Source of the DNA: Flavobacterium hydrocarbonoxydans
GTDB taxonomy: Bacteria > Bacteroidota > Bacteroidia > Flavobacteriales > Flavobacteriaceae
Reading direction: 5' to 3'
Assembly: GCF_009789235.1 (NCBI RefSeq)
Contig: NZ_WSTB01000011.1
Location: 1-64,000, forward strand
DNA: 64,000 nt
The first letter of the stretch is position 1. Each line of letters begins with the position of its first letter. The translations under genes and the position numbers were made by a program. This document shows positions 1 through 64,000 of the stretch, one piece after another. A model generated the notes under the pieces. That model worked only from the letters and a program-made list of their open reading frames with translations. It was not told where the DNA came from and searched no databases.

Positions 1-14
1 TGCAAAACGACCTT

Positions 15-122
15 AAGGTGGTTATTGCGGCGGGGCTCACCTCTTCCCATCCCGAACAGAGTAGTTAAGCCCGCCTGCGCAGATGGTACTGCAGTTATGT
101 GGGAGAGTATGTCGTCGCCTTT
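15..122 (+). rRNA. rrf: 5S ribosomal RNA
   Basis: The 5S core is recognisable: the loop CCATCCCGAACAGAG, then GTTAAGCCC, and a closing stem in which AAGG at 15-18 pairs with CCTT at 118-121. It is the last gene of an rRNA operon whose 16S and 23S genes lie left of the window. Two tRNA genes follow on the same strand. Exact ends are uncertain by a few bases. Confidence 0.95.
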
Positions 123-128
123 CTTTTG

Positions 129-160
129 AAAACCCTGTTTCGTAAGAATCAGGGTTTTTT
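129..160 (+). terminator. Terminator after 5S rRNA
   Basis: AAACCCTG and CAGGGTTT form a stem around a short loop, followed by a T run. It sits about 7 bases after the 5S gene and would end the rRNA transcript, leaving the two tRNAs to a separate or read-through transcript. Confidence 0.75.
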
Positions 161-197
161 ATTCTTAATTTTATTTATAAATATAAGTAAATTTTAA

Positions 198-270
198 GGT
201 ACCTTAGCTCAGATGGTAGAGCAATGGACTGAAAATCCATGTGTCCCTGGTTCGATCCCTGGAGGTACCA
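198..270 (+). tRNA. tRNA-Phe (GAA)
   Basis: A 73-nt cloverleaf. The acceptor GGTACCT pairs with AGGTACC, the D-loop AGCTCAGATGGTAGAGC is present, the anticodon stem ATGGA/TCCAT carries GAA at 231-233, and the T-arm reads TTCGATC. The discriminator is A and no CCA is encoded. Confidence 0.97.
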
Positions 271-276
271 CATCAT

Positions 277-362
277 GCTCGGATGGTGAAATTGGTAGAC
301 ACGCTGGACTTAAAATCCAGTGAACAGCAATGTTCGTGCGGGTTCAAGTCCCGCTCTGAGTA
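277..362 (+). tRNA. tRNA-Leu (TAA)
   Basis: An 86-nt class II tRNA with a long variable arm. The acceptor GCTCGGA pairs with TCTGAGT including G-U pairs, the anticodon stem CTGGA/TCCAG holds TAA at 311-313, and the T-arm is GCGGG/CCCGC. CCA is not encoded. It lies 6 bases after tRNA-Phe, so both are probably co-transcribed. Confidence 0.97.
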
Positions 363-364
363 CT

Positions 365-403
365 AAAACTTCAATTGGATAAAACCAATTGAAGTTTTTT
401 TTT
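365..403 (+). terminator. Terminator after tRNA-Leu
   Basis: AAAACTTCAATTGG and CCAATTGAAGTTTT form a 14-bp perfect stem with a 6-nt loop and a long T tail, directly after the tRNA pair. Confidence 0.9.
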
Positions 404-483
404 GCAATAAAATGAAAGGTTTCATCGGATACAAAAAAAATCTTTCGCATCAGTCGTAGATAAAATTATTAAAATTTAGTTTT

Positions 484-532
484 AGACACAAAAAATACAA
501 ATAATTAAAATTTATTTGTATTTTTTGTGTCT
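484..532. repeat. Perfect 21-bp AT-rich inverted repeat
   Basis: Two 21-bp arms (484-504 and 512-532) are exact reverse complements with a 7-nt loop. It lies in the 225-bp gap between the tRNAs and the GH2 gene. It could be an additional terminator or an mRNA-stabilising hairpin; there is no strong T tail beyond the arm itself. Confidence 0.6.
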
Positions 533-628
533 TTATTTAAAATGATCGAATATAACACGTGATAAAGTGTTTGAACTGATATGTTATTAAAAAAAAACTA
601 ATAGTTGTAATAAATAAATGATTTTGAC

Positions 629-2434
629 ATGAGAAAAATTATAATGCTTTGTTTTGTTTTTTTAGTTGTTGGAAAAACAATGGCACAGGAAATTCCGTTA
701 CTATCTAATATTTCATCCCGAAATAACATTAATTTAAATGGAAAATGGAGTTACATCGTGGATCCACTCGAAAACGGTTATTACGATTATCGTTTAATGC
801 CTTTTAAAACCAACGGATTTTTCGAAAATAAAAAATTCAATACGAAAGAATTGTCCGAATATAATTTTGCAACTTCGGCAACTATGGACATACCTTCTGA
901 TTGGAATTCAAAAGATCAGGGATTGTTTTTTTACGAAGGAACAGTTTGGTTTGAAAAAGATTTCCATTACAAAAAGAATTCTCAAACCAAAGGGATTCTC
1001 CATTTTGGAGCAGTTAATTATGATGCAAAGATCTATGTAAACGGGAAATTAGCCGGAAGTCATATTGGCGGTTATACGCCTTTTAACTTTGATGTGACTG
1101 ATTTATTGGTTGATGGAAACAACTTTGTGGTTGTAAAAGTGGATAATAAACGTCATAAAGACAATGTTCCGACAGTTAATATGGATTGGTGGAATTATGG
1201 CGGTATCACCAGAGATGTTACATTAGCACAGGTACCAAATACCTATATTCAGGATTATCTGGTTCAGTTAGACAAAAAAGATAAAACAAAAATTGCAGGA
1301 TGGGTAAAACTGAACACTGAAACCGCAAATCAGTCCATTTCAATAAAAATCCCAGAATTAAAAATCAAAAAAAGCATTACAACCGACAGCAAAGGAATGG
1401 CTTATTTTGAGATAAAAACCAATCCTGTATTATGGACACCGGAAAAACCAAAATTATATGATGTTGTAATTGATAAGGCAGATGAAAGTATTGAGGATAA
1501 AATTGGCTTTAGAACAATTGAAACAAAAGGGAAAGAAATTCTGTTAAATGGAAAAAAAGTATTTTTAAGGGGAATTAGTATTCATGAGGAAGCGCCTTAC
1601 CGATCAGGAAGAGCGTGGTCAAAGGAAGATGCTATTACTTTGTTGACCTGGGCAAAAGAATTGGGATGTAATTATGTACGTCTGGCACATTATCCGCATA
1701 ACGAAAACATGGTTAAAGAAGCTGAAAAGATGGGATTAATGATTTGGTCCGAAGTTCCGGTTTACTGGACCATTTCCTGGACAAATCCTGATACATATGC
1801 AAATGCAGAACGCCAATTACATGATATGATTTACAGAGATAAAAATCGTTGCGGCATCGTAATTTGGTCTATTGCCAATGAAACTCCACATGGAGAAGAT
1901 AGAGATGTATTTTTAACAAAACTGGCTAAATATGCCCGAACGCAGGATAATTCCCGTTTGATAAGTATGGCGATGGAAGTTACCCAAAGTCCTAATAATG
2001 TGAATACACTTCATGATAATATGAATGAATATGTGGATATTGTGAGTTTTAATCAGTATTTGGGATGGTACAGAGGAACTAATGAATCCTGTAAGGACAT
2101 GCAGTGGGTAATTCCGTATAATAAACCTGTAATTATAAGCGAATTTGGAGGTGGAGCTTTACAAGGTCTGCATGGCGATAAAACAGAACGCTGGAACGAA
2201 GAATATCAGGAGGAGTTGTATATCCAAAACACACAAATGTTCAACCGTATAGAAGGTTTGGCTGGTGTTTCTCCGTGGATATTAGTCGATTTTAGATCAC
2301 CAAGAAGACAATTGCCCAACATTCAGGATTTCTTTAACCGCAAGGGTTTGATTTCAAATACAGGAATAAAAAAGAAAGCTTTTTATGTGATGAAGGATTG
2401 GTATGCTCAGAAAGAAAAGGAATATAATGATTAG
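629..2434 (+). CDS. GH2 glycoside hydrolase, beta-glucuronidase-like, secreted
   Basis: 601 aa with a signal peptide (residues 1-19, ending TMA-Q). The order is GH2 sugar-binding beta-sandwich, Ig-like domain, then a TIM barrel. NYVRLAHYPH is the barrel signature; the acid/base is E418 in ANETPHG and the nucleophile is E505 in ISEFGG. N570-R-K-G573 near the C-terminus matches the NxKG motif with which beta-glucuronidases grip the uronate carboxylate; E. coli UidA has it at a similar position and is nearly the same length (603 aa). This favours a uronic-acid substrate over beta-galactoside. It likely works in the periplasm or outside the cell. It has no polysaccharide-utilisation neighbours here, and its own terminator follows. 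Confidence 0.88.
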   Translation: MRKIIMLCFVFLVVGKTMAQEIPLLSNISSRNNINLNGKWSYIVDPLENGYYDYRLMPFKTNGFFENKKFNTKELSEYNFATSATMDIPSDWNSKDQGLFFYEGTVWFEKDFHYKKNSQTKGILHFGAVNYDAKIYVNGKLAGSHIGGYTPFNFDVTDLLVDGNNFVVVKVDNKRHKDNVPTVNMDWWNYGGITRDVTLAQVPNTYIQDYLVQLDKKDKTKIAGWVKLNTETANQSISIKIPELKIKKSITTDSKGMAYFEIKTNPVLWTPEKPKLYDVVIDKADESIEDKIGFRTIETKGKEILLNGKKVFLRGISIHEEAPYRSGRAWSKEDAITLLTWAKELGCNYVRLAHYPHNENMVKEAEKMGLMIWSEVPVYWTISWTNPDTYANAERQLHDMIYRDKNRCGIVIWSIANETPHGEDRDVFLTKLAKYARTQDNSRLISMAMEVTQSPNNVNTLHDNMNEYVDIVSFNQYLGWYRGTNESCKDMQWVIPYNKPVIISEFGGGALQGLHGDKTERWNEEYQEELYIQNTQMFNRIEGLAGVSPWILVDFRSPRRQLPNIQDFFNRKGLISNTGIKKKAFYVMKDWYAQKEKEYND

Positions 2435-2483
2435 TATGTTTTAGGACAAGGTATGGAAAGATTGTTTAAAAATTGATTTAATA

Positions 2484-2518
2484 AAAAAAGGGAAGATATC
2501 TAAAAATCTTCCCTTTTT
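2484..2518. terminator. Terminator; original tmRNA terminator stranded at attL
   Basis: AAAAAGGGAAGAT and ATCTTCCCTTTTT form a 13-bp stem. It serves the GH2 gene on the plus strand. On the minus strand it immediately follows the 15-bp tmRNA 3'-end copy at 2520-2534, the position expected for the chromosomal tmRNA terminator before the element integrated. Confidence 0.85.
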
Positions 2519-2519
2519 C

Positions 2520-2534
2520 TGTGGAGTCGCCGGG
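2520..2534. other. attL: copy of the tmRNA 3' end
   Basis: TGTGGAGTCGCCGGG is repeated exactly at 12127-12141, where it forms the 3' end of the complete tmRNA gene. Similarity stops after base 2534 (T here, A at the right copy). This is the classic mark of a tyrosine integrase using a tRNA or tmRNA 3' end as attB. The integrase gene starts 142 bp inside it. Confidence 0.92.
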
Positions 2535-2591
2535 TATTGCGCTAATTACATCAGAATTGGTTGTTAATAATTGATTTTCAGTAAGAAACGA

Positions 2592-2618
2592 TTGTTTTTG
2601 CAGGAATTCTTATATTTG
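2592..2618 (+). promoter_or_regulatory. Candidate integrase promoter
   Basis: TATATTTG at 2611-2618 fits the Bacteroidota -7 consensus TAnnTTTG. A TTG at 2592-2594 is a possible -33 element, although the 16-nt spacing is short. The predicted transcript would begin near 2625 and run through the arm-type repeats. Confidence 0.45.
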
Positions 2619-2652
2619 TTATTACTAAATTTTTATAACTAAATATAACATT

Positions 2653-2674
2653 ATTGTCAACTAAATTGTCAACT
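2653..2674. repeat. Arm-type direct repeats at the left end
   Basis: ATTGTCAACT occurs twice in tandem (2653-2662 and 2665-2674) and ends 1 base before the integrase start codon. An 18-bp part, TCAACTAAATTGTCAACT (2657-2674), recurs in the same orientation at 12067-12084 near the right end. Probable integrase or excisionase arm-binding sites. Confidence 0.7.
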
Positions 2675-2675
2675 G

Positions 2676-3929
2676 ATGAAATACACTTTTAATCTTAAAG
2701 AACCGAAGAGTGATAAAGAAACTTTGATTTTATTTTCATGCTATTTTAAAAATGAGAATAAGAAATTTGTCTTTTCAACAGGTGAGAAAATAATGCCTGA
2801 AAATTGGGATTTTGAAAATAGATTCCCTTTTGTAAATGGGAAAAAGAAATCAAAATTTGTTCAAAGTATAAGACTTCAGATGAATCGATACTCTGACTTA
2901 TTTCTTGAAACAGAAAGCTTGTATAAAAGAATAAATGAACCTTTTACTTCGAAGAATTTAAAAAAAGTTTTTGACGAAGAGTTTAAAAAAGCTCCGTCTG
3001 GGAAAAATGCATTTTTTGACGCGTATGATGAGTTTACTGCCGAAAAGGAAAAAGGCAAAGAATGGTCTTTGTCAACAATCAAAAGGTATAAAAATATAAA
3101 AAATATTCTAGAAAAATTTGAAGCAGCTAGAAAATTCAAATTGACATTTAGTAAGATCGATGAAACATTTCATCGTGAATTCACTTCCTATTGTATGGAT
3201 GATTTAGAGCATATTAATAATACTTATGCTAGAAATCTGGGGCTTTTCAAGACCTTTATGTTTTGGGCTAGGAAAAATAAATTCACTTATAATGATAGTT
3301 TTGTAGGGTTTAAAAAAGTTGAGAGAGTAATTACAAATCAAATTGCATTAACTATAGATGATTTGAATAAGTTGATGCAACACAAATTTGAAAGTGAAAA
3401 GCTAGGGAAAGTTCGTGATGTTTTTGTCTTTGCTTGTGTAACTGGTATGCGTTTTGGTGAGTTGTCATTGATAAGGAGAAGTAATGTAACTAATGATTTT
3501 ATCTTATTAAAAGAAAATAAAGATGAAACTAAAGAAACCAGGGAGATACCTTTAACCAGTATTTCTAGATATATTTTATTAAAATATGATTATAAACTGC
3601 CTTTAATTGCCAATCAAAAACAGAATAAATATATAAAAGATGTATTTCAGGAGATGGAATACAATAATAAAGTTCAAAAAGTTACAACTAAAGGGAAAGA
3701 AAATATTAAAGAAGAAATGTTTTTCTACAATAGAATAAGTACCCATACAGCCAGAAGAACTTTTATTACTATGATGAAAAGACAAGGTAAAAGTGATAAA
3801 TTAATTGCATCTATAACTGGACACAACGATATGAAAACTTTGAATCAGTATTATCAGATTAGTGAACCAGAGAAAAAAGAAGCCATGGATGAAGTTTTTA
3901 ATGTTGAATTGAAATTGAAAATCGTTTAG
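2676..3929 (+). CDS. int: Tyrosine site-specific integrase
   Basis: 417 aa. An N-terminal arm/SAM-like region is followed by the catalytic domain. The active-site set is visible: R259 (TGMRFGE), H357 and R360 (HTARR), H383 (TGHND) and nucleophile Y392 (QYYQI). It would cut and rejoin the 15-bp core shared by 2520-2534 and 12127-12141. It is the first gene of the element, next to attL, as usual for this family. ATTGTCAACT repeats abut the start codon, so the enzyme may repress its own synthesis. The next gene starts 1 base after the stop. Confidence 0.95.
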   Translation: MKYTFNLKEPKSDKETLILFSCYFKNENKKFVFSTGEKIMPENWDFENRFPFVNGKKKSKFVQSIRLQMNRYSDLFLETESLYKRINEPFTSKNLKKVFDEEFKKAPSGKNAFFDAYDEFTAEKEKGKEWSLSTIKRYKNIKNILEKFEAARKFKLTFSKIDETFHREFTSYCMDDLEHINNTYARNLGLFKTFMFWARKNKFTYNDSFVGFKKVERVITNQIALTIDDLNKLMQHKFESEKLGKVRDVFVFACVTGMRFGELSLIRRSNVTNDFILLKENKDETKETREIPLTSISRYILLKYDYKLPLIANQKQNKYIKDVFQEMEYNNKVQKVTTKGKENIKEEMFFYNRISTHTARRTFITMMKRQGKSDKLIASITGHNDMKTLNQYYQISEPEKKEAMDEVFNVELKLKIV

Positions 3930-3930
3930 T

Positions 3931-4596
3931 ATGGATTTTAAAAAGAAATATTTTAAAAAGAAATCTGAATTTATTGATTTAAAGCCTCTTGATAATAAGA
4001 AAACTAATGGTGAAATTAAACTAGGTGTAATTATTCTTATTATGGTTTTTCTTTTTTTGATTGCTTTTTATTTTTTCGAAAATGTTTTTCTGAAATCAGG
4101 AGGGATATTTAGACTAGTTGCTATAGGAATAACATTTTCGGCTGCAATTATGGTTGTTTTATATTTTCGTCTTTTGATTGATAAGACAGATAAGAGGAAT
4201 AAAATAAATTCAGCAATAGTAAATTATGATTTCTTGAATGATGAAAATAATACAATAGAAGTTCGGTTTAAAAATTTTTTTAAAGATGAATTTTGCTATT
4301 TAAATTTTAAAAATAATGCAATTAAAATTGGATTAATTGACCAAAATTGTAAGTGGCTGTATAAAGAAAAAGAAATTTTATACTTCGCTTTATTGTTTTC
4401 AAAGTTAAAAGAGAATAATTATTTTAAAAACAGAATTGAAAACAAAGATTTTTGTGAGGTTTCTAGCCAATTTTTAGATATTAAAATTAATTCAACGATG
4501 CTAACAAAATATGATCTTTCCAAGGAAAATAATCTAATTAAAGCACATCATGAAAAATACTATGAAGATGATTATTCCATTTTTAACCAAATATAA
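3931..4596 (+). CDS. Unknown membrane protein downstream of integrase
   Basis: 221 aa, not recognised. Two hydrophobic segments lie at about residues 30-50 and 57-87, followed by a charged, Lys/Asn-rich cytoplasmic-looking region of about 130 residues. It starts 1 base after the integrase stop, so it is translationally linked to it. Very AT-rich, like the rest of the left half of the element. A role in stability or exclusion is possible but nothing in the sequence shows it. Confidence 0.75.
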   Translation: MDFKKKYFKKKSEFIDLKPLDNKKTNGEIKLGVIILIMVFLFLIAFYFFENVFLKSGGIFRLVAIGITFSAAIMVVLYFRLLIDKTDKRNKINSAIVNYDFLNDENNTIEVRFKNFFKDEFCYLNFKNNAIKIGLIDQNCKWLYKEKEILYFALLFSKLKENNYFKNRIENKDFCEVSSQFLDIKINSTMLTKYDLSKENNLIKAHHEKYYEDDYSIFNQI

Positions 4597-4700
4597 TTCA
4601 ACTCATTTTCAATTGTATTCAATTGAACATATTGAATACAAATAAATTATAATTAATATGATTAAGTTATAAAATTGTAAAAAATTAAATCTACAATTTT

Positions 4701-4979
4701 ATGCAAAATCCATTTGAAACAATTCAATCAGAATTGAAAGAGCTAAAAGGTTTAGTTGCACAACTTCTTACTAAACCAGAAAAAGATTTATCGAATAACA
4801 TGTACACTGTCAAAGAAGCGGCAGAACTTTTACATGTGGATCGCCAGACCATTAGAAACCATATTGATAATGGTAATATTAAAGCTTCTTTTATTGGGAG
4901 AAGAATTTTAATAAATCACGAAGAGTTATTTGACTCTCTTAATGAAGTAAAATCCCTTAAATATAAAAGACAAGTATAG
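4701..4979 (+). CDS. HTH DNA-binding protein, excisionase family
   Basis: 92 aa. An N-terminal amphipathic helix (QSELKELKGLVAQLL) precedes a MerR/excisionase-type helix-turn-helix: YTVKEAAELLHVDRQTIRNH, then a basic wing GRRILINHEEL. Proteins of this kind act as excisionase (directionality factor) or as regulator of the replication/mobilization genes in Bacteroidota elements. A terminator hairpin overlaps its stop codon, separating it from the downstream replication genes. Confidence 0.85.
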   Translation: MQNPFETIQSELKELKGLVAQLLTKPEKDLSNNMYTVKEAAELLHVDRQTIRNHIDNGNIKASFIGRRILINHEELFDSLNEVKSLKYKRQV

Positions 4980-5006
4980 AAAGCACCATTTCTATACTTG
5001 TCTTTT
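4965..5006 (+). terminator. Terminator overlapping the excisionase stop codon
   Basis: An 18-bp arm including AGACAAGTATAGAAA is mirrored by TTTCTATACTTGTCT, with a short loop and T tail. The left arm contains the last codons and the TAG stop of the HTH gene. Confidence 0.85.
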
Positions 5007-5017
5007 GTTATCTAACC

Positions 5018-5042
5018 TATTGTATACACCATATATACAATA
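5018..5042. promoter_or_regulatory. Candidate operator upstream of helicase-primase
   Basis: TATTGTATA (5018-5026) and TATACAATA (5034-5042) are perfect 9-bp inverted repeats with a 7-nt spacer, and a related TATTGTACA follows at 5048. The position just before the helicase-primase start suggests a binding site for a dimeric regulator, possibly the HTH protein encoded upstream. Confidence 0.5.
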
Positions 5043-5058
5043 AAAAATATTGTACAAA

Positions 5059-6285
5059 ATGGAAGAAAAATATTTACGAGTAGGAACTTCCTATTTCAAA
5101 ATTATAGATAAACCTTTAATATCTGGCGATAAAGTAAAAGTAATGGTTCGGTGGAATCGTGAAACAATCATTTCAGATCATGGAAAAACGTTTTTAAACG
5201 ATATATCCAAATTAGATGGTTTTTGCTGTATTCCGAATCATTTTGGTTATGAGCAAATTGTAGATGATTTCTATAATACCTATCATGAACTGCCTAACCA
5301 ACCAATAGCTAAGGATTTTTCAATTCATGAACTCGAAAAATTGATTCCAAATTCATTACAATTTATTCAACATATTTTTGGAGACCAAACGCAATTAGGC
5401 TTAGACTATATAAAACTTTTATATGAAAAACCTACGCAAACATTGCCAATTCTTTGTTTGGTAAGCAAAGAACGATCGACAGGAAAAAGCTCTTTTATAA
5501 AGTGGTTGAAAGCAATTTTTGGAATGAATATGACTTACATAAAAGGCGATTCATTTGGGTCGCAGTTTAATTCTGATTGGGCGAGTATGTTACTTGTAGC
5601 GATTGATGAAGTGTTTTTTGATAAAAAAGAAATTACAGAACGTTTAAAATACCTTTCTACGACGGACAAAGATAAAATAGAAGCAAAAGGAAAGGATAGA
5701 CAAGAAATTGAATTCTTTGCAAAATTTATTCTTTGTTCTAATAACGAAGATAATTTTATCCAAATCGACGAGGAGGAAATCCGTTTTTGGATTCGTAAAA
5801 TTCGCACTATAAATACAGAAGACGTATTCTTTCTTAAAAAACTGAACAAAGAAATTCCGTATTTCTTAAAGTACCTGCAAATGAGAAATTATTTTTCCGA
5901 GCAAAAAACAAGAATGTGGTTTAAACCCGAACAGATTATGACCGCTTCCTTGTTAAAGCTTGTAAATCGAAATAAAGAGGAAATGCTTATTCTTGAATTG
6001 ATACATGAGTGTTTTGAAAAAATGGAAGACGATGAGCTGAAATTTGCTCCTAATGATATTTACATTTTATTGAGGAAACAAAATAACAGAATAAATATTT
6101 CTGCTAGTGAAATAAGAAATATTCTGAAGCGATGGGGTTTTGCACCCGAAGACAATACAAAGTCTTATTGTGGAATTGAATTATTGTCGCACGGTGAATA
6201 TGTGAAAGTCGATAGAAGAGGACGTTTCTATACTATCAAAAAGATTTTGTTTTATAAAATATTTGATGCTTTGATGCAAAATTAG
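5059..6285 (+). CDS. Primase-helicase (SF3-like ATPase)
   Basis: 408 aa. Walker A is in SKERSTGKSSFIKW and Walker B in LLVAIDEV, followed by a sensor-like ILCSNNED and an arginine-finger-like region FWIRKI. This layout fits the DUF5906/VirE-type primase-helicases common in Bacteroidota mobilizable elements; the C-terminal part resembles a winged helix. It would unwind the circular element at its origin after excision. The ATG at 5059 was chosen; a TTG at 5050 is in frame but lies in the repeat-rich leader. The iteron-like cluster begins inside its last codons. Confidence 0.82.
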   Translation: MEEKYLRVGTSYFKIIDKPLISGDKVKVMVRWNRETIISDHGKTFLNDISKLDGFCCIPNHFGYEQIVDDFYNTYHELPNQPIAKDFSIHELEKLIPNSLQFIQHIFGDQTQLGLDYIKLLYEKPTQTLPILCLVSKERSTGKSSFIKWLKAIFGMNMTYIKGDSFGSQFNSDWASMLLVAIDEVFFDKKEITERLKYLSTTDKDKIEAKGKDRQEIEFFAKFILCSNNEDNFIQIDEEEIRFWIRKIRTINTEDVFFLKKLNKEIPYFLKYLQMRNYFSEQKTRMWFKPEQIMTASLLKLVNRNKEEMLILELIHECFEKMEDDELKFAPNDIYILLRKQNNRINISASEIRNILKRWGFAPEDNTKSYCGIELLSHGEYVKVDRRGRFYTIKKILFYKIFDALMQN

Positions 6286-6459
6286 TGTAAAGTCTTGTAA
6301 TTGAGGTAAACAGATCTGCATCAAACCTTGCATCAAACTACAAAACAATCTTTTTTGATGCAAAACTGATGCAGGGTAAAAATAAATTGATGCACTGATG
6401 CAGCTATTGATGCAATGTAATGATAAGTTAATCAATGTGTTAGGTGGTATTTGCATCAA
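6263..6459. repeat. Iteron-like cluster of YTGATGCA
   Basis: The 8-mer TTGATGCA or CTGATGCA occurs forward at 6271, 6355, 6366, 6387, 6395 and 6407 and reversed at 6317, 6329 and 6452, with one-mismatch TTGATGCT at 6263. That is nine exact copies in 190 bp. The non-coding 255-bp gap between helicase-primase and Toprim primase is otherwise very AT-rich, including a T run near 6475. This resembles an iteron replication origin. Confidence 0.75.
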
Positions 6460-6540
6460 AACATCAAAAAAATATTTTTTTTTCATCAGCAAATGAACAG
6501 ACTTGTGCCAAATAAAATAGAAGATTAAAAAAAAACAATT

Positions 6541-7473
6541 ATGGAAAAGTTCAATTGTAAAATTGCAAATCAAATTGATTTGGTCAATTATCTGGAAACA
6601 TTAGGGCATGAGCCATCAAAAATAAAAAATCAGGATTATTGGTATCTATCGCCACTCAGAAATGAAAACACACCCTCTTTTAAAGTGAATCAGAAATTAA
6701 ATTCATGGTATGACCATGGAATTGGCAAAGGAGGGAATGTAGTTGATTTTGGGATTGAATATTTTAGATGTACTGTTTCGGAATTTTTACAGCATTTAAA
6801 TAGTAATAGCATTTCCTCCGGTATAAGTTTATCACTTAAGAATGATAATCGAGAGTCTTCAAATCTAAGAATTGTAAATGAAAAGAAAGATAATCCCCTT
6901 GATAAAATTATCATTCTTAATGTACGCATATTGGAAAATAAGTTATTGATGGCTTATTTAGATAAACGAAGCATTACGCGAGAGATCGCAAGGCAACATT
7001 GTAAAGAAGTTGATTTTTGTTTAAATAATCGAAAGCATACTGCAATTGGATTTGAGAATATTTCAGGAGGATATGAATTACGCAGTGAAAATTTTAAAGG
7101 TAGCAGCTCACCAAAAGATATCACTTTCATAGATAATCAAGCAAAATCAGTTGTTGTTTTTGAAGGCTTTTTTGATTATCTCTCTTATAAAATGATGAAT
7201 CAAAAATCGGTTAATCTACAAACAAATTTCATGATACTAAATTCCCTATCTTTTTTTAAGAAGTCTATGCAATTAATGGAAAAACACGAGAGAGTAGATC
7301 TCTATTTAGACAGAGATATAGGAGGGATAAAATGTACTCGTGAAGCCCTGCAAAGTGATTCGATAAAATATATTGACCAAAGTTTTTTATATGAGCAGAA
7401 GAAAGATTTAAACGAATGGTTAAACCAGGAACAGCAAGTTAAACGAGGTCATAATTTTAGACGATCTATATAA
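6541..7473 (+). CDS. Toprim-domain primase with CHC2-like N-terminus
   Basis: 310 aa. The N-terminal region YWYLSPLRNENTPSFKVN...WYDHGIGKGG has the fold signature of the DnaG CHC2 zinc finger but lacks the cysteine ligands, as in many element-borne primases. The Toprim acidic motifs are visible: FEGFFD and YLDRDIGG. It would make primers for replication of the excised or transferred element. It lies just after the iteron-like cluster and works with the helicase-primase upstream. ATG at 6541 follows an A-rich leader typical of Bacteroidota start sites. Confidence 0.87.
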   Translation: MEKFNCKIANQIDLVNYLETLGHEPSKIKNQDYWYLSPLRNENTPSFKVNQKLNSWYDHGIGKGGNVVDFGIEYFRCTVSEFLQHLNSNSISSGISLSLKNDNRESSNLRIVNEKKDNPLDKIIILNVRILENKLLMAYLDKRSITREIARQHCKEVDFCLNNRKHTAIGFENISGGYELRSENFKGSSSPKDITFIDNQAKSVVVFEGFFDYLSYKMMNQKSVNLQTNFMILNSLSFFKKSMQLMEKHERVDLYLDRDIGGIKCTREALQSDSIKYIDQSFLYEQKKDLNEWLNQEQQVKRGHNFRRSI

Positions 7474-7485
7474 CGTTCCGGTGGT

Positions 7486-7549
7486 AGCCAGCTATGTTTT
7501 GGTAAAACCAAAACGCTGGCTCCTCTCATGCTATGGCATTCGTTGAGAG
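7486..7549. other. Candidate oriT: nested hairpins before the mob genes
   Basis: Hairpin 1 (7486-7521) has arms AGCCAGC/GCTGGCT outside and GTTTTGGT/ACCAAAAC inside, with an AAA loop. Hairpin 2 (7523-7549) has arms CTCTCA/TGAGAG and an inner ATGC/GCAT, followed by a T run. This is the least AT-rich part of the element's intergenic DNA and lies 50-110 bp before mobC, the usual place for a transfer origin. Hairpin 2 could instead terminate the primase transcript. Confidence 0.55.
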
Positions 7550-7595
7550 AATTTTTTTCATGCATCCGCATTCAAAAAATAAATGATGAAAGACT

Positions 7596-7976
7596 ATGGA
7601 AGAGCAGAAAGAAACTAAAAAAAATACAGGAGGCAGACCCAAAAAGGCAATAAAGAGAGACCAACTGATGGCGATTAAATGTACACCCAACGAGCGTAAA
7701 ATAATTGAATCGAAAGCTAAAAAAGTAAATCTTACAGTTTCCGAATACCTTCGTGAAATTGGACTCAAGGCAAAGATTGGTTACAGAAATAAAGCTTTTC
7801 CAAAAGAAATTCTAAGCTTTACCGGAGTGCTTAATCACATGGCAGCCAATCTGAACCAAATCGCTAAAAAGAGAAATAGCAACGATGAATTAAGTCCGCT
7901 TGAACGAGCAGAATTAAAAGTACAGTCAGGTCAGGTTAAAGATCTAGCTGTCCAAATTAAAAACTTTATGTCATGA
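7596..7976 (+). CDS. mobC: MobC-family relaxosome accessory protein
   Basis: 126 aa. A basic N-terminus (TKKNTGGRPKKAIKRD) is followed by the ribbon-helix-helix-type region MAIKCTPNERKIIESKAKK...SEYLREIGL and a helical tail GVLNHMAANLNQIAKK, typical of MobC/BmgB proteins. It would bind the nearby oriT and open DNA for the relaxase. Its stop overlaps the relaxase start by 4 bases (ATGA), so the two are translationally coupled. Confidence 0.9.
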   Translation: MEEQKETKKNTGGRPKKAIKRDQLMAIKCTPNERKIIESKAKKVNLTVSEYLREIGLKAKIGYRNKAFPKEILSFTGVLNHMAANLNQIAKKRNSNDELSPLERAELKVQSGQVKDLAVQIKNFMS

Positions 7977-8992
7977 TAGGTCGTGTAAGCATAGGCAGCT
8001 CTTTTTATCATTGTATTAGCTACTGTTTGGAAGATAAAAGAGAATTATCACAAGAGAAAAAACTTGCACTTGCAATGCAGGACCGTTTGCAGCATAAAGA
8101 CCGAGCAGAAGTATTAGAATATAATAAATGCTTCGGTAACAAGTATGAGCTTACACAGCAGTTTAAAGATGTTAGGAGATTAAGCAGCCGTGTTGAAAAA
8201 CCAATGTTGCATCTGACCTTACGTTTATCTCCGGAAGATACATTGACTAAAGAACAATTGAGAGAAGTTGGCAGAGAATGCGCCAAGGAGTTTGGTATTG
8301 CAGACAACCAATACATCTGCGTACTGCATAAGGATACCAAAGAGCAGCATATTCATATTGCAGCCAATCGAGTAGGTTTTAATGGCAAGGTTGCTAATGA
8401 TAGTAATAGCTATAAACGCATGGCAGAACTTTGTCGTCGTCTTGAACGAAAATATAGTCTCCAAGAAGTATTAAGTCCAAGGGCATTTCTGTCCCCTAAA
8501 GATAGGTTATTGCCTCGCCATGATAGTAGAAAAGAAAAACTAAAAGTAGATATCCAACAGACATTAAGGTATGCAAGTTCCTATTTAGCATTTGAAAGAC
8601 AAATGAAGGATTTGGGGTATAAAGTTCTCAAAGGCAGAGGGATTTCGTTTATAGATGATAAAAAAGTAAAAATAAAGGGGAGCGAAGTTGGTTTTTCTTT
8701 GACAAAAATTGAAAAGATATTACGTCAGAAACAACAGCTTGTCATGAAAAATACAGTGGAAGAAAAAAAACATAATAGAGACAGCCAGTCAATATCCAAT
8801 TCTTTCAATACTGGAAAGCAGAATGAAGAAAAACAAAACTATAACTCAGGTAGAACAGGAGAGGAAGTTGTTAAAGAGATTTTAGGATTTACAGGTCAAC
8901 TAATGAATTCTGAATATCAACCGGATTACAGTGATCCTGAATTAATGAGAAGACTTCAAAAGAAAAAAAAGAGACCATCATTAAGGAGATAA
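7973..8992 (+). CDS. Relaxase (MobA/VirD2-like mobilization nuclease)
   Basis: 339 aa. It carries the metal-binding motif III HIHIAANR (H126, H128 and N132-R133), preceded by LHLTLRLSPED. The N-terminal MIGRVSIGSSFYHCISYCLED region holds candidate catalytic tyrosines. The last ~100 residues are Lys/Arg-rich and may bind the coupling protein. It would nick oriT and lead the strand into a helper type IV secretion system, since none is encoded here. It overlaps mobC by 4 bases. Confidence 0.93.
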   Translation: MIGRVSIGSSFYHCISYCLEDKRELSQEKKLALAMQDRLQHKDRAEVLEYNKCFGNKYELTQQFKDVRRLSSRVEKPMLHLTLRLSPEDTLTKEQLREVGRECAKEFGIADNQYICVLHKDTKEQHIHIAANRVGFNGKVANDSNSYKRMAELCRRLERKYSLQEVLSPRAFLSPKDRLLPRHDSRKEKLKVDIQQTLRYASSYLAFERQMKDLGYKVLKGRGISFIDDKKVKIKGSEVGFSLTKIEKILRQKQQLVMKNTVEEKKHNRDSQSISNSFNTGKQNEEKQNYNSGRTGEEVVKEILGFTGQLMNSEYQPDYSDPELMRRLQKKKKRPSLRR

Positions 8993-9011
8993 TATTTTAA
9001 AAAATAGTAGT

Positions 9012-9563
9012 ATGGAAACAGATGCAAACAAAGAACATATAGAACGAGAAACATTACAATTAGTATTGGAGGAATTTGCCCAGGAACAGAAGACAAATAA
9101 TCAGCATATTGAGGCGCTTATTATTGCCATAAATAACATAGGGAATAAAATCGATGTATCTATAAAGGAGCAGAAAGCAGAAAAAAATGTTTTGGAATCA
9201 TTGGATATTAAACCAATAGAGGCTATCCTGCAAAAAAGCTTCCTGGATATTAAATTTATGATTGGCAGGCAGCCAAAAAGTATCGTTAGGAAATTTCAGA
9301 TTTTGTTATTTCCGGAACAGGATGCAAAACTGTTTTACAAAATTGTTTTTGGAAGATGGTTTTTATGGCTTGCTATAATGATAGCCTTAAACAATCTTTA
9401 CAGCTGGGGCATACATTATAGCGATAATAGCAAAGAAATTGAAATACGACAAATTCAAAATGATAGGATAAGAAAAGCTTGGGAATATCTCTATGTTAAT
9501 AATGACAAAGAAACCAAAAAGCTTATGAAAAAAGCATATGCAAACTCGGTAGAAAGTAAATGA
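9012..9563 (+). CDS. Unknown membrane protein of the mob operon
   Basis: 183 aa, not identified. Residues 1-70 look like a coiled coil rich in Glu, Gln and Asn; a single hydrophobic segment FLWLAIMIALNNLYSWGI lies near residues 117-134; the tail is charged. It starts 19 bases after the relaxase stop. Position suggests a helper of mobilization or a link between relaxosome and membrane, but no motif proves it. Confidence 0.75.
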   Translation: METDANKEHIERETLQLVLEEFAQEQKTNNQHIEALIIAINNIGNKIDVSIKEQKAEKNVLESLDIKPIEAILQKSFLDIKFMIGRQPKSIVRKFQILLFPEQDAKLFYKIVFGRWFLWLAIMIALNNLYSWGIHYSDNSKEIEIRQIQNDRIRKAWEYLYVNNDKETKKLMKKAYANSVESK

Positions 9564-9691
9564 CGATTGAAATTTGAAATAAAAAATAATTTCTTTTATT
9601 CAATTAAGTAAATAGAATTGGAGATTTATAAAGGATTTTTTTGTCTTAAAAAATGGTAGGCAGCATTTAAAAATTAAGATTTATTTTCTCA

Positions 9692-9787
9692 ATGCAGAAA
9701 TTACTAGTTCAGTATTTACTGAGCCTAACAGTTGTCAAGGCACAATTACGTTACGACTCTGAACTAAATAATAAGAAACAAAAATAA
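9692..9787 (+). pseudogene. Decayed exported-protein N-terminus
   Basis: A 31-codon reading frame starts with a plausible signal peptide (MQKLLVQYLLSLTVVKAQ) and a mature start LRYDSEL, then ends at TAA. It looks like the 5' stub of a lost exported protein gene. It lies in the 481-bp gap (9564-10044) between the mob operon and the SulP gene; nothing else was seen in that gap except the terminator near 9990. A functional short peptide cannot be excluded. Confidence 0.3.
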
Positions 9788-9985
9788 ACAGACATTATTC
9801 TTTTTTTACTAGAATTAAGAATTTTGTTGAACTGTAGTATATCTTTTAAGAACACATTAATCTAGTGGTTGAAGCAAATTAAAAAAAGATCATTAGCAGG
9901 ATTGATATTTGAAGATGAGCAATTATAACAACACTAGGTAAAAGATTATTTATAACATAATGCTTTATAAGTTGCATATAAAAAA

Positions 9986-10017
9986 AAGAGCAATAACATT
10001 TTGTGTCATTGCTCTTT
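9986..10017 (-). terminator. Terminator after element SulP gene
   Basis: AGAGCAAT and ATTGCTCT form the outer stem, extended by three pairs after one mismatch, with A and T runs on both sides so that it can work in both directions. It lies 28 bases past the SulP stop codon. Confidence 0.75.
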
Positions 10018-10044
10018 TATTTGCCTTATGAAAAATATATTTTT

Positions 10045-11583
10045 TTACTGTTGATCTACCGCTACTCTGTAAGTAGGATCTTCGATGATACTTACATCTA
10101 TTACCGCCTCAGCATTTCTAAGGAGTTCCCGGCAGTCAGCACTAAGATGTTTTAATTCTACTATTTTGCCTGACTCGCTGTATTTTTTTGTCAGGTTGTT
10201 CAAAGCATCTATAGCCGACATGTCACTTACCCTACTTTCTTTAAAATCAATTATAATTTGTTTAGGATCACTTTCAATATTGAATTTCTCCATAAAATTC
10301 ATTACCGAACCAAAGAAAAGGGGACCATAGATTTCATAATGTTTGATTCCATTCTCATCAATATAAGTCCTTGCGCGAATTCGTTTAGCACTTTCCCAAG
10401 CAAAAACAAGAGCAGAAATAATTACTCCTACAAGGACTGCTAATGCTAAATTATGGAGCAGTACAGTTATCACAGCAACAAGAATACCTATAAAAATATC
10501 ATGTCTTGGCATTTTATTTATGATATTAAAACTTGCCCACTCAAATGTACCAAAAGCAACCATTATCATAACACCAACCAGCGCAGCCATAGGAAGTCTT
10601 CCTATAACTGGTGCTCCAAATAGAATGATTAATAGAATTGTAATTGCGGCAATAATTCCCGATAGTCTTGCTCTGGAACCTGCAGAAAGATTCACGAGTG
10701 TCTGAGCAATCATTGGACATCCTCCCATACCAAAAAAGAACCCGTTTGTAATATTAGAGGCTCCCTGAGCAATACATTCCCTATTTCCATTACCTCTTGT
10801 ACCCGTTATTTCATCTACCAGGTTCAATGTCAATAGTCCTTCGGTAAGTCCCACGGCTGCAACTATCATAGAGTAAGGTGCAATTATTTTCAGAGTTTCG
10901 AAATTCAGAGGAATTTGCGGAATGTGAAATGGAGGAAAGCCTCCCTGAACTGAAGCAATATCCTGAACTGTCTTTGTGTTGATATTAAATACAAGTACCA
11001 AAACAAAAACAACTATGATAGCCACAAGTGATGCAGGTACCGCTTTGGTTATTTTAGGAAACAAAACAACAATGGCAATAGTTAATAAAACCAGTCCCAG
11101 CATAATGTAAAGGCTGCTGCCCTGAAGCCAGACAGTCTCTCCGTTAATAAGAGTTTTAAATTGTTCTAATTGTGACATGAATATGATTACAGCCAGACCA
11201 TTTACAAAGCCATACATCACTGGCTGGGGCACGAGCCTGATAAATTTGCCCAGCTTGAAGACCCCGATCAGGATTTGGAAAACCCCGGCAAGGGCTACAG
11301 CAGCCAAAACATATTCAAGTCCATTTGATCTCATAAGAGCAATAAGTACCACAACAGTTGCACCTGCACCACCAGATACCATTCCTGGTCTTCCGCCAAA
11401 TACGGCAGTTATTAGTCCTGCTATAAAAGCAGCATACAATCCCATGAGCGGAGGAAAGCCGGCCAGAATGGCGAAGGAAAGAGATTCAGGTATCATGGTC
11501 ATAGCCACGGTCAAACCTGCTAAAATTTCATTTTTGTAATTGACTTGTTGTGAAAAGTCGAATAGATTGTAAACTTTTTTCAT
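10045..11583 (-). CDS. SulP family anion transporter with STAS domain (element cargo)
   Basis: 512 aa. The N-terminal SulP signature is visible (TMIPESLSFAILAGFPPLMG and GGRPGMVSGGAGA), followed by about a dozen membrane segments and, from about residue 408, a cytoplasmic STAS domain (HYEIYGPLFFGS...KQIIIDFKESRVSDMSAIDAL). Family members carry sulfate, bicarbonate or other anions; the substrate cannot be read here. It lies inside the tmRNA element, on the opposite strand from the mobility genes, with its own promoter and terminator. A second, different SulP gene is at 44625-46280. Confidence 0.9.
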   Translation of the reverse strand: MKKVYNLFDFSQQVNYKNEILAGLTVAMTMIPESLSFAILAGFPPLMGLYAAFIAGLITAVFGGRPGMVSGGAGATVVVLIALMRSNGLEYVLAAVALAGVFQILIGVFKLGKFIRLVPQPVMYGFVNGLAVIIFMSQLEQFKTLINGETVWLQGSSLYIMLGLVLLTIAIVVLFPKITKAVPASLVAIIVVFVLVLVFNINTKTVQDIASVQGGFPPFHIPQIPLNFETLKIIAPYSMIVAAVGLTEGLLTLNLVDEITGTRGNGNRECIAQGASNITNGFFFGMGGCPMIAQTLVNLSAGSRARLSGIIAAITILLIILFGAPVIGRLPMAALVGVMIMVAFGTFEWASFNIINKMPRHDIFIGILVAVITVLLHNLALAVLVGVIISALVFAWESAKRIRARTYIDENGIKHYEIYGPLFFGSVMNFMEKFNIESDPKQIIIDFKESRVSDMSAIDALNNLTKKYSESGKIVELKHLSADCRELLRNAEAVIDVSIIEDPTYRVAVDQQ

Positions 11584-11751
11584 ATATATAGTTATAGGGT
11601 ACTGTCTTTCTGTTCATAAATAGAAACAGAAAAACATACAGATATTATCGGTAATATTTTTTTAGGCTTTGCCTGTCGATTTAAAAGGCTTAAATCAAGG
11701 CGGAGTAACTTTAATGAAGTATGTAGTAGTATTATCTTTCATAAGGTTCTG

Positions 11752-11782
11752 CAAAAATAGATTTTAAAAGACAATTTTGCAA
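11752..11782 (-). promoter_or_regulatory. Promoter of element SulP gene
   Basis: On the minus strand TTG (11782-11780) is followed after 20 bases by TATTTTTG (11759-11752), a full match to the Bacteroidota -33/-7 pattern. It predicts a leader of about 160 nt containing two small hairpins, including GATTTAA/TTAAATC. The rest of the 545-bp gap up to the tmRNA gene holds no gene that I can see. Confidence 0.6.
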
Positions 11783-12066
11783 GATTATGTGTTTAATTTT
11801 TGATGGATTTTTCTATTTGTGATTTATAATGCAAACTTTGTTTCGTGCTTGTACATTCGGGTTTCGATATTTAAATTTGTATACATCAAGAGCATTTCAT
11901 GCAACCAAATAGTAAAAAATTAATTTCTGGAAGTGAAATTAACTTAATGCATATTTTTTTTATTGAAAGATAGGCTCTATTAATTAATACTGTATAGAGA
12001 TGTTTTTAATTTGTGATAGGGAGAGTTCTTGAATTGTTTTTATAATTTTTATTAACAATTAAAACA

Positions 12067-12084
12067 TCAACTAAATTGTCAACT
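12067..12084. repeat. Arm-type repeat at the right end
   Basis: TCAACTAAATTGTCAACT is identical, and in the same orientation, to 2657-2674 beside the integrase. It lies 43 bases inside the right core repeat. Probable integrase/excisionase binding site of attR. Confidence 0.7.
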
Positions 12085-12094
12085 AAAAAATAAA

Positions 12095-12123
12095 AAGCCT
12101 GTAAACATTGAGTTTACAGGCTT
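12095..12123 (-). terminator. tmRNA terminator supplied by the element
   Basis: AAGCCTGTAAAC and GTTTACAGGCTT form a 12-bp stem with A/T runs on both sides, 6 bases beyond the tmRNA 3' end. It lies inside the element, so it replaces the chromosomal terminator now found at 2484-2518. Confidence 0.85.
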
Positions 12124-12126
12124 TTT

Positions 12127-12141
12127 TGTGGAGTCGCCGGG
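12127..12141. other. attR core within the tmRNA 3' end
   Basis: TGTGGAGTCGCCGGG, identical to 2520-2534. Here it continues into the complete tmRNA, so this side keeps the functional gene. Confidence 0.92.
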
Positions 12142-12521
12142 AATCGAACCCGGGTCCAAACAAGCAACTAAAGAGCTTTCTACACGTTTATTTCCTGATT
12201 AGATTTTCGATAGGATGCTAGGCCAGAAACAGCCACATACTACTTATCTTCTTAATTTCGAAATCCACCCGAAGCTCATGGAAATCTAGGTCTATTTTTA
12301 CGGTTCCCCTGTACTGACCGCCACAAACCAAGGCTTTCAAGGAGAATCCAGCTTCCCTATCTGATAGGGACGTGGCTAATCTTACTATAATTCGGATTAT
12401 GCAGCTAAAGCGTAGTTATTTTCGCCGTGTAAAAGTGTAAGATCTTATATTTACGAGCAAGGTCTTAATGCTCGACGTGCTTACTTTTCAATTCGACTTG
12501 CTGTCAAAACCAGTCGACCCC
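12129..12521 (-). ncRNA. ssrA: tmRNA (transfer-messenger RNA)
   Basis: 393 nt. The 5' GGGGTCG pairs with 3' CGACTCC to form the tRNA-like acceptor stem, and the T-arm GGGTTCGATTCCC lies at the 3' end. The tag reading frame (12426 to 12397) is GGC GAA AAT AAC TAC GCT TTA GCT GCA TAA, giving GENNYALAA with a GGC resume codon. CCA is not encoded. It rescues stalled ribosomes and tags the nascent protein. The last ~13 bases are also the right attachment core of the integrated element. Confidence 0.97.
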
Positions 12522-12585
12522 AAAAATGAGTTTGCAAATTTATACTTTTTGAAGTTAGTTTTGCTATAAAGTGCAAAGAAAAATT

Positions 12586-13791
12586 TTATTCTTCGCCATC
12601 TTTAAATTTAAACGGATAATCACCAAAAACCGGTGCCAGTTTACGGACCGCATAGGTTCTTCTGGTCATTTTGTTAGAGAGTGCAATTATCGTAACGTGT
12701 TCTTTCATCAGCGTAATGTAGGATGACGTATTACCATGCCACCAGCCATTATGAAAGTAGAAATTTTGTCCGGTCTCCCAATTGATCATTCGGATGCCTA
12801 AACCGTAATTTTTTTGTCCTTTATGTTCATTGCTATAACCGGTGTACACTTCTTTTAATAAAGCAGGTTTTAGAAAGTCAGGTGAATTTCTCGCTCTGTC
12901 AAATTTTAATAAATCGCGGGGAGTTGAGAAGATGTTTTTGTCTCCGTAAACATTGTCCAGGTAATCAAAACCAATTTCGACATTATTTCCTTTGTAAGAG
13001 GGAACAATCGTTTTTCGATGTTTATCGTAATCAAAAGCATACGTATGCGTCATTCCCAATGGTTTAAAAATCATTTGCGACATGGCATCCTGATAGGTTA
13101 AACCCGTGATTTTTTCAATAATAAGTGCTAACATGGCGTAATTGGTATTACAATACCCAAAACGTGTTCCTACTCTTGATTCTAAACCAACATTTTTCGT
13201 CGCCAGAATATCCAGAATGTCTTTATTGGTGAGCTGGTTATGTCTGTCCCAAACCGATTTGTCTCTGTCTGTAAAATAGGCATAATTACGCATTCCGCTG
13301 CGGTGAGTTAATAACATTCGAACCGTACATTCTTCGTACGGAAATGTTTTCAAAATGGTATTTACTTTTTGATCTAATTTAAGTTTTCCCGCATTTACCA
13401 ATTTCAAAACGGCAGTCGCTGTCAGAATTTTGCTTACAGATGCAATATGTAACGGAGTATCTTGTGTAATTTTAGTTTTTTCATTCTTGTTGGCATATCC
13501 ATTATATCTTTCAAAAATAATCTGACCGTTTCTGGCCACTAAAAAACTTCCGTTCATGCTGTTGTTAGGCCAGTTTTTGTTGTAAAAATGATTTATTCTT
13601 GGTTTTACCGAGTTGATATATTGGGCAGGAAGTTTTTTTTCAGCTCCTAAAGGCTTCATTTTAGGTAAGGTATCTTCTACTACTGAAACATTATTTTTAT
13701 TCGTTTTTTTATCGTCTCCACACGAGTTTAAAACTAATAATAGGAGAAGGAATTGTGGTATATTTGTTTTTTTTAGGAATATCATTTGCAT
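12586..13791 (-). CDS. Serine hydrolase, class C beta-lactamase-like, lipoprotein
   Basis: 401 aa. An N-terminal lipobox LNSC puts the lipid-bearing Cys at residue 24. The penicillin-binding/beta-lactamase fold motifs are present: S118-x-x-K121 (ASVSK), YCN (FGYCNTNYAML) and a HNG-W motif near the C-terminus (FHNGWWHG) in place of KTG. The family includes beta-lactamases, D-aminopeptidases and esterases, so the substrate is unknown. It would be anchored in the periplasm or outer membrane. An alternative start (third codon, 13785) gives a cleaner signal peptide. It stands alone beside the tmRNA gene. Confidence 0.87.
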   Translation of the reverse strand: MQMIFLKKTNIPQFLLLLLVLNSCGDDKKTNKNNVSVVEDTLPKMKPLGAEKKLPAQYINSVKPRINHFYNKNWPNNSMNGSFLVARNGQIIFERYNGYANKNEKTKITQDTPLHIASVSKILTATAVLKLVNAGKLKLDQKVNTILKTFPYEECTVRMLLTHRSGMRNYAYFTDRDKSVWDRHNQLTNKDILDILATKNVGLESRVGTRFGYCNTNYAMLALIIEKITGLTYQDAMSQMIFKPLGMTHTYAFDYDKHRKTIVPSYKGNNVEIGFDYLDNVYGDKNIFSTPRDLLKFDRARNSPDFLKPALLKEVYTGYSNEHKGQKNYGLGIRMINWETGQNFYFHNGWWHGNTSSYITLMKEHVTIIALSNKMTRRTYAVRKLAPVFGDYPFKFKDGEE

Positions 13792-13971
13792 CGTTCTTGA
13801 AAAACAAATATATAGAATTCAATATTTATAGTTTTTGGATTTTGTGAATTTCAAAAGCTCAAATTAACAAAAAATTAAGAACCTTTTTTGTTAGTTATTT
13901 GTTTTTCAGGTTTTAACGAGTATTGTGTATTAAAAAAATAAAATCAGAAGTAAAATTTTAACGAAATTTGT

Positions 13972-13979
13972 TATATTTG
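13972..13979 (+). promoter_or_regulatory. -7 promoter element for the dehydrogenase gene
   Basis: TATATTTG matches TAnnTTTG and lies 52 bases before the start codon. No well-spaced -33 TTG was found. Confidence 0.4.
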
Positions 13980-14031
13980 AAACAAATAAGATTAAAAAAG
14001 TTATATTAATAATTATCATAAACCCATATAA

Positions 14032-15234
14032 ATGAAATTTGGAATTATAAAAGAAAGAAAAAACCCACCTGACAGAAGAGTTGTTTTTACTCCAAATGAG
14101 TTGGCTAAATTGAAACAGCAGTATCACGAAGCTATTGTTGAAGTTGAAAGTTCTGATATTCGAATTTTTTCTGACATTCAGTACAAAAGCATGGGAATTA
14201 CCGTAACAGATGACGTTTCGGATTGTGATGTTTTATTTGGTGTAAAAGAAGTTCCGGTTGAAAATTTGATTCCAAATAAAGCCTATTTCTTTTTTTCGCA
14301 TACCATCAAAAAACAACCTTATAATCAGAAATTACTAAAAGCTATTCTCGAAAAAAATATCGATTTATACGATCATGAAACGATTGTCGATGCTCAAAAT
14401 CGTCGTTTGATTGGTTTTGGAAGATACGCCGGAATGGTTGGTGTGTACAACGGAATTCGTGCTTTCGGAATAAAATTCGAATTATTTAAATTGCCAAAAG
14501 CCGAGACTTTAGACGGCAAAGATGCTCTAATTGCACATTTGAAACGCATCACAATGCCTGCTTTAAAATTTGTGATTACCGGAACTGGAAAAGTAGGGAT
14601 GGGTGCCAAAGAAATTTTGGATGCTATAAAAATTAAAGAAATTACAGTTGATAATTATTTGACTAAAAATTATACCCAGGCCGTTTATGTTCAGCTTGAT
14701 GTGTTGGAATATAACAAGCGTGCAGATGGACAATTATTAGATTTTAAAGATTTTGTTGCGCATCCGGAAGCCTATGTTTCTGATTTTGAAAAATTCACCA
14801 AAGTGACCGATATTTATTTTGCAGGACATTTTTACGGCAACGGAGCTCCAATGATTCTAACGAAAGAAATGCTAAACGCAAGTGACTGTAAACTAAAAGT
14901 TGTAGCTGATATTTCATGTGATGTCAAAGGTCCAATTGCCTGTACAGTGCGTTCATCAACTATTGCGGAGCCTATTTATGGTTATTTCCCTTTAGAAGAC
15001 AGAGAAGTAGATGTTTTTCATCCAGCAGCTGTTGTGGTAATGGCGGTTGATAATCTACCATGCGAAATTCCAAAAGATGCAAGTGAAGGTTTTGGAGAAC
15101 AATTTATGGAACATGTAATTCCGGCTTTCTTCAACGGAGACAAAGACGGAATTTTAGAAAGAGCCAAAATCACCGATAAAGGAAAATTAACTCCAAGATT
15201 CAGCTATTTGCAGGATTATGTTGATGGAAAATAG
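14032..15234 (+). CDS. NAD(P)-dependent oxidoreductase, alanine/saccharopine dehydrogenase-like
   Basis: 400 aa. The start MKFGIIKERKNPPDRRVVFT is the substrate-binding N-terminal domain of the alanine dehydrogenase/transhydrogenase superfamily (KxExxPxDRRV). A Rossmann motif follows in KFVITGTGKVGMGAKEIL (about residues 182-199). The C-terminal half (DISCDVKGPIACTVRSS) resembles lysine-forming saccharopine dehydrogenases. It probably reduces or oxidises an amino or keto acid with NAD(P). It is a single-gene unit. Exact substrate is not determined by sequence. Confidence 0.82.
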   Translation: MKFGIIKERKNPPDRRVVFTPNELAKLKQQYHEAIVEVESSDIRIFSDIQYKSMGITVTDDVSDCDVLFGVKEVPVENLIPNKAYFFFSHTIKKQPYNQKLLKAILEKNIDLYDHETIVDAQNRRLIGFGRYAGMVGVYNGIRAFGIKFELFKLPKAETLDGKDALIAHLKRITMPALKFVITGTGKVGMGAKEILDAIKIKEITVDNYLTKNYTQAVYVQLDVLEYNKRADGQLLDFKDFVAHPEAYVSDFEKFTKVTDIYFAGHFYGNGAPMILTKEMLNASDCKLKVVADISCDVKGPIACTVRSSTIAEPIYGYFPLEDREVDVFHPAAVVVMAVDNLPCEIPKDASEGFGEQFMEHVIPAFFNGDKDGILERAKITDKGKLTPRFSYLQDYVDGK

Positions 15235-15302
15235 TTATGAGTTTTGAGTTATCGGTTATGGGTATCTCATTATAAAAATATAGATATGCAGTATTAATTT
15301 TT

Positions 15303-15427
15303 GGAGCTATTTTCAGCTATCCGTTACAAACGAAGTTCACTGAACTCCGATTAAAATAAAAATTAAGTGAAGTAATCTTTTGTGGCGAACCCCGCCACAA
15401 AAGGATTTTTACTTCTATCTGGGCTAG
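15303..15427. repeat. Dispersed composite inverted-repeat element, copy 1
   Basis: The outer modules (GGAGCTATTT...CTATCCGTT and ACTTCTATC-GGGCTAGG) match, in reverse, those of copy 2 at 17424-17507. The inner hairpin (15375-15406) is a 32-bp block identical to 62509-62540, with arms CTTTTGTGGCG/CGCCACAAAAG. It occupies most of the 355-bp gap between the dehydrogenase gene and fumC. Confidence 0.75.
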
Positions 15428-15481
15428 GAATAAGTTATAGAAAGTTTAATTCAAGAAAAACGACTCATCTAAAAAAAAGCT

Positions 15482-15523
15482 AAAAAAGCTTTTCAAAATT
15501 AAAAAATTTGAAAGGCTTTTTTT
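15482..15523. terminator. Bidirectional terminator
   Basis: AAAAAAGCTTTTCAAA and TTTGAAAGGCTTTTTT pair with one G-U wobble, with A and T runs outside. It lies between two convergent genes and could end both transcripts. Confidence 0.75.
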
Positions 15524-15589
15524 AACCCAAATTTCAAGTTTCAGAACTCAGAATCCAAAACTCACCACCCACAACCCACAACAAAGCTC

Positions 15590-16975
15590 TTAAACCATCT
15601 CCTCCGGTTTCACCCAGTCATCAAAATCTTCTGGAGTAACGTAACCTAAACGAACGGCTTCCTCTTTTAATGTTGTTCCGTTTTTGTGTGCGGTTTGGGC
15701 AATTTCAGCAGCTTTATAGTAGCCAATTTTGGTATTTAAAGCGGTAACTAACATTAGAGAATTATCAACTAATTCTTTAATACGTTTGTAGTTGGGTTCA
15801 ATTCCCTGAGCGCAATGTTCGTCAAAAGAAATACAGGCATCACCTAATAATCGGGCTGATTGCAGAAAGTTTGCAGCCATGACAGGTTTAAAAACATTCA
15901 ATTCATAATGTCCCTGCATACCACCAACGGCAATTGCCATATCGTTCCCGATTACTTGTGCGCAAACCATTGTGAGCGCTTCGCATTGTGTTGGATTTAC
16001 TTTTCCAGGCATAATAGATGATCCTGGTTCGTTTTCCGGAATGTGAATTTCGCCAATCCCGGAACGTGGTCCCGAAGCCAGCATTCGGATGTCGTTTGCA
16101 ATTTTATTTAGGGAAACAGCCAATTGTTTTAGCGCTCCGTGCGTTTCTACAATGGCATCGTGTGCCGCTAAGGCTTCAAACTTATTCTCAGCAGTTACAA
16201 AAGGATGGTTGGTGAATTTTGCAATATATTCCGCCACTTTTACGTCGTACCCTTTTGGAGTATTGAGCCCTGTACCAACAGCGGTTCCGCCTAAGGCAAT
16301 TTCGGATAAGTGGGCTAAGGTATTTTTTAGCGCTTTTAATCCGTACGATAATTGAGCGGCGTAGCCTGAAATTTCCTGTCCTAAGGTTAACGGCGTGGCA
16401 TCCATAAGATGGGTTCGGCCAATTTTTACCACTTCTTTGAATTCTTTCGCTTTCGCGGATAAAGTAGCGTGTAGTTTTTCGACTCCAGGAATGGTGGTTT
16501 CTACGACCATTTTGTAAGCGGCGATGTGCATCGCAGTAGGGAAGGTGTCGTTGGAGGATTGCGATTTATTAACGTCGTCATTGGCTTTTATAAACGGTTC
16601 ACCTTCGCCAATGTTAAAGCCTTTCAGAACTTGTGCACGATTAGCAATAACTTCGTTGACGTTCATGTTGCTTTGCGTTCCGGAACCTGTCTGCCAAATC
16701 ACTAACGGAAATTGGTCTTTTAGTTCTCCTGCTAAAATTTCGTCACAAACGGCTGCGATGGCATCTCTTTTTTCTACAGGTAAAACACCTAAATCGCAAT
16801 TGGCGAATGCGGCTGCTTTTTTGAGATAGGCAAATCCTTCGATGATTTCCTGTGGCATGGAGGCTGATTGACCAATTCTGAAATTATTTCTGGAACGTTC
16901 GGTTTGGGCTCCCCAATATTTATCGGCTGGGACTTGTACTTCGCCCATGGTGTCTTTTTCTATTCTGTATTTCAT
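15590..16975 (-). CDS. fumC: Fumarate hydratase class II
   Basis: 461 aa, the normal length for homotetrameric, iron-independent class II fumarase. The superfamily signature [11 protein letters not shown] is at residues 318-328, with the catalytic serine in the flexible loop. The N-terminal [18 protein letters not shown] and the [16 protein letters not shown] segment are also typical. It converts fumarate to malate in the citric acid cycle, in the cytoplasm. It stands alone; repeat-rich DNA lies upstream of its start. Confidence 0.97.
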
Positions 16976-17050
16976 GGCTTTTTTGTGAAATGTGATTTGT
17001 GATTTGTGAAATGTGATATGTAAAAAGTGATATGTAAAAAGTGATTTAAA

Positions 17051-17400
17051 ACTTTGTGTTTAATGAACCGCGGATGATACGGATTCGCTAAAGCGAAAAC
17101 GCTGATTTGTACGGATTTTTATTTTTTATTTTATTAATGATATACTTTGTGTTTAATGGACCGCGGATGACACGGATTCGCTAAAGCGAAAACACGGATT
17201 TGAACGGATTTTATTTTTTATTAATGATAAATTTTGTGTTTAATGGATCGCGGATGACGCTGATTCGTTAAAGCGAAAACGCTGATTTTAACGGATTTTT
17301 ATTTTATATTTTATTAATGATAAACTTTGTGTTTAATAGAACGCAAATGATGTTGATTTACTTTGTAAAAACGCGGATTAAAACGGATTTTTATTTTTTT
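17051..17400. repeat. Four tandem imperfect ~90-bp repeats
   Basis: Units begin at about 17051, 17144, 17231 and 17324 (periods 93, 87 and 93). Each opens with ACTTTGTGTTTAATGGA, then a CGCGGATGA...CGGATT segment around the small palindrome TTCGCTAAAGCGAA, then an AT-rich spacer. The fourth unit is degenerate. There is no spacer diversity of CRISPR type and no coding potential. A related short GTGATATGTAAAAA repeat lies just left of it (16985-17045). All are upstream of fumC. Confidence 0.8.
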
Positions 17401-17423
17401 AACTGAAATTTCTTTTGAAAACG

Positions 17424-17507
17424 GATGCCCTAGCCCCGATAGAAGTGGAAATCCTTTTATGTTTTTTCTTTAAAAACATAAAAGATTGCAACGGATAGCG
17501 GGAAATA
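17424..17507. repeat. Dispersed composite inverted-repeat element, copy 2
   Basis: CCCTAGCCCCGATAGAAG and GGATAGCGGGAAATAGCTCC are the two outer modules. Between them lies a variable hairpin with arms CTTTTATGTTTTT/AAAAACATAAAAG. Same family as 15303-15427 (opposite orientation) and partly 62474-62572. Confidence 0.75.
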
Positions 17508-17612
17508 GCTCCTGAAAAATATTATTTTTTGAACGTTTGAATTTTAAAGCTATTTAAAACGAGTTTAAATGTACGGATTATTGCCTTTTTATGAAAATTG
17601 ATTTGGTTTTTA

Positions 17613-17643
17613 TTGGTGCGAAAGAATATAAAACATACATTTG
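17613..17643 (+). promoter_or_regulatory. Near-consensus promoter of a small membrane protein gene
   Basis: TTG at 17613-17615, 20 bases, then TACATTTG at 17636-17643: an exact Bacteroidota promoter. It predicts transcription from about 17650 and rules out translation starting upstream of 17671. Confidence 0.65.
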
Positions 17644-17670
17644 TGGCTACATTCAAAAATTCCGGAAAAC

Positions 17671-17841
17671 ATGTTTGAATTTTCACAGTACTTAGGTTTT
17701 TTACTTTTCTTGACCATACTAACTATAGGGTTTTGGTTGATGTTTTTCTTGGTGGGTTTCGTATCTTATTGGGTAACGGGAGCAAGCTGGGAAATGATCA
17801 AAGAGAAAAGAGCAAAGAAAAAGCAAGAACAATCGATTTAA
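17671..17841 (+). CDS. Small membrane protein, unknown function
   Basis: 56 aa. One long hydrophobic stretch (about residues 7-37, possibly two short membrane segments) is followed by a basic tail KEKRAKKKQEQ. The ATG at 17671 is used because a promoter -7 box covers the upstream in-frame TTG at 17641. A strong terminator follows 20 bases after the stop, so it is a complete one-gene unit. No family recognised. Confidence 0.65.
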   Translation: MFEFSQYLGFLLFLTILTIGFWLMFFLVGFVSYWVTGASWEMIKEKRAKKKQEQSI

Positions 17842-17860
17842 TTTTAAATTGATTTCATAA

Positions 17861-17894
17861 AAAAAGGACCCGTTTATGCGAGTCCTTTTTTTTT
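17861..17894 (+). terminator. Terminator after small membrane protein gene
   Basis: AAAAAGGAC and GTCCTTTTT form the stem, with a long T run after it. Confidence 0.85.
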
Positions 17895-17904
17895 GTGCCA
17901 AAAA

Positions 17905-18045
17905 ATAAATTCCAAAATTGAAATTCCAAATTCCAAAATCCAAAATCCAAATTCCAATAAAAAATTCCAAATTCCAATTTTCTAAAACCTGATTATTAAG
18001 TTTTTAAATTGGAATTTGGAATTTTAAAATTTGGAATTTAACCTA
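17905..18045. repeat. AAATTCCAA / TTGGAATTT repeat tract
   Basis: AAATTCCAA-type repeats run on one side (17905-17985) and TTGGAATTTGGAATTT on the other (about 18005-18040), so the tract can fold on itself. Shorter tracts of the same words lie at 23210-23262 and 39403-39436. All are in gaps beside gene 3' ends. Confidence 0.6.
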
Positions 18046-18047
18046 TG

Positions 18048-20522
18048 TTATCCCGGAAAGTCTCCACCACCTTCTTCGCCACCATTTCCGTTTTTAGGAG
18101 CATTTTTATCTCTATCGGTTTTCTTCATGTTTAAACGGTATGTAAAGGACAGATTGATTTGTCTTTTTCTCCATTGAAATTCGCTATACGAAGTAACGCT
18201 TTCCAAATTGGTTTCGTTTTTCATCCTTCTGGAATTGAATAGATCGCTTACGTTTAATGCGATTGTGGCTTTATCTTTTAAAATATCTTTGCTAAATGCG
18301 GTATTTATGACATAATTGCCTAAAACTTTTCCCTGAGCAGTATTTCTTGGACCAAAATACATTCCGGATAATTGCCAGTCGATTTTGTACGGCAATGACA
18401 AACGGGAGTTTACTCTGGAGAACCAAGAGAAGGTTTCGTTGTTTAAATTGGTTGTAATGATATCACCTTGGGTGTTTGTAAAACTATAATCTCCTGTTGT
18501 TTTGGTGTCTGAAAGATTAAAACTACTGTTGATTTTCCATATTTTGAATGGTGTGTAGTTTAATGTAAATTCGAAACCAAATTGCTGTTCTTTGGCTAAA
18601 TTTATAGGACTGCTCAGAATTACGGGGCTGTTGCCAACATATTCTCCTGTTTCGCTACGCACAAATGAGAATACATCTTTGGTGTTTTCGTAATACATAG
18701 AAGTACTAAAAGTTACTTTTTCCCAACGTTTTAAATAGCCTACATCGTATTTATCAGTAAAAGAAGGGTCTAAGTCCGGATTACCTCTAAACAGGTTGAT
18801 ATTACTTGAAAAGTCTGTTGCCGGGTTCAGGAAACGTCCTCTTGGTCTGGATAAACGTTTACTGTAACTTAACGAAACACTGCTTTCGTCTGATATTTCG
18901 TAGTTTACAAATGCGCTTGGGAAAAAATTATTGTATTTTTTAGTATTAAAATTTTGGGTGTCTAATAAATTGATGTCAATTTTTGTGTCTTCCCAACGTA
19001 AACCAAAAAGAAAAGAAAACTTAGTTACTTTGAATCCATATTGCGTATAAAACGAATTGATTAACTCATTGTATTCTAAAGTGTTAGAAAGAAAGCCGTC
19101 AATTGGGTTTCCTTCGTCATCTGTAGAAACGCTGTATTCGTTATTTAGTTTGTTGAAATTTCCTTTATATCCGGCTTCAAACTGGCTTCCGTTATCAAAA
19201 GGCAAAACGTAATCTAATTGCGACTGAAACTGATTTTGTTTCTGATTATTAAAAGTGGTATCAAACTTTGCTGGTTCGCCACTTCCAATGGTTTCATCAG
19301 TAATAATAGCATTATTGGCATCTTTGTCTTTAGAATATGAAAAATCTATAGTTAACTTATGACCCTTATCGTTGAAGTTTTTCAGGAAGTTTGATGTAAA
19401 TTCTAAATCTTTTCCGCTATCATCAGCGTTGCTCAAACGGTAACGGGTAGAGGTGAAAACATTATTTTCATCATACGAATCATAGTTGACCAGATCGCTG
19501 TTTGTACCGTTGTTGTTTCTGTAACTGATGGCATTTGTCCAGTAGGTATTAGGAGCAAGAGTCCATTCTACACCTGTTTTGGTAGAAATTCCTTTTCTAA
19601 GACGTTCAGTTTCTTTGTCTTCATTAGTATAACCAATAATATTACCACTGTTTAAGTTTGTAGCATTGGTCATTCCTGATCCTTCACTGGTTCTGTAATC
19701 GTATCCTGTAGAAGTAAAAAAGTTTAATTTTTCGGTTTTGTAATTCAGATTGGCACTTGCACCATAGGTTTCCGGAATTCCGGTCGAAAGGATAAAACTT
19801 CCATTAAAACCTAAGTTTTTACCTTTTTTCAAAACAATATTTAGGATTCCAGCTCCACCTTCGGCATCATAACGTGCAGATGGATTGGTGATAACTTCAA
19901 CTTTGTCAATGGCGTCTGCTGGAATTTGGCGTAAAGCTTCAGCCATGTTCAGTGCGTTCGAAGGACGGCCGTCGATAAAAATACGTACGTTTTCATTTCC
20001 ACGTAAGCTTACATTTCCTTCAACATCTACCGAAACAGAAGGTACGTTTTCTAACACATCGCTTACTGTTCCGCCTTTTACAATCATGTCCTGACCTACG
20101 TTATATACTTTTTTATCAAGTTTTATTTCTACCGTAGATTTTTCTGCACGAACCACAACTTCGTTTAATTGTGCAGCATCTTCGGATAAGTTTACTACTC
20201 CTAAATTAGTATTGTCCTGAATGCTTTTTTGTTTAAATTCCGTTGCTTTAAACGAAATAAATTCAATTTTTATATCGTAGGTACCCGGATCTACTGCAAC
20301 TTCGAATTCTCCTTTCGGATTGGTAATTCCGCCCGTGATAACTTTTGTTTCGTTAGGCAGCATTACAGATACAGTTGCGTATTCCAGAGGTTGTTTGGTT
20401 GTTTTTTCTAAAACTTTACCTGTGATTTTAACTTTTGTTTTGGTAGTTGGTGCTTGTTGTGCATAGTTGTAAAAACTTGTAAATAGCAATACAAGCCATA
20501 CTGCAAATTTGAATTGTTTCAT
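18048..20522 (-). CDS. TonB-dependent outer-membrane receptor-like protein
   Basis: 824 aa. A signal peptide (1-21, ending NYA-Q) precedes a carboxypeptidase-like regulatory beta-sandwich (ITGKVLEKTTKQPLEYATVSV...KGEFEVAVDPGTYDIK), then a plug domain (GGTVSDVLENVPSVSVDVEGNVSLRG, RPSNAL, ITNPSARYDAEGGAGILNI) and a long beta-barrel region of the Bacteroidota outer-membrane barrel family. The C-terminus has an unusual Gly/Glu-rich tail (about residues 808-824) instead of ending at the last strand. The ligand is unknown; no SusD partner or TonB gene is adjacent. Confidence 0.9.
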   Translation of the reverse strand: MKQFKFAVWLVLLFTSFYNYAQQAPTTKTKVKITGKVLEKTTKQPLEYATVSVMLPNETKVITGGITNPKGEFEVAVDPGTYDIKIEFISFKATEFKQKSIQDNTNLGVVNLSEDAAQLNEVVVRAEKSTVEIKLDKKVYNVGQDMIVKGGTVSDVLENVPSVSVDVEGNVSLRGNENVRIFIDGRPSNALNMAEALRQIPADAIDKVEVITNPSARYDAEGGAGILNIVLKKGKNLGFNGSFILSTGIPETYGASANLNYKTEKLNFFTSTGYDYRTSEGSGMTNATNLNSGNIIGYTNEDKETERLRKGISTKTGVEWTLAPNTYWTNAISYRNNNGTNSDLVNYDSYDENNVFTSTRYRLSNADDSGKDLEFTSNFLKNFNDKGHKLTIDFSYSKDKDANNAIITDETIGSGEPAKFDTTFNNQKQNQFQSQLDYVLPFDNGSQFEAGYKGNFNKLNNEYSVSTDDEGNPIDGFLSNTLEYNELINSFYTQYGFKVTKFSFLFGLRWEDTKIDINLLDTQNFNTKKYNNFFPSAFVNYEISDESSVSLSYSKRLSRPRGRFLNPATDFSSNINLFRGNPDLDPSFTDKYDVGYLKRWEKVTFSTSMYYENTKDVFSFVRSETGEYVGNSPVILSSPINLAKEQQFGFEFTLNYTPFKIWKINSSFNLSDTKTTGDYSFTNTQGDIITTNLNNETFSWFSRVNSRLSLPYKIDWQLSGMYFGPRNTAQGKVLGNYVINTAFSKDILKDKATIALNVSDLFNSRRMKNETNLESVTSYSEFQWRKRQINLSFTYRLNMKKTDRDKNAPKNGNGGEEGGGDFPG

Positions 20523-20615
20523 TGTTTTTTTGGTTTCTTTTCTCTTTAGACCGCAAAAATAGCTTTTGGTTTAAAGAGGAGAATCACAAAAAAATGTTAA
20601 TATAACACTTTATAA

Positions 20616-20960
20616 TTATTCTAAAAAAGAAGCAACTAAATCCAGATCTCTCCCTATAATTGCTTTTCCGTCTTTAATAACAATTGGGCGCTCCATTAAA
20701 ATAGGATTATCAACCATTGCCTGAATGATTTCTTTATCCGTCAGTGTTTTGGATTTGTAATTTTCTGTCCAGATTTTTTCTTTAGTTCTGATTAATTGAA
20801 GTGGCTGTAGGTTTAATTTTTCCACTAAAGATTGTAATTCTTCAAAGGTTGGCGTTTCGGTTAGATATGGAATGATTTCGTATTTCTGATTGGTTTGCTC
20901 AACAAAAGCCAGACAGTTTCTTGATTTTCCGCAACGAGGATTATGATAAATTTGTATCAT
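20616..20960 (-). CDS. arsC: ArsC-family (glutaredoxin-type) reductase
   Basis: 114 aa, the usual length. IYHNPRCGKSRNCL carries the catalytic cysteine at residue 10, as in the E. coli ArsC/YfgD family; KSKTLTDKEIIQAM and ILMERPIVI-DGKAIIGR match conserved segments. It may reduce arsenate with glutathione-type thiols, but no other arsenic-resistance gene is near, so a general redox role is equally possible. Confidence 0.85.
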   Translation of the reverse strand: MIQIYHNPRCGKSRNCLAFVEQTNQKYEIIPYLTETPTFEELQSLVEKLNLQPLQLIRTKEKIWTENYKSKTLTDKEIIQAMVDNPILMERPIVIKDGKAIIGRDLDLVASFLE

Positions 20961-21072
20961 TTTGTGATTTTTAGAAGTTATAAAGACAGTTAAAATAAAA
21001 ATTAGGTATTTTAGCTATCCCAAAAATAGTATTTACTTATTAAATAGAATTCTCATTTTAAACTTTTAATAT

Positions 21073-22005
21073 ATGTTTTTAGAGCAAGGAATTAACCACG
21101 AAAATAAATTTTGGAAATATCTAATAGGATCTGTCTTGATTATTACAGCTTCGTTCGTTGGGCAAATTCCGCTTTCACTGGCTGTATTGTACCAGAGTAT
21201 GGTCAATAAAGTAAAATATCCTACCACAGATAAGGAAGTAATGACCATGTTTGAGTCTAATCTTACCCTTTTTTTAGTCATGTTGTCTTTTGTTTTTGCT
21301 TTTGTCGGACTTTATTATGTTGTAAAATACCTGCACAATCAAACCCTTTTGTCTGTGGCTACTTCCAGATCAAAAATTGATTGGAAGAGAATTGGTTTTT
21401 CTTTTGTGTTATGGGCTGTATTTGCTGTATTAAGTTTTTTATTTGTGTATTACAGGTCTTCTGAGCATTTTGTTTGGAACTTTAAATTGATTCCGTTTTT
21501 GATTTTATTTTTGGCTGGTTCTATCTTGATTCCGATACAAACTTCTACTGAAGAATTTGTTTTTAGAGGATATTTGATGCAGGGTTTTGCGAATTTGACC
21601 CGAAATAAATGGTTTCCGCTTATCATGACTTCTGTCATTTTTGGATCGTTGCATGTTTTTAATCCTGAAGTAGCCAAAATGGGTTACATCATTATGATTT
21701 ATTATATTGGCACAGGCCTTTTTCTAGGGATCATTACATTGATGGACGATGGAATAGAATTGGCTCTCGGGTTTCATGCCGCCAATAACCTTGTAGGAGC
21801 ATTGTTAGTCACTTCGGATTGGTCTGTATTTCAGACACATTCTATTTTTATTGATTTATCCGAACCTTCAGCTGGTATAGATGTCATTTTGCCAATAGTA
21901 GTTATTTATCCTATACTGCTTTTTATTTTTTCCAAAAAATACAATTGGCATGACTGGAAAGAAAAATTAACCGGGAAAATTGCAGTAAACGAACCTTTAA
22001 ATTAG
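21073..22005 (+). CDS. CPBP family intramembrane metalloprotease
   Basis: 310 aa with about eight membrane segments. The Abi/CAAX-protease motifs are visible: EEFVFRGYLMQ (EExxxR), FGSLHVFNP with a conserved His, and FHAANNLVG with a second His. Such proteases may process prenylated peptides or bacteriocin-like substrates. It is 5 bases upstream of menE on the same strand, so the two form an operon. It is divergent from the ArsC-like gene. Confidence 0.9.
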   Translation: MFLEQGINHENKFWKYLIGSVLIITASFVGQIPLSLAVLYQSMVNKVKYPTTDKEVMTMFESNLTLFLVMLSFVFAFVGLYYVVKYLHNQTLLSVATSRSKIDWKRIGFSFVLWAVFAVLSFLFVYYRSSEHFVWNFKLIPFLILFLAGSILIPIQTSTEEFVFRGYLMQGFANLTRNKWFPLIMTSVIFGSLHVFNPEVAKMGYIIMIYYIGTGLFLGIITLMDDGIELALGFHAANNLVGALLVTSDWSVFQTHSIFIDLSEPSAGIDVILPIVVIYPILLFIFSKKYNWHDWKEKLTGKIAVNEPLN

Positions 22006-22010
22006 ATAGC

Positions 22011-23054
22011 ATGACAACATTAACACATCATAATGTACATAATTATTTTAAATTAAATGGTTATCATTTAAACGGAAAAGAGTTAAGCCGCGTCGCGTAT
22101 AGCTATATAAAAGAAGGCGATTTGTACGAACAGGTTATTGGTGAGTTTTTATTGGATTGGTTTGATAATAAAGACTATATCGAAGTAACGACTTCTGGCT
22201 CAACAGGACTTCCTAAACAGGTGAGCCTGCAAAAGAAAGCCATGATAGAGTCGGCTCTTGCAACAGGTGATTTTTTTGATTTGAAACCTGGAGACAAAGC
22301 ATTATTATGTTTACCAGTCCAATTTATTGCCGGAAAAATGATGCTGGTTCGTAGCTTGATTCTCGGACTGGATATTGATGTTATTGAGCCAAGCTTAGAG
22401 CCTTTAGCCAGAAATAAAACAAAATATGATTTTGTAGCGATGGTACCCTTACAGGTTCAAAATTCGATTAAAGGTTTGGTAAACGTAAAAAAACTGATCG
22501 TAGGTGGTGCCAAAATGGATACCTCATTAGAAGAAAAACTGAGGCCTCTAAAAACCAAAATCTACGAGACTTACGGTATGACCGAAACCATCACACATAT
22601 AGCGGCCAAACAAGTAGGAGAGAAGGCTTTTTCTGTTTTACCAAATGTAAAAATTTCCAGAGACGAACGCGAGTGTTTGGTCATTTCGGCTCCTTCAGTT
22701 TCTGATGTGCCAATAGTGACAAATGATTTGGTTGAATTAATCAGCGAGAATCAATTTGTTTTTATAGGAAGAATTGACAATGTCATCAATAGTGGTGGAG
22801 TAAAATTGATTCCAGAAAAAATTGAAACAAAATTAATTGGAAAAATAAATGCTCGTTTTTTTGTAACAGGAGTTCCTGATATTGCTTTAGGCGAAAAATT
22901 GATTTTGGTTATCGAAGGCGAAAAGCAAGATTTTGCCCCTGACTTTTTTGACTTTTTAGACAAATTTGAAAAGCCAAAAGAAATTGTTTTTGTTCCGAAA
23001 TTCAAAGAAACCGGAAACGGAAAAATGCTTCGTAAACCAAGTTTGGAGGGATAA
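22011..23054 (+). CDS. menE: o-Succinylbenzoate-CoA ligase-like AMP-binding enzyme
   Basis: 347 aa, short for an adenylate-forming enzyme but usual for the Bacteroidota MenE group. TTSGSTGLPKQV is the ATP-binding loop, YGMTETITHIA the adenylation signature, and a C-terminal GNGKMLRK carries the catalytic Lys region. It would activate o-succinylbenzoate with CoA for menaquinone synthesis. It follows the CPBP protease gene by 5 bases. The other men genes are not in this window, so the exact substrate is inferred. Confidence 0.78.
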   Translation: MTTLTHHNVHNYFKLNGYHLNGKELSRVAYSYIKEGDLYEQVIGEFLLDWFDNKDYIEVTTSGSTGLPKQVSLQKKAMIESALATGDFFDLKPGDKALLCLPVQFIAGKMMLVRSLILGLDIDVIEPSLEPLARNKTKYDFVAMVPLQVQNSIKGLVNVKKLIVGGAKMDTSLEEKLRPLKTKIYETYGMTETITHIAAKQVGEKAFSVLPNVKISRDERECLVISAPSVSDVPIVTNDLVELISENQFVFIGRIDNVINSGGVKLIPEKIETKLIGKINARFFVTGVPDIALGEKLILVIEGEKQDFAPDFFDFLDKFEKPKEIVFVPKFKETGNGKMLRKPSLEG

Positions 23055-23121
23055 AGGAATAAAATAAATTCCATAAATAAATTTCAAACCCCAAGTGTAA
23101 AATTAAATTTTGATTACATTT

Positions 23122-23187
23122 TTGTCATTCCGCAGGAATCTCTATCCGTAAAGAATTACCAGTTTTGAGATTCCTGCGGAATGACAA
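23122..23187. repeat. Perfect 21-bp inverted repeat between convergent genes
   Basis: TTGTCATTCCGCAGGAATC-TC at 23122-23142 is exactly mirrored at 23167-23187, and a T run follows at 23194. It can end transcription of menE and of the methyltransferase gene. A degenerate second copy is at 39323-39383. Confidence 0.8.
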
Positions 23188-23269
23188 GATTGAGTTTTTT
23201 TTAAAATAAAAAATTCCAAATCCTAACTGTAAAATTGGAATTTGGAATTTATTTTTTGGAATTTAAAAT

Positions 23270-24502
23270 TTACTCAGCTATAGTTGGAGCGTTTTTACGT
23301 TCTAATAACGCCATATAAAACCCATCAAACCCTGATTCTGATGCCAAAATTTTTCTGTCTTTTATAAAAGTAAATTGCTTTCCGATTTCTGTTTTTAAGA
23401 ATTTCTCTACCTGCTCCTGGTTTTCAGATGGCAAAACGGAACAAGTTGCATAAACCAGTTTTCCGCCTGGTTTTACGATTTTCGAATAGCTTTCTAAAAC
23501 TTCGGCCTGTACTTTACGAATATTATCGATAAATTCAGGTTTCAGTTTCCATTTTGCATCAGGATTTCTTTTTAGAACTCCTAAACCGCTACAAGGTGCA
23601 TCAATCAATACACGATCAGCTTTTTCGTGTAACTTTTTGATTACTTTGGTAGTATCGATTATACGATATTCTATATTGAAAGCACCATTTCTTTTGGCTC
23701 TTAATTTTAATTGTTTCAGTTTGCTTTCGTACAAATCCATTGCAATCAATTGTCCTTTGTTTTCCATCAAAGAAGCAATATGCAGCGTTTTTCCGCCAGC
23801 ACCTGCACACGTATCTACCACACGCATTCCTGGTTTTACATCAAGGAAACCGGCAACCAATTGTGAGTTGGCATCCTGAACTTCAAAAAGCCCTTGTTTA
23901 AAAGCATCTGTCAAAAAAACATTGGCTCTTTCTTTCAAAACCAAAGCTTCAGGCTGATCTTTCAAATATTCGGTTTCGATATTCAAATCCATTAAGGTGT
24001 TTCTTAGACTCTCTTTTGTTCCTTTAAGCGTATTGGTTCTCAAAATAACTTTGGCAGGTTGGTTTTGAGCGGCAATTTCTGTAGCCCAAACTTTTTCACC
24101 CAATTCTTTAACCCCCAATTCATCCATCCAGTCCGGAATAGATTCTTTAAGTGCTCTAACTTTCGAAAGTTCGTCAAAACGACCTTTTATTTTTCGTTCA
24201 GGAGTTCCTTCTAATTGTCTCCAGTCCGGAATAGGGTATCCTCTTAAAACGGCCCAAACGGCAAACATTCTCCAAAGATTGTCTCTATCAAAAGGTTCTT
24301 TTACTTCGGCAATTTCTGCGTATAATCGTTTCCAACGAACAATTTCGTATATCGTTTCAGCAACAAACTTCCTGTCAGAACTTCCCCAACGTTTGTCTTT
24401 TTTTAATGCTCTTGCTACCACTTTGTCTGCATATTCTCCTTCGTTGAAGATAGCATTCAATGAATCAATGGTAGTATAAACTAAATTTCTGTGTAATCTC
24501 AT
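23270..24502 (-). CDS. rsmB: rRNA cytosine-C5 methyltransferase, RsmB/Sun family
   Basis: 410 aa. An N-terminal NusB-like helical region is followed by a SAM-binding domain with DTCAGAGGKTLHIA (motif I), DAPCSGLGVLKRNPDAKWK (motif IV, with PC) and YATCSVLPSENQEQV (motif VI, the TCS catalytic Cys). It would methylate C967 of 16S rRNA or a similar cytosine. The ATG at 24502 was chosen: the frame extends 33 codons further, but that extension is low-complexity and overlaps a candidate -7 box TACCTTTG (24527-24520 on the minus strand). Confidence 0.9.
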   Translation of the reverse strand: MRLHRNLVYTTIDSLNAIFNEGEYADKVVARALKKDKRWGSSDRKFVAETIYEIVRWKRLYAEIAEVKEPFDRDNLWRMFAVWAVLRGYPIPDWRQLEGTPERKIKGRFDELSKVRALKESIPDWMDELGVKELGEKVWATEIAAQNQPAKVILRTNTLKGTKESLRNTLMDLNIETEYLKDQPEALVLKERANVFLTDAFKQGLFEVQDANSQLVAGFLDVKPGMRVVDTCAGAGGKTLHIASLMENKGQLIAMDLYESKLKQLKLRAKRNGAFNIEYRIIDTTKVIKKLHEKADRVLIDAPCSGLGVLKRNPDAKWKLKPEFIDNIRKVQAEVLESYSKIVKPGGKLVYATCSVLPSENQEQVEKFLKTEIGKQFTFIKDRKILASESGFDGFYMALLERKNAPTIAE

Positions 24503-24590
24503 TTTAATTATTTGAGTTGCAAAGGTACTATTAATTGCTTGAAAGTTAAATTTTATATTTTGAATGTTATTTTTGACTTTTAATAAAAAG

Positions 24591-24638
24591 AAAAAAAACA
24601 CTCAAATAGTACCTAAATGAGTGTTTTTGAAATTATTT
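24591..24638 (-). repeat. 48-bp direct repeat and terminator, left of the VgrG island
   Basis: Identical over 48 bp to 31741-31788. It holds a hairpin with arms AACACTCA/TGAGTGTT and T/A runs. On the minus strand it ends the island operon. The flanking bases differ at both ends of the match. Confidence 0.85.
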
Positions 24639-25005
24639 ATTTAATAGATTGTATTATTTTTTGTTTATAGTAAATGTTAAAAAAATCTACAGTATGAAAC
24701 TGACCTTCTTCATGAAAAATTTTATTAGCAATTTCCGGAATGTCTTTAGATAAAAGCAAAGTAATTGTAGTCCCGTTTTTTCGTCTGATTTGATCACCTA
24801 TTTTTCTTAACGATTATCTTTAGTCATCAATAACAAAACAGCCAGGATCATTAAGTATTACGTTTCCATATTCATCATCAAATCTCATCCCTTTTCCATA
24901 AACACCAAAGTAAGCATCATTTTTTGAGTTTCTAAAGTTGAAGATATCTGCTCGTTCTTCTTTTATTATAATTCCTCCAATTATTGTTGTTTTTATATGT
25001 TCCAT
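24637..25005 (-). pseudogene. Nonsense-inactivated copy of the small VgrG-linked protein
   Basis: The first 61 codons (25005-24823) are open and resemble the 116-aa protein at 29431-29781: both share an LRN/FRN-NAFF-type stretch and a D-(P/E)-(F/Y)-GN-(I/V)-IL motif. Two in-frame TAA codons follow (24822-24820 and 24816-24814). After them the same frame continues with DIPEIANKIFHEEGQFHTVDF, matching EILEIANRSFYADGQFHIIDF of the intact protein, to a stop at 24637. The frame is conserved, so inactivation looks recent. The truncated 61-aa product may still be made. Confidence 0.8.
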
Positions 25006-25083
25006 TTTTTTGTTTTTTAATTTAAGGTAGTGTTTTTGTTTCCTAAATATTAACTACCGTTTTAAAATCGATCGTCACCTTTT

Positions 25084-26244
25084 TTATTTTTCTTGCCAAT
25101 AATCCAGTTCAGGAAATGTTAAAGGTTCTCTGCCTTCCCATTTTGGAAATACAAAACCTTTTGGTAGAGAGTATTTAGAAACACTGTATTTTCTAGTTTT
25201 ATAATTTAATTTTGCTAATCTAAACTTCATTATTTTTTTTTTGTTTAAAGAACTTTGTAGCCAAATATTTCCAAACGTATAGTCTTGTGAAGAATCAATT
25301 TTGTCCATTACAAATACAATATTAGCTGTCTTGTGCTTATTATAAAATTTTTCAAAAGTTATCTGAAAATCTAATGGAAATATCAACTCTCCTTCGTACC
25401 ATTCTTTATCATCGTATGAAATCCATTGAATCGAAGTATGAACAGGTAATTTACCTTTTTTTAAATTATGTTTCCATTCGATCTTATTATGTGTCCATTT
25501 TGAATATGGAAAAATTTCAACATCCTGATTAAAAAAAATATAACTGCCATCTTTGGAAATTGGTCCTATGTTTACAGTAAATTTATTATCACCCTCGCTG
25601 CAAAAAACAAAGTTATAATTATACTCTTTTTCGCCTTTCTCCCAAACGGAATATGGGATTCCGTGTAAAGAAATATATTTTAAAATCCCTTTTGCTTCTG
25701 TACCTTTAGAGGTCCAAAGTGTTACGGAATTAGAATTGTATTTGTCTGTTTTTCCTATAGAATCGACCTTAAATTTCTGGACTATTGTACTTGCATTACC
25801 ACCCTGCATCCAGATGGTTACGTTTCCTCCGGGAGCCATGCCTGCGGTTATCACACTATATTCTTTTAGATCTCCATAAGAATCGATTACTCCATCCTTG
25901 AATAGTTTAACCATTTTATCTTTAGGTAATTTGTTTCCTCCTTTGTATTCTATCAAATCGAAACCACACCTCCAACTTACAGCTACACTATCGGGCACTT
26001 CTTTATATTTGTCACTTCCTACATAACCTCCACTTCTTATTTCCCATCCAGGATTAATTCCTACATTGGAAGAAGCTCCTGCCAGGCTTTTTCCTTTATA
26101 AAAATACTCTACAAAAGGACCACCTGCAATATAATTTTTGGGAGCAGAAATTCCTGCATTCCAATCGAATTTATCTTTGGGTTGGCAACATGATAAACTC
26201 AATAATAGTAATAAAAAAAATGGATATGATTTATATATTTTCAT
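25084..26244 (-). CDS. DUF2931 lipoprotein, likely immunity protein (copy 2)
   Basis: 386 aa. Lipobox LSLSCC gives a lipid-anchored protein. Residues ~20-200 (WNAGISAPKNYIAGGPFVEY...) are nearly identical to the neighbour at 26363-27505; the middle third (about 205-345) is different; the last ~40 residues (KYSLPKGFVFPKWEGREPL) are again identical. It lies downstream of a Tle1-like effector, and outer-membrane or periplasmic lipoproteins commonly protect against such enzymes, so immunity is inferred. ATG at 26244 is preferred over an in-frame TTG at 26250. Confidence 0.8.
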   Translation of the reverse strand: MKIYKSYPFFLLLLLSLSCCQPKDKFDWNAGISAPKNYIAGGPFVEYFYKGKSLAGASSNVGINPGWEIRSGGYVGSDKYKEVPDSVAVSWRCGFDLIEYKGGNKLPKDKMVKLFKDGVIDSYGDLKEYSVITAGMAPGGNVTIWMQGGNASTIVQKFKVDSIGKTDKYNSNSVTLWTSKGTEAKGILKYISLHGIPYSVWEKGEKEYNYNFVFCSEGDNKFTVNIGPISKDGSYIFFNQDVEIFPYSKWTHNKIEWKHNLKKGKLPVHTSIQWISYDDKEWYEGELIFPLDFQITFEKFYNKHKTANIVFVMDKIDSSQDYTFGNIWLQSSLNKKKIMKFRLAKLNYKTRKYSVSKYSLPKGFVFPKWEGREPLTFPELDYWQEK

Positions 26245-26250
26245 CCTCAA

Positions 26251-26363
26251 TTATTTGTTATAATAAATTTCTCTGTGATAAGTTACTTTATTGTCTGCGA
26301 TAGTAGGCGCGACAGGTTGATTGAAAAAGACTACACTTTCTAGTATGTGATGGTCTCCTGTTT
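26251..26363 (-). pseudogene. Copied 3' end of the effector gene
   Basis: This stretch matches 27512-27624, the last ~37 codons and stop of the Tle1-like effector gene, with only a few differences. Reading on the minus strand gives the tail HHILESVVFFNQPVAPTIAD and the effector's stop. It shows that the duplicated unit started inside the effector gene and ran through the DUF2931 gene. Confidence 0.88.
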
Positions 26364-27505
26364 TATGGTTCTTGCCAATAATCCAGTTCAGGAAATATTA
26401 AAGGCTCTCTGCCTTCCCATTTTGGAAATACAAAACCTTTTGGTAGAGAGTATTTAGAAACCTTGAAATCTTTTATATCAAAATTAAATTTTGCTAATCT
26501 AAACTTCATAATTTCTTGTTTTTGAATGGAGTTCTGTAAAAAAATTGTACCATAATTATTATCCTCATTTTTATTTTGTTCTTTAATAAAAACTACGATT
26601 TTTGAATTTATGCCATATTTTTTTTGAAAATCAATAAATATGTTAGGCAAATTTTTTGGGAGTATTATTGTTCCCTCATACCAGTCTTTTTGATCATGAG
26701 ATATCCATCTTACTGAAAATTGTACAGGTAATTTTTTAGGATTTATTTTATGTTTTTCATTGAATTTTACTAAATCTTGAGAATCAGAATAAACATAACT
26801 TCCATCTTGAGTAATCCCTGTAATTGCTATATCAAATAATGAGTTTAGTTCTTTTGTACTACTAAACCCTATGTCATAATTATACTCTTTTTCGCCTTTC
26901 TCCCAAACGGAATATGGGATTCCGGGTAAAGAAATATAATTTAAAATCACTTTTGCTTCTGTACCTTTAGAGGTCCAAAGTGTTACGGAATTAGAATTGT
27001 ATTTGTCTGTTTTTCCTATAGAATCGGCCTTAAATTTCTGGACTATTGTACTTGCATTACCACCCTGCATCCAGATGGTTACGTTTCCTCCGGGAGCCAT
27101 GCCTGCGGTTATAACACTATATTCTTTTAGATTTCCATAAGAATCGATTACTCCATCCTTGAATAGTTTAACCATTTTATCTTTAGGTAACTTGTTTCCT
27201 CCTTTGTATTCTATCAAATCGAAACCACACCTCCAACTTACAGCTACACTATCAGGCACTTCTTTATATTTGTCACTTCCTACATAACCTCCACTTCTTA
27301 TTTCCCATCCAGGATTAATTCCTACATTGGAAGAAGCTCCTGCTAGACTTTTTCCTTTATAAAAATACTCTACAAAAGGACCACCTGCAATATAATTTTT
27401 GGGAGCAGAAATTCCTGCATTCCAATCGAATTTATCTTTTGGTTGGCAACATAATAAACTCAATAATAGTAATAAAAAAAGTGGATATGATTTATGTACT
27501 TTCAT
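26363..27505 (-). CDS. DUF2931 lipoprotein, likely immunity protein (copy 1)
   Basis: 380 aa. Signal peptide with lipobox LSLLCC. The conserved DUF2931 core (ISAPKNYIAGGPFVEYFYKG, VPDSVAVSWRCGFDLIEYKG, KLPKDKMVKLF) is followed by a variable middle and a conserved C-terminus PKGFVFPKWEGREPL. It starts 6 bases after the effector stop codon, the typical spacing of an effector-immunity pair. It would sit in the periplasm and block the phospholipase. Immunity is an inference from position and localisation. ATG at 27505 is used; an in-frame TTG is at 27511. Confidence 0.82.
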   Translation of the reverse strand: MKVHKSYPLFLLLLLSLLCCQPKDKFDWNAGISAPKNYIAGGPFVEYFYKGKSLAGASSNVGINPGWEIRSGGYVGSDKYKEVPDSVAVSWRCGFDLIEYKGGNKLPKDKMVKLFKDGVIDSYGNLKEYSVITAGMAPGGNVTIWMQGGNASTIVQKFKADSIGKTDKYNSNSVTLWTSKGTEAKVILNYISLPGIPYSVWEKGEKEYNYDIGFSSTKELNSLFDIAITGITQDGSYVYSDSQDLVKFNEKHKINPKKLPVQFSVRWISHDQKDWYEGTIILPKNLPNIFIDFQKKYGINSKIVVFIKEQNKNEDNNYGTIFLQNSIQKQEIMKFRLAKFNFDIKDFKVSKYSLPKGFVFPKWEGREPLIFPELDYWQEP

Positions 27506-27511
27506 CCTCAA

Positions 27512-29434
27512 TTATTTGTTATAATAAATTTCTCTTTGATAAGTTACTTTATTGTCTGCGATAGTAGGCGCGACAGGTTGATTGACAAAGACTACACTTT
27601 CTAGTATGTGATGGTCTCCTGTTTTTACTGTTATAAAATCATTTTTTAGCCCACCAAAATGGGCAGACAGATGTATGTATTTGTTACAGATGTGTCTGTA
27701 CATCTCAAAAGGTATTTCGTACGAACTGTTTTGGTCTTTATTTTCTTCTTTCGAAATTTTTTTCATCAGTTCCAGATAATCAGTCAGTATTTTAAATTCT
27801 TCTGTCTGAGGAATTTCATATTCAAATTTCTTTTTTACATCTGGAGCTATGTTATAATCGTTATAAAAAGGAACTTTATTTTCAATTGCTTTTTCTAGCA
27901 TTAAATACATAGAAACTAAAGAATATTTATTTGAGATATATCTAGAATCTTGCAGTACATAATGATCTGACTCTTTGGTTTGATAAATTTGATGAGATGG
28001 ATTTTTTGAAATTGCTGTACCATTATCCGGAAAATCACTTGGTGCTTCTATGTCTCTACTATAAATACCAGGCCCTTTAGCATTTGGTGTTATTGTAGTT
28101 TCGGTAACATGGTCATAGGTATTTATAAACTGTAAGGCATCGTTGGTACACAGATATTGGTTTACATAAAATTCTTTAAATTTTTGCATGTCGGTTAATG
28201 TGCCTGCGCTATTTTGGGGAACATCAAAAAAACTTAATGCGGGTTCATGCTTATCCAATTCGGCATAACCACCCCCAATATCTGAGTGAGAACCTAACAT
28301 TTCTAATGTATATCCTTGTTCTGAAGGGGTAAAGGCAAAGTTTTTTCTCCACTCGGTCTGGGCTTTTATATGAAAAACTTTACCAATATTTAAACCGCTT
28401 AAATTGGTTTTTATATCCTGTAAGGCTTCCTGACCTAAGGGAGCAAGAGACAATAAAGGAATAAGAACACCGCCTAATCCTAATTTATAACCCATGTTGT
28501 CTTTTGTAATCATATCGGATACAACAGTATCAAAAAGTCCTAAAAAACGAACTTCTATTACAAAAGTTTCTCCAACAGGTATGCAGCCTTCTTCTTTTAG
28601 CTTATTTCCCAGAATCCCACCTGCGTGTTGCGATATATAGGTTTTCCCCGTATAGATAGGAATTCTATCTCCTGGCACTCTTTTTTGTTCTAGTTTGGTT
28701 TCGGCTTTTTTTAATACTTCATTACAAAAATGTCTTGCTGCTGTTGCGCCACGGCTAAACCCAAATACATCAAAAACTATTTTGTTTATTTTTTTGTCTT
28801 TCGGGATATTGACAAACTGATCTGTTATCAGTTTCTCGATACCTTCTTCTACACGTTTTAGAACGCCCCAGCTTCCTCTGGCCAAACCAGAACCTAATAT
28901 ATCATCTCCCTCATCTTGTTTGGTGCCAATGCCTTCTACATATTGTTTGAGGATGGAATATTCTCCATATTCAGGATAAATATCGTCTTTGTTACTTTTT
29001 TTCTTCTCTTTATACAAATCAAAAAGTTTAGCCACGTTAGAGTAAGGGTTCCAATAACTATCCCGGTCTGTTATTTTTACTTTTACCTGTTTTTCACTAT
29101 TGTCTTTTGTTTTTATTGTTTTGGTATGTAAAAAATCTGAGGGAATGTCTTTTGCATTAATTTTATCACCATTGCCTTTTATTTTGGAGTAATAGGTAGT
29201 ATCAGAGTTGTGTCTATTATTACCAGTGCCATCAAAAAACATCCCAACATATACATTTACTGAGTTTTCAGCTTGTTTTGGAGTGTATTGTTCAGGGTCT
29301 TCGTGAGTGTATTCTTGTGCAAAATAATCTATATGCCCTTCAGAGTTATGTTCTATACCTTCTTTTGCAAAAACTTTTGAGATTCCGCCTGTTTTTTCAA
29401 TAATATTTCCTTTTACGCGTGTTCTTTTTGTCAT
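27512..29434 (-). CDS. Tle1-like phospholipase effector (DUF2235)
   Basis: 640 aa, no signal peptide. VYVGMFFDGTGNN is the DUF2235 hallmark near residue 60, and VFDVFGFSRGATAARHF holds the nucleophile elbow GxSxG (S227). GSHSDIGGGY (Asp/His region) completes an alpha/beta-hydrolase triad. The family includes the type VI secretion lipase effectors Tle1, which attack membrane phospholipids of rival cells. It overlaps the upstream 116-aa gene by 4 bases and is followed at once by a DUF2931 lipoprotein gene. Delivery on the encoded VgrG is inferred. Confidence 0.88.
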   Translation of the reverse strand: MTKRTRVKGNIIEKTGGISKVFAKEGIEHNSEGHIDYFAQEYTHEDPEQYTPKQAENSVNVYVGMFFDGTGNNRHNSDTTYYSKIKGNGDKINAKDIPSDFLHTKTIKTKDNSEKQVKVKITDRDSYWNPYSNVAKLFDLYKEKKKSNKDDIYPEYGEYSILKQYVEGIGTKQDEGDDILGSGLARGSWGVLKRVEEGIEKLITDQFVNIPKDKKINKIVFDVFGFSRGATAARHFCNEVLKKAETKLEQKRVPGDRIPIYTGKTYISQHAGGILGNKLKEEGCIPVGETFVIEVRFLGLFDTVVSDMITKDNMGYKLGLGGVLIPLLSLAPLGQEALQDIKTNLSGLNIGKVFHIKAQTEWRKNFAFTPSEQGYTLEMLGSHSDIGGGYAELDKHEPALSFFDVPQNSAGTLTDMQKFKEFYVNQYLCTNDALQFINTYDHVTETTITPNAKGPGIYSRDIEAPSDFPDNGTAISKNPSHQIYQTKESDHYVLQDSRYISNKYSLVSMYLMLEKAIENKVPFYNDYNIAPDVKKKFEYEIPQTEEFKILTDYLELMKKISKEENKDQNSSYEIPFEMYRHICNKYIHLSAHFGGLKNDFITVKTGDHHILESVVFVNQPVAPTIADNKVTYQREIYYNK

Positions 29435-29781
29435 AATTCGTCTTGTTCTCTTATGGTAAAAGTCAAAAAATCTATTATATGAAATTGCCCATCTGCATAA
29501 AAACTTCTATTAGCAATTTCCAGAATTTCCTCAGGAGGTAGAGATGTTATAATTCTTTCATTTTTTAATCCAGGAAGATTATCTCGCCCTCTTAATCCAG
29601 AAACCTCATAAGGAGGTATCATGGGATGATATAAGATAATGTTCCCAAAGGGATCTTCGTACTGGATTTGATTTTCTGAAATAGAAAAAAAAGCATTATT
29701 TCTTAAATTCCGAAGTATAAACCCACCATCTTCGCATTTGGTAATTTTTATGTCATTGACATATTCGCTAAACTCTTTCAT
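29431..29781 (-). CDS. Unknown small protein between VgrG and effector
   Basis: 116 aa, no signal peptide or membrane segment, not recognised. It begins 3 bases after the vgrG stop and overlaps the effector start by 4 bases, so all three are translationally coupled. A position between spike and effector is where adaptor or chaperone proteins are usually encoded, so a loading role is a reasonable guess. A dead paralogue is at 24637-25005. Conserved core: NLRNNAFF, EDPFGNIILYHP, GQFHIIDF. Confidence 0.82.
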   Translation of the reverse strand: MKEFSEYVNDIKITKCEDGGFILRNLRNNAFFSISENQIQYEDPFGNIILYHPMIPPYEVSGLRGRDNLPGLKNERIITSLPPEEILEIANRSFYADGQFHIIDFLTFTIREQDEL

Positions 29782-29784
29782 AAT

Positions 29785-31608
29785 TTAATTCATTCTGGTT
29801 CCTTCTCCACTATTGTTTTTTATCACTTTATCAGTATGAAACTCATGGCCTTTAATACTTTGGGTGATAATTTTGTTTTCGGTAGCAGTTTGTCTCTCTT
29901 TTTTAACTTCAGAAATATAATCACCTTCAATTTCTTCGTCATGATCCCCTGTAACTTTTAATGTATTATTACCCTTTACACCAGTATATAGATTTACCCC
30001 AACGCTAGTAGTTTTATTAACAATCACCGTTTCGGTAGCATTTTGCCCAACAGTAGTAATCATATTGTCTCCAATATTTATAATAAGGTCTTTACAATTT
30101 AGTGTCAAAGTTCCTGGTGTGCTTAGAGTTATACTTTTGCCTTCCTCATCCAAATACAGTTCGTTGCCACTTGGGTCTGAGAGTTTGATGTACATTTTTT
30201 CTACAAATTTTAGCATTTGTCCAAATCTCAGAAAAATACCTTTTATCATATTCTTCGGGTCAAAATTCTCTGGTTTCGCTTGTCCGTTATAAAGCGAATG
30301 CGAAACAAATGGTCTGTCGATATCGTCTCCTTCAAAACCTATCATGACTTCGTCTCCAATTTCTGGATTTTGGTAGTAACCTCTTCCTTGGCCTGCATAA
30401 GTAGTACCTACACGCATCCAGTCGCTTTCGTTTTTATCATCGCCAGACCAGTTAAAACGAACTTTTACGCGTCCTAATTTTTCAGGATCGTTATTCTCGG
30501 TTATTTTTGCAGGTTGTGTTCTGGCTAACGAAAAAATCTCGACATCGGTATATGGAGGAGCGTAAACATCGGAAGGAATCGCAACAAATTCGCAACAATA
30601 ATTACCTCTTCCGGTTGACAAATGGGTCACTTCGATTACGACTAAATCTCTTGGAATTTCTTGCTCTTTGATGTTAAAAACCTGCCCCAAACCTAATGGC
30701 AAATGCGACATTCCGGTATAAAGAACACTGCCGGCATCTTTTGCAGCGGCCTGCATTTTGACCATTTCTTCTATTTCTGTGCTATTATGGGCTTGGGAGG
30801 TATAACTTCCGTAAATTCGCAGATAATCATGCGAATAAACTATCTGAGCCTGATCACGAGTGATGACCCTGGACAGCGAATCCTGACTACCTGTTGGGGT
30901 TTTGGGTACATGACTTTTTAGTGTATTGGCGGTATTAAAATCATACCCCGACAACGAAGTTTTGTGTGATTCCAGAACGGTTTCGATACCAAAATTATGC
31001 AGCGAAGAACCGTTTATGAGCTTTATTTTACTTTGTTTGAGTTGCCCAAACTGCATGCGCATGCCATCAAAATAAAACCATTGTCCGTAGCGGATTGCCG
31101 TTCTTCTGAGGAATTCAAAATTGGTTTCGTTGTTTTGCGCAATGGCATCAAAACGTTTAGTATAGGTGGGTTTTATGGCTTCCTGCTGGTAAAATTCGCC
31201 CGGACCTTCTTTTGAAAAAATATCCAAAGCAATTTCTTCCAGGGTCTGATTCTTAAAGATTCGGGTTTTTCTTAAATCATTTAGCACTGCGGTATGACTA
31301 ACACCTGTTACCTGAAGCCCAACAGGGCTTCCGTTTCGATATTGTGTCATGGTTTTGGTAATTATGCCTTTGGACATCAATTTGGTTCCGCCTTCGGTTT
31401 TAAAAGTAAAAATAACTTCACCACCATTAAACATCTGAATTTGCTTAAACTGTTCTTCAGGCTTTATGACTATCGAACCGGTGTAATGCCACATAAACGA
31501 AAAATGATGGTGTTCATTCATTTTTTGTTCTAATCGCAATTCAGAATGGATTACTTGTTTTTGAAATCCTGTAACGGAGATGTGAACTTGGTCCGCAAAT
31601 TTTCCCAT
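29785..31608 (-). CDS. vgrG: Type VI secretion spike protein VgrG
   Basis: 607 aa. The gp27-like base (LRLEQKMNEHHHFSF..., NETNFEFLRRTAIRYGQWFYFDG) is followed by the gp5 OB-fold (RVKVRFNWSGDDKNESDWMR...NPEIGDEVMIGFEGDD) and a beta-helix needle of short repeats (LTLNCKDLIINIGDNM). No extra C-terminal enzyme domain. It forms the tip of the contractile injection needle and probably carries the effector encoded downstream. No other structural type VI genes occur in the window, so this is a satellite vgrG island relying on an apparatus encoded elsewhere. Confidence 0.93.
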   Translation of the reverse strand: MGKFADQVHISVTGFQKQVIHSELRLEQKMNEHHHFSFMWHYTGSIVIKPEEQFKQIQMFNGGEVIFTFKTEGGTKLMSKGIITKTMTQYRNGSPVGLQVTGVSHTAVLNDLRKTRIFKNQTLEEIALDIFSKEGPGEFYQQEAIKPTYTKRFDAIAQNNETNFEFLRRTAIRYGQWFYFDGMRMQFGQLKQSKIKLINGSSLHNFGIETVLESHKTSLSGYDFNTANTLKSHVPKTPTGSQDSLSRVITRDQAQIVYSHDYLRIYGSYTSQAHNSTEIEEMVKMQAAAKDAGSVLYTGMSHLPLGLGQVFNIKEQEIPRDLVVIEVTHLSTGRGNYCCEFVAIPSDVYAPPYTDVEIFSLARTQPAKITENNDPEKLGRVKVRFNWSGDDKNESDWMRVGTTYAGQGRGYYQNPEIGDEVMIGFEGDDIDRPFVSHSLYNGQAKPENFDPKNMIKGIFLRFGQMLKFVEKMYIKLSDPSGNELYLDEEGKSITLSTPGTLTLNCKDLIINIGDNMITTVGQNATETVIVNKTTSVGVNLYTGVKGNNTLKVTGDHDEEIEGDYISEVKKERQTATENKIITQSIKGHEFHTDKVIKNNSGEGTRMN

Positions 31609-31740
31609 GGCTTGTATGTTTTTAAGATGGTTAATAATTCATTATTAATATCTAAGTCGCTCAGATATATTAAAAGTAATAAATTTCTTAAATATAAAAA
31701 CAAAAAGCAGGTTTTTATTTATAAAAATTTAGTATTAGAC

Positions 31741-31788
31741 AAAAAAAACACTCAAATAGTACCTAAATGAGTGTTTTTGAAATTATTT
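31741..31788 (-). repeat. 48-bp direct repeat and terminator, right of the VgrG island
   Basis: Identical to 24591-24638. On the minus strand it is the terminator of kup, whose stop codon lies 12 bases before it. The two copies are 7150 bp apart and bracket the whole VgrG-effector-immunity operon. Confidence 0.85.
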
Positions 31789-31799
31789 TAAAAGAGTTT

Positions 31800-33764
31800 T
31801 TATTTTATAATTCGGGTCAGTCCAATGTTTTCCGGAGCGTGAAGCACCATTGGGAATTTTTCAATTTTTACAGAACTGCTGTCAAGACCAAAAGCACTTT
31901 CTTCGGAAAGACTTAATTTTTTGATTAAGAAATAGGAGTTCATAACTATTTTTTCATGCCAGATTAAGTCAGAGTCGTTAGACAAGAATTTCTCTGATAA
32001 TACAAATTTGAAATCACCAACAATATTATTTTTGTTTAGAGATTCGTAACGGCTGGTAATATCAACTTCGCCACGTTTTACCATATCTTTGATAACTTCT
32101 CTAAACATCAAATTGATTTTAGTTGGTTCTCTAAAACCTAAATTAAAATCGATTCGGTAAATATCATCTTTTACAATTTCGGTAACTTTATATTGTGTTT
32201 TATAAGGTTCTGTAAGGATATTTACGTGCACAAACCAATAAATATCGGCTCTTTTTGGGCGTTTTTGCAATATCGAATACACTACCTTTTCTTCCAGTTC
32301 ATCTACACGATTGGCATTAGTCATATAAACCAGGTGTGTTGCGTACTTTGGTATTGATAAGTCATTACTTAGCTCCATTAACACCTTTTTATAGTCATCA
32401 ATTTTGATAATTTTAGTGTAGCTTTTGTTGATTTTTTTAGCCATATACCAAATTGTCATTACAGAAATCAGCATAATAGCAATGATTAAGGTAACGTAAC
32501 CACCTTCGGAGAATTTGGTAATATTTGCGATTAGAAAACATCCTTCAATTACTAGATAAATGGTAATTAGCGGAACCATAAAATAGAGTTTTACTCTTTT
32601 CATGATTAAGTAATAATTCAATAAAATGGTAGTCATAATCATACACAACACGATTGCAAGCCCATAAGCATGCTCCATATTACTGGATTTTTCGAAGTGT
32701 AAAACAATTCCAACACAACCAAAAAACAACAACCAGTTGATAGAAGGAATGTACAACTGTCCTTTTACTTCAGTAGGATATTTGATTCTTACTTTAGGCC
32801 AGAAATTCAATCGCATCGCTTCATTTATCAGGGTAAAAGACCCACTGATAAGCGCCTGAGATGCAATTACTGCGGCCAAAGTTGCTATGACAATTCCTGC
32901 TGGCTGAAACCAGTCTGGCATAATTAAGTAAAATGGATTTCCGTTTTCGCCACCTAATGCTTGTAATGTCTGACCTTCATGGTGAATTAGATAAGCTGCT
33001 TGGCCGAAATAGTTTAAAACTAAGGTCAGTTTAACAAAAATCCAACTAATTCTAATGTTTTTTCTTCCGCAGTGTCCCATGTCTGAGTACAGTGCTTCGG
33101 CTCCTGTTGTACACAAAAACACAAAACCCAGTACAAAAAAACCATCAGGGTGTATGGATAGTAAACGATAAGCATAGTAAGGATTTATTGCTTTAATAAC
33201 TTCAGGATGCTCAATGATTTGAGTAACTCCTAAAGTACCCAGCATAGCAAACCATAAAAGCATCATCGGAGCAAAAAACTTCCCGACTAACTTGGTTCCA
33301 AATTGTTGAATAGTAAATAAAACAAACAAAATTCCGATAACAATCGGGATGGTATTTATTTCAGGATAATAGGTTTTTATTCCCTCAACCGCAGAAGAAA
33401 CCGAGATCGGCGGGGTGATAATTCCATCAGCAAGCAAAGCACTACCTCCAATAATGGCAGGTACAATGAGCCATTTAATTTTTGTTTTTTTAACTAAAGC
33501 ATAAAGAGCAAAAATCCCTCCTTCACCGTGATTATCAGCACTTAAAGTAATTAGTACATACTTTATGGTTGTTTGTAAAGTTAAGGTCCAGAAAACACAG
33601 GATATGCCTCCTAAAACAATGTTGGCATCAATAATGTGTTCGCCAAGTATGGCTTTCATAACATACAAGGGAGAAGTACCTATATCTCCATAAATAATTC
33701 CTAAAGTAATTAATAAACCCCCTATAGACAACTTACTGTGTAAGTTTTTATGCGATGCGCTCAT
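31800..33764 (-). CDS. kup: Kup-type potassium uptake permease
   Basis: 654 aa. The start LSIGGLLITLGIIYGDIGTSPLYV is the KUP signature. About 12 membrane segments follow (GGIFALYALVKK, ADGIITPPISVSSAVEG), and then a cytoplasmic C-terminal domain of ~200 residues. It imports K+ with protons. The ATG at 33764 was chosen because the upstream frame extension runs through a candidate promoter (TAAATTTG on the minus strand, 33796-33789). It ends just before the right 48-bp repeat. Confidence 0.93.
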   Translation of the reverse strand: MSASHKNLHSKLSIGGLLITLGIIYGDIGTSPLYVMKAILGEHIIDANIVLGGISCVFWTLTLQTTIKYVLITLSADNHGEGGIFALYALVKKTKIKWLIVPAIIGGSALLADGIITPPISVSSAVEGIKTYYPEINTIPIVIGILFVLFTIQQFGTKLVGKFFAPMMLLWFAMLGTLGVTQIIEHPEVIKAINPYYAYRLLSIHPDGFFVLGFVFLCTTGAEALYSDMGHCGRKNIRISWIFVKLTLVLNYFGQAAYLIHHEGQTLQALGGENGNPFYLIMPDWFQPAGIVIATLAAVIASQALISGSFTLINEAMRLNFWPKVRIKYPTEVKGQLYIPSINWLLFFGCVGIVLHFEKSSNMEHAYGLAIVLCMIMTTILLNYYLIMKRVKLYFMVPLITIYLVIEGCFLIANITKFSEGGYVTLIIAIMLISVMTIWYMAKKINKSYTKIIKIDDYKKVLMELSNDLSIPKYATHLVYMTNANRVDELEEKVVYSILQKRPKRADIYWFVHVNILTEPYKTQYKVTEIVKDDIYRIDFNLGFREPTKINLMFREVIKDMVKRGEVDITSRYESLNKNNIVGDFKFVLSEKFLSNDSDLIWHEKIVMNSYFLIKKLSLSEESAFGLDSSSVKIEKFPMVLHAPENIGLTRIIK

Positions 33765-33788
33765 GTATGTTTTTATAAAAGACGGTTG

Positions 33789-33821
33789 CAAATTTACTGT
33801 TTTAAAATAAATTAACATCAA
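33789..33821 (-). promoter_or_regulatory. Candidate kup promoter
   Basis: On the minus strand TAAATTTG (33796-33789) fits TAnnTTTG, with TTG at 33821-33819; the 22-nt spacing is slightly long. Predicted start of transcription is about 20 bases before the chosen ATG. Confidence 0.45.
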
Positions 33822-33840
33822 TTATAGAGAAAAAGATACA

Positions 33841-33871
33841 AAAAAGCACAATCGTAAAATTGTGCTTTTTT
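33841..33871 (-). terminator. Terminator after the Asn/Arg-rich protein gene
   Basis: AAAAAGCACAAT and ATTGTGCTTTTT form a 12-bp stem with a 6-nt loop. It lies between the end of the 418-aa gene and the kup promoter. Confidence 0.88.
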
Positions 33872-33894
33872 ATTGTATTCTGGAATATTATTAT

Positions 33895-35151
33895 TTAGCC
33901 TCTTCTTCCGCCACCTCTTGAAGGTGATGATGCTTCTCTGGAACCTTGGTTTCCTCTGGATTCCTGAGCTGACCTCTGTTGTGGTTCCGAGCGTTGTGGA
34001 GCCTGAGGTCTTGAAACATTATTTCTACTTTCTGTGCTTCTTCGGTTTTCTTGGTAATTTCTTGCCGGTTCAGTTCTTTGTGTTTGAGCAACTCTCTGAG
34101 TATTGTTTCTGTTTTCTGTATTTCCTCTTGAAGATCCCATATTGTTTTCGTTGTAATTTCTTCTGGTTTCAGTTCTTGGAGAAGTTTCAGTTTTTGCCGG
34201 TGTGTTTACTCTAACAGGATTTTCTCTGTTTGAATTTGAAATTCCAGGATTTGACCTATTGGTTCTGTTAGAATTTGTTCTGTTTTCAGCATAATTCCTG
34301 TTAGTCGTTCTATTGGCTGTAGTTCTGTTTTCTGTCGAGGAAACTCTGTTAGAGTTTCCTCTGTTTGAACTATTGTAAACATTATTATTTCTATTGCTTT
34401 CTCTGCTTGCAACGCGTCTTTGATCTAGTTCATATCTGTTTTTTACACTTGAATTTCTTTGTGAAAAACTATTATTTGGACGCATTTTTTCGTAACCATA
34501 AGAACGTCTTGATTCGTATAATATTGGTGCTCTTGAACTTCTTCTGTAGTTTACGTAGTTGTAATTATTATTTACGTTGATGCAAACATTGATATTATTT
34601 CTATATCTGTAAATTGGGTAAGGTCTCCAGGCATAATAGTACGTTGGATAGTAATTCCATGTCCAGCTTGAATAATATGGTCTGTAATTGGTTACCCAAA
34701 AAGAGGTATAAATTACCGGTGCAACATGATAAACGGGTTCGTAAATATAATTGGCTCCGTATAAATAAGTATTACCTACTACCTGTACGCTAACTTTGTT
34801 ATAATTATCTCTTTCAACATCAATTGTTGCAATGTCCTGGTAAACATCTCTGTCTAAAACTGCCTGTATAATAACAACGTGTGTTCTGTTTTCTACAGAC
34901 TCAATTACACGTAAATAATCAACATCGTTATCACCATTTAGGTCTAAGTTTGATATTTGATATTTAGGATCATTTAAACGTCTTTCAAAGTCTTGCAAGT
35001 TTGCTGATTCCCCAAAAATAGAAGCAACAGCTCTAAGGTCTAAATTATCACTGATATCTGAATTTTTTGCGTAAACAGTAGTTTGAGCTTTGGCTTGAAA
35101 AGTGCTAAGTCCTAAGGCTAGCATTACAATTAAAAGTAGATTGGTTTTCAT
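33895..35151 (-). CDS. Exported protein with long Asn/Arg/Ser-rich tail
   Basis: 418 aa. Signal peptide 1-22 (QAKA-Q). Residues ~25-150 form a compact domain (LDLRAVASIFGESANLQDFERRLNDP, LDLNGDNDVDYLRVIE) with an EF-hand-like DLNGDNDVD stretch. Next comes a Tyr/Trp/Pro-rich segment (YRPYYSSWTWNYYPTYYYAW), then about 210 residues of low-complexity Asn/Arg/Ser/Thr ending in Gly-Arg. No enzyme motif. It may be a cell-surface or outer-membrane-associated protein; function is unknown. The tail is highly basic. Confidence 0.8.
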   Translation of the reverse strand: MKTNLLLIVMLALGLSTFQAKAQTTVYAKNSDISDNLDLRAVASIFGESANLQDFERRLNDPKYQISNLDLNGDNDVDYLRVIESVENRTHVVIIQAVLDRDVYQDIATIDVERDNYNKVSVQVVGNTYLYGANYIYEPVYHVAPVIYTSFWVTNYRPYYSSWTWNYYPTYYYAWRPYPIYRYRNNINVCINVNNNYNYVNYRRSSRAPILYESRRSYGYEKMRPNNSFSQRNSSVKNRYELDQRRVASRESNRNNNVYNSSNRGNSNRVSSTENRTTANRTTNRNYAENRTNSNRTNRSNPGISNSNRENPVRVNTPAKTETSPRTETRRNYNENNMGSSRGNTENRNNTQRVAQTQRTEPARNYQENRRSTESRNNVSRPQAPQRSEPQQRSAQESRGNQGSREASSPSRGGGRRG

Positions 35152-35269
35152 GGCAAATCATTTTAGGATTAATATTCTGAGATATCCAATTACTGTGCCA
35201 CAAAAAAAAAACGAACTATTTTGTTTCTAATAAATAGTTGTATTTTAGCAATAACTAATTTTTATTTTT

Positions 35270-36331
35270 ATGAGAAAAATATTTTTTATTTTAAGTGTTT
35301 TTGGTTTGTTAGTTTCTTTTACTACAATTCATTATAAGCAAAATGAGAAGCTTAAAGGTGGGTTTACATCGGTAGTGGTCGATACTTTATTTCAGGACAA
35401 AATAAGTATTAGAGCTATCGAAATTGATAAAGAAAAAGTCTGGTACGGAGCAAATGATTCCCGATTTGGGTACTTTGATTTGGAGAAAAATGAAAAATTT
35501 GAAGAGCATATTTATAAAGATACTTTAAAATTAGAGTTTAGAAGTATTGCACAAACTTCAAAAAATATTTTTTTATTAAGTGTTGGGAATCCGGCCTTAC
35601 TTTATCAGGTTTCTAAAAAAACAAATAAAGTAAAATTAGTTTACAAAGAAGTGCATACAAAAGTGTTTTATGACAGTATGAAATTCTGGAATGATGATGA
35701 AGGAATTGCAATTGGAGACCCTATCGAAGATACTTTTTCAGTTTTAATTACCCGAGATGGGGGAGAAACCTGGGTAAAAGTTCTCTCAGATCATTTGCCT
35801 ACTCTTTCTAAAGGAGAGGCCGCTTTTGCTGCCAGTAATACCAATATTATTATAAAAGGAAAAGATACCTGGTTAGTTTCCGGTGGAAAAAAAGCCAGAA
35901 TTTTTTATTCTGGTGACAAAGGAAAAACATGGAAGGTGACTACAACTCCTATAGTTCAGGGAAAAACCATGACCGGTATTTTTACAGCTGATTTTTACGA
36001 TTCTAAAGAAGGTTTTATAGCGGGTGGTGATTATGAATTACCTAAGCTAAAATCAGATAATAAAGCCATTACTAAAGATGGTGGTAAAACCTGGGTTGTG
36101 GTGGCTCAAAATGAAGGATTTGGTTATACTTCATGTGTTCAGTATGTTCCGGGAAGTAATGCTAAAGAAATTGTTTCAATTGGTGCTTCCGGATTGTATT
36201 ATTCTGAAAATTCAGGCTTAACCTGGACGCAATTATCAGATGATACAAGTCTTTTTACCATTCGTTTTTTAAATAGAAACACTGCAATTGCAGCTGGTAA
36301 TAACAAAATGGTTCGTATTAATTTTAAGTAA
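35270..36331 (+). CDS. Exported Asp-box beta-propeller protein
   Basis: 353 aa. A signal peptide-like N-terminus is followed by repeated BNR/Asp-box motifs: TRDGGETWVK, SGDKGKTWKV, TKDGGKTWVV and SENSGLTWTQ, spaced 60-70 residues. This is a sialidase-like or Ycf48-like propeller fold. Sialidase active-site arginines are not evident, so it is more likely a binding or assembly protein annotated as oxidoreductase or photosystem-stability-like in related genomes. Single-gene unit. Confidence 0.82.
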   Translation: MRKIFFILSVFGLLVSFTTIHYKQNEKLKGGFTSVVVDTLFQDKISIRAIEIDKEKVWYGANDSRFGYFDLEKNEKFEEHIYKDTLKLEFRSIAQTSKNIFLLSVGNPALLYQVSKKTNKVKLVYKEVHTKVFYDSMKFWNDDEGIAIGDPIEDTFSVLITRDGGETWVKVLSDHLPTLSKGEAAFAASNTNIIIKGKDTWLVSGGKKARIFYSGDKGKTWKVTTTPIVQGKTMTGIFTADFYDSKEGFIAGGDYELPKLKSDNKAITKDGGKTWVVVAQNEGFGYTSCVQYVPGSNAKEIVSIGASGLYYSENSGLTWTQLSDDTSLFTIRFLNRNTAIAAGNNKMVRINFK

Positions 36332-36372
36332 GTAAGATTAAAAACAATATTTCCTGACCAGATTCTATAAAA

Positions 36373-36423
36373 TAACAAGAACCCTAAATAATAAAGTAAG
36401 TATTATTATATAGGGTCCTTGTC
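36373..36423. terminator. Bidirectional terminator
   Basis: ACAAG-ACCCTA-ATAATA pairs with TATTAT-TAGGGT-CTTGT with small bulges. It separates two convergent genes. Confidence 0.65.
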
Positions 36424-36446
36424 GCTGTTGTTAGGTTTGCCAAAAT

Positions 36447-36908
36447 TTAGTTTTTGGCTGCTGCTTTATCTCGATATTGTTTTAATAATTTTCTATTAAA
36501 ATCGTCTTCGGATTTTTTAAGCTTTAATATTTTTTTTGCTGAAAGTATCTTTTTTAAATTTGAATTGTATTTTTCTTTCAAAATGTACAATTCTTTATCA
36601 GTGCTTTCTATTTGCGATAACAATGTAGCTGCCTCTTTCTCTGAAATCGAATTGATATTATCATCAGCCAATTTGCGTAAATAGGTTTTCATCTTCTCAT
36701 GACGCAATTCAAACTGTTTGTCATCAAAAGCATTATAAATAGGCCAGAATTTTTCTGCCTCAGCTGATGTAAGCTCTAATTCGGTGGTCAGAAAAGCCAC
36801 TTTGTATTCTTTTATTTTTTCACGTTTTTCATCAATTTTCGAGTTTTGTGCATAAAACGAGAAACTAATCAAGAGGCAAAATATCGATAATGTATGTTTG
36901 ATTTTCAT
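36447..36908 (-). CDS. Exported helical protein in the ECF sigma module
   Basis: 153 aa. Signal peptide 1-20 (SFYA-Q) and a mature part that is almost all charged helix (KREKIKEYKVAFLTTELELT, AEKFWPIYNAFDDKQFELRHEKM), resembling Spy/CpxP-type periplasmic proteins. It is the third gene after an ECF sigma factor and a single-pass membrane protein. It could be a periplasmic sensor or chaperone that feeds back on the sigma factor. That role is inferred from position. Confidence 0.8.
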   Translation of the reverse strand: MKIKHTLSIFCLLISFSFYAQNSKIDEKREKIKEYKVAFLTTELELTSAEAEKFWPIYNAFDDKQFELRHEKMKTYLRKLADDNINSISEKEAATLLSQIESTDKELYILKEKYNSNLKKILSAKKILKLKKSEDDFNRKLLKQYRDKAAAKN

Positions 36909-36925
36909 CTTTTCTAAGATTTTAT

Positions 36926-37339
36926 TTATTCTGAAATTAAATTTTCAATATTTGGATTTGATGATAAAATATCTTCAATGGTTTCGTCTTCCAGAGCCAC
37001 ATTTTTTCCCAGTTTCTGAATGTCATTGTTGTCTAATTCTTTCATTAAATCATATTGATTTAAGTTAGACTGATAAGACAAATACGTTTCTAATGTATCT
37101 TCGTCTAATTCCTTTGCGTTTTTATTATAATTGTATCCTATCGGAATCATTAGCGCCAGAATCAGGACTGCGGCAACAAGCATCGAGATTACATTTTTAC
37201 GTTGGTAAATCGGAATCACTTTTACTTCTTTTGCGTTCATCTGTTCTAAAACATTAGCCGATAAAGTATCAAAATAACCTTCGGGAGTTTTAAATCCTGA
37301 TGCAATTTTCGGTTCGTTTTCTAATTTAAATGCTTTCAT
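36926..37339 (-). CDS. Membrane protein, putative anti-sigma factor
   Basis: 137 aa. A cytoplasmic N-terminus of about 45 residues (FKTPEGYFDTLSANVLEQM), one membrane helix (VISMLVAAVLILALMIPIGY) and an acidic periplasmic tail. It lies directly after an ECF sigma gene and before a periplasmic helical protein, the usual place of a membrane anti-sigma factor. No zinc-binding anti-sigma motif is seen, so the assignment rests on topology and context. Confidence 0.75.
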   Translation of the reverse strand: MKAFKLENEPKIASGFKTPEGYFDTLSANVLEQMNAKEVKVIPIYQRKNVISMLVAAVLILALMIPIGYNYNKNAKELDEDTLETYLSYQSNLNQYDLMKELDNNDIQKLGKNVALEDETIEDILSSNPNIENLISE

Positions 37340-37372
37340 AATGTCTATAAGATATATTTTTTACCAAAAGGT

Positions 37373-37915
37373 TTAATTTGTGGTAACATATAATTCAATT
37401 TTTTTTACAGCGTGATGATAAGAAGCTTTTAAAGCACCCACAGAAGTTCCTAAAATTTCGGCTATTTCTTCGTATTTCAATTCTTCAAAATATTTCATTT
37501 TAAAGACTAATTGTTGCTTTTCTGGCAATGTTACAATGGCTTTTTGAAGTTTAATTTGAATTTCATCTCCATCAAAATAAACATCAGCTTTCAAATTATC
37601 GATGGTTTTATTTTGTAACGCTTCTGATGTTAATCCGTTCAGTTTTGCTTTTTGATTCAAAAAAGTCAATGCTTCATTAGTAGCAATGCGGTACATCCAC
37701 GAAAATAATTTGCTTTCGCCCTTAAAATTTTTTAAATATTGAAAAACTTTTACAAATGTATTCTGCAAAACATCATCGGCGTCATCATGATTCAAAACGA
37801 TATTTCGAATATGAGAATACAATGGTCGTTGATATTCAGACAAGAGTTTTTGAAACGCAACATTCTGCGTTTTAGAATCTAATAATTGGGCTATAAATTC
37901 CTTCTCGTTTGTCAA
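37373..37915 (-). CDS. ECF-type RNA polymerase sigma factor
   Basis: 180 aa. Region 2 is DDADDVLQNTFVKVFQYLKNFKGESKLFSWMYRIATNEALTF (broken here across the -10 binding helix and the RIATN segment), and region 4 is LPEKQQLVFKMKYFEELKYEEIAEILGTSVGALKASYHHAVKK with the -35 binding HTH. Heads a three-gene operon with the membrane and periplasmic proteins downstream, probably one envelope-stress signalling unit. Confidence 0.93.
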   Translation of the reverse strand: MTNEKEFIAQLLDSKTQNVAFQKLLSEYQRPLYSHIRNIVLNHDDADDVLQNTFVKVFQYLKNFKGESKLFSWMYRIATNEALTFLNQKAKLNGLTSEALQNKTIDNLKADVYFDGDEIQIKLQKAIVTLPEKQQLVFKMKYFEELKYEEIAEILGTSVGALKASYHHAVKKIELYVTTN

Positions 37916-37980
37916 GTTTTACAATTTATCTTGTTAGAATGAATTTAGAGCAAAAGGTTTAAAATGAGTGCCTTATTTTT

Positions 37981-39120
37981 TTAAAATTCTGATTGCTCTT
38001 CTTCAGGAGTTGTGGCTGGAGTAGCTGGCGTTGTTTGCTGTTGTACAGCCGGTTCTGTTGTTTGGGGTTTGTAAACCGGAACTTTTACTACAGGAACTAC
38101 TTTTGGTTTTGTTGGAAAATAAATTTCTGTCATCAATTTTGATGGACTTTTGACATCCATTTTACTGATGGACCAAATTTCTAAATGTGACCAGCTTAGT
38201 TCCGGAACAATTTTTTCGTTGTTTATAAAAGCTTTAGTTTTTGCAATCGCTTCTGAAGTGTGGGAGTAATCACCGTTAAGAGTTGTTTTTACAGCTTCAA
38301 AAGAGTTTAATTTACCCGCCAGAATATCACTTCCGGCGCTAATAGAAATTTCTTTATTGATGGGTAAGCAAATGGAGACTTTTGCTAAACCTTTATCAGT
38401 GTCATAAGTATGATAAATAATAAATGGTTTTCCGCTCTGAGCCAAATTAGCGGTTTTGCAGAAATCAATTAACTTTGGAATTACAATTCGGGCATTTTTG
38501 TTAACCTTTTTAATTTCGCTGTTAAAGGTTTGTTTGATATAAAAAGTTTCAGTTTTCTTTACAAGACCATTTACTTTTACTGTAAAAGTTTTGGTTTCAT
38601 AATCTAAATTTTTATCGATATTGGCTAAGCTTTTTTCATACATCGTTCCGATAATATTATCAGAACCACCATTTAATGCCGTATAAATTTTAAAAAGAAA
38701 ACTCATTGTTCCTTTTCCTTTCCAGGTTACTTTTGTTTTTCCGTTTAAGGTATCTTTAAAAATCCAGTTTACATCTGTTTCAGTACCGTCAATGTTCATT
38801 TTTTGATGAATACTTTCGCCTTCTATAGCTTTAATTGTGATGGCATTTCCGTTTCCTTCAGTACCCTGCCAGGAAAATGAAGCACCATTACCGGAAGTTT
38901 TTTTTGGAAAAACCATAGCAATTGATGGGTCTTCGACAGCCCAGGATTCAAAATCTTCAAAATTTCTAAAATCATTCACATAATTATAGACCGTTGCTTT
39001 TGGCGAATTAATCACCTTACTTCTTTCTACTGAAAAGTTTCCTTTTTGAGTAGCGACAAAAACGGTAAGAGCAACAAAGCTTAATAAAAGTAAAAGAAAT
39101 AGATATTTTAAAATTTTCAT
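37981..39120 (-). CDS. SRPBCC/START-like protein with membrane anchor
   Basis: 379 aa. An N-terminal hydrophobic segment (residues 1-25) is followed by a polyketide-cyclase/START-like domain (VERSKVINSPKATVYNYVNDFRNFEDFESW), then a GyrI/AraC effector-binding-like region, and a Pro/Thr/Gln-rich tail. Such domains bind hydrophobic or small ligands. It is upstream of the ECF sigma gene by 65 bases on the same strand; co-transcription is possible but not shown. Confidence 0.8.
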   Translation of the reverse strand: MKILKYLFLLLLLSFVALTVFVATQKGNFSVERSKVINSPKATVYNYVNDFRNFEDFESWAVEDPSIAMVFPKKTSGNGASFSWQGTEGNGNAITIKAIEGESIHQKMNIDGTETDVNWIFKDTLNGKTKVTWKGKGTMSFLFKIYTALNGGSDNIIGTMYEKSLANIDKNLDYETKTFTVKVNGLVKKTETFYIKQTFNSEIKKVNKNARIVIPKLIDFCKTANLAQSGKPFIIYHTYDTDKGLAKVSICLPINKEISISAGSDILAGKLNSFEAVKTTLNGDYSHTSEAIAKTKAFINNEKIVPELSWSHLEIWSISKMDVKSPSKLMTEIYFPTKPKVVPVVKVPVYKPQTTEPAVQQQTTPATPATTPEEEQSEF

Positions 39121-39322
39121 TGGTTGTAGGATGTTTGGTGTCGTAAAGTTATAAATTTTATCAGTAGTCCTGCTATAAGCATTAAAAATAATAAATACTT
39201 TTTGAAAATACCTTAGTTCAAAAAGGTTTTATTTAAAAACGTCACAACAACCTTTTTAAGTATAAAATTGAAAATGTTTCTGATGGAAGTTAATTAATAA
39301 TAATGCAAAAAGCAACATCATC

Positions 39323-39436
39323 TTGTCATTCCGCAGAAACCCAGATGCACTGTAAATAAAAAGAGATTCTTACAGAATGACAAACTGTTTTTAAAATTTA
39401 CTATTGGAATTTGGAATTTATTAAATTTGGAATTTT
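39323..39436. repeat. Degenerate TTGTCATTCC inverted repeat plus GGAATTTGGAATTT tract
   Basis: TTGTCATTCCGCAG (39323-39336) is mirrored imperfectly by 39363-39383, a decayed copy of the perfect repeat at 23122-23187. The TTGGAATTTGGAATTT tract at 39403-39436 follows, as it does at 23230-23260. This is the main content of the 323-bp gap 39121-39443. Confidence 0.65.
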
Positions 39437-39443
39437 CCTTAAA

Positions 39444-39632
39444 TTATCTTTTCAGAAAAATTTTGATAACGAAAAGAATTACAATGAAAAGCAAAAAGGC
39501 AATTAAAACTTTGTAATTTCCTTTGTAGAAAATTTTGTGCAAAGCCAAATCTTTTCGGTAAGCAAAAATCATTGCGATAACAAAAGCGATAAAAAAGCAT
39601 ACTCCAAATATTACTTGTCCTTGACTAAACAT
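39444..39632 (-). CDS. Small two-pass membrane protein, unknown function
   Basis: 62 aa with two membrane helices (VIFGVCFFIAFVIAMIFAY and VLIAFLLFIVILFVIKIFL) separated by a basic loop YRKDLALHKIFYKGNYK. No family recognised. Start ATG at 39632 follows an AT-rich leader. It is divergent from the pyrophosphohydrolase gene. Confidence 0.75.
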   Translation of the reverse strand: MFSQGQVIFGVCFFIAFVIAMIFAYRKDLALHKIFYKGNYKVLIAFLLFIVILFVIKIFLKR

Positions 39633-39713
39633 AATTTTAATTTTTTTGACAAAAATAGTTAATTGTATATGAATTGTTGCTAATTTGCTCTTTCATTTAA
39701 TCAAATAAAAAAG

Positions 39714-40094
39714 ATGAAAAAACAACTTGATGCGGTGAAGGAATTTCATACTGCTTTTAAAATAGGACATAGCGAAACGCCAGTAGCTGATTTGGGTGCA
39801 ACCAAAAAGCTGTTGCGATTTAATTTGATGAAAGAAGAAAATGAAGAATATCTCGAAGCGGTTCAGAATAATGATTTGGTTGAAATTGCTGATGCTTTGG
39901 GTGATATGATGTATATTTTATGCGGAACTATTATCGAACACGGTTTGCAAGATAAAATTGAAGCTGTTTTTGACGAAATCCAACGCAGTAATATGAGTAA
40001 GTTAGGCGAAGATGGTCAGCCTATTTACCGTGAAGATGGAAAAGTAATGAAAGGCCCGAATTATTTTAAGCCCGATTTTTCGAAACTGTTGTAA
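39714..40094 (+). CDS. MazG-like nucleotide pyrophosphohydrolase
   Basis: 126 aa. The all-alpha NTP-PPase motifs are EENEEYLEA (EExxE) and EIADALGDMMYI (ExxD), the Mg-binding acidic residues of the MazG/HisE superfamily. It probably cleaves a nucleoside triphosphate to monophosphate and pyrophosphate, as house-cleaning. Single-gene unit; substrate is unknown. Confidence 0.87.
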   Translation: MKKQLDAVKEFHTAFKIGHSETPVADLGATKKLLRFNLMKEENEEYLEAVQNNDLVEIADALGDMMYILCGTIIEHGLQDKIEAVFDEIQRSNMSKLGEDGQPIYREDGKVMKGPNYFKPDFSKLL

Positions 40095-40101
40095 AAGAAA
40101 A

Positions 40102-40133
40102 ACACCTGAGAGGTTTTGAAACCTGTCAGGTGT
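40102..40133 (-). terminator. Terminator after ilvE
   Basis: ACACCTGA and TCAGGTGT form the outer stem, with AGGTTT/AAACCT inside. On the minus strand the stem is followed by a T-rich tract, so it fits the end of ilvE. Confidence 0.75.
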
Positions 40134-40155
40134 AATAGTATAGATTAACTTTTAT

Positions 40156-41226
40156 TTATTGCACTTTTACTGTCCAGCCAAAAGTATCTTCAGATAATTT
40201 ATTTTGAAGGCTAGTTAGTTTTTCTTTCAAAAGAGCAGCGTATGAATTCTCAACAGGAGTCATTTCATAATATACATCCTGATAAGAGAAACCTTTAATT
40301 ACGCTAATTACAGCCGCTGTTCCAGCTCCAAAAATTTCTTTCAAAGAACCATTTTTAGCTGCTTCAACTAATTCAGAAACTAAAACCGGACGAACTTCTA
40401 CATTTAATCCTTCTTTTTCTGCCATTGCAATCAAACTTTTTCGGGTGATACCATCTAAAATTCTTTCACTCGTTGGCGCAGTTAATAAAGTATCATTTAT
40501 TCTGAAGAAAACGTTCATTGTTCCAGCTTCTTCTAATTTTGTATGCGTTGCATCATCTGTCCAGATAACTTGCTGGAAACCTTCTTTGTTAGCCAAATTT
40601 GTTGGGTAAAATTGTGCAGCGTAGTTTCCTGCCGCTTTTGCAGCACCAATTCCGCCATTTGCAGCTCTACTGTAATGTTCGGCAATAATTACTTTTACTT
40701 CACCAGCATAATACGATTGTGCAGGAGAAAGTAAAATCATAAATTTATATTCGTCAGAAGGATTAGCTACAACACCAGCTCCAGTTGCAATCATAAAAGG
40801 ACGAATGTACATACTGCTTCCGTTTCCTTTTTGAATCCAGTCTTTGTCTAATTTCAATAACTCATTTAAACCATCCATAAAAATAGCTTCAGGAACCTCT
40901 GGCATGGCCATACGGGTTGCTGAACTGTTGAAACGTTTGTGGTTTTCATCAGGTCTGAACAACCAGACATCATTATTGTCATCTTTATAAGCTTTCATTC
41001 CTTCAAAAATAGCTTGTCCGTAATGGAAGACTTTTGAAGAAGGATCCATCAAAATAGGAGCATAAGGCTTAATGACAGGAGATTGCCATTGCCCGTTTTT
41101 GTAATCACATTCGAATAAATGGTCTGTAAAAACAGCACCAAAGCTTAAGTTATCAAAATCTACTTCGTTTATTTTTGTCGAAGTGGCTTTGATGATTTCA
41201 ATTTTGCTTGTTTGAGTTGTACTCAT
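40156..41226 (-). CDS. ilvE: Branched-chain amino acid aminotransferase
   Basis: 356 aa, the class IV PLP fold. Characteristic segments: LFECDYKNGQW, FHYGQAIFEGMKAYK, RFNSSATRMAMP, YIRPFMIATG, AAKAAGNYAAQFYP and EEAGTMNVFF. It moves amino groups to and from valine, leucine and isoleucine in the cytoplasm. The ATG at 41226 gives the family N-terminus; the frame stays open 10 codons further upstream. Single-gene unit. Confidence 0.95.
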   Translation of the reverse strand: MSTTQTSKIEIIKATSTKINEVDFDNLSFGAVFTDHLFECDYKNGQWQSPVIKPYAPILMDPSSKVFHYGQAIFEGMKAYKDDNNDVWLFRPDENHKRFNSSATRMAMPEVPEAIFMDGLNELLKLDKDWIQKGNGSSMYIRPFMIATGAGVVANPSDEYKFMILLSPAQSYYAGEVKVIIAEHYSRAANGGIGAAKAAGNYAAQFYPTNLANKEGFQQVIWTDDATHTKLEEAGTMNVFFRINDTLLTAPTSERILDGITRKSLIAMAEKEGLNVEVRPVLVSELVEAAKNGSLKEIFGAGTAAVISVIKGFSYQDVYYEMTPVENSYAALLKEKLTSLQNKLSEDTFGWTVKVQ

Positions 41227-41534
41227 AATAATGTAAGGTTTTATTGTAATTTTCAATCTGAAAGAAAAAATCTAACGTCATGATTTGGTGTAAAATAGAA
41301 TTTATTGAATGCAAAATTAAGTAAAAATATGTAATTTACTTACTAAAACTGCATTAATTCTGCCGTTTGACTGAGATTTATTTATCTTATAATAAACTTA
41401 AAAATTTAGCACATTTTTATAAAGAATTTATGAAAAAACTGTCGTTTTTTAAGGCTTTACGCATTTGTTTTGATTAAATTTGACTTCTGTTTTGGTCTTA
41501 AAACCAATCATATCTCATTATTAATTTCGAAAAA

Positions 41535-42200
41535 GTGAAAAGAGAAATAATTAAAACGCTAGATGGTTCAACAACAATTCATTTGCACGAATGGGATGAA
41601 TGTTATCACTCTAAGCACGGTGCTATACAAGAAGCAAAACATGTTTTTATCAAAAACGGGCTTTCGCTGTTCGAAAATAATCCAGTGACCATTCTGGAAA
41701 TTGGTTTCGGAACGGGTCTGAATGCTTTTATTACTTTTTTAGAATCAAATAAAAAAAATCAAACAATAGATTATGTTGGAGTAGAAGCGTATCCGGTCGC
41801 TGCCGAAGAAGTGCTGCAGATGAATTATGTAGAAGAATTGGAAGCATTGGAATTTGATAACATTTTTGAGAAAATGCATAAATGTGAATGGAACATTAAA
41901 ACTGAAATTAGCGCCTCGTTTTCGTTAACCAAAAGGAAACAATTTTTTGATGAAATAGACGATTTTGAAACTTTTGATTTGATTTACTTTGATGCCTTCG
42001 GATTTCGTGTGCAGCCGGAGCTGTGGAGTACTGAAATTTTTAGAAAAATGTACAATAGTTTAAAACCAAATGGTGTTTTAGTAACCTACGCTGCGCGTGG
42101 AGTTGTCAAAAGAAGTATGATCGAAGTTGGCTTTACTGTCGAAAAACTGGCAGGGCCTCCAGGTAAGCGAGAGATGTTCAGGGCAACGAAAAAGGCTTAA
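41535..42200 (+). CDS. mnmD: tRNA mnm5s2U34 methyltransferase MnmD-like
   Basis: 221 aa. ILEIGFGTGLNAFITFLES is the SAM-binding motif I, IYFDAFGFRVQPELWS the DxFxP-like motif of this family, and VTYAARGVVKRSM...LAGPPGKREMFRA the C-terminal signature. It matches the methyltransferase half of E. coli MnmC, which in Bacteroidota is a stand-alone enzyme finishing the wobble uridine modification. It uses a GTG start at 41535. Confidence 0.92.
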   Translation: MKREIIKTLDGSTTIHLHEWDECYHSKHGAIQEAKHVFIKNGLSLFENNPVTILEIGFGTGLNAFITFLESNKKNQTIDYVGVEAYPVAAEEVLQMNYVEELEALEFDNIFEKMHKCEWNIKTEISASFSLTKRKQFFDEIDDFETFDLIYFDAFGFRVQPELWSTEIFRKMYNSLKPNGVLVTYAARGVVKRSMIEVGFTVEKLAGPPGKREMFRATKKA

Positions 42201-42366
42201 AATCACTTATTTAGAATTATTCTATATTGATTTATAAATATTAAGAAAACGGTTTCGTTGCTAAAATTTTCAAAAAAAATAGTTAAAAGTAATTGTTATA
42301 TGTGTTATTTGTTTACTTTTACTGCGAGTTTAAAAATAAAGATAAACCCCAAAATCTTATTTTATT

Positions 42367-42564
42367 ATGTCAAAAATGATGTTTGATTACACGAAATCAA
42401 TACTTGAGAGAGTAAGTTTCGACCCGGTGCTTTTCTGCAAAGAGCTAGAAAAAGCTATCAAAACGCTATTACCATACGAAATGGAACAATTGCAAGAATG
42501 GTTATTAAATTTCATTGTTGAAAAACCAGAACTAGAATCAAGTTTACTACTGATAAAAGTATAA
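42367..42564 (+). CDS. Small conserved-looking protein, unknown function
   Basis: 65 aa, predicted largely helical, no signal peptide (FCKELEKAIKTLLPYEMEQLQEWLLNFI). It has a good terminator 12 bases after its stop and its own AT-rich leader, both supporting a real gene. No function can be assigned. Confidence 0.7.
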   Translation: MSKMMFDYTKSILERVSFDPVLFCKELEKAIKTLLPYEMEQLQEWLLNFIVEKPELESSLLLIKV

Positions 42565-42574
42565 GAAAAGGAGC

Positions 42575-42593
42575 CAATTGGCTCCTTTTTTAT
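42575..42593. terminator. Terminator between the 65-aa gene and oxyR
   Basis: AAAAGGAGCCAATTGGCTCCTTTT is a near-perfect palindrome (AAGGAGCC/GGCTCCTT) with A and T runs, serving both convergent genes. Confidence 0.8.
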
Positions 42594-42595
42594 TT

Positions 42596-43537
42596 CTATT
42601 TCTTTTGTAGTGGACTAATTATCTGTACATTTTGAAAAACAATTGCACCCTTTACAACTCCTGCAATTGTAGAACGAAGTGCGTCGATAATTTGCATTTT
42701 TAATTCGCTTTTCGGGTAAATCAAACTTACCTCACGAGCTGGTTTTGGTTCCTTAAAGTTGCGTAGTTTCAGTTTGTCGGATTCTTTCAAATCTAAGGTG
42801 TGCAAGTACGGAAGTAATGTTGTGCCCAAACCTTCATCGGCTAATTTTATAAGGGTTTCAAAACTACCGCTTTGAATCTGAAAATTATTTTGTTCGACAT
42901 CAGAACCATTTTTGCATAAATTCAGAATTCCATCTCTAAAACAATGACCGTCCTGCAAAAGTAAGATTTCATTCAAATTCAAATCCGAAACTTCAATTTC
43001 TTCTTTCTGAAAATTAGCATGGTGTTCCGGTATATAAGCCACAAAAGGCTCAAAATACAAAACAATCTCTTTTATTTTTTCATCTTCCAAAGGCGTTGCC
43101 GCAATGGCAGCATCCAGATGACCGTTTTTCAATTTTACAATAATTTCATCGGTATTCAGCTCTTCGATTAAAAGCTTCACTTTTGGATATTTATTTATAA
43201 AATTGCTCAAAAACATTGGTAAAAGAGTTGGCATAATGGTTGGAATAATTCCTAAACGAAATTCGCCACCAATAAAACCTTTTTGCTGTTCTACAATATC
43301 TTTGATTCTATCGGCTTCATTAACAATATTTTTGGCCTGATTTACAATTTTTTGACCAATATCGGTAAGCTGAATAGGTTTTTTTGTTCTGTCGAAAATC
43401 AAAATATTAAGTTCTTCCTCGATTTTCTGGATTTGCATACTTAATGTGGGTTGAGTCACAAAACATTTCTCAGCAGCAAGTGTGAAATTTTTATGTTCGG
43501 CAACCGCTAATACATATTGTAATTGAGTAATAGTCAT
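42596..43537 (-). CDS. oxyR: OxyR peroxide-sensing LysR regulator
   Basis: 313 aa. An N-terminal LysR HTH (TQLQYVLAVAEHKNFTLAAEKCFVTQPTLSMQIQKIEE, broken by the recognition helix) is followed by the effector domain. Cys199 (DGHCFRD) and Cys208 (LNLC) are at exactly the positions of the redox pair of E. coli OxyR, strong evidence for peroxide sensing through a disulfide. It is divergent from dps, a classic OxyR target, across a 98-bp gap. Confidence 0.95.
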   Translation of the reverse strand: MTITQLQYVLAVAEHKNFTLAAEKCFVTQPTLSMQIQKIEEELNILIFDRTKKPIQLTDIGQKIVNQAKNIVNEADRIKDIVEQQKGFIGGEFRLGIIPTIMPTLLPMFLSNFINKYPKVKLLIEELNTDEIIVKLKNGHLDAAIAATPLEDEKIKEIVLYFEPFVAYIPEHHANFQKEEIEVSDLNLNEILLLQDGHCFRDGILNLCKNGSDVEQNNFQIQSGSFETLIKLADEGLGTTLLPYLHTLDLKESDKLKLRNFKEPKPAREVSLIYPKSELKMQIIDALRSTIAGVVKGAIVFQNVQIISPLQKK

Positions 43538-43609
43538 TTTGATAGTATTTTTTGATGCAAAAATAATAAAATATAATTTTTGTTTATCATTAATTTTAAA
43601 AACTTACCT

Positions 43610-43617
43610 TAAATTTG
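43610..43617 (+). promoter_or_regulatory. dps promoter -7 element
   Basis: TAAATTTG fits TAnnTTTG, 18 bases before the dps ATG. No well-spaced -33 TTG is seen, as expected for a promoter that needs an activator such as the divergently encoded OxyR. Confidence 0.5.
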
Positions 43618-43635
43618 TAGTAACATACTGTAAAA

Positions 43636-44124
43636 ATGAAAAAGATGAAAACGAATATTTTAGGATTACCTGTTAAAGAGTCAGAATTATTAGTGAAAGA
43701 ATTAAATGTTTTGTTAGCCAATTTTCAGGTTTACTATCAAAATTTAAGAGGAATTCATTGGAATATTAGAGGGAAGCGTTTCTTTGATCTGCATGTGAAA
43801 TTCGAAGAATTATATACTGATTCACAACTTAAAATAGATATGATAGCCGAAAGAGTTTTGACAATTGGCGGAACACCATTGCATACTTTTGAAGATTATA
43901 TCAAAAACAACAAATTGACAGTTGGTAAAAATATCTCAAACGATGAAAAAGCAGTGCAATTGATTGTTCATTCCTTATCTGATTTGTTAAAAATTGAAAG
44001 GAATATTTTGAACAAATCTGGAGAAATAAACGACGAAGGAACCAATTCGATGATGAGCGATTTTATAGCAGAGCAGGAAAAAACCATCTGGATGATGAAT
44101 GCCTGGCTTGAGGAAGAATTGTAA
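43636..44124 (+). CDS. dps: Dps ferritin-like DNA protection protein
   Basis: 162 aa. The family signature is clear: LLANFQVYYQNLRGIHWNIRGKRFFDLHVKFEELY carries the His, Asp and Glu ligands of the inter-subunit ferroxidase site (HWN...D..H..FEE); AERVLTIGG and the helical tail also match. It forms a dodecamer that stores iron and shields DNA during oxidative stress. Divergent from oxyR. A start three codons later (43645) is possible. Confidence 0.95.
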   Translation: MKKMKTNILGLPVKESELLVKELNVLLANFQVYYQNLRGIHWNIRGKRFFDLHVKFEELYTDSQLKIDMIAERVLTIGGTPLHTFEDYIKNNKLTVGKNISNDEKAVQLIVHSLSDLLKIERNILNKSGEINDEGTNSMMSDFIAEQEKTIWMMNAWLEEEL

Positions 44125-44147
44125 AAGGCTATTTTTGAAAACGTTAA

Positions 44148-44183
44148 AAAAACAGAATGATATTCGAATATCATTCTGTTTTT
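44148..44183 (+). terminator. dps terminator
   Basis: An 18-bp perfect palindrome (AACAGAATGATATTC/GAATATCATTCTGTT) with T tail, 24 bases after the dps stop. Confidence 0.88.
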
Positions 44184-44257
44184 TATTTATGTTAAATTTG
44201 TATAAAAATTTCAGGTCAATGCTTTGATTTTAGTTGTTAAATTCTATTTTTGTTCAA

Positions 44258-44542
44258 ATGAAGTTAATCGCTCGCATATTATTATTTTTATTCGTTGCTT
44301 TCTTATCTACTCCAGCTATTGTGACGACGATTAAGAAGAGCAGCAATACTTCTATGTTTTTTAGTTGCTCCGAGGAGGAATTAGGACATAAGGAACTTAA
44401 AGCGGCGGTTTATCCTTCTATTTTTGAACACGAATTGGTTCTGCCTGTTTACACAGAATCAAAATTAATTGTTTCTGAAAATATTGTAAAACTTGACAAT
44501 ATTTCTCCGAGCATTTTTGCTCCTCCACCCAACTTGGTATAA
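44258..44542 (+). CDS. Small exported protein, unknown
   Basis: 94 aa. Hydrophobic N-terminus (KLIARILLFLFVAFLSTPAI) of signal-peptide or anchor type, then a short polar region ending in FAPPPNLV. No family recognised. ATG at 44258 is preferred; a TATTTTTG promoter-like box lies 6 bases before it, so the message may have almost no leader. It precedes the SulP gene by 82 bases but has a separate promoter box between. Confidence 0.55.
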   Translation: MKLIARILLFLFVAFLSTPAIVTTIKKSSNTSMFFSCSEEELGHKELKAAVYPSIFEHELVLPVYTESKLIVSENIVKLDNISPSIFAPPPNLV

Positions 44543-44567
44543 TACTTCCGATTATTTTTTAATAAAC

Positions 44568-44575
44568 TACATTTG
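44568..44575 (+). promoter_or_regulatory. -7 promoter element for SulP/carbonic anhydrase
   Basis: TACATTTG matches TAnnTTTG, 49 bases before the SulP ATG. No good -33 TTG at normal spacing. Confidence 0.4.
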
Positions 44576-44624
44576 TGTAAATGCAGTTTAAATTCTTCAC
44601 GAATAATTTTTTTAGTATTATATT

Positions 44625-46280
44625 ATGTCAAAAAAAATCAATCTTTTTGCTAACCTTAAATCTGATTTTGCTTCAGGTTTGGTAGTTTTCTTGGTAGCTC
44701 TTCCATTGTGTTTAGGTATTGCAATGGCCTCAGGAGCGCCTTTATTTTCTGGAATTATTGCTGGTGTTGTGGGCGGAATAATTGTAGGTTATTTAAGTCA
44801 GTCACATATTAGTGTTTCAGGACCGGCGGCTGGTCTAACAGCTATTGTTTTAACAGCAATAACAAGTTTTGGTGCTTTTGATGTGTTTTTAATGTCTGTT
44901 TTTATTGCAGGACTAATTCAATTAGTATTAGGATTTTTAAAAGCCGGAAGTATTTCAAACTATTTTCCTACCAATGTTATTGAGGGAATGTTAGCGGGTA
45001 TCGGGATTATCATCATCTTAAAACAATTGCCTCATGCTTTTGGTTATGATGCTGATTTTGAAGGTGATCAGGCGTTTATTCAGCATGACGGGAGTAATAC
45101 TTTTTCGTTTTTATTTGATGCCATCAATCATGTTCAATTAGGGGCGGTAGTGGTGTCTGTAGTTTCACTTATTATCTTAATTGCCTGGGATAAAGTACCT
45201 TTTTTAAAGAAATTAAAATTGGTGCCAGGAGCCTTAATTGCGGTTATTGCAGGTGTCGTTTTAAACGAAGTTTTTATATCATCAGGTAGCTCATTGGCAA
45301 TTGCAAAAGATCATTTGGTTTCATTGCCAGTTCCAAAATCTTTTGATGATTTTAAATCTATTTTGATTTTACCAAACTTTGCCTCAGTTACAAACCCACA
45401 GGTTTGGGTGGTTGGGGTTACAATTGCCATTGTAGCTTCTATCGAGACTTTATTATGTATCGAAGCCGCTGATAGAATGGATGTTCAAAAACGTTATACC
45501 AATACCAATATTGAGCTTAAAGCGCAAGGGCTAGGTAATGTAGTAAGTTCTTTATTAGGTGGTTTACCCATGACATCTGTTGTGGTGAGATCATCTGCAA
45601 ATAATAATGCTGGAGCAAAATCTAAGATGTCAACCATTATACATGGCGTACTTTTATTGATTAGTGTTTTAGCAATTCCGACAATTCTAAACAAAATCCC
45701 ATTGGCAACTTTGGCAACTGTATTAATTTTAGTTGGATATAAATTGGCTAAGCCGGCAACTTTTATTCATTTTTGGGAAAAAGGAAAATATCAGTTTGTT
45801 CCTTTTATTGCCACTTTAGTATTTGTAGTGGCTACAGACTTGCTTAAAGGTGTTGCACTTGGAATTATCATCAGTATTATTTTTGTTTTAAGAGGAAATT
45901 TAAAAAGAGCTTATATTTTTAAAGTAGAAGAATACGAAGACGGAGATATCATTCATATCGATTTGGCTCAGGAAGTTTCATTTTTGAATAAAGCAGCCAT
46001 TAAACAAACATTGAGTGAAATACCTGAAAATTCAAAAGTAATTATCAGTGCACACGATACGGAATATATTGCCCATGATGTGCTCGATTTGATTAAAGAG
46101 TTTAAAGAAACACGTGCTATTGACGAAAATATTAAGGTAAAACTTAAAGGTTTTAAAGAAGCATACGAGTTAGAAAATACTCCTGACAAAGACAATCACG
46201 TTTCGATAGAACATTATTATGATGTTGCCAAAAGACAAATGATTAAAAAGGAAGCAAAAGAAGACTTTAAAGCCAACTAA
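44625..46280 (+). CDS. SulP family transporter, probable bicarbonate carrier
   Basis: 551 aa. The SulP core (SDFASGLVVFLVALPLCLGIAMASGAP, SGPAAGLTAIVL, PTNVIEGMLAGIGIII) has 10 or more membrane segments and a degenerate STAS-like C-terminal domain. It is followed by a beta-carbonic anhydrase gene on the same strand. That pairing, known in many bacteria and as fusions, suggests HCO3- uptake coupled to CO2 hydration. It is only distantly similar to the element-borne SulP at 10045-11583. Confidence 0.88.
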   Translation: MSKKINLFANLKSDFASGLVVFLVALPLCLGIAMASGAPLFSGIIAGVVGGIIVGYLSQSHISVSGPAAGLTAIVLTAITSFGAFDVFLMSVFIAGLIQLVLGFLKAGSISNYFPTNVIEGMLAGIGIIIILKQLPHAFGYDADFEGDQAFIQHDGSNTFSFLFDAINHVQLGAVVVSVVSLIILIAWDKVPFLKKLKLVPGALIAVIAGVVLNEVFISSGSSLAIAKDHLVSLPVPKSFDDFKSILILPNFASVTNPQVWVVGVTIAIVASIETLLCIEAADRMDVQKRYTNTNIELKAQGLGNVVSSLLGGLPMTSVVVRSSANNNAGAKSKMSTIIHGVLLLISVLAIPTILNKIPLATLATVLILVGYKLAKPATFIHFWEKGKYQFVPFIATLVFVVATDLLKGVALGIIISIIFVLRGNLKRAYIFKVEEYEDGDIIHIDLAQEVSFLNKAAIKQTLSEIPENSKVIISAHDTEYIAHDVLDLIKEFKETRAIDENIKVKLKGFKEAYELENTPDKDNHVSIEHYYDVAKRQMIKKEAKEDFKAN

Positions 46281-46403
46281 ATTATATATTAATTAAGGTT
46301 TTTCCAGAGCAAACAAGTATCAAAATTTAGGTAACTTTACAATCAAAAACATTTTGATAGCTCTATTAAAAAATAAAATACCATTTAAAAACAATACATT
46401 ATT

Positions 46404-47042
46404 ATGAAAGAGTTTTATAAGCAGTTATTAGATAACAATAAAGAATGGGTTGAAAAATCATTAGCAAAAGACCCAAATTATTTCGCAGATTTAGCAAAAG
46501 GACAAACACCACCTGTATTATGGATTGGATGTTCGGATAGCCGTGTTCCTGCAAATGAAATTATCGGTGCTAAACCTGGTGAAGTATTCGTTCATAGAAA
46601 TATAGCCAACATGGTCGTGCATTCAGACATGAATATGTTGAGCGTTTTAGATTATGCCGTAAACGTATTGAAAGTAAAGCACGTTATTGTTTGCGGACAT
46701 TACGGTTGTGGTGGTGTAAAAGCAGCGATGGGTAATATGTCGGTAGGGATTATCGATAACTGGATTCGTCATATTAAAGATGAATACCGTTTACATGATA
46801 AATATCTAAATGCTATCGAAGATGAAACAGAGCGTTTTAATGCTTTTGTAGAAATCAATGCTAAAGAGCAGGTTTACAATTTAGCTAAAACTTCTATCGT
46901 GCAGGGAGCCTGGAAAAATGGTCAGGATTTAATGCTTCATGGATGGGTTTATGGTTTAAATTCAGGTTTTGTAACCGATTTGAATGTAAATATCAGTTCG
47001 AATTCTGAACTCGACGAAGTTTATCAGCTAAACAATCTATAA
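46404..47042 (+). CDS. Beta-class carbonic anhydrase
   Basis: 212 aa. The zinc ligands and catalytic dyad are visible: C43 and D45-x-R47 (IGCSDSRVPA), H99 and C102 (CGHYGCGG). PGEVFVHRNIANMV is also typical. Cytoplasmic enzyme that interconverts CO2 and bicarbonate. It is 123 bases after the SulP gene and probably acts with it. Confidence 0.96.
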   Translation: MKEFYKQLLDNNKEWVEKSLAKDPNYFADLAKGQTPPVLWIGCSDSRVPANEIIGAKPGEVFVHRNIANMVVHSDMNMLSVLDYAVNVLKVKHVIVCGHYGCGGVKAAMGNMSVGIIDNWIRHIKDEYRLHDKYLNAIEDETERFNAFVEINAKEQVYNLAKTSIVQGAWKNGQDLMLHGWVYGLNSGFVTDLNVNISSNSELDEVYQLNNL

Positions 47043-47046
47043 AAAG

Positions 47047-47074
47047 AAAAATCGCCTCACAAGGGCGATTTTTT
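47047..47074. terminator. Terminator after carbonic anhydrase
   Basis: AAAATCGCC and GGCGATTTT with a T run; it also serves the convergent gene that ends at 47075. Confidence 0.85.
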
Positions 47075-48277
47075 TTATTCATTTTCATCTAAATTTTCAT
47101 TAAATGCTGATGGCAGCATGGTTGGGATAAACTTGATTAATATAGGTAATAATAAGCTTCCTCCCGGAAGTAAAAATATAGTAAGTGACGGAATCGTTTT
47201 GCAAATATCCAAAAGTTGTTTTTTTACTTTTTTCTTTTCTTTGGCATCCAGATCTCTATGAGTCGAATGTGCCAGTAAAATCATGAGTTCCTTACTCTGA
47301 ACAATTTCTTTTACCAATCTGTTTTTATTTCGGGTAATCAATTTTACAACACTAGCCGTCATCTGGTCATAAAAATGTTTTACCGGATTCGAGTAATTAA
47401 AATACGGAATCTTTTTTTTATGAGTTGTAATAAAACTATTGGTAGTAGTGATACTATTGGTTACAAAATCATCTGGAACGGCCATCATCGAACCTAAAGA
47501 ATATAAAAAGTATGCCTCTTCATTTTCTACAACACCATCACTCCATAAAGCCATTCCAGCCATGTCGATTAAATAATATTGCTCCAGTTTATTGCCAAAA
47601 TAATCCAAATCTAAGGTTTCTAAAGTATCAACCGTAACTTTCGAAAATTTAGAATAACGTACAGATGCTTCAAAAAGTTTATTCAGTAAATCATCGTGCT
47701 GTGATTTTACTGTTTTAGTTTTTAAAGCCAAACCTACGATACCCAGTACAGCCTCTTCAATTCGTTTTAAATATTTCTCAGGAATTTCGCCATGCTGTAA
47801 ATATTGTCTAAATGCCAAAACATCAATAAACAACAAAGCATTAGTAACCAGATGCGAAAAGTTTTTGCTAATAATACTATCGTTCGTTTGTACTCTTTGG
47901 TCAATTATGTTTTCTAAAGAAAGCGAAGGAGTGTCTTTTGGAAGTAAAATTTTAAATAAATTAAAGCCTTCCGGATTCATTTCTTTATAAAACTTCAAAA
48001 CTTCATGAATGAAATTATCAGATTCAGAACTTCTTTTTTCTAAACAAAAAACACCATAAAGGGTATTTAGTAAAGCTACTTTAGAAATTTCCGTTTTAAA
48101 CCAGCCCTTTATCGAAATTGGAACTTGCGAATCTATAGAGATGATATGCCCATAGATAAAACCGGTTTCTCTGACTTTATAATAAAAGGTGTCAGCAGTT
48201 TCAAAAGGAATCACTTCTGAAATCTTTTGTTCGCTAAAAAACTTATCTATCCAACCTGCTGCTGATGGGTTAATCAT
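47075..48277 (-). CDS. LETM1-related protein
   Basis: 400 aa. The C-terminus (KKKVKKQLLDICKTIPSLTIFLLPGGSLLLPILIKFIPTMLPSAF, split here around the membrane helix) resembles the LETM1-like domain with one hydrophobic segment (about residues 370-392). The rest is soluble and helical, with acidic patches (WSDGVVENEEAYFLYSLG) that recall TerB-like folds. Related Flavobacteria proteins are called LETM1-related biofilm-associated proteins. The function here is unproven. Confidence 0.75.
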   Translation of the reverse strand: MINPSAAGWIDKFFSEQKISEVIPFETADTFYYKVRETGFIYGHIISIDSQVPISIKGWFKTEISKVALLNTLYGVFCLEKRSSESDNFIHEVLKFYKEMNPEGFNLFKILLPKDTPSLSLENIIDQRVQTNDSIISKNFSHLVTNALLFIDVLAFRQYLQHGEIPEKYLKRIEEAVLGIVGLALKTKTVKSQHDDLLNKLFEASVRYSKFSKVTVDTLETLDLDYFGNKLEQYYLIDMAGMALWSDGVVENEEAYFLYSLGSMMAVPDDFVTNSITTTNSFITTHKKKIPYFNYSNPVKHFYDQMTASVVKLITRNKNRLVKEIVQSKELMILLAHSTHRDLDAKEKKKVKKQLLDICKTIPSLTIFLLPGGSLLLPILIKFIPTMLPSAFNENLDENE

Positions 48278-48406
48278 TACTTTTATTTGAAGTTACAAAG
48301 CTATATTTTTTTCTGGTTCAAAAATTAATTTAAAATTAAATAACCACTAGATTTTGTGAAAAAAAATAGTGGTTATATATTTTAGGTAGTAAAGAAAAGT
48401 ATAAAA

Positions 48407-48976
48407 CTATATTCTGGCTTTTTTATTTTGTTCGCAAAGCGAAATAATCTCTGTAATTCTGTTGTTTCGGGTTTCTTCTCTTTTGGCCTGATTGAGCCAA
48501 TAAAGGTATCCTTTTTTATATGACGGGCTAAATTTCTGATAGTTTTCAAAAGCTATTACATTCGAATTGAATGCCAATTGAAGGTCTTCAGGAATAAGCA
48601 AATCATCAACAGAGTCTAAGGAGTTCCAGGAACCGTTTTGTTTAGCAATTTCAATTTTAGCGAAACCGCTTTCATGCATCAAATTTGCAGCAATTAGTTT
48701 TTCGATATGGGTTTTATTGAGTTTGCTCCAGACGCTTTTGTCTTTTCTGGGAGAATAAAACTGTTTTCGGGAATCTTCATCTATTTTTCGAACGGTTGAA
48801 TCAATCCAGCCATAGCAAAGCGCTACCTGAACAGCTTCTTCCCAGCGCATACTTTCACTTATACTGCTTACTTTGTAAAAAAGCAAATGAACACCTTTTG
48901 AACAATGATGATTTTCATGTAGCCAGGCACGCCATTCCTGAGCATTTTTAAAATATAAATATTCCTGATCTTCCAA
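48407..48976 (-). CDS. YdeI/OmpD-associated family protein
   Basis: 189 aa. Conserved segments: FKNAQEWRAWLHENH, VQVALCYGWIDSTVRKID, QFYSPRKDKSVWSKLN and LMHESGFAKIE. Cytoplasmic, no signal peptide. The family has been linked to bacteriocin tolerance and antimicrobial resistance, but no biochemical role is established. It lies 10 bases after sodC on the same strand, so they may share a transcript. Confidence 0.87.
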   Translation of the reverse strand: MEDQEYLYFKNAQEWRAWLHENHHCSKGVHLLFYKVSSISESMRWEEAVQVALCYGWIDSTVRKIDEDSRKQFYSPRKDKSVWSKLNKTHIEKLIAANLMHESGFAKIEIAKQNGSWNSLDSVDDLLIPEDLQLAFNSNVIAFENYQKFSPSYKKGYLYWLNQAKREETRNNRITEIISLCEQNKKARI

Positions 48977-48986
48977 AAAAAAACTA

Positions 48987-49514
48987 TTATTTGATAATTC
49001 CGGAACAAGCTACTCTGGCTCCTGCATTTCCTGCTGGTTGCGAAACAAAATCATCAGCACCCTGATGAACAATTAGTCCTTTACCTAAAATGTTTTTGGT
49101 CTCATCATCGCCGCCAATTGCCCATTCGTCTGTTGTAAGGGTAATGGTTCCGTTCCCATTTGCATCAGCAGTAAAGTTTCCGATATCACCTCTGTGATAT
49201 TCGCCAACACCCCATTTTCCGTGTTTTTTAAAGGTAGGATTCCAGTGTCCTCCAGCCGAACTTCCGTCTGCAGCAGTACAATCTGATTTTTCATGTATGT
49301 GAATCGCATGTACCCCAGGCTCTAAACCTGCCATCTTAGCAACAAAAGTTACTTTACCGTTTTTCTCTGTAAAGGTTGCTGTTCCGGTCACGGTACTATT
49401 GCTTTTTGGCTCTAATGTAATAGTTAAGGTTTTGGCATCTGCCGATTTTGTATTTGTTTTACAACCAATGATTAAGGCTGTAATTATAGCGAAAGAAACG
49501 ACAATTTTTTTCAT
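48987..49514 (-). CDS. sodC: Cu/Zn superoxide dismutase lipoprotein
   Basis: 175 aa. Lipobox IIGC at residues 15-18. Copper and zinc ligands are visible in HAIHIHEKSDC, GGHWNPTFKKHG, HRGDIGNF and IVHQGADDF; the disulfide partner is in ARVACSGII. It removes superoxide outside the cytoplasm. It is the first gene of a two-gene run with the YdeI-like gene. Many Bacteroidota SodC proteins share this length. Confidence 0.95.
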   Translation of the reverse strand: MKKIVVSFAIITALIIGCKTNTKSADAKTLTITLEPKSNSTVTGTATFTEKNGKVTFVAKMAGLEPGVHAIHIHEKSDCTAADGSSAGGHWNPTFKKHGKWGVGEYHRGDIGNFTADANGNGTITLTTDEWAIGGDDETKNILGKGLIVHQGADDFVSQPAGNAGARVACSGIIK

Positions 49515-49725
49515 GTTATGAGGCTTTAAAATTTAATAAGTAGTAAATTTAACATAAAATAGCGAGAAAGTTTCTTGTCAAAAGTTAAAAAAATCTCAAA
49601 CTATTGATTGTAATTTAAGAGTGCTTTGAGATAAGAAGATAATATTATTGCGTAATTTCGTAAAAATTCAATAAAAAGAAGGTTTTGAAATTTGTTTTAA
49701 AAATAATTTAATTAAATATATTAAT

Positions 49726-50178
49726 ATGGTAAAGAGAGTTTTAATTTTAGTTTTTCTGGGTGTTGCATTGACTTCGTGTGGTGTTTTTAAATGTAATAAA
49801 GAGGACAGTACAGCAAAAAACGGTGTAAGTAAACTGGAAGGGAATTGGGAACTTAATTATATTACTGGTCCGAGAATCGCATTTGATGGTTTGTATCCTA
49901 ATAAAAAACCGGCAATTAATTTTGATATAAAAGAAAATCATGTTTCAGGGAATAATGGCTGTAATTCTTTTTCTGGAAAATTAAATGTTGATGGAAACAA
50001 AATAAATTTTACAGACCAGGCAATGGCAATGACTAAAATGGCCTGTATGGATGGTCAGGGTGAACAGGTTTTTATGAGTACTTTGCAAAAAATCACGACT
50101 TATGCCATTTCTGACGATGGTAAAACGTTGACATTTATTTCTGATGATATAGCCATGATGCGATTTGTCAGGAAATAA
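49726..50178 (+). CDS. META-domain lipoprotein (HslJ-like)
   Basis: 150 aa. Lipoprotein signal (ALTSCG, Cys at residue 19) followed by a META domain: LEGNWELNYITG, INFDIKENHVSGNNGCNSFSG and TKMACMDGQGEQVFMSTLQKI. Family members such as HslJ are envelope proteins linked to heat shock or novobiocin tolerance; no enzyme activity is known. Confidence 0.87.
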   Translation: MVKRVLILVFLGVALTSCGVFKCNKEDSTAKNGVSKLEGNWELNYITGPRIAFDGLYPNKKPAINFDIKENHVSGNNGCNSFSGKLNVDGNKINFTDQAMAMTKMACMDGQGEQVFMSTLQKITTYAISDDGKTLTFISDDIAMMRFVRK

Positions 50179-50231
50179 TTTTTCATTTTAAGGAGAATAG
50201 ATTTATTTAAAACCTTTAAAAGATGTAATTT

Positions 50232-50756
50232 ATGAAAACAAAATGGTCAATTTTACTAGTGTTAGTTTGTTTTTTGAACTTTCAGGGTTATGCTCAGGAA
50301 AAAAAATCTAAGAAAGAACTAAAGGCAGAGGCCAAACTCAATAAAGAAAAGGAAATTGCAGCTTTGATTGATGCTAAAAATTTTGTTTTCGATGCCGAAA
50401 GAGTGATGCCGCAAGGCTACAGAACCATTAATATAGACTATAATACCTATTTCCTAAAGTTTACCGAAGAGAAAGTAGAAGCAGATTTACCTTTTTTCGG
50501 ACGTGCTTTTAATGTAGCTTATGGTTCAAGCGATGGTGGGATGAAGTTTGAGGGTAAGCCTGAAGATATAATTATTGAGAAAAAGAAAAAGTATTACGAA
50601 ATTAAGGCAACCGTAAAAGGCAAGGAAGATGTTTATTCAATCCTGATGTCGGTTTATTTTGAAGGTGGAACAACACTTACCATTAACAGTAATAAAAGAG
50701 CCTCAATATCTTACGATGGAAATAGTAGAGCGCCAAAGACAGATGCAGTAAAATAA
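50232..50756 (+). CDS. DUF4251 exported protein
   Basis: 174 aa. Signal peptide 1-21 (GYA-Q), a Lys/Glu-rich helix (KKSKKELKAEAKLNKEKE), then the DUF4251 domain (KNFVFDAERVMPQGYRTIN, FTEEKVEADLPFFGRAFNVAYGSSDGG). Periplasmic; function is unknown. 53 bases after the META-domain gene on the same strand. Confidence 0.82.
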   Translation: MKTKWSILLVLVCFLNFQGYAQEKKSKKELKAEAKLNKEKEIAALIDAKNFVFDAERVMPQGYRTINIDYNTYFLKFTEEKVEADLPFFGRAFNVAYGSSDGGMKFEGKPEDIIIEKKKKYYEIKATVKGKEDVYSILMSVYFEGGTTLTINSNKRASISYDGNSRAPKTDAVK

Positions 50757-50761
50757 TGATT

Positions 50762-50800
50762 AGGATATAACAAGAATAATATTATTTTTGTTATGTCCTT
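50762..50800 (+). terminator. Terminator after the DUF4251 gene
   Basis: AGGATATAACAA and TTGTTATGTCCT pair with one bulge, with an AATAAT/ATTATT extension and a T run. A TATTTTTG box for the next gene is embedded in the right arm. Confidence 0.75.
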
Positions 50801-50814
50801 TTTTTAATTTTAAT

Positions 50815-51738
50815 ATGCAAAAAATTACTCTTTTAAAGATAATAGAAAAATATCATTTGGCGATGGTATTTTTTTTGTGTCCATTTTTAAACTTTGCCCA
50901 GGATTTAGAACCGAGAGTTTACGCAAACGTTCCTACAAAACTTAACGTAGCAGCCTTGACTTACGGTTATCTCGAAGGAAACATTCTTACGGATCCGTCA
51001 TTACCTATAAAGGATTTTGAAATTTCAAGTCATAATGTGGCTGCAAGTTATGTGAGAACCTTTGGCTTAGCCAATAAATTAGCGAGAGTTCAGGTTACGC
51101 TCCCTTTTACATTTATGGATGGTTCTCAGACGAAAACTTCAGGAGAGGTTTTAACGGGTTCGCGAACAGGTTTTGGCGACACAAGAGTTCGGTTTGGAAT
51201 AAATTTATTAGGATCGCCAGCCATTGATAAAAAGGATTTTAATAAGTTTGAACAGAATACTATTCTGGGAGTCAGTTTAGTAACGTCTATTCCGACAGGA
51301 AGATATTATGATGAAAAACTCATTAATATCGGAACCAATCGTTGGGCTTTTAAGCCAGAAGTTGGGCTTTCGAAAAGATTTAATCATATCTATGCAGAAA
51401 TTTATACAGGAGTTTGGTTTTATACTAATAATAATCATTATTTAGTAAATAAAAAATTAGAACAAAAGCCAGCTTATAGCTTACAAAGTCACGCAAGTTA
51501 TTATTTTAAAAATAGCATGTGGATTGGTTTTAATGCCAATTGGTTTGTGGGCGGAAAAACCATTACCGAGGGCGTTTCAGATGATAGCCAAATCGATAAC
51601 TGGCGGGTAGGAGGTACGTTTTCGCTACCAATTGCAAAAGCACAATCTTTAAAATTTCAATACCATATAGGTGCTTTTACCAACAACGGATTGAATTATA
51701 ATGCCGGAACCGTAACCTATCAAAATTCCTTTTTTTAA
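50815..51738 (+). CDS. Outer-membrane transporter-like protein (MetA-pathway/phenol type)
   Basis: 307 aa. Signal peptide ends NFA-Q near residue 28. The rest alternates as beta-strands with aromatic ends (VQVTLPFTFMDGS, TGFGDTRVRFGINLLGS, LGVSLVTSIPTGRYYD, WAFKPEVGLSKRF), as in the Phenol_MetA_deg outer-membrane family. Possibly a passive pore. The ATG at 50815 gives a clean signal peptide; the frame opens 9 codons upstream inside the terminator hairpin. Confidence 0.8.
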   Translation: MQKITLLKIIEKYHLAMVFFLCPFLNFAQDLEPRVYANVPTKLNVAALTYGYLEGNILTDPSLPIKDFEISSHNVAASYVRTFGLANKLARVQVTLPFTFMDGSQTKTSGEVLTGSRTGFGDTRVRFGINLLGSPAIDKKDFNKFEQNTILGVSLVTSIPTGRYYDEKLINIGTNRWAFKPEVGLSKRFNHIYAEIYTGVWFYTNNNHYLVNKKLEQKPAYSLQSHASYYFKNSMWIGFNANWFVGGKTITEGVSDDSQIDNWRVGGTFSLPIAKAQSLKFQYHIGAFTNNGLNYNAGTVTYQNSFF

Positions 51739-51814
51739 TTTATTTTTCATTCGTAATTATTTATTCGGTAAATTCGTATAGAATTATTGTTAATCGTTTA
51801 ATAAATAGTGTCTT

Positions 51815-52303
51815 ATGAGAAAAATTAGCGTTATCTTCATCGTGGCTATTGCCTCATTATCATCTTATGCACAATCTTCTTTTAAAGAAGATGTAGATGT
51901 TGTACAAAGTATTTATGGAAAATCTAAAAGTGATTTGGTAAAAGAATATATGAATTTACCGGAAACACAATTCGCTGCTTTTACAAAAGTGTATGACAAT
52001 TACGAAACCGAACGTAAAGAATTAGGTCAGACAAAATTCCAACTTATTAATGATTATGCGGCCAATTACAATACCCTGACAGATGAAAAAGCTGACGAAT
52101 TGGCCAAAGCAACCTTAAAAAATAATTTGGCTTACGAAAAACTTTATACCAAAACGTATGGTCAGGTAAAAAAAATAATTGGAGCAATAAATGCCGCTAA
52201 GTTTATTCAATTGGAAGTTTATTTGCAAACTACTATTCGTAGCGAAATTCAAAATTCAATTCCGTTTATTGGAGAATTAGATAAGTCTAAAGTTAAAATG
52301 TAA
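51815..52303 (+). CDS. Exported helical protein, unknown
   Basis: 162 aa. Signal peptide 1-19 (SYA-Q), then an all-helical charged protein (MNLPETQFAAFTKVYDNYETERKEL, KADELAKATLKNNLAYEKLY). In length and character it resembles the periplasmic protein at 36447-36908 and Spy-like chaperones, but similarity is too weak to name it. Strong terminator follows. Confidence 0.75.
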   Translation: MRKISVIFIVAIASLSSYAQSSFKEDVDVVQSIYGKSKSDLVKEYMNLPETQFAAFTKVYDNYETERKELGQTKFQLINDYAANYNTLTDEKADELAKATLKNNLAYEKLYTKTYGQVKKIIGAINAAKFIQLEVYLQTTIRSEIQNSIPFIGELDKSKVKM

Positions 52304-52320
52304 CATTAGATTTCTGTAAT

Positions 52321-52358
52321 AAAAAAGGACAATTATTTTGAAATAATTGTCCTTTTTT
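52321..52358. terminator. Terminator between convergent genes
   Basis: An 18-bp perfect stem (AAGGACAATTATTT/AAATAATTGTCCTT) with a 2-nt loop and A/T runs on both sides. One of the strongest hairpins in the window. Confidence 0.92.
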
Positions 52359-52378
52359 ATGTCTGGTTAGAAAATCGT

Positions 52379-53473
52379 TTACTTTTCAGTTTTCACTTCA
52401 TAAATAGCATTCACTAATCCATTACGAGTAGTGTCTAATGGCAGTTCCCAAAACATGATTCCACCTAACTTCTTAGATTTTACATAGTCGGTTTTGGCTT
52501 TTATAGAAGCAATATCATCTCCTGTTGCAAATGTTTTAGTACTTTCGTTGTACCAGTAAGGTGCTTTTGCTTTGTCATCCCAAAAATATTTCCAGCCATT
52601 TGCTTCAGTATAAGTTGTAGCAAAATTTTTAAACGAAACACCTTCAATGTGCTGTCCGGATTGGTACAAACCATTATTTATATTTTCTACATTTTTCCAG
52701 GTTCTGGTATAAAATGCTCCTCCAATAACTAATTTTTCTGCTGGAATTCCTAATTTTAATAAATACGTTACTGCTTTATCGACTGATTCCTCTGTTGGAG
52801 TAGTGCTGAATAAAGGCGTATGATGTCCTGTAACCTTAGAATAGCCATTTACCAAATCATAACTCATAATATTAACTCGATTTACCAATGGCATGATTTT
52901 TTTCCATTCTACAGATTCATCTAAATATTTTTGAAAACCTCCAGCCGCAAAACTTAATTCGTATTTTTTACCCAAAGTAGAACGCAAAATTTTGATTAAT
53001 TCGGTAAAATTCGTTTTATCAGCAAGCTGGAATAAATGTCCCGGAAGGCCCTCGATAGTTGGATATTCCCAATCCAGATCTAAACCGTCAACTTTAAAAT
53101 AATCACTTACTTCTTTTACAGATTTTGCAAAAGTCAATCTGCCTTCAGCTGTTGAAAATGCAGCAGAACAAGGTTCGCAGCCACCCCAGCCACCAAGCGA
53201 AAGTAAAATTTTAAGTTGTGGATTTTTAGCTTTTAAAGAAACTAAATGTTTGATTGTTGTGGAATCTTTAGGAGAATCAACGCTTAGTTTCCCGTCTTTT
53301 AAATGGCAAAAACTAAAGATGATTTGATTTAATTTGGATACTTCATATTCGTTTATCATTTTGTCATCGCCTGTATAATAAGCAATAATGTCAAAGTTTT
53401 TGTTTTTCTGTGCAAAAATTGTCGTGGTACAACAGCACAATAGCAGAAAAGCTATTAAGTTAATTTTTTTCAT
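52379..53473 (-). CDS. GH18 chitinase
   Basis: 364 aa. An N-terminal signal region contains CCC (possible lipoprotein, otherwise cleaved at FA-Q). The GH18 active site DGLDLDWEYP has catalytic acid E136; LKILLSLGGWG is the second signature. YDLVNGY and the barrel-closing GGIMFWELPLD are also typical. It would hydrolyse beta-1,4-GlcNAc polymers outside the cytoplasm. No chitin-binding module and no chitin-use neighbours, so a role in cell-wall or host-glycan cleavage is possible. Confidence 0.92.
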   Translation of the reverse strand: MKKINLIAFLLLCCCTTTIFAQKNKNFDIIAYYTGDDKMINEYEVSKLNQIIFSFCHLKDGKLSVDSPKDSTTIKHLVSLKAKNPQLKILLSLGGWGGCEPCSAAFSTAEGRLTFAKSVKEVSDYFKVDGLDLDWEYPTIEGLPGHLFQLADKTNFTELIKILRSTLGKKYELSFAAGGFQKYLDESVEWKKIMPLVNRVNIMSYDLVNGYSKVTGHHTPLFSTTPTEESVDKAVTYLLKLGIPAEKLVIGGAFYTRTWKNVENINNGLYQSGQHIEGVSFKNFATTYTEANGWKYFWDDKAKAPYWYNESTKTFATGDDIASIKAKTDYVKSKKLGGIMFWELPLDTTRNGLVNAIYEVKTEK

Positions 53474-53596
53474 TTCGTAGTTTTTTGTGTTTTATGGAAT
53501 GCTAAATATAAAACATTAGAATATAAAAATCGCTATAGAATATGTAGTAGAAATGCAATTTTAATAAAGATTTGTGAAATGATAATACAAAAAAAC

Positions 53597-53658
53597 GTAG
53601 AGGCGCACAGCAGTGCGTCTCCTCTCTGTTTAGACGCACAGCAGTGCGTCTCTACAAT
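53597..53658. repeat. Two palindromic GACGCAC-AGCA-GTGCGTC units
   Basis: Two copies of a ~18-bp palindrome (around 53602-53620 and 53633-53650) lie inside an outer inverted pair GTAGAGGCGCAC/GTGCGTCTCTAC. The 269-bp gap also holds the terminator at 53678. REP-type structure, unrelated in sequence to the other repeat families here. Confidence 0.7.
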
Positions 53659-53677
53659 ATGATTTAAAATTAAAAAA

Positions 53678-53711
53678 TAAACCCGCACTGTTTCGGACAA
53701 GTGCGGGTTTA
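53678..53711 (-). terminator. Terminator of the beta-oxidation operon
   Basis: AAACCCGCACT and AGTGCGGGTTT form an 11-bp stem, 32 bases after the acyl-CoA dehydrogenase stop, on the minus strand. Confidence 0.88.
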
Positions 53712-53742
53712 AACAAATTAAAAGCTAAAAACTATTGTGTTA

Positions 53743-55548
53743 TTAGAAGCAGTATTCGTTTTCTGCCACTAATTTATTGGTAATTGTTTCTCTCAATGCC
53801 ACAACATTTGGCAAGTTGGTGTATTTTGTAAAACGTTTTAATCCCATTAACATCATACGTTGTTCGTCACCTTCGGCAAAAGAAGCGATTCCTTCTTTTC
53901 CTCTTAAGTTTACGATATCTACTGCTTTGTATAAGTATAATTTTGCCATAGCAATTTGCTCTTGTACTTTAGCCTCACCTTGATTTTTGGCTAATTTTTC
54001 CGTTCTTAAAATAGTACTTTCTGCCATGTAGATTTCGATTAGGATATCAGAAGCAGCCATTAATAACTGTTGGTGAGAATCTAAATCTGGTCCGTATTTT
54101 TGAACAGCGCTACCAGCAACCATCAAGAAAACTTTCTTAAGATTAGCGATAATTCCTTTTTCTTCAGCAAATAATTCAGAGAAATCTGGAGTATCAAAAG
54201 AAGGAATTCCCATCAATTCTTCCTGAACTTTCATGGCTGGTCCAAGTAAATCAACATGACCTTTCATAGCCTTTTTGATTAACATTCCCACAGAAAGCAT
54301 TCTGTTGATTTCGTTTGTTCCTTCGTAGATTCTAGCGATACGGGCATCTCTCCAGGCACTTTCCATTGGAGTATCTTCTGAGAATCCCATTCCACCAAAA
54401 ACCTGAATTCCTTCGTCAGCACAATTTTGTACGTCTTCAGAAACCGCAACTTTCAGGATAGAACATTCGATAGCATATTCTTCAACCCCTTTTAATTCTG
54501 CTTCCTGGTGAGTAGCACCTTCCGCTTCACGAGCAGCAATTCTGTCTTCGATGTCTTTTGCAGCTCTGTATGATGCACTTTCACCAGCATAACAGCTGGT
54601 AGCCATTTCAGCTAATTTTGAACGGATAGCGCCAAAAGATGAAATTGCAGTATTAAACTGAATTCTTTCATTTGAATATTTTACTGCTCCGGTAGTTACT
54701 CTACGTTGTGCATCCAAACAAGCTGCAGCCAGTTTAATACGGCCAACGTTCAAAGCATTCATAGCAATTTTGAAACCGTTTCCTCTTTCAGACAACATGT
54801 TTTCAACAGGAACTTTTGTATCGTTGAAGAAAACCTGACGCGTAGAAGAAGCACGGATTCCTAATTTATGCTCTTCCTCATTCATAGAAATTCCGTTTGA
54901 AGGATCGTTTTCTACGATGAAACCTGTAATATTTTTGTCATCACCAATACGGGCAAAAACGATGAAAACGCTACAGAAACCTGCATTCGAAATCCACATT
55001 TTTTGTCCTGTAATTAAATAATGCGTTCCATCTTCTGATAAAACTGCTTTTGTTTTTCCAGAGTTGGCATCAGAACCAGCACCTGGCTCTGTCAAGCAAT
55101 AAGCTCCGAACCATTCTCCTGAAGCTAATTTAGGAACGTATTTTTTCTTTTGTTCTTCAGAACCATAAAGTGTAATTGGCATAGTACCAATTCCTGTATG
55201 CGCTCCAAAAGCAGTAGAGAAAGAACCTGTTGCTCCGGAAATATAATCGCAAACCAACATAGTTGATACGAATCCCATTCCTAATCCACCGTATTCTTCA
55301 GGAACTGCAACTCCAAGAAGTCCTAATTCACCCGCTTTACGCATAGAAGATTCTGTGTAAGCGTAGTCTTTTTTCTCAAAACGATCTTTATGTGCCCATA
55401 ATTCTTTGTCAACGAATTCTTTTACAGAATCACGCATCATTAACTGCTCTTCCGAGAAATCTTCTGGTGTAAAGATATCTTCACATTTTGTTTCTTTAAC
55501 TAAAAACTGACCACCACGGGTTACGTTTTTTTCGATTGTATCTGCCAT
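53743..55548 (-). CDS. fadE: Acyl-CoA dehydrogenase (FadE type)
   Basis: 601 aa, longer than classic ~380-aa enzymes because of a C-terminal helical extension, as in VLCAD and B. subtilis FadE. FAD/acyl-CoA motifs: YCLTEPGAGSDA, GQKMWISNAGF, FGGMGFSEDTPMESAWRDARIARIYEGTNEINR (split here at the catalytic-region YEGTNE). Catalyses the first oxidation of fatty acyl-CoA. Last gene of a minus-strand operon; an S23 cassette fills the gap to the upstream thiolase gene. The symbol is by analogy with the fadN-fadA-fadE operon of B. subtilis. Confidence 0.93.
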   Translation of the reverse strand: MADTIEKNVTRGGQFLVKETKCEDIFTPEDFSEEQLMMRDSVKEFVDKELWAHKDRFEKKDYAYTESSMRKAGELGLLGVAVPEEYGGLGMGFVSTMLVCDYISGATGSFSTAFGAHTGIGTMPITLYGSEEQKKKYVPKLASGEWFGAYCLTEPGAGSDANSGKTKAVLSEDGTHYLITGQKMWISNAGFCSVFIVFARIGDDKNITGFIVENDPSNGISMNEEEHKLGIRASSTRQVFFNDTKVPVENMLSERGNGFKIAMNALNVGRIKLAAACLDAQRRVTTGAVKYSNERIQFNTAISSFGAIRSKLAEMATSCYAGESASYRAAKDIEDRIAAREAEGATHQEAELKGVEEYAIECSILKVAVSEDVQNCADEGIQVFGGMGFSEDTPMESAWRDARIARIYEGTNEINRMLSVGMLIKKAMKGHVDLLGPAMKVQEELMGIPSFDTPDFSELFAEEKGIIANLKKVFLMVAGSAVQKYGPDLDSHQQLLMAASDILIEIYMAESTILRTEKLAKNQGEAKVQEQIAMAKLYLYKAVDIVNLRGKEGIASFAEGDEQRMMLMGLKRFTKYTNLPNVVALRETITNKLVAENEYCF

Positions 55549-55561
55549 TTTTTATTTTTTT

Positions 55562-56005
55562 AGAGAAAAGAAAATAGAATATAGAAAATAGATTTTTGAC
55601 TGAACTTATTTTAGTCCGTTTTGAAAACCCATTGTCATTCTTTGGAATTCTTCTATTTTAATTTCTAATTGGTTAAATTGTGTTTCGTTTATATATTTTC
55701 TATGCGTTGCAATCAATAATTGTGTAATGAGTTCAAATGAAGATCCAAGAGAAACGTCTAAGAAATGGCTGAAAGATTTATCTGTTCTGGATGAACCTTC
55801 AGCAATATTACTAGGCATTGAAACAGAACATCTGCTTATTTGAGAACTTAGATCATATCTTTCATGTTTCGGAAAGTCTAATAGTAAATCTGAGATATCA
55901 TTGGCAATTGAAATTCCAATCTGCCAAATCTTCAAATTCTTATAATTATGTCTCATCTCAATCTAAAGTCTTTATTCTATTCTCTATATTCTATTTTCTC
56001 TTTCT
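55562..56005. mobile_element. S23 cassette with terminal inverted repeats
   Basis: The left end (55562-55591) and right end (55977-56005) are inverted copies; the core AAAATAGAATATAGAAAATAG matches its partner with one difference over about 20 bp. The cassette encloses one four-helix-bundle gene and exactly spans from the thiolase stop codon to 13 bases before the acyl-CoA dehydrogenase start. The structure is like the stem-bounded intervening sequences found in 23S rRNA genes. Confidence 0.65.
55606..55956 (-). CDS. Four-helix bundle protein (S23 / rRNA-intervening-sequence family)
   Basis: 116 aa. NLKIWQIGISIANDISDLL, YDLSSQISRCSVSMPSNIAEGSSR and SLGSSFELITQLLIA are family hallmarks. These proteins are encoded either in 23S rRNA intervening sequences or as free cassettes and form pentamers; their function is unknown. 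This one is on the same strand as the surrounding beta-oxidation operon and is enclosed by terminal inverted repeats. Confidence 0.92.
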   Translation of the reverse strand: MRHNYKNLKIWQIGISIANDISDLLLDFPKHERYDLSSQISRCSVSMPSNIAEGSSRTDKSFSHFLDVSLGSSFELITQLLIATHRKYINETQFNQLEIKIEEFQRMTMGFQNGLK

Positions 56006-57185
56006 ATAAAACTTCGTAAATCCCCGCAGAACCCTGTCCAGTTCCCACACACATGCTCACAATTCCGTATTTGTTACCTCTGCGTTTCATCTCATCAAAT
56101 AACTGAACAGAAAGTTTAGCTCCTGTACATCCCAGAGGGTGACCTAAAGCGATTGCTCCACCGTTTACGTTTACAATTTCTGGGTTTATATTTAACTCGC
56201 GAGTTACTGCTAAAGCTTGTGAAGCAAAAGCCTCGTTTAATTCAATTAACTCAATATCGTTCAATGTTAAACCAGCTTGTTTCAACGCTTTCGGAATTGC
56301 TTTTACAGGACCGATACCCATAATTCTTGGCTCAACACCAGAAGAAGCAAAATTTACTAATCTGGCGATTGGTTCAAGATTTAATTCTTTAACCATGTCT
56401 TCGCTCATGATTAAAACAAAAGCAGCACCATCACTCATTTGTGATGAGTTACCTGCTGTTACACTTCCGTCAGCAGCAAAAACGGGTCTTAATCCAGATA
56501 AAGCAGCAACAGATGTTCCCGCTCTTGGACCTTCGTCTTGTTTTACAACGTATGATTTAGTTTCTTTTTTACCATTTTCATTGATGAAAGTCTGCTCAAC
56601 AGTAATCGGAACGATTTGCTTGTCAAATTTCCCTTCAGCTTGTGCTTTCAAAGCTTTCATATGTGAGTTGTATGCAAACTCATCCTGATCTTCTCTTGAT
56701 ATTTTGTATTGGTTGGCAACCGCTTCTGCAGTTAAACCCATTCCCCAATAGTAATCTTCGTGACCTGCCGCAGCAACTTTATAATCCGGAGTTGGTTTGT
56801 AACCTCCCATCGGAATAAAACTCATGCTTTCAGCTCCACCAGCGATGATACAATCTGCCATTCCTGATTGAATTTTAGCAGTTGCCATTCCGATAGTTTC
56901 TAGTCCAGATGCGCAATAACGGTTCACCGTAACACCAGGAACATCTTCTACCTTTAATCCCATCAAAGAGATCAAACGTCCAACATTAAGCCCTTGTTCT
57001 GCTTCTGGCATGGCGTTTCCTACCATCACGTCATCGATACGTTTTTTATCAAAATCAGGCAACTCATCCATCATAAACTGAATGGTTTCTGCTGCTAATT
57101 CATCAGGTCTTTTAAATCTAAAAACCCCTTTTGGTGCTTTTCCTACTGCGGTTCTATATGCTTTTACTATGTAAGCTGTTTTCAT
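56004..57185 (-). CDS. fadA: Acetyl-CoA acyltransferase (thiolase)
   Basis: 393 aa. The thiolase signatures are present: VNRYCASGLETIGMA (nucleophilic Cys), NGGAIALGHPLGCTGAK (active-site His) and GIVSMCVGTGQGSAGIYEVL (second Cys). It makes the last, thiolytic step of beta-oxidation. It lies between the FadN-like gene and the acyl-CoA dehydrogenase gene. Its TAG stop codon overlaps the right inverted repeat of the S23 cassette. Confidence 0.95.
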   Translation of the reverse strand: MKTAYIVKAYRTAVGKAPKGVFRFKRPDELAAETIQFMMDELPDFDKKRIDDVMVGNAMPEAEQGLNVGRLISLMGLKVEDVPGVTVNRYCASGLETIGMATAKIQSGMADCIIAGGAESMSFIPMGGYKPTPDYKVAAAGHEDYYWGMGLTAEAVANQYKISREDQDEFAYNSHMKALKAQAEGKFDKQIVPITVEQTFINENGKKETKSYVVKQDEGPRAGTSVAALSGLRPVFAADGSVTAGNSSQMSDGAAFVLIMSEDMVKELNLEPIARLVNFASSGVEPRIMGIGPVKAIPKALKQAGLTLNDIELIELNEAFASQALAVTRELNINPEIVNVNGGAIALGHPLGCTGAKLSVQLFDEMKRRGNKYGIVSMCVGTGQGSAGIYEVL

Positions 57186-57213
57186 AATTCTTAATTGTTT
57201 TTGATATTTTTAT

Positions 57214-57534
57214 AGGTCGCTCCTAAGGAGCTAAATTGCCGTTTAAATTATATTTTCTACAAACAGTTTGCCTCTACGAGGCTATTATTAAAGTCCATGG
57301 CCATTTCATCTCTTCTAAACCTGCCTCGAAGAAGCAATTTTTATAGAATTAAATCATTATGTTTCCAAGAAGTTAAATTGCCATTTAAATCATGGTTTTC
57401 AACAAACAGTTAATCTCTGCGAGATTATTTAGACACATATATAAATTTTTATTTCTACTAAAACTTGCCTCGGAGAGGCAAACTGTTTGTAGCATTAATT
57501 TAGGTATGTGATATAAGCTCCTTAGGAGCGACCT
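57214..57534. repeat. REP palindrome copies downstream of the transposase
   Basis: Three ~70-bp units plus a partial one: 57214-57282, 57363-57426 and an inverted unit 57467-57534, with a fragment near 57320-57345. Each joins a GCTCCTnnGGAGC palindrome to a GCCTCTnCGAGGC palindrome through a conserved link containing TCTACAAACAGTT. They fill the 368-bp gap between thiolase and transposase; no other gene is seen there. Confidence 0.8.
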
Positions 57535-57553
57535 GTTATTAACAATCTGTATG

Positions 57554-58015
57554 TTATTCAATCCAATCAAACAAATATTTCTCTTCGTAATCAATTTCAA
57601 ATTTTTCTAAAAATGAAAGATACTCTTCTTTAAATGTCTGTTTCTTATGGTTTTCTTCCTGATTTAAAATGTATTTAATCACATTCTCTAAATGACTTTT
57701 GGAATAAGAGAAAGCTCCATATCCTTCCTGCCAATTAAACTTCATGTTAATCCATTTGCTGTCATTAATAAATTTCGAAGAACCTGCTTTAATATCTCTA
57801 ACCAAATCTGATATTGAAAGGTTTGGTTTCATTCCGACCAAAATATGAACGTGATCTGGCATAGCGAAAATGGCTAATAATTTTTGTCCTCTATTTGAAA
57901 TAATACCTGTAATAAATTTGTGCAGTTCTTCACGATTCTCTTTTTTAATTAAATTTTCTCTGCCTTTTACAGCAAAAACGATTTGAATATAAATTTGCGA
58001 ATACGTATTTGCCAT
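57554..58015 (-). CDS. REP-associated tyrosine (Y1) transposase, IS200/IS605 type
   Basis: 153 aa. The HUH motif is MPDHVHILVG (H55 and H57), and the catalytic tyrosine is Y115 in IKYILNQEENH. WQEGYGAFSYSKS is a family signature. It cuts single-stranded DNA at hairpins. No tnpB partner; instead it is flanked by REP palindromes on both sides, so it fits the domesticated RAYT class. Same strand as the fad operon. Confidence 0.93.
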   Translation of the reverse strand: MANTYSQIYIQIVFAVKGRENLIKKENREELHKFITGIISNRGQKLLAIFAMPDHVHILVGMKPNLSISDLVRDIKAGSSKFINDSKWINMKFNWQEGYGAFSYSKSHLENVIKYILNQEENHKKQTFKEEYLSFLEKFEIDYEEKYLFDWIE

Positions 58016-58029
58016 AATTCATTTTTAAA

Positions 58030-58099
58030 CAGGTCGCTCCTCCGGAGCTGAATCAAAAATCATTTCATTTTCTACAAACAGTTAACCTCTCCGAGGTTA
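58030..58099. repeat. REP unit upstream of the transposase
   Basis: The same two-palindrome unit (GCTCCTCCGGAGC ... TCTACAAACAGTT ... CCTCTCCGAGG) as the copies at 57214-57534. It ends at the stop codon of the FadN-like gene. Confidence 0.8.
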
Positions 58100-60490
58100 T
58101 TAGTTTCTCAAAGGTTTCCCTTTAGTTAACATATACTGAATTCTTTCCAATGTTTTTCTCTCTGTACAAAGAGATAAGAAAGCTTCACGTTCGATATCTA
58201 ATAAATATTGTTCAGATACTAAAGTTGCTTCAGATAAATCACCTCCGGCCATTACATAAGCCAGTTTGTTAGCGATTTTTTTATCGTGTTCCGAAATGTA
58301 TTTTCCAGCTTCCATTTGATCTGTTCCTACTAAGAACATTCCAAGTGCCTGTTTACCTAAAACCTTAACATCGGTTCTTCTGATAGGTTGTGTATAACCC
58401 GCTTCAGCCATTAACAACGCATGTTTTTTAGCTTCAGCAATCTGACGATCTTTGTTTACTACGATAACATCTTTTCCATGTTGAAGAAGTCCAGTATCAA
58501 AAGCTTCGTAACCCGAAGTAGATACTTTAGCCATAGCGATTGTCAAGAAATATTCCTGAAGAACGTTCAATTCCACATCGTTTTTGCGGAATAAATCAGA
58601 AGCTCTTAAAGCCATTTCTTTAGATCCACCACCACCAGGAAGTACACCAACACCAAATTCAACTAATCCCATGTACGTTTCTGCAGCAGCAACCACTTTA
58701 TCAGCATGTAAGCTCATTTCGCATCCACCACCAAAAGTCATTCCGTGTGGTGCCACTACAACAGGAATAGAAGAGTAACGAACGCGCATCATCGTGTCCT
58801 GGAACATTTTGATCGCCATATTCAATTCGTCATATTCCTGCTCAACCGCCATCATAAAAATCATTCCGATATTAGCACCAACAGAGAAATTCGCTGCCTG
58901 ATTACCAATAACCAAACCTTGATATTCTTTTTCAGATAAGTCGATTGCTTTATTGATAGCCTGAAGTACATCGCCACCAATAGTATTCATTTTAGATTGG
59001 AATTCTAAGTTCAAAATTCCATCTCCTAAGTCCTGAATGATGGCACCGCTATTACTCCAAACTTTTTTGCTTTCGCGAATGTTGTTCAGAATAATGAATG
59101 AATCTTGTCCAGGTACTTTATTTTGAGATTTTGTTGGAATATTATAGAAATAAGTAGCTCCTTCTTTTACAGAATAGAAACTTTCGCTTCCAGAAGCCAA
59201 CATTTCAGTAACCCATGCAGCAGGCTCAAGACCTTCTGCTTTCATGATTTCGATTCCGTTGGCAACACCAATTGCATCCCAAATTTCGAATGGACCATTT
59301 TCCCATCCAAAACCAGCTTTCATGGCATCATCAATTTTATATAATTCGTCTGAGATTTCAGGAATTCTGTTGGACACATAAGCAAACATTCCGGCGAAAC
59401 TCTTGCGGTAGAATTCTCCCGCTTTGTCTTTTCCTTTCACCAAAACTTTAAAACGATTGATGGGTTTATCGATAGTTTTAGTTAGTTCAAGTGTAGCAAA
59501 ATTTGCTTTTTTAGCAGCACGGTATTCTAATGTATCTAAGTCAAGAGAAAGAATATCTCTATCTACTTTTTTGTAAAAACCCTGACCAGTTTTGCTTCCC
59601 AACCAATTGTTTTCCATCATTTTTGAAACAAATTCAGGAAGTTTAAACAATTCGTGTTGTTCGTCGTTCGGGCAGTTTTCATAAATACCGTTGGCAACGT
59701 GTACCAAAGTATCTAAACCAACCACGTCAACAGTACGGAAAGTAGCCGATTTTGGACGACCAATTACCGGACCAGTCAATTTATCCACTTCTTCAATCGT
59801 TAATCCCATTTCTTTAACCAAATGAAACAAACTCTGAATTCCGTAAATACCAATTCTGTTTCCAATAAACGCTGGAGTATCTTTGGCAACAACCGAAGTT
59901 TTTCCTAAAAATTTAGATCCGTATTCATTTAAGAAATCCAACACTTCAGTCGAAGTTTTTGGACCAGGAATAATTTCAAATAATTTTAAGTAACGCGCAG
60001 GGTTAAAAAAGTGGGTTCCGCAGAAGTGTTGTTGAAAATCTTCGCTTCTTCCTTCGCTCATAAAATGAATCGGAATACCAGAAGTATTAGAAGTAACCAA
60101 AGTTCCCGGCTTACGGAATTTCTCAATTTGTTCAAATACTAATTTTTTGATATCCAAACGCTCCACTACAACCTCGATAATCCAATCTACATTGGCAATT
60201 TTTGCCATGTCATCGGTCGTATTTCCAGTCGTGATTCTGCTTGCGAATTTCTGACTGTAAATAGGTGATGGTTTCGATTTTAATGAGTTCGCCAAGTGCT
60301 CGTTTACCAATCGGTTGCGAACAGCTTTACTTTCAAGCGTTAATCCTTTTTTAGCTTCAGCTTCTGTCAACTCGCGTGGTACGATGTCAAGCAGTAAAAC
60401 TTCAACACCAATATTGGCAAAATGGCAAGCTATTCCTGAACCCATAATTCCGGATCCAATAACAGCAACTTTTTTAATTGTGCGTTTCAT
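58100..60490 (-). CDS. fadN: 3-hydroxyacyl-CoA dehydrogenase/enoyl-CoA hydratase fusion (FadN-like)
   Basis: 796 aa. The dehydrogenase half comes first: VAVIGSGIMGSGIACHFANIG (NAD-binding), VTSNTSGIP, HFFNPARYLKLFEIIPG and DTPAFIGNRIG. The hydratase/isomerase half follows from about residue 470, with VGANIGMIFM and HGMTFGGGCEM...GLVEFGVGVLPGGGG containing the catalytic Glu loops. This order and length match B. subtilis FadN, not E. coli FadB. It performs the middle two steps of beta-oxidation. It follows the MarR gene by 48 bases. Confidence 0.93.
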   Translation of the reverse strand: MKRTIKKVAVIGSGIMGSGIACHFANIGVEVLLLDIVPRELTEAEAKKGLTLESKAVRNRLVNEHLANSLKSKPSPIYSQKFASRITTGNTTDDMAKIANVDWIIEVVVERLDIKKLVFEQIEKFRKPGTLVTSNTSGIPIHFMSEGRSEDFQQHFCGTHFFNPARYLKLFEIIPGPKTSTEVLDFLNEYGSKFLGKTSVVAKDTPAFIGNRIGIYGIQSLFHLVKEMGLTIEEVDKLTGPVIGRPKSATFRTVDVVGLDTLVHVANGIYENCPNDEQHELFKLPEFVSKMMENNWLGSKTGQGFYKKVDRDILSLDLDTLEYRAAKKANFATLELTKTIDKPINRFKVLVKGKDKAGEFYRKSFAGMFAYVSNRIPEISDELYKIDDAMKAGFGWENGPFEIWDAIGVANGIEIMKAEGLEPAAWVTEMLASGSESFYSVKEGATYFYNIPTKSQNKVPGQDSFIILNNIRESKKVWSNSGAIIQDLGDGILNLEFQSKMNTIGGDVLQAINKAIDLSEKEYQGLVIGNQAANFSVGANIGMIFMMAVEQEYDELNMAIKMFQDTMMRVRYSSIPVVVAPHGMTFGGGCEMSLHADKVVAAAETYMGLVEFGVGVLPGGGGSKEMALRASDLFRKNDVELNVLQEYFLTIAMAKVSTSGYEAFDTGLLQHGKDVIVVNKDRQIAEAKKHALLMAEAGYTQPIRRTDVKVLGKQALGMFLVGTDQMEAGKYISEHDKKIANKLAYVMAGGDLSEATLVSEQYLLDIEREAFLSLCTERKTLERIQYMLTKGKPLRN

Positions 60491-60538
60491 AAGTAGTTAA
60501 TATTTTGTTTTTTGTTTTAGAATTTGAAATGACTTTGT

Positions 60539-61003
60539 TTAAGACAATTCATCTTCAATTTTTTCTGTTTGAGTAAATATGTTTTTATCCTGAATCAATT
60601 CGTTGATAATTTCTGAGACTTCGATAAAATGTTTTAGCTTTTCGTCCGAAACATGTTTTCTAACGGTTTCATTAAACTTCAACACCGTATTTTTAGATAA
60701 ATCTCTTTTTTCTTTTCCAAATTCGGTCAGGTAAATCAATACCCCGCGGCCGTCACTCGGATTTTTTTTGCGAACAATCAAACCTTTGTCTTCCATAGAT
60801 TTTAATGTTCTCGTTAGGCTGGTAGCTTCCATTCCCATTCTTGGTCCCAAGGCTGTAGATGGAGTTCCTTCTTCTTTGTCTATGCTTAAAAGTGCAAATC
60901 CTGTGGCCATTGTGGCGTCGTATTTTGCAGCTTCTTCGTTATACATTCTTGATACGGCTTGCCATGTAGCTCTCAAAATATAATCTATTGTTTTGTCTTT
61001 CAT
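60539..61003 (-). CDS. MarR-family regulator of the beta-oxidation operon
   Basis: 154 aa. Winged-helix MarR fold: GPRMGMEATSLTRTLKSMEDKGLI (recognition helix) and NPSDGRGVLIYLTEFG (wing). First gene of the minus-strand operon with the FadN-like, thiolase and acyl-CoA dehydrogenase genes, so it probably represses them until a fatty acyl-CoA or related ligand binds. A perfect palindrome lies in its promoter region. Confidence 0.92.
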   Translation of the reverse strand: MKDKTIDYILRATWQAVSRMYNEEAAKYDATMATGFALLSIDKEEGTPSTALGPRMGMEATSLTRTLKSMEDKGLIVRKKNPSDGRGVLIYLTEFGKEKRDLSKNTVLKFNETVRKHVSDEKLKHFIEVSEIINELIQDKNIFTQTEKIEDELS

Positions 61004-61021
61004 AAGTAACTATATCGATTT

Positions 61022-61053
61022 CAAATATAATCAAAAAATACTATGCATGCATA
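61022..61053 (-). promoter_or_regulatory. Promoter and candidate operator of the fad operon
   Basis: On the minus strand the -7 box TATATTTG (61029-61022) fits TAnnTTTG. The 12-bp perfect palindrome TATGCATGCATA lies at 61042-61053, in the -20 to -33 region. A MarR dimer bound there would block polymerase. The usual -33 TTG is missing. Confidence 0.5.
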
Positions 61054-61249
61054 TAATTTTTAAATATTTTTTTGGTTAATAAAAAAAGTCCTCTGAAATA
61101 GAGGGTTTTATGGTTTAATTTTAATTGAAATATACTATTCTTTTTTGAGATTTTAACAATTTAGACTCCCCAAAAATTGTTTTTTGCTCTTTTATTATGA
61201 TTTAATTCTGCTTTGTGCAAAAAAACGGATGGTTCTCTGCGAATAAAAT

Positions 61250-62263
61250 TTAGGGCTGATATCTCGAAATGGCACTTTCAAGAATGTTTTTCATCCTTTT
61301 CCGAAGGTTTTCAGGACGCAAAACTTCAATTCCGTTACCAAAACCCAACAGGATGCGTTCCATTTCATAATTTGGAGTAAGAAAAAGGTGTATCACGATA
61401 CTTTTATCTTCGTTTTCTTTTATCAGTCTCTGGCTGTGATGCAACGGTTTCGTTAACACATAAGGCGCGTTTACAGCATCAATCCAAAGCTCAACACGAC
61501 CCGGACGGGAACCCGTATTAACAGTTACGCCAATAACATTTTTATAAAATAAATCGGCATCAAACTCTTCTTCTATATAAGGTAGGTTAAAATCGTAATC
61601 AATACGGATGATGCGGTCCAAAGCCAAATTCGCGATGGGTTGAGAACCTTTTTTCCTGCCTACCAGAAACCAGCGGTTATTAAATTCCTTTAAAATAAAA
61701 GGATGAAAATGAAACGTATTTTCGTCCCTCGATTTAAACGATTTATAGGTAATCACCAATACTACTTTCTTAATAATCGCCTGATAGATCTCATCCAGAA
61801 AGTGCAGGCCTTTCAGCTTTTCGTTTTTATCCAGATAAATAACCGGTTTGGTATGCGATTTTTCAGCATAGATTTTATCTTCCAGACGCTGCAAAATATC
61901 CGAAACATCATTAAACAACGAGAAATCTTTAAACTGTTTCAGCATCGAAACAGTCTCGGTCAAAACATTCATATCGGTTTCCGTCAGCGGAATATCGGTT
62001 ATCGTAAAATCTTCGTCTTCGTATTTATAATACTTTTTATCGTAAACAATAATCGGTGCATTATAACCCAGTTTTTCACTGCGCATCAGCTGAATATCCA
62101 TCTGGATGGTGCGTTTGCTAATCGGGTTTTCGCGGCCTTCATATTCAAACAAAGCCTCAGAGCAGCATTCGATCAGGTCTTCCAGAGTCCATTGCCGGTA
62201 TTTATTCTGCAGGCATTTGTCTATCGTTTTGTAGCGGATTAAGGCATTTTTATTTTGTGACAT
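61250..62263 (-). CDS. WYL-domain transcriptional regulator
   Basis: 337 aa. An N-terminal HTH (TLEDLIECCSEALFEY, SKRTIQMDIQLMRSEKLGY) is followed by a WYL domain (VVLVITYKSFKSRDENTFHFHPFILKEFNNRWFLVGRKK, split here) and the WCX extension. WYL proteins sense ligands, often nucleic-acid-related, and frequently sit beside defence genes; here the neighbours are housekeeping. Single-gene unit on the minus strand. Confidence 0.88.
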   Translation of the reverse strand: MSQNKNALIRYKTIDKCLQNKYRQWTLEDLIECCSEALFEYEGRENPISKRTIQMDIQLMRSEKLGYNAPIIVYDKKYYKYEDEDFTITDIPLTETDMNVLTETVSMLKQFKDFSLFNDVSDILQRLEDKIYAEKSHTKPVIYLDKNEKLKGLHFLDEIYQAIIKKVVLVITYKSFKSRDENTFHFHPFILKEFNNRWFLVGRKKGSQPIANLALDRIIRIDYDFNLPYIEEEFDADLFYKNVIGVTVNTGSRPGRVELWIDAVNAPYVLTKPLHHSQRLIKENEDKSIVIHLFLTPNYEMERILLGFGNGIEVLRPENLRKRMKNILESAISRYQP

Positions 62264-62473
62264 AAGGTTGGGGTTTTTGCCGCAAAGGCACTAGGGCTCT
62301 AAGTTTTTTTTCACGCAGATTTGCTTCGCCTGTTCGCTATCGCTCGGGTCGCAGATTTGGGCAGATTTAATTTAAAATATAATCTGCGGTATCTGCTTTA
62401 ATCTTTTAAAAATCTGCGTGAAATAAAAATTTTGTAGCTCTGCGTGTTTGCTAGATTAATTCAGCGTTATATA

Positions 62474-62572
62474 TTTGGGCGTGTCCCAAGGGCCGGGCTG
62501 TCCACTATATCTTTTGTGGCGAACCCCGCCACAAAAGGATACCGTTCCCATCCCTCACGCGTCTAGGACAAT
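62474..62572. repeat. Dispersed composite inverted-repeat element, copy 3
   Basis: The hairpin block 62509-62540 is identical over 32 bp to 15375-15406. The outer modules here (GGGCCGGGCTGTCC and CCCATCCCTCACGCG) differ from copies 1 and 2. It fills much of the 299-bp gap 62264-62562. The rest of that gap holds CTGCGTGAAAT-type degenerate repeats at 62310-62425. Confidence 0.7.
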
Positions 62573-63177
62573 AAGGAAATCTCTTTTTCAATATTAGCTC
62601 TGGCTTTCTCTTCATATAAATTCCTGAATTGATCCGTTTGAAAAATAAATTCATTCTCCAGGAAATGTTTTAATGCTTTCGCTCTTCCGGGTTTATAGAG
62701 AAAGTCTGGATAAATACGGTATTCTTTTCTAATCTGTTCAAAATAGGTTTTATATCCGTCCCAATCGCGGGCGAGAATTTTCAAATCAAAATCGATCAGC
62801 CAGTTTATATCTTCAATTGCATTATGCTGATGTAATTGTGTGGCACAAATCATATCAAAAACCAATTCCGAATTCAGAGTGGTTTCCTTCGGAAGAATTT
62901 TTACGGCAAACTCAGCACTTTTCAGTTCATTGTCTTTCCTGCTGCTGCTATAAATGTAGTCGTGATAAAAAATAGCATACAAAACTTCAACAGGAAATTG
63001 AAGCTGATCGGCATATTTATCATAACTGCTAATCATATCTTGTATGTGCGTCAGATTATGATAGTGTCTCGATTTCTTGGAATAAGCCTTTTCCAGATCA
63101 AGCCAGTTTTGCTGAATCTCATTTGTTCCAAAACCAATCTTCGAGAGTAATTGGGTATATTTATCTTTAAGATTCAT
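62563..63177 (-). CDS. HD-domain phosphohydrolase-like protein
   Basis: 204 aa. Metal-binding motifs SRHYHNLTHIQDM and YAIFYHDYIYSS (HD), plus DMICATQLHQHN, fit the predicted metal-dependent HD superfamily. Substrate is unknown. The ATG at 63177 was chosen: the frame continues upstream but that part lies in the promoter region shared with the divergent rtcB gene. Confidence 0.85.
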   Translation of the reverse strand: MNLKDKYTQLLSKIGFGTNEIQQNWLDLEKAYSKKSRHYHNLTHIQDMISSYDKYADQLQFPVEVLYAIFYHDYIYSSSRKDNELKSAEFAVKILPKETTLNSELVFDMICATQLHQHNAIEDINWLIDFDLKILARDWDGYKTYFEQIRKEYRIYPDFLYKPGRAKALKHFLENEFIFQTDQFRNLYEEKARANIEKEISLLS

Positions 63178-63270
63178 GTTGTTTTTTCTCAAAAATAACC
63201 AATCTTTTTCTGCTGCGCAAAATAATTGCGTAGTAAGATAAAACCTTTGTACTATCAAAATATAAAAACA

Positions 63271-64000
63271 ATGAAAACACAAATCAACGGATTTGAATTA
63301 ATGGAATTAGGATTCCCGGAAGGAAAAACAATCGGAATCGCATTAAAAATAAACAATAAAAGACATGGTCTAAAACGCGATGAGATGATAACCAGTTTCA
63401 AAAGCGTATTAGAAACACCTGAAAATTATACAGACGATGCTATTTTTAGCAAACTGGCCATCGCCTTAATCGAAAAAGCAAATGAAAAACCGGAAGATTT
63501 TATTGTTTTAAACGAAAACCCGAACCCATATTCCGCTTACGGATTAGAACATATCGAGGATGGAGCCAGAAAACAAATGGAAGTGGCTATGCAACTCCCT
63601 GTTACGGTTGCCGGAGCGTTAATGCCAGATGCGCATCAGGGTTACGGATTGCCTATTGGCGGTGTTTTAGCAACTAAAAATGCCATTATTCCGTATGGTG
63701 TTGGCGTTGATATTGGGTGCAGAATGGCGTTGTCGGTTTATGATATTCCGGAGGATTTTTATTTTGAAAATGAAGCTAAATTCAAAAGAGAATTAGTAGC
63801 ACATTCTAAGTTTGGTGCGGGTCATGGTTTTCACGGACAGTACAAATCTGATCACGCGATTTTGGAGAATGATACTTTTAATATAAATCCGTTTGTGAAA
63901 AATCTAAAAGATAAAGCCTGGTCACAATTGGGTTCTTCGGGTGGAGGTAATCACTTTGTAGAATTCGGAATTATGGAATTTGCCAAAGACGATGCGATAT
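63271..64000 (+). CDS. rtcB: RtcB RNA-splicing ligase (incomplete at window end)
   Basis: 243 codons visible, running off the right edge. The metal and GMP-binding motifs are MPDAHQGYGLPIGGVLAT, YGVGVDIGCRMAL (metal-ligand C150) and SSGGGNHFVEFG. It joins RNA 2',3'-cyclic phosphate or 3'-phosphate ends to 5'-OH ends using GTP, for RNA repair. The remaining ~200 residues, including the C-terminal guanylated His, are outside the window. Divergent from the HD-domain gene. Confidence 0.93.
   Translation, partial: MKTQINGFELMELGFPEGKTIGIALKINNKRHGLKRDEMITSFKSVLETPENYTDDAIFSKLAIALIEKANEKPEDFIVLNENPNPYSAYGLEHIEDGARKQMEVAMQLPVTVAGALMPDAHQGYGLPIGGVLATKNAIIPYGVGVDIGCRMALSVYDIPEDFYFENEAKFKRELVAHSKFGAGHGFHGQYKSDHAILENDTFNINPFVKNLKDKAWSQLGSSGGGNHFVEFGIMEFAKDDAI

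Follow-up and report, generated by a model that had tools for sequence, protein, structure and literature searches.

We asked why a gene for an S23/IVP protein, enclosed by inverted ends, occupies the gap between two genes of a beta-oxidation operon in Flavobacterium hydrocarbonoxydans, and what kind of genetic unit this arrangement represents. The window analysed here is the whole stretch of 64,000 nucleotides (contig NZ_WSTB01000011.1, positions 1 to 64,000), and its features of importance for this question were the following.

53743..55548, reverse strand: acyl-CoA dehydrogenase, fadE-like, the downstream host gene (matches to Acyl-CoA_dh families)
about 55558..55592, reverse strand: downstream inverted arm (3' of S23), its terminus 9 nt short of the fadE start
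55606..55956, reverse strand: S23/IVP four-helix-bundle gene, PF05635, 116 aa (open reading frame; PF05635 match, E 6.5e-31)
55976..56011, reverse strand: upstream inverted arm (5' of S23), a heptad array of AGA plus 4 nt, overlapping the fadA stop codon TAG
56004..57185, reverse strand: thiolase, fadA-like, the upstream host gene (Thiolase_N and Thiolase_C matches)
57554..58015, reverse strand: Y1_Tnp gene (PF01797), IS200-like and probably REP-associated, in the fadB–fadA gap
58100..60490, reverse strand: 3-hydroxyacyl-CoA dehydrogenase/enoyl-CoA hydratase, fadB-like, of the host operon (domain matches)
17921..18039, no strand assigned: nested solo inverted heptad arrays of AAATTCC, without S23, the word being that of the ends of another S23 locus of the same genome, L007 (repeat scan)

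The original prediction had described the S23 gene as bounded by inverted ends, and this was borne out, with 33 of 36 columns identical and one gap in a local alignment of the two ends, and with a score of 55 that none of 200 shuffles (mean 19) attained. Each arm was an imperfect array of 7-nt units, such as AGAAAAT AGAATAT AGAGAAT AGA, both arms reading inwards as runs of words of this kind, with an identity at lag 7 of 0.85, as in tandem repeats of the STRR type. The cassette also filled the operon gap as had been proposed, one arm containing the fadA stop codon (TAG at 56004–56006) and the other nearly reaching the fadE start; the distance to that start (55548) was 9 nt, however, and the 13 nt given earlier would apply only with the end placed at 55562. 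The arms abut or overlap the host stop and start, and the comparison with S23-less gaps, among which no empty site of a close relative fixed both junctions, established no target-site duplication. The protein scored 107.1 bits against the PF05635 model, the curated cut-off being 33.8, and is thus a member of the S23/IVP family. Apart from its gene, the cassette contained no open reading frame of 80 aa or more and none for a transposase or recombinase, and no reverse transcriptase was found among the identified neighbours (fad genes, marR and Y1_Tnp). A phage collection searched with the window S23 gave no match, and an Rfam search of 13 S23 loci gave none inside the cassettes, the only matches being Flavo-1 (at L001) and an S16 leader (at L007), both outside.

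The 7/8-nt word structure of the ends, its link to the protein and the breadth of its occurrence are additions beyond the original prediction, which had pointed to other S23 copies with the same kind of ends as a check. Such copies exist. In the same genome, eight PF05635 matches were found, seven of which had inverted ends beyond all 200 shuffles (L004 being the exception), with words that were all different: CTGAGGTT, TTAGTCC, AGAAAAT, AATTAGAT, GTTGTGA, AAATTCC and TTTAGAT. One of these loci, L008 (G000:C38:256712-256873), combines a weak S23 match and an internal TGA with persisting inverted TTTAGAT arrays, and looks like a decaying copy. Across the genus, 73 of 95 S23 loci had an inverted-end score of at least 30, compared with 6 of 66 control open reading frames of S23-like size from 400 kb of the same genome, and 58 of 95 compared with 3 of 66 scored at least 34. 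These 95 were the scorable loci out of 97, own copies included (L049 and L067, at contig ends, were left out), and were top-scoring family matches rather than a random sample; the cut-off of 30 was chosen on this set among 26, 28, 30 and 34 and was kept for all later sets. The remaining 22 loci, L004 included, fell below it. Of these 73 loci, 65 had 7 or 8 as their best period, and a recount with boundaries taken from the family match again gave 73 of 95, with 38 loci peaking at lag 7 and 27 at lag 8. Arm identity in the 73 loci was 0.45–0.47 at lag 7 and 0.42–0.44 at lag 8; the remaining lags, to a maximum of 13, gave 0.25–0.33, with 0.33 expected, and neither the S23 genes nor the outer flanks of these loci had any peak at lag 7/8.

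Further sets gave similar results. In named genomes, mostly Bacteroidota, that were found by S23 profile search, 47 of 78 loci among the matches listed scored at least 30, 46 of them with period 7/8; this set was without L218 (short flank), and without L173, which is L082 of the genus set and scored below 30, the count was 47 of 77. Searching with the L007 protein, we found inverted ends at 24 of 29 further loci (L227, being the own L007 again, was left out). A class-level sample had 17 of 25 loci at or above 30, all 17 with period 7/8, omitting the truncated L322, L325, L327 and L330, or 17 of 24 without L309, which is L039 and scored below 30. This sample counts as a replicate within Bacteroidota only, because the search from G061 gave a genome already in the genus set (L309 = L039). 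The record of L211 in G061, titled Limnohabitans, grouped as Bacteroidota in that search and is probably a mislabelled metagenome-assembled genome. Outside Bacteroidota, 11 of 12 S23 loci on cyanobacterial plasmids (12 of the 28 matching records) beat all 50 shuffles, with arms of repeats such as GGGAGTA, GGGAACA and GTCAGAA, and in Patescibacteria 4 of 7 loci, from two genomes, had inverted ends by the shuffle test.

Comparing words among 147 loci scoring at least 30 (L292, having no arms, was left out), we found that the word follows the S23 protein lineage rather than the place. For pairs at different sites, word similarity was 0.40 when the proteins were less than 30% identical or gave no match, 0.44 at 40–50% identity, 0.48 at 50–60%, 0.68 at 60–70% (n = 70) and 1.05 from 70% upwards (n = 73), whereas it was 0.47 (n = 114) where two loci shared a site but had proteins less than 30% identical. 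The window type of S23 with AGA words was likewise found at other junctions, namely between dapB and signal peptidase I (lepB) in L149 and, by likeness, L150; between proB and N-acetylornithine carbamoyltransferase (argF-like) in L152; and between an hmgA-like gene, its match being under the model cut-off, and hpd in L154 and, by likeness, L158, all five loci being from records titled as other lineages. The hmgA–hpd junction of the own genome carried another S23, whose word also differed. In G040, two S23 copies with proteins 97% alike were located in the successive gaps marR–fadB and fadB–fadA. Of the proposed mobility without a transposase, the finding of the same protein and word at several junctions, with no transposase, was thereby upheld, and the movement itself is what we infer from it.

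With regard to the protein, an AF2 model of the window S23 (pLDDT 96.6) had four helices and its best structural matches were 2gsc (TM up to 0.95) and 2rld (TM about 0.82), four-helix bundles of the same kind, followed by Avd 4dwl; the Avd structures 4dwl and 8ub7 matched with TM about 0.8 at a sequence identity of 9–14% for the matched Avd/DGR chains. The deposited entries 2gsc and 4dwl that were matched have five chains apiece. The S23 protein thus shares the fold of Avd, a partner in the ribonucleoprotein of diversity-generating retroelements; the differences are this low identity and the lack of a reverse transcriptase in the S23 cassette.

Taken together, we consider it probable, at roughly 0.6, that the window feature is a copy of a widespread mobile cassette without transposase, consisting of an S23/IVP gene within inverted arrays of 7/8-nt words that S23 would recognize as its own, and akin to the intervening sequences (IVSs) of 23S rRNA. 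In this mechanism, S23, as an oligomer and a fold relative of Avd, would bind nucleic acid at the repeats of its own word, and word recognition could hold the two cassette ends together. Recognition of the ends may in turn drive or steer the copying by which the cassette reaches new operon junctions beside stop codons, and word and protein would co-evolve such that both arms change together. The similarity of left to right arms was 32.6 within a locus, 23.8 between orthologues and 17.0 between unrelated sites, and the within-locus likeness exceeded that of the opposite arms of orthologues in 59 of 78 loci. Several observations speak against this explanation. The left arms of orthologues often aligned better with each other than left with right, being more alike in 59 of 78 loci, with the within-locus pair ahead in only 19 of 78. 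Many S23 clades were fixed at one site throughout the genus (87 loci, after 8 of 95 proteins outside 100–160 aa had been dropped), and movement was deduced rather than caught. The 22 genus loci below the cut-off, the lack of an established target-site duplication, the lack of solo copies of the window word in 464 kb of the own genome and the AAATTCC counts in L007-less genomes, the last two described below, likewise count against it. Finally, the linkage of word and protein would also be compatible with ends and gene being inherited together passively, with no binding involved.

Of the alternatives, one relates directly to the IVSs. Intervening sequences with an S23/IVP open reading frame occur in 23S rRNA of, for example, Coxiella and Leptospira. 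They have S23 between complementary ends, and one of them, described in PMC4990558, measures about 430 nt and has, beside its S23 open reading frame, heptameric repeats (GACAGAT) as well as an inverted stem of about 28 bp at its termini; it was cut by RNase III in vitro. The likeness to IVSs drawn in the original prediction is therefore apt, the window cassette also having its S23 frame within complementary ends, but it lies in the fadA–fadE gap of a protein-coding operon and not in a 23S rRNA helix, and each lineage of such cassettes has its own word. The arms could be proposed to pair in the polycistronic mRNA and be cut by RNase III, so that the operon transcript is split and the message for S23 set free, with the pairing under selection. 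As RNA, the window arms gave -39.0 kcal/mol compared with -15.3 +/- 3.1 for shuffles, so that the stem could form, and S23 was co-oriented with both neighbours in 80 of 87 loci and 26 of 30 site groups (about 0.30–0.35 expected by chance, P = 7e-9; the groups derive from flank DNA similarity, by which distant orthologous sites may be split, and the neighbour was picked mechanically as the longest open reading frame, making a few neighbours or distances wrong, e.g. L001 and L002). Mismatches on the S23 strand, however, did not favour G-U over A-C (120 compared with 149 in 144 loci; 55 compared with 88 when the genus set was delimited by the family match), although the L007-type set alone leaned the other way with 27 compared with 18. 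Because G-U was not enriched over A-C, selection for RNA pairing is unsupported, and we rejected RNA-level selection on the arms, there being no G-U excess overall across the three locus sets. Of the earlier claim that the ends could pair in the operon mRNA, the possible stem thus stands, while pairing and cutting as that which keeps the ends is not supported. Two cyanobacterial cassettes, L287 and L291, were moreover antisense to their neighbours, and pairing alone would leave the 7/8-nt periodicity unexplained, binding sites being a simpler account than a stem for evenly spaced repeated words. We consequently hold IVS-like processing to be unlikely as an explanation for the ends.

Besides being co-oriented with both neighbours, the cassettes were positioned closely with regard to host stop and start codons, and both features count in favour of the mobile cassette, as do the patchy presence at two junctions and the solo arrays described below. 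Among 62 loci that had scorable arms and whose upstream gene was co-directional, the left arm began at most 11 nt from that gene's stop in 47; among 62 whose downstream gene was co-directional, the right arm ended -7 to +20 nt from its start in 41. When the left arm lay within 15 nt of the stop, this stop was TAG in 31 of 54 loci, compared with 35 of 248 open reading frames (P = 1.5e-10), and in 12 of 19 when counted by site (P = 5e-6); the array therefore often supplies the host stop codon. Cyanobacterial plasmid cassettes (L287, L293, L294 and L295) were seen in nrdB–nrdA (antisense), cas6–cas4 and cas10–cmr3 gaps. The 18 S23 genes described in cas loci, often with cas4 or cas6 (PMC3936711), fit with such insertion into operon gaps, as do the cas6/cas4 and cas10/cmr3 cases found here.

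Long residence at a junction could instead mean that S23 is a domesticated regulator, binding the arrays and tuning the host operon or itself, with fixed sites reflecting function and not selfish spread. The S23 gene is under purifying selection, with dN/dS of 0.03–0.09 in 15 orthologue pairs of the fad site at dS from 0.5 upwards, and some lineages have stayed long at the same junctions, both of which agree with such a role. Presence was patchy, however. Of 59 genomes of the genus in which fadE was matched, 30, the own genome among them, could be read at the fadA–fadE junction, and S23 was found in this gap in 19 of the 30 (18 strong and one partial, L020), with an inverted-end score of at least 30 in 17 of the 19. 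The other 11 had no S23, so that the gene is not at this place in all relatives, and in two of these fadA and fadE were directly adjacent as anticipated, with gaps of 11 and 20 nt. At the hmgA–hpd junction, S23 was found in 4 of 27 readable genomes (the short L340, L345 and L349 were left out). The neighbours, furthermore, vary by site (fad, dapB–lepB, proB–argF and hmgA–hpd-like), and the fadB–fadA gap, which here holds the Y1_Tnp gene, carries an S23 cassette in some relatives (L069, L160, L168, L170 and L178). A domesticated regulator thus appears quite unlikely to us.

The S23-less gaps had contents of their own. A TTGTCATTCCG hairpin is located at 23122–23187 of the window, and similar elements occupy the fadA–fadE gap of S23-less relatives (L015–L018). 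In L338, the hmgA–hpd gap holds a lone AGA heptad array and lacks S23; the array appears to be what is left of a lost cassette. Three hmgA–hpd gaps contained CGCAAAG hairpins, and solo CGCAAAG hairpins were noted at L359, L361 and L364.

Arrays without S23 bear on a further alternative, namely that the heptamers are host repeats grown by slippage in operon gaps, for reasons of G-quadruplexes or expression, between which S23 merely landed. Heptamers with no reported link to S23 are indeed described, GGGNATC in Xanthomonas and Nostoc (PMC4692102) and TAACTGA in Beggiatoaceae (PMC4679880), and the own genome has solo arrays. In 464 kb of it, solo matches to the own arms of L005, L007 and L008 numbered 5 to 18, and in the whole genome AAATTCC, the L007 word, had 107 copies compared with none for the reversed control. 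The median number of AAATTCC copies was 26 in genomes with an L007 orthologue (11 of 61) and 1.5 in those without (P = 2.7e-5), a link that was weak among genomes of at least 4.5 Mb (P = 0.06), and the word was also frequent in three L007-less genomes (51, 37 and 35 copies). Among 16 solo hairpins of such words examined, six lay within 20 nt of both neighbours, five between co-directional genes. We nonetheless regard the host-repeat explanation as improbable: it is weakened by the word tracking S23 lineage across sites, the words vary by lineage with many not being G-runs, and the period shifts with protein family, being 6 in some L007-type genes, 7/8 in most S23 and most often 9 in PF13366. 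A G-quadruplex account was rejected as being at odds with the AT-rich words, AGAAAAT and AAATTCC for example.

As a last alternative, an HUH transposase such as the neighbouring REP-associated Y1_Tnp could act in trans and move the cassettes as passive cargo. Y1_Tnp and its REP-like repeats do belong to the same operon, at a distance of one gene, but these repeats (AGGTCGCTCC, CCTCGGAGAGGC) are unlike heptad arrays and S23 words track S23 lineage, and we hold this alternative to be very improbable. The Y1_Tnp gene together with its REP-like inverted repeats (AGGTCGCTCCTAAGGAGCT, CCTCGGAGAGGC) occupies 57214–58096. REP/RAYT pairs are nevertheless a known system of the same logic, a transposase with scattered short repeats. 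The S23 cassette resembles them in having a gene within inverted short elements and scattered solo copies (own words of L005, L007 and L008), and differs in that it encodes no Y1 transposase, that its ends are tandem 7/8-mers and that the window word was not found as a solo copy in the 464 kb analysed of the 5.05 Mb own genome.

The likeness to published heptanucleotide repeats of the STRR type, which also have 7-nt units in intergenic DNA, extends to their placement. The GGGNATC repeats are described as lying mostly between aligned open reading frames, with the G-rich strand either in sense orientation close to the stop or in antisense close to the following start (PMC4692102), which is the placement of the S23 arms found here. 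As inverted pairs, there are 70–75 in Xanthomonas and few in Nostoc, and the repeats are described as generally having no association with mobile elements (PMC4692102). The main texts of PMC4692102 and PMC4679880 make no mention of S23 or of a helix bundle, and our literature search, covering open-access journal papers, found no link between S23 and heptamer arrays.

A second protein family was noticed because the best-scoring control open reading frame was a PF13366 gene (L128:15842-16489). Genes of PF13366 (PDDEXK_3, GxxExxY) in the same genus had inverted word arrays, with 23 of 28 loci scoring at least 30 (L257–L286, with the truncated L261 and L263 left out). Of these 23, 13 had their best lag at 9 and the remaining ten at various lags from 4 to 12, and the words included ACACGGATT and CGCAAAGA. 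These cassettes have a plan similar to that of S23 with an unrelated protein family.

Returning to the mobile cassette as the preferred reading, a wider version of it can be put forward as a tentative proposal. S23/IVP proteins might be sequence-specific nucleic-acid-binding, Avd-like barrels that each read the word of their lineage and spread their cassette at stop codons without a transposase. The IVSs would then be a special case in rRNA, the heptamers of Xanthomonas, cyanobacteria and Beggiatoaceae would be footprints of such cassettes, and PF13366 would be a parallel with words of about 9 nt.

The cassette family may explain the origin of puzzling heptamer repeats in bacteria. If the proposal is true, the purpose of S23/IVP and the origin of heptanucleotide repeats in operon gaps, both long unexplained, would share one answer, and each S23 lineage would predict its own binding word. 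Operon junctions would also have been widely shaped in Bacteroidota by these cassettes, since PF05635 genes were found in 225 of 295 sampled genomes of the class, and finding these ends on plasmids of cyanobacteria suggests that the process is not confined to Bacteroidota.
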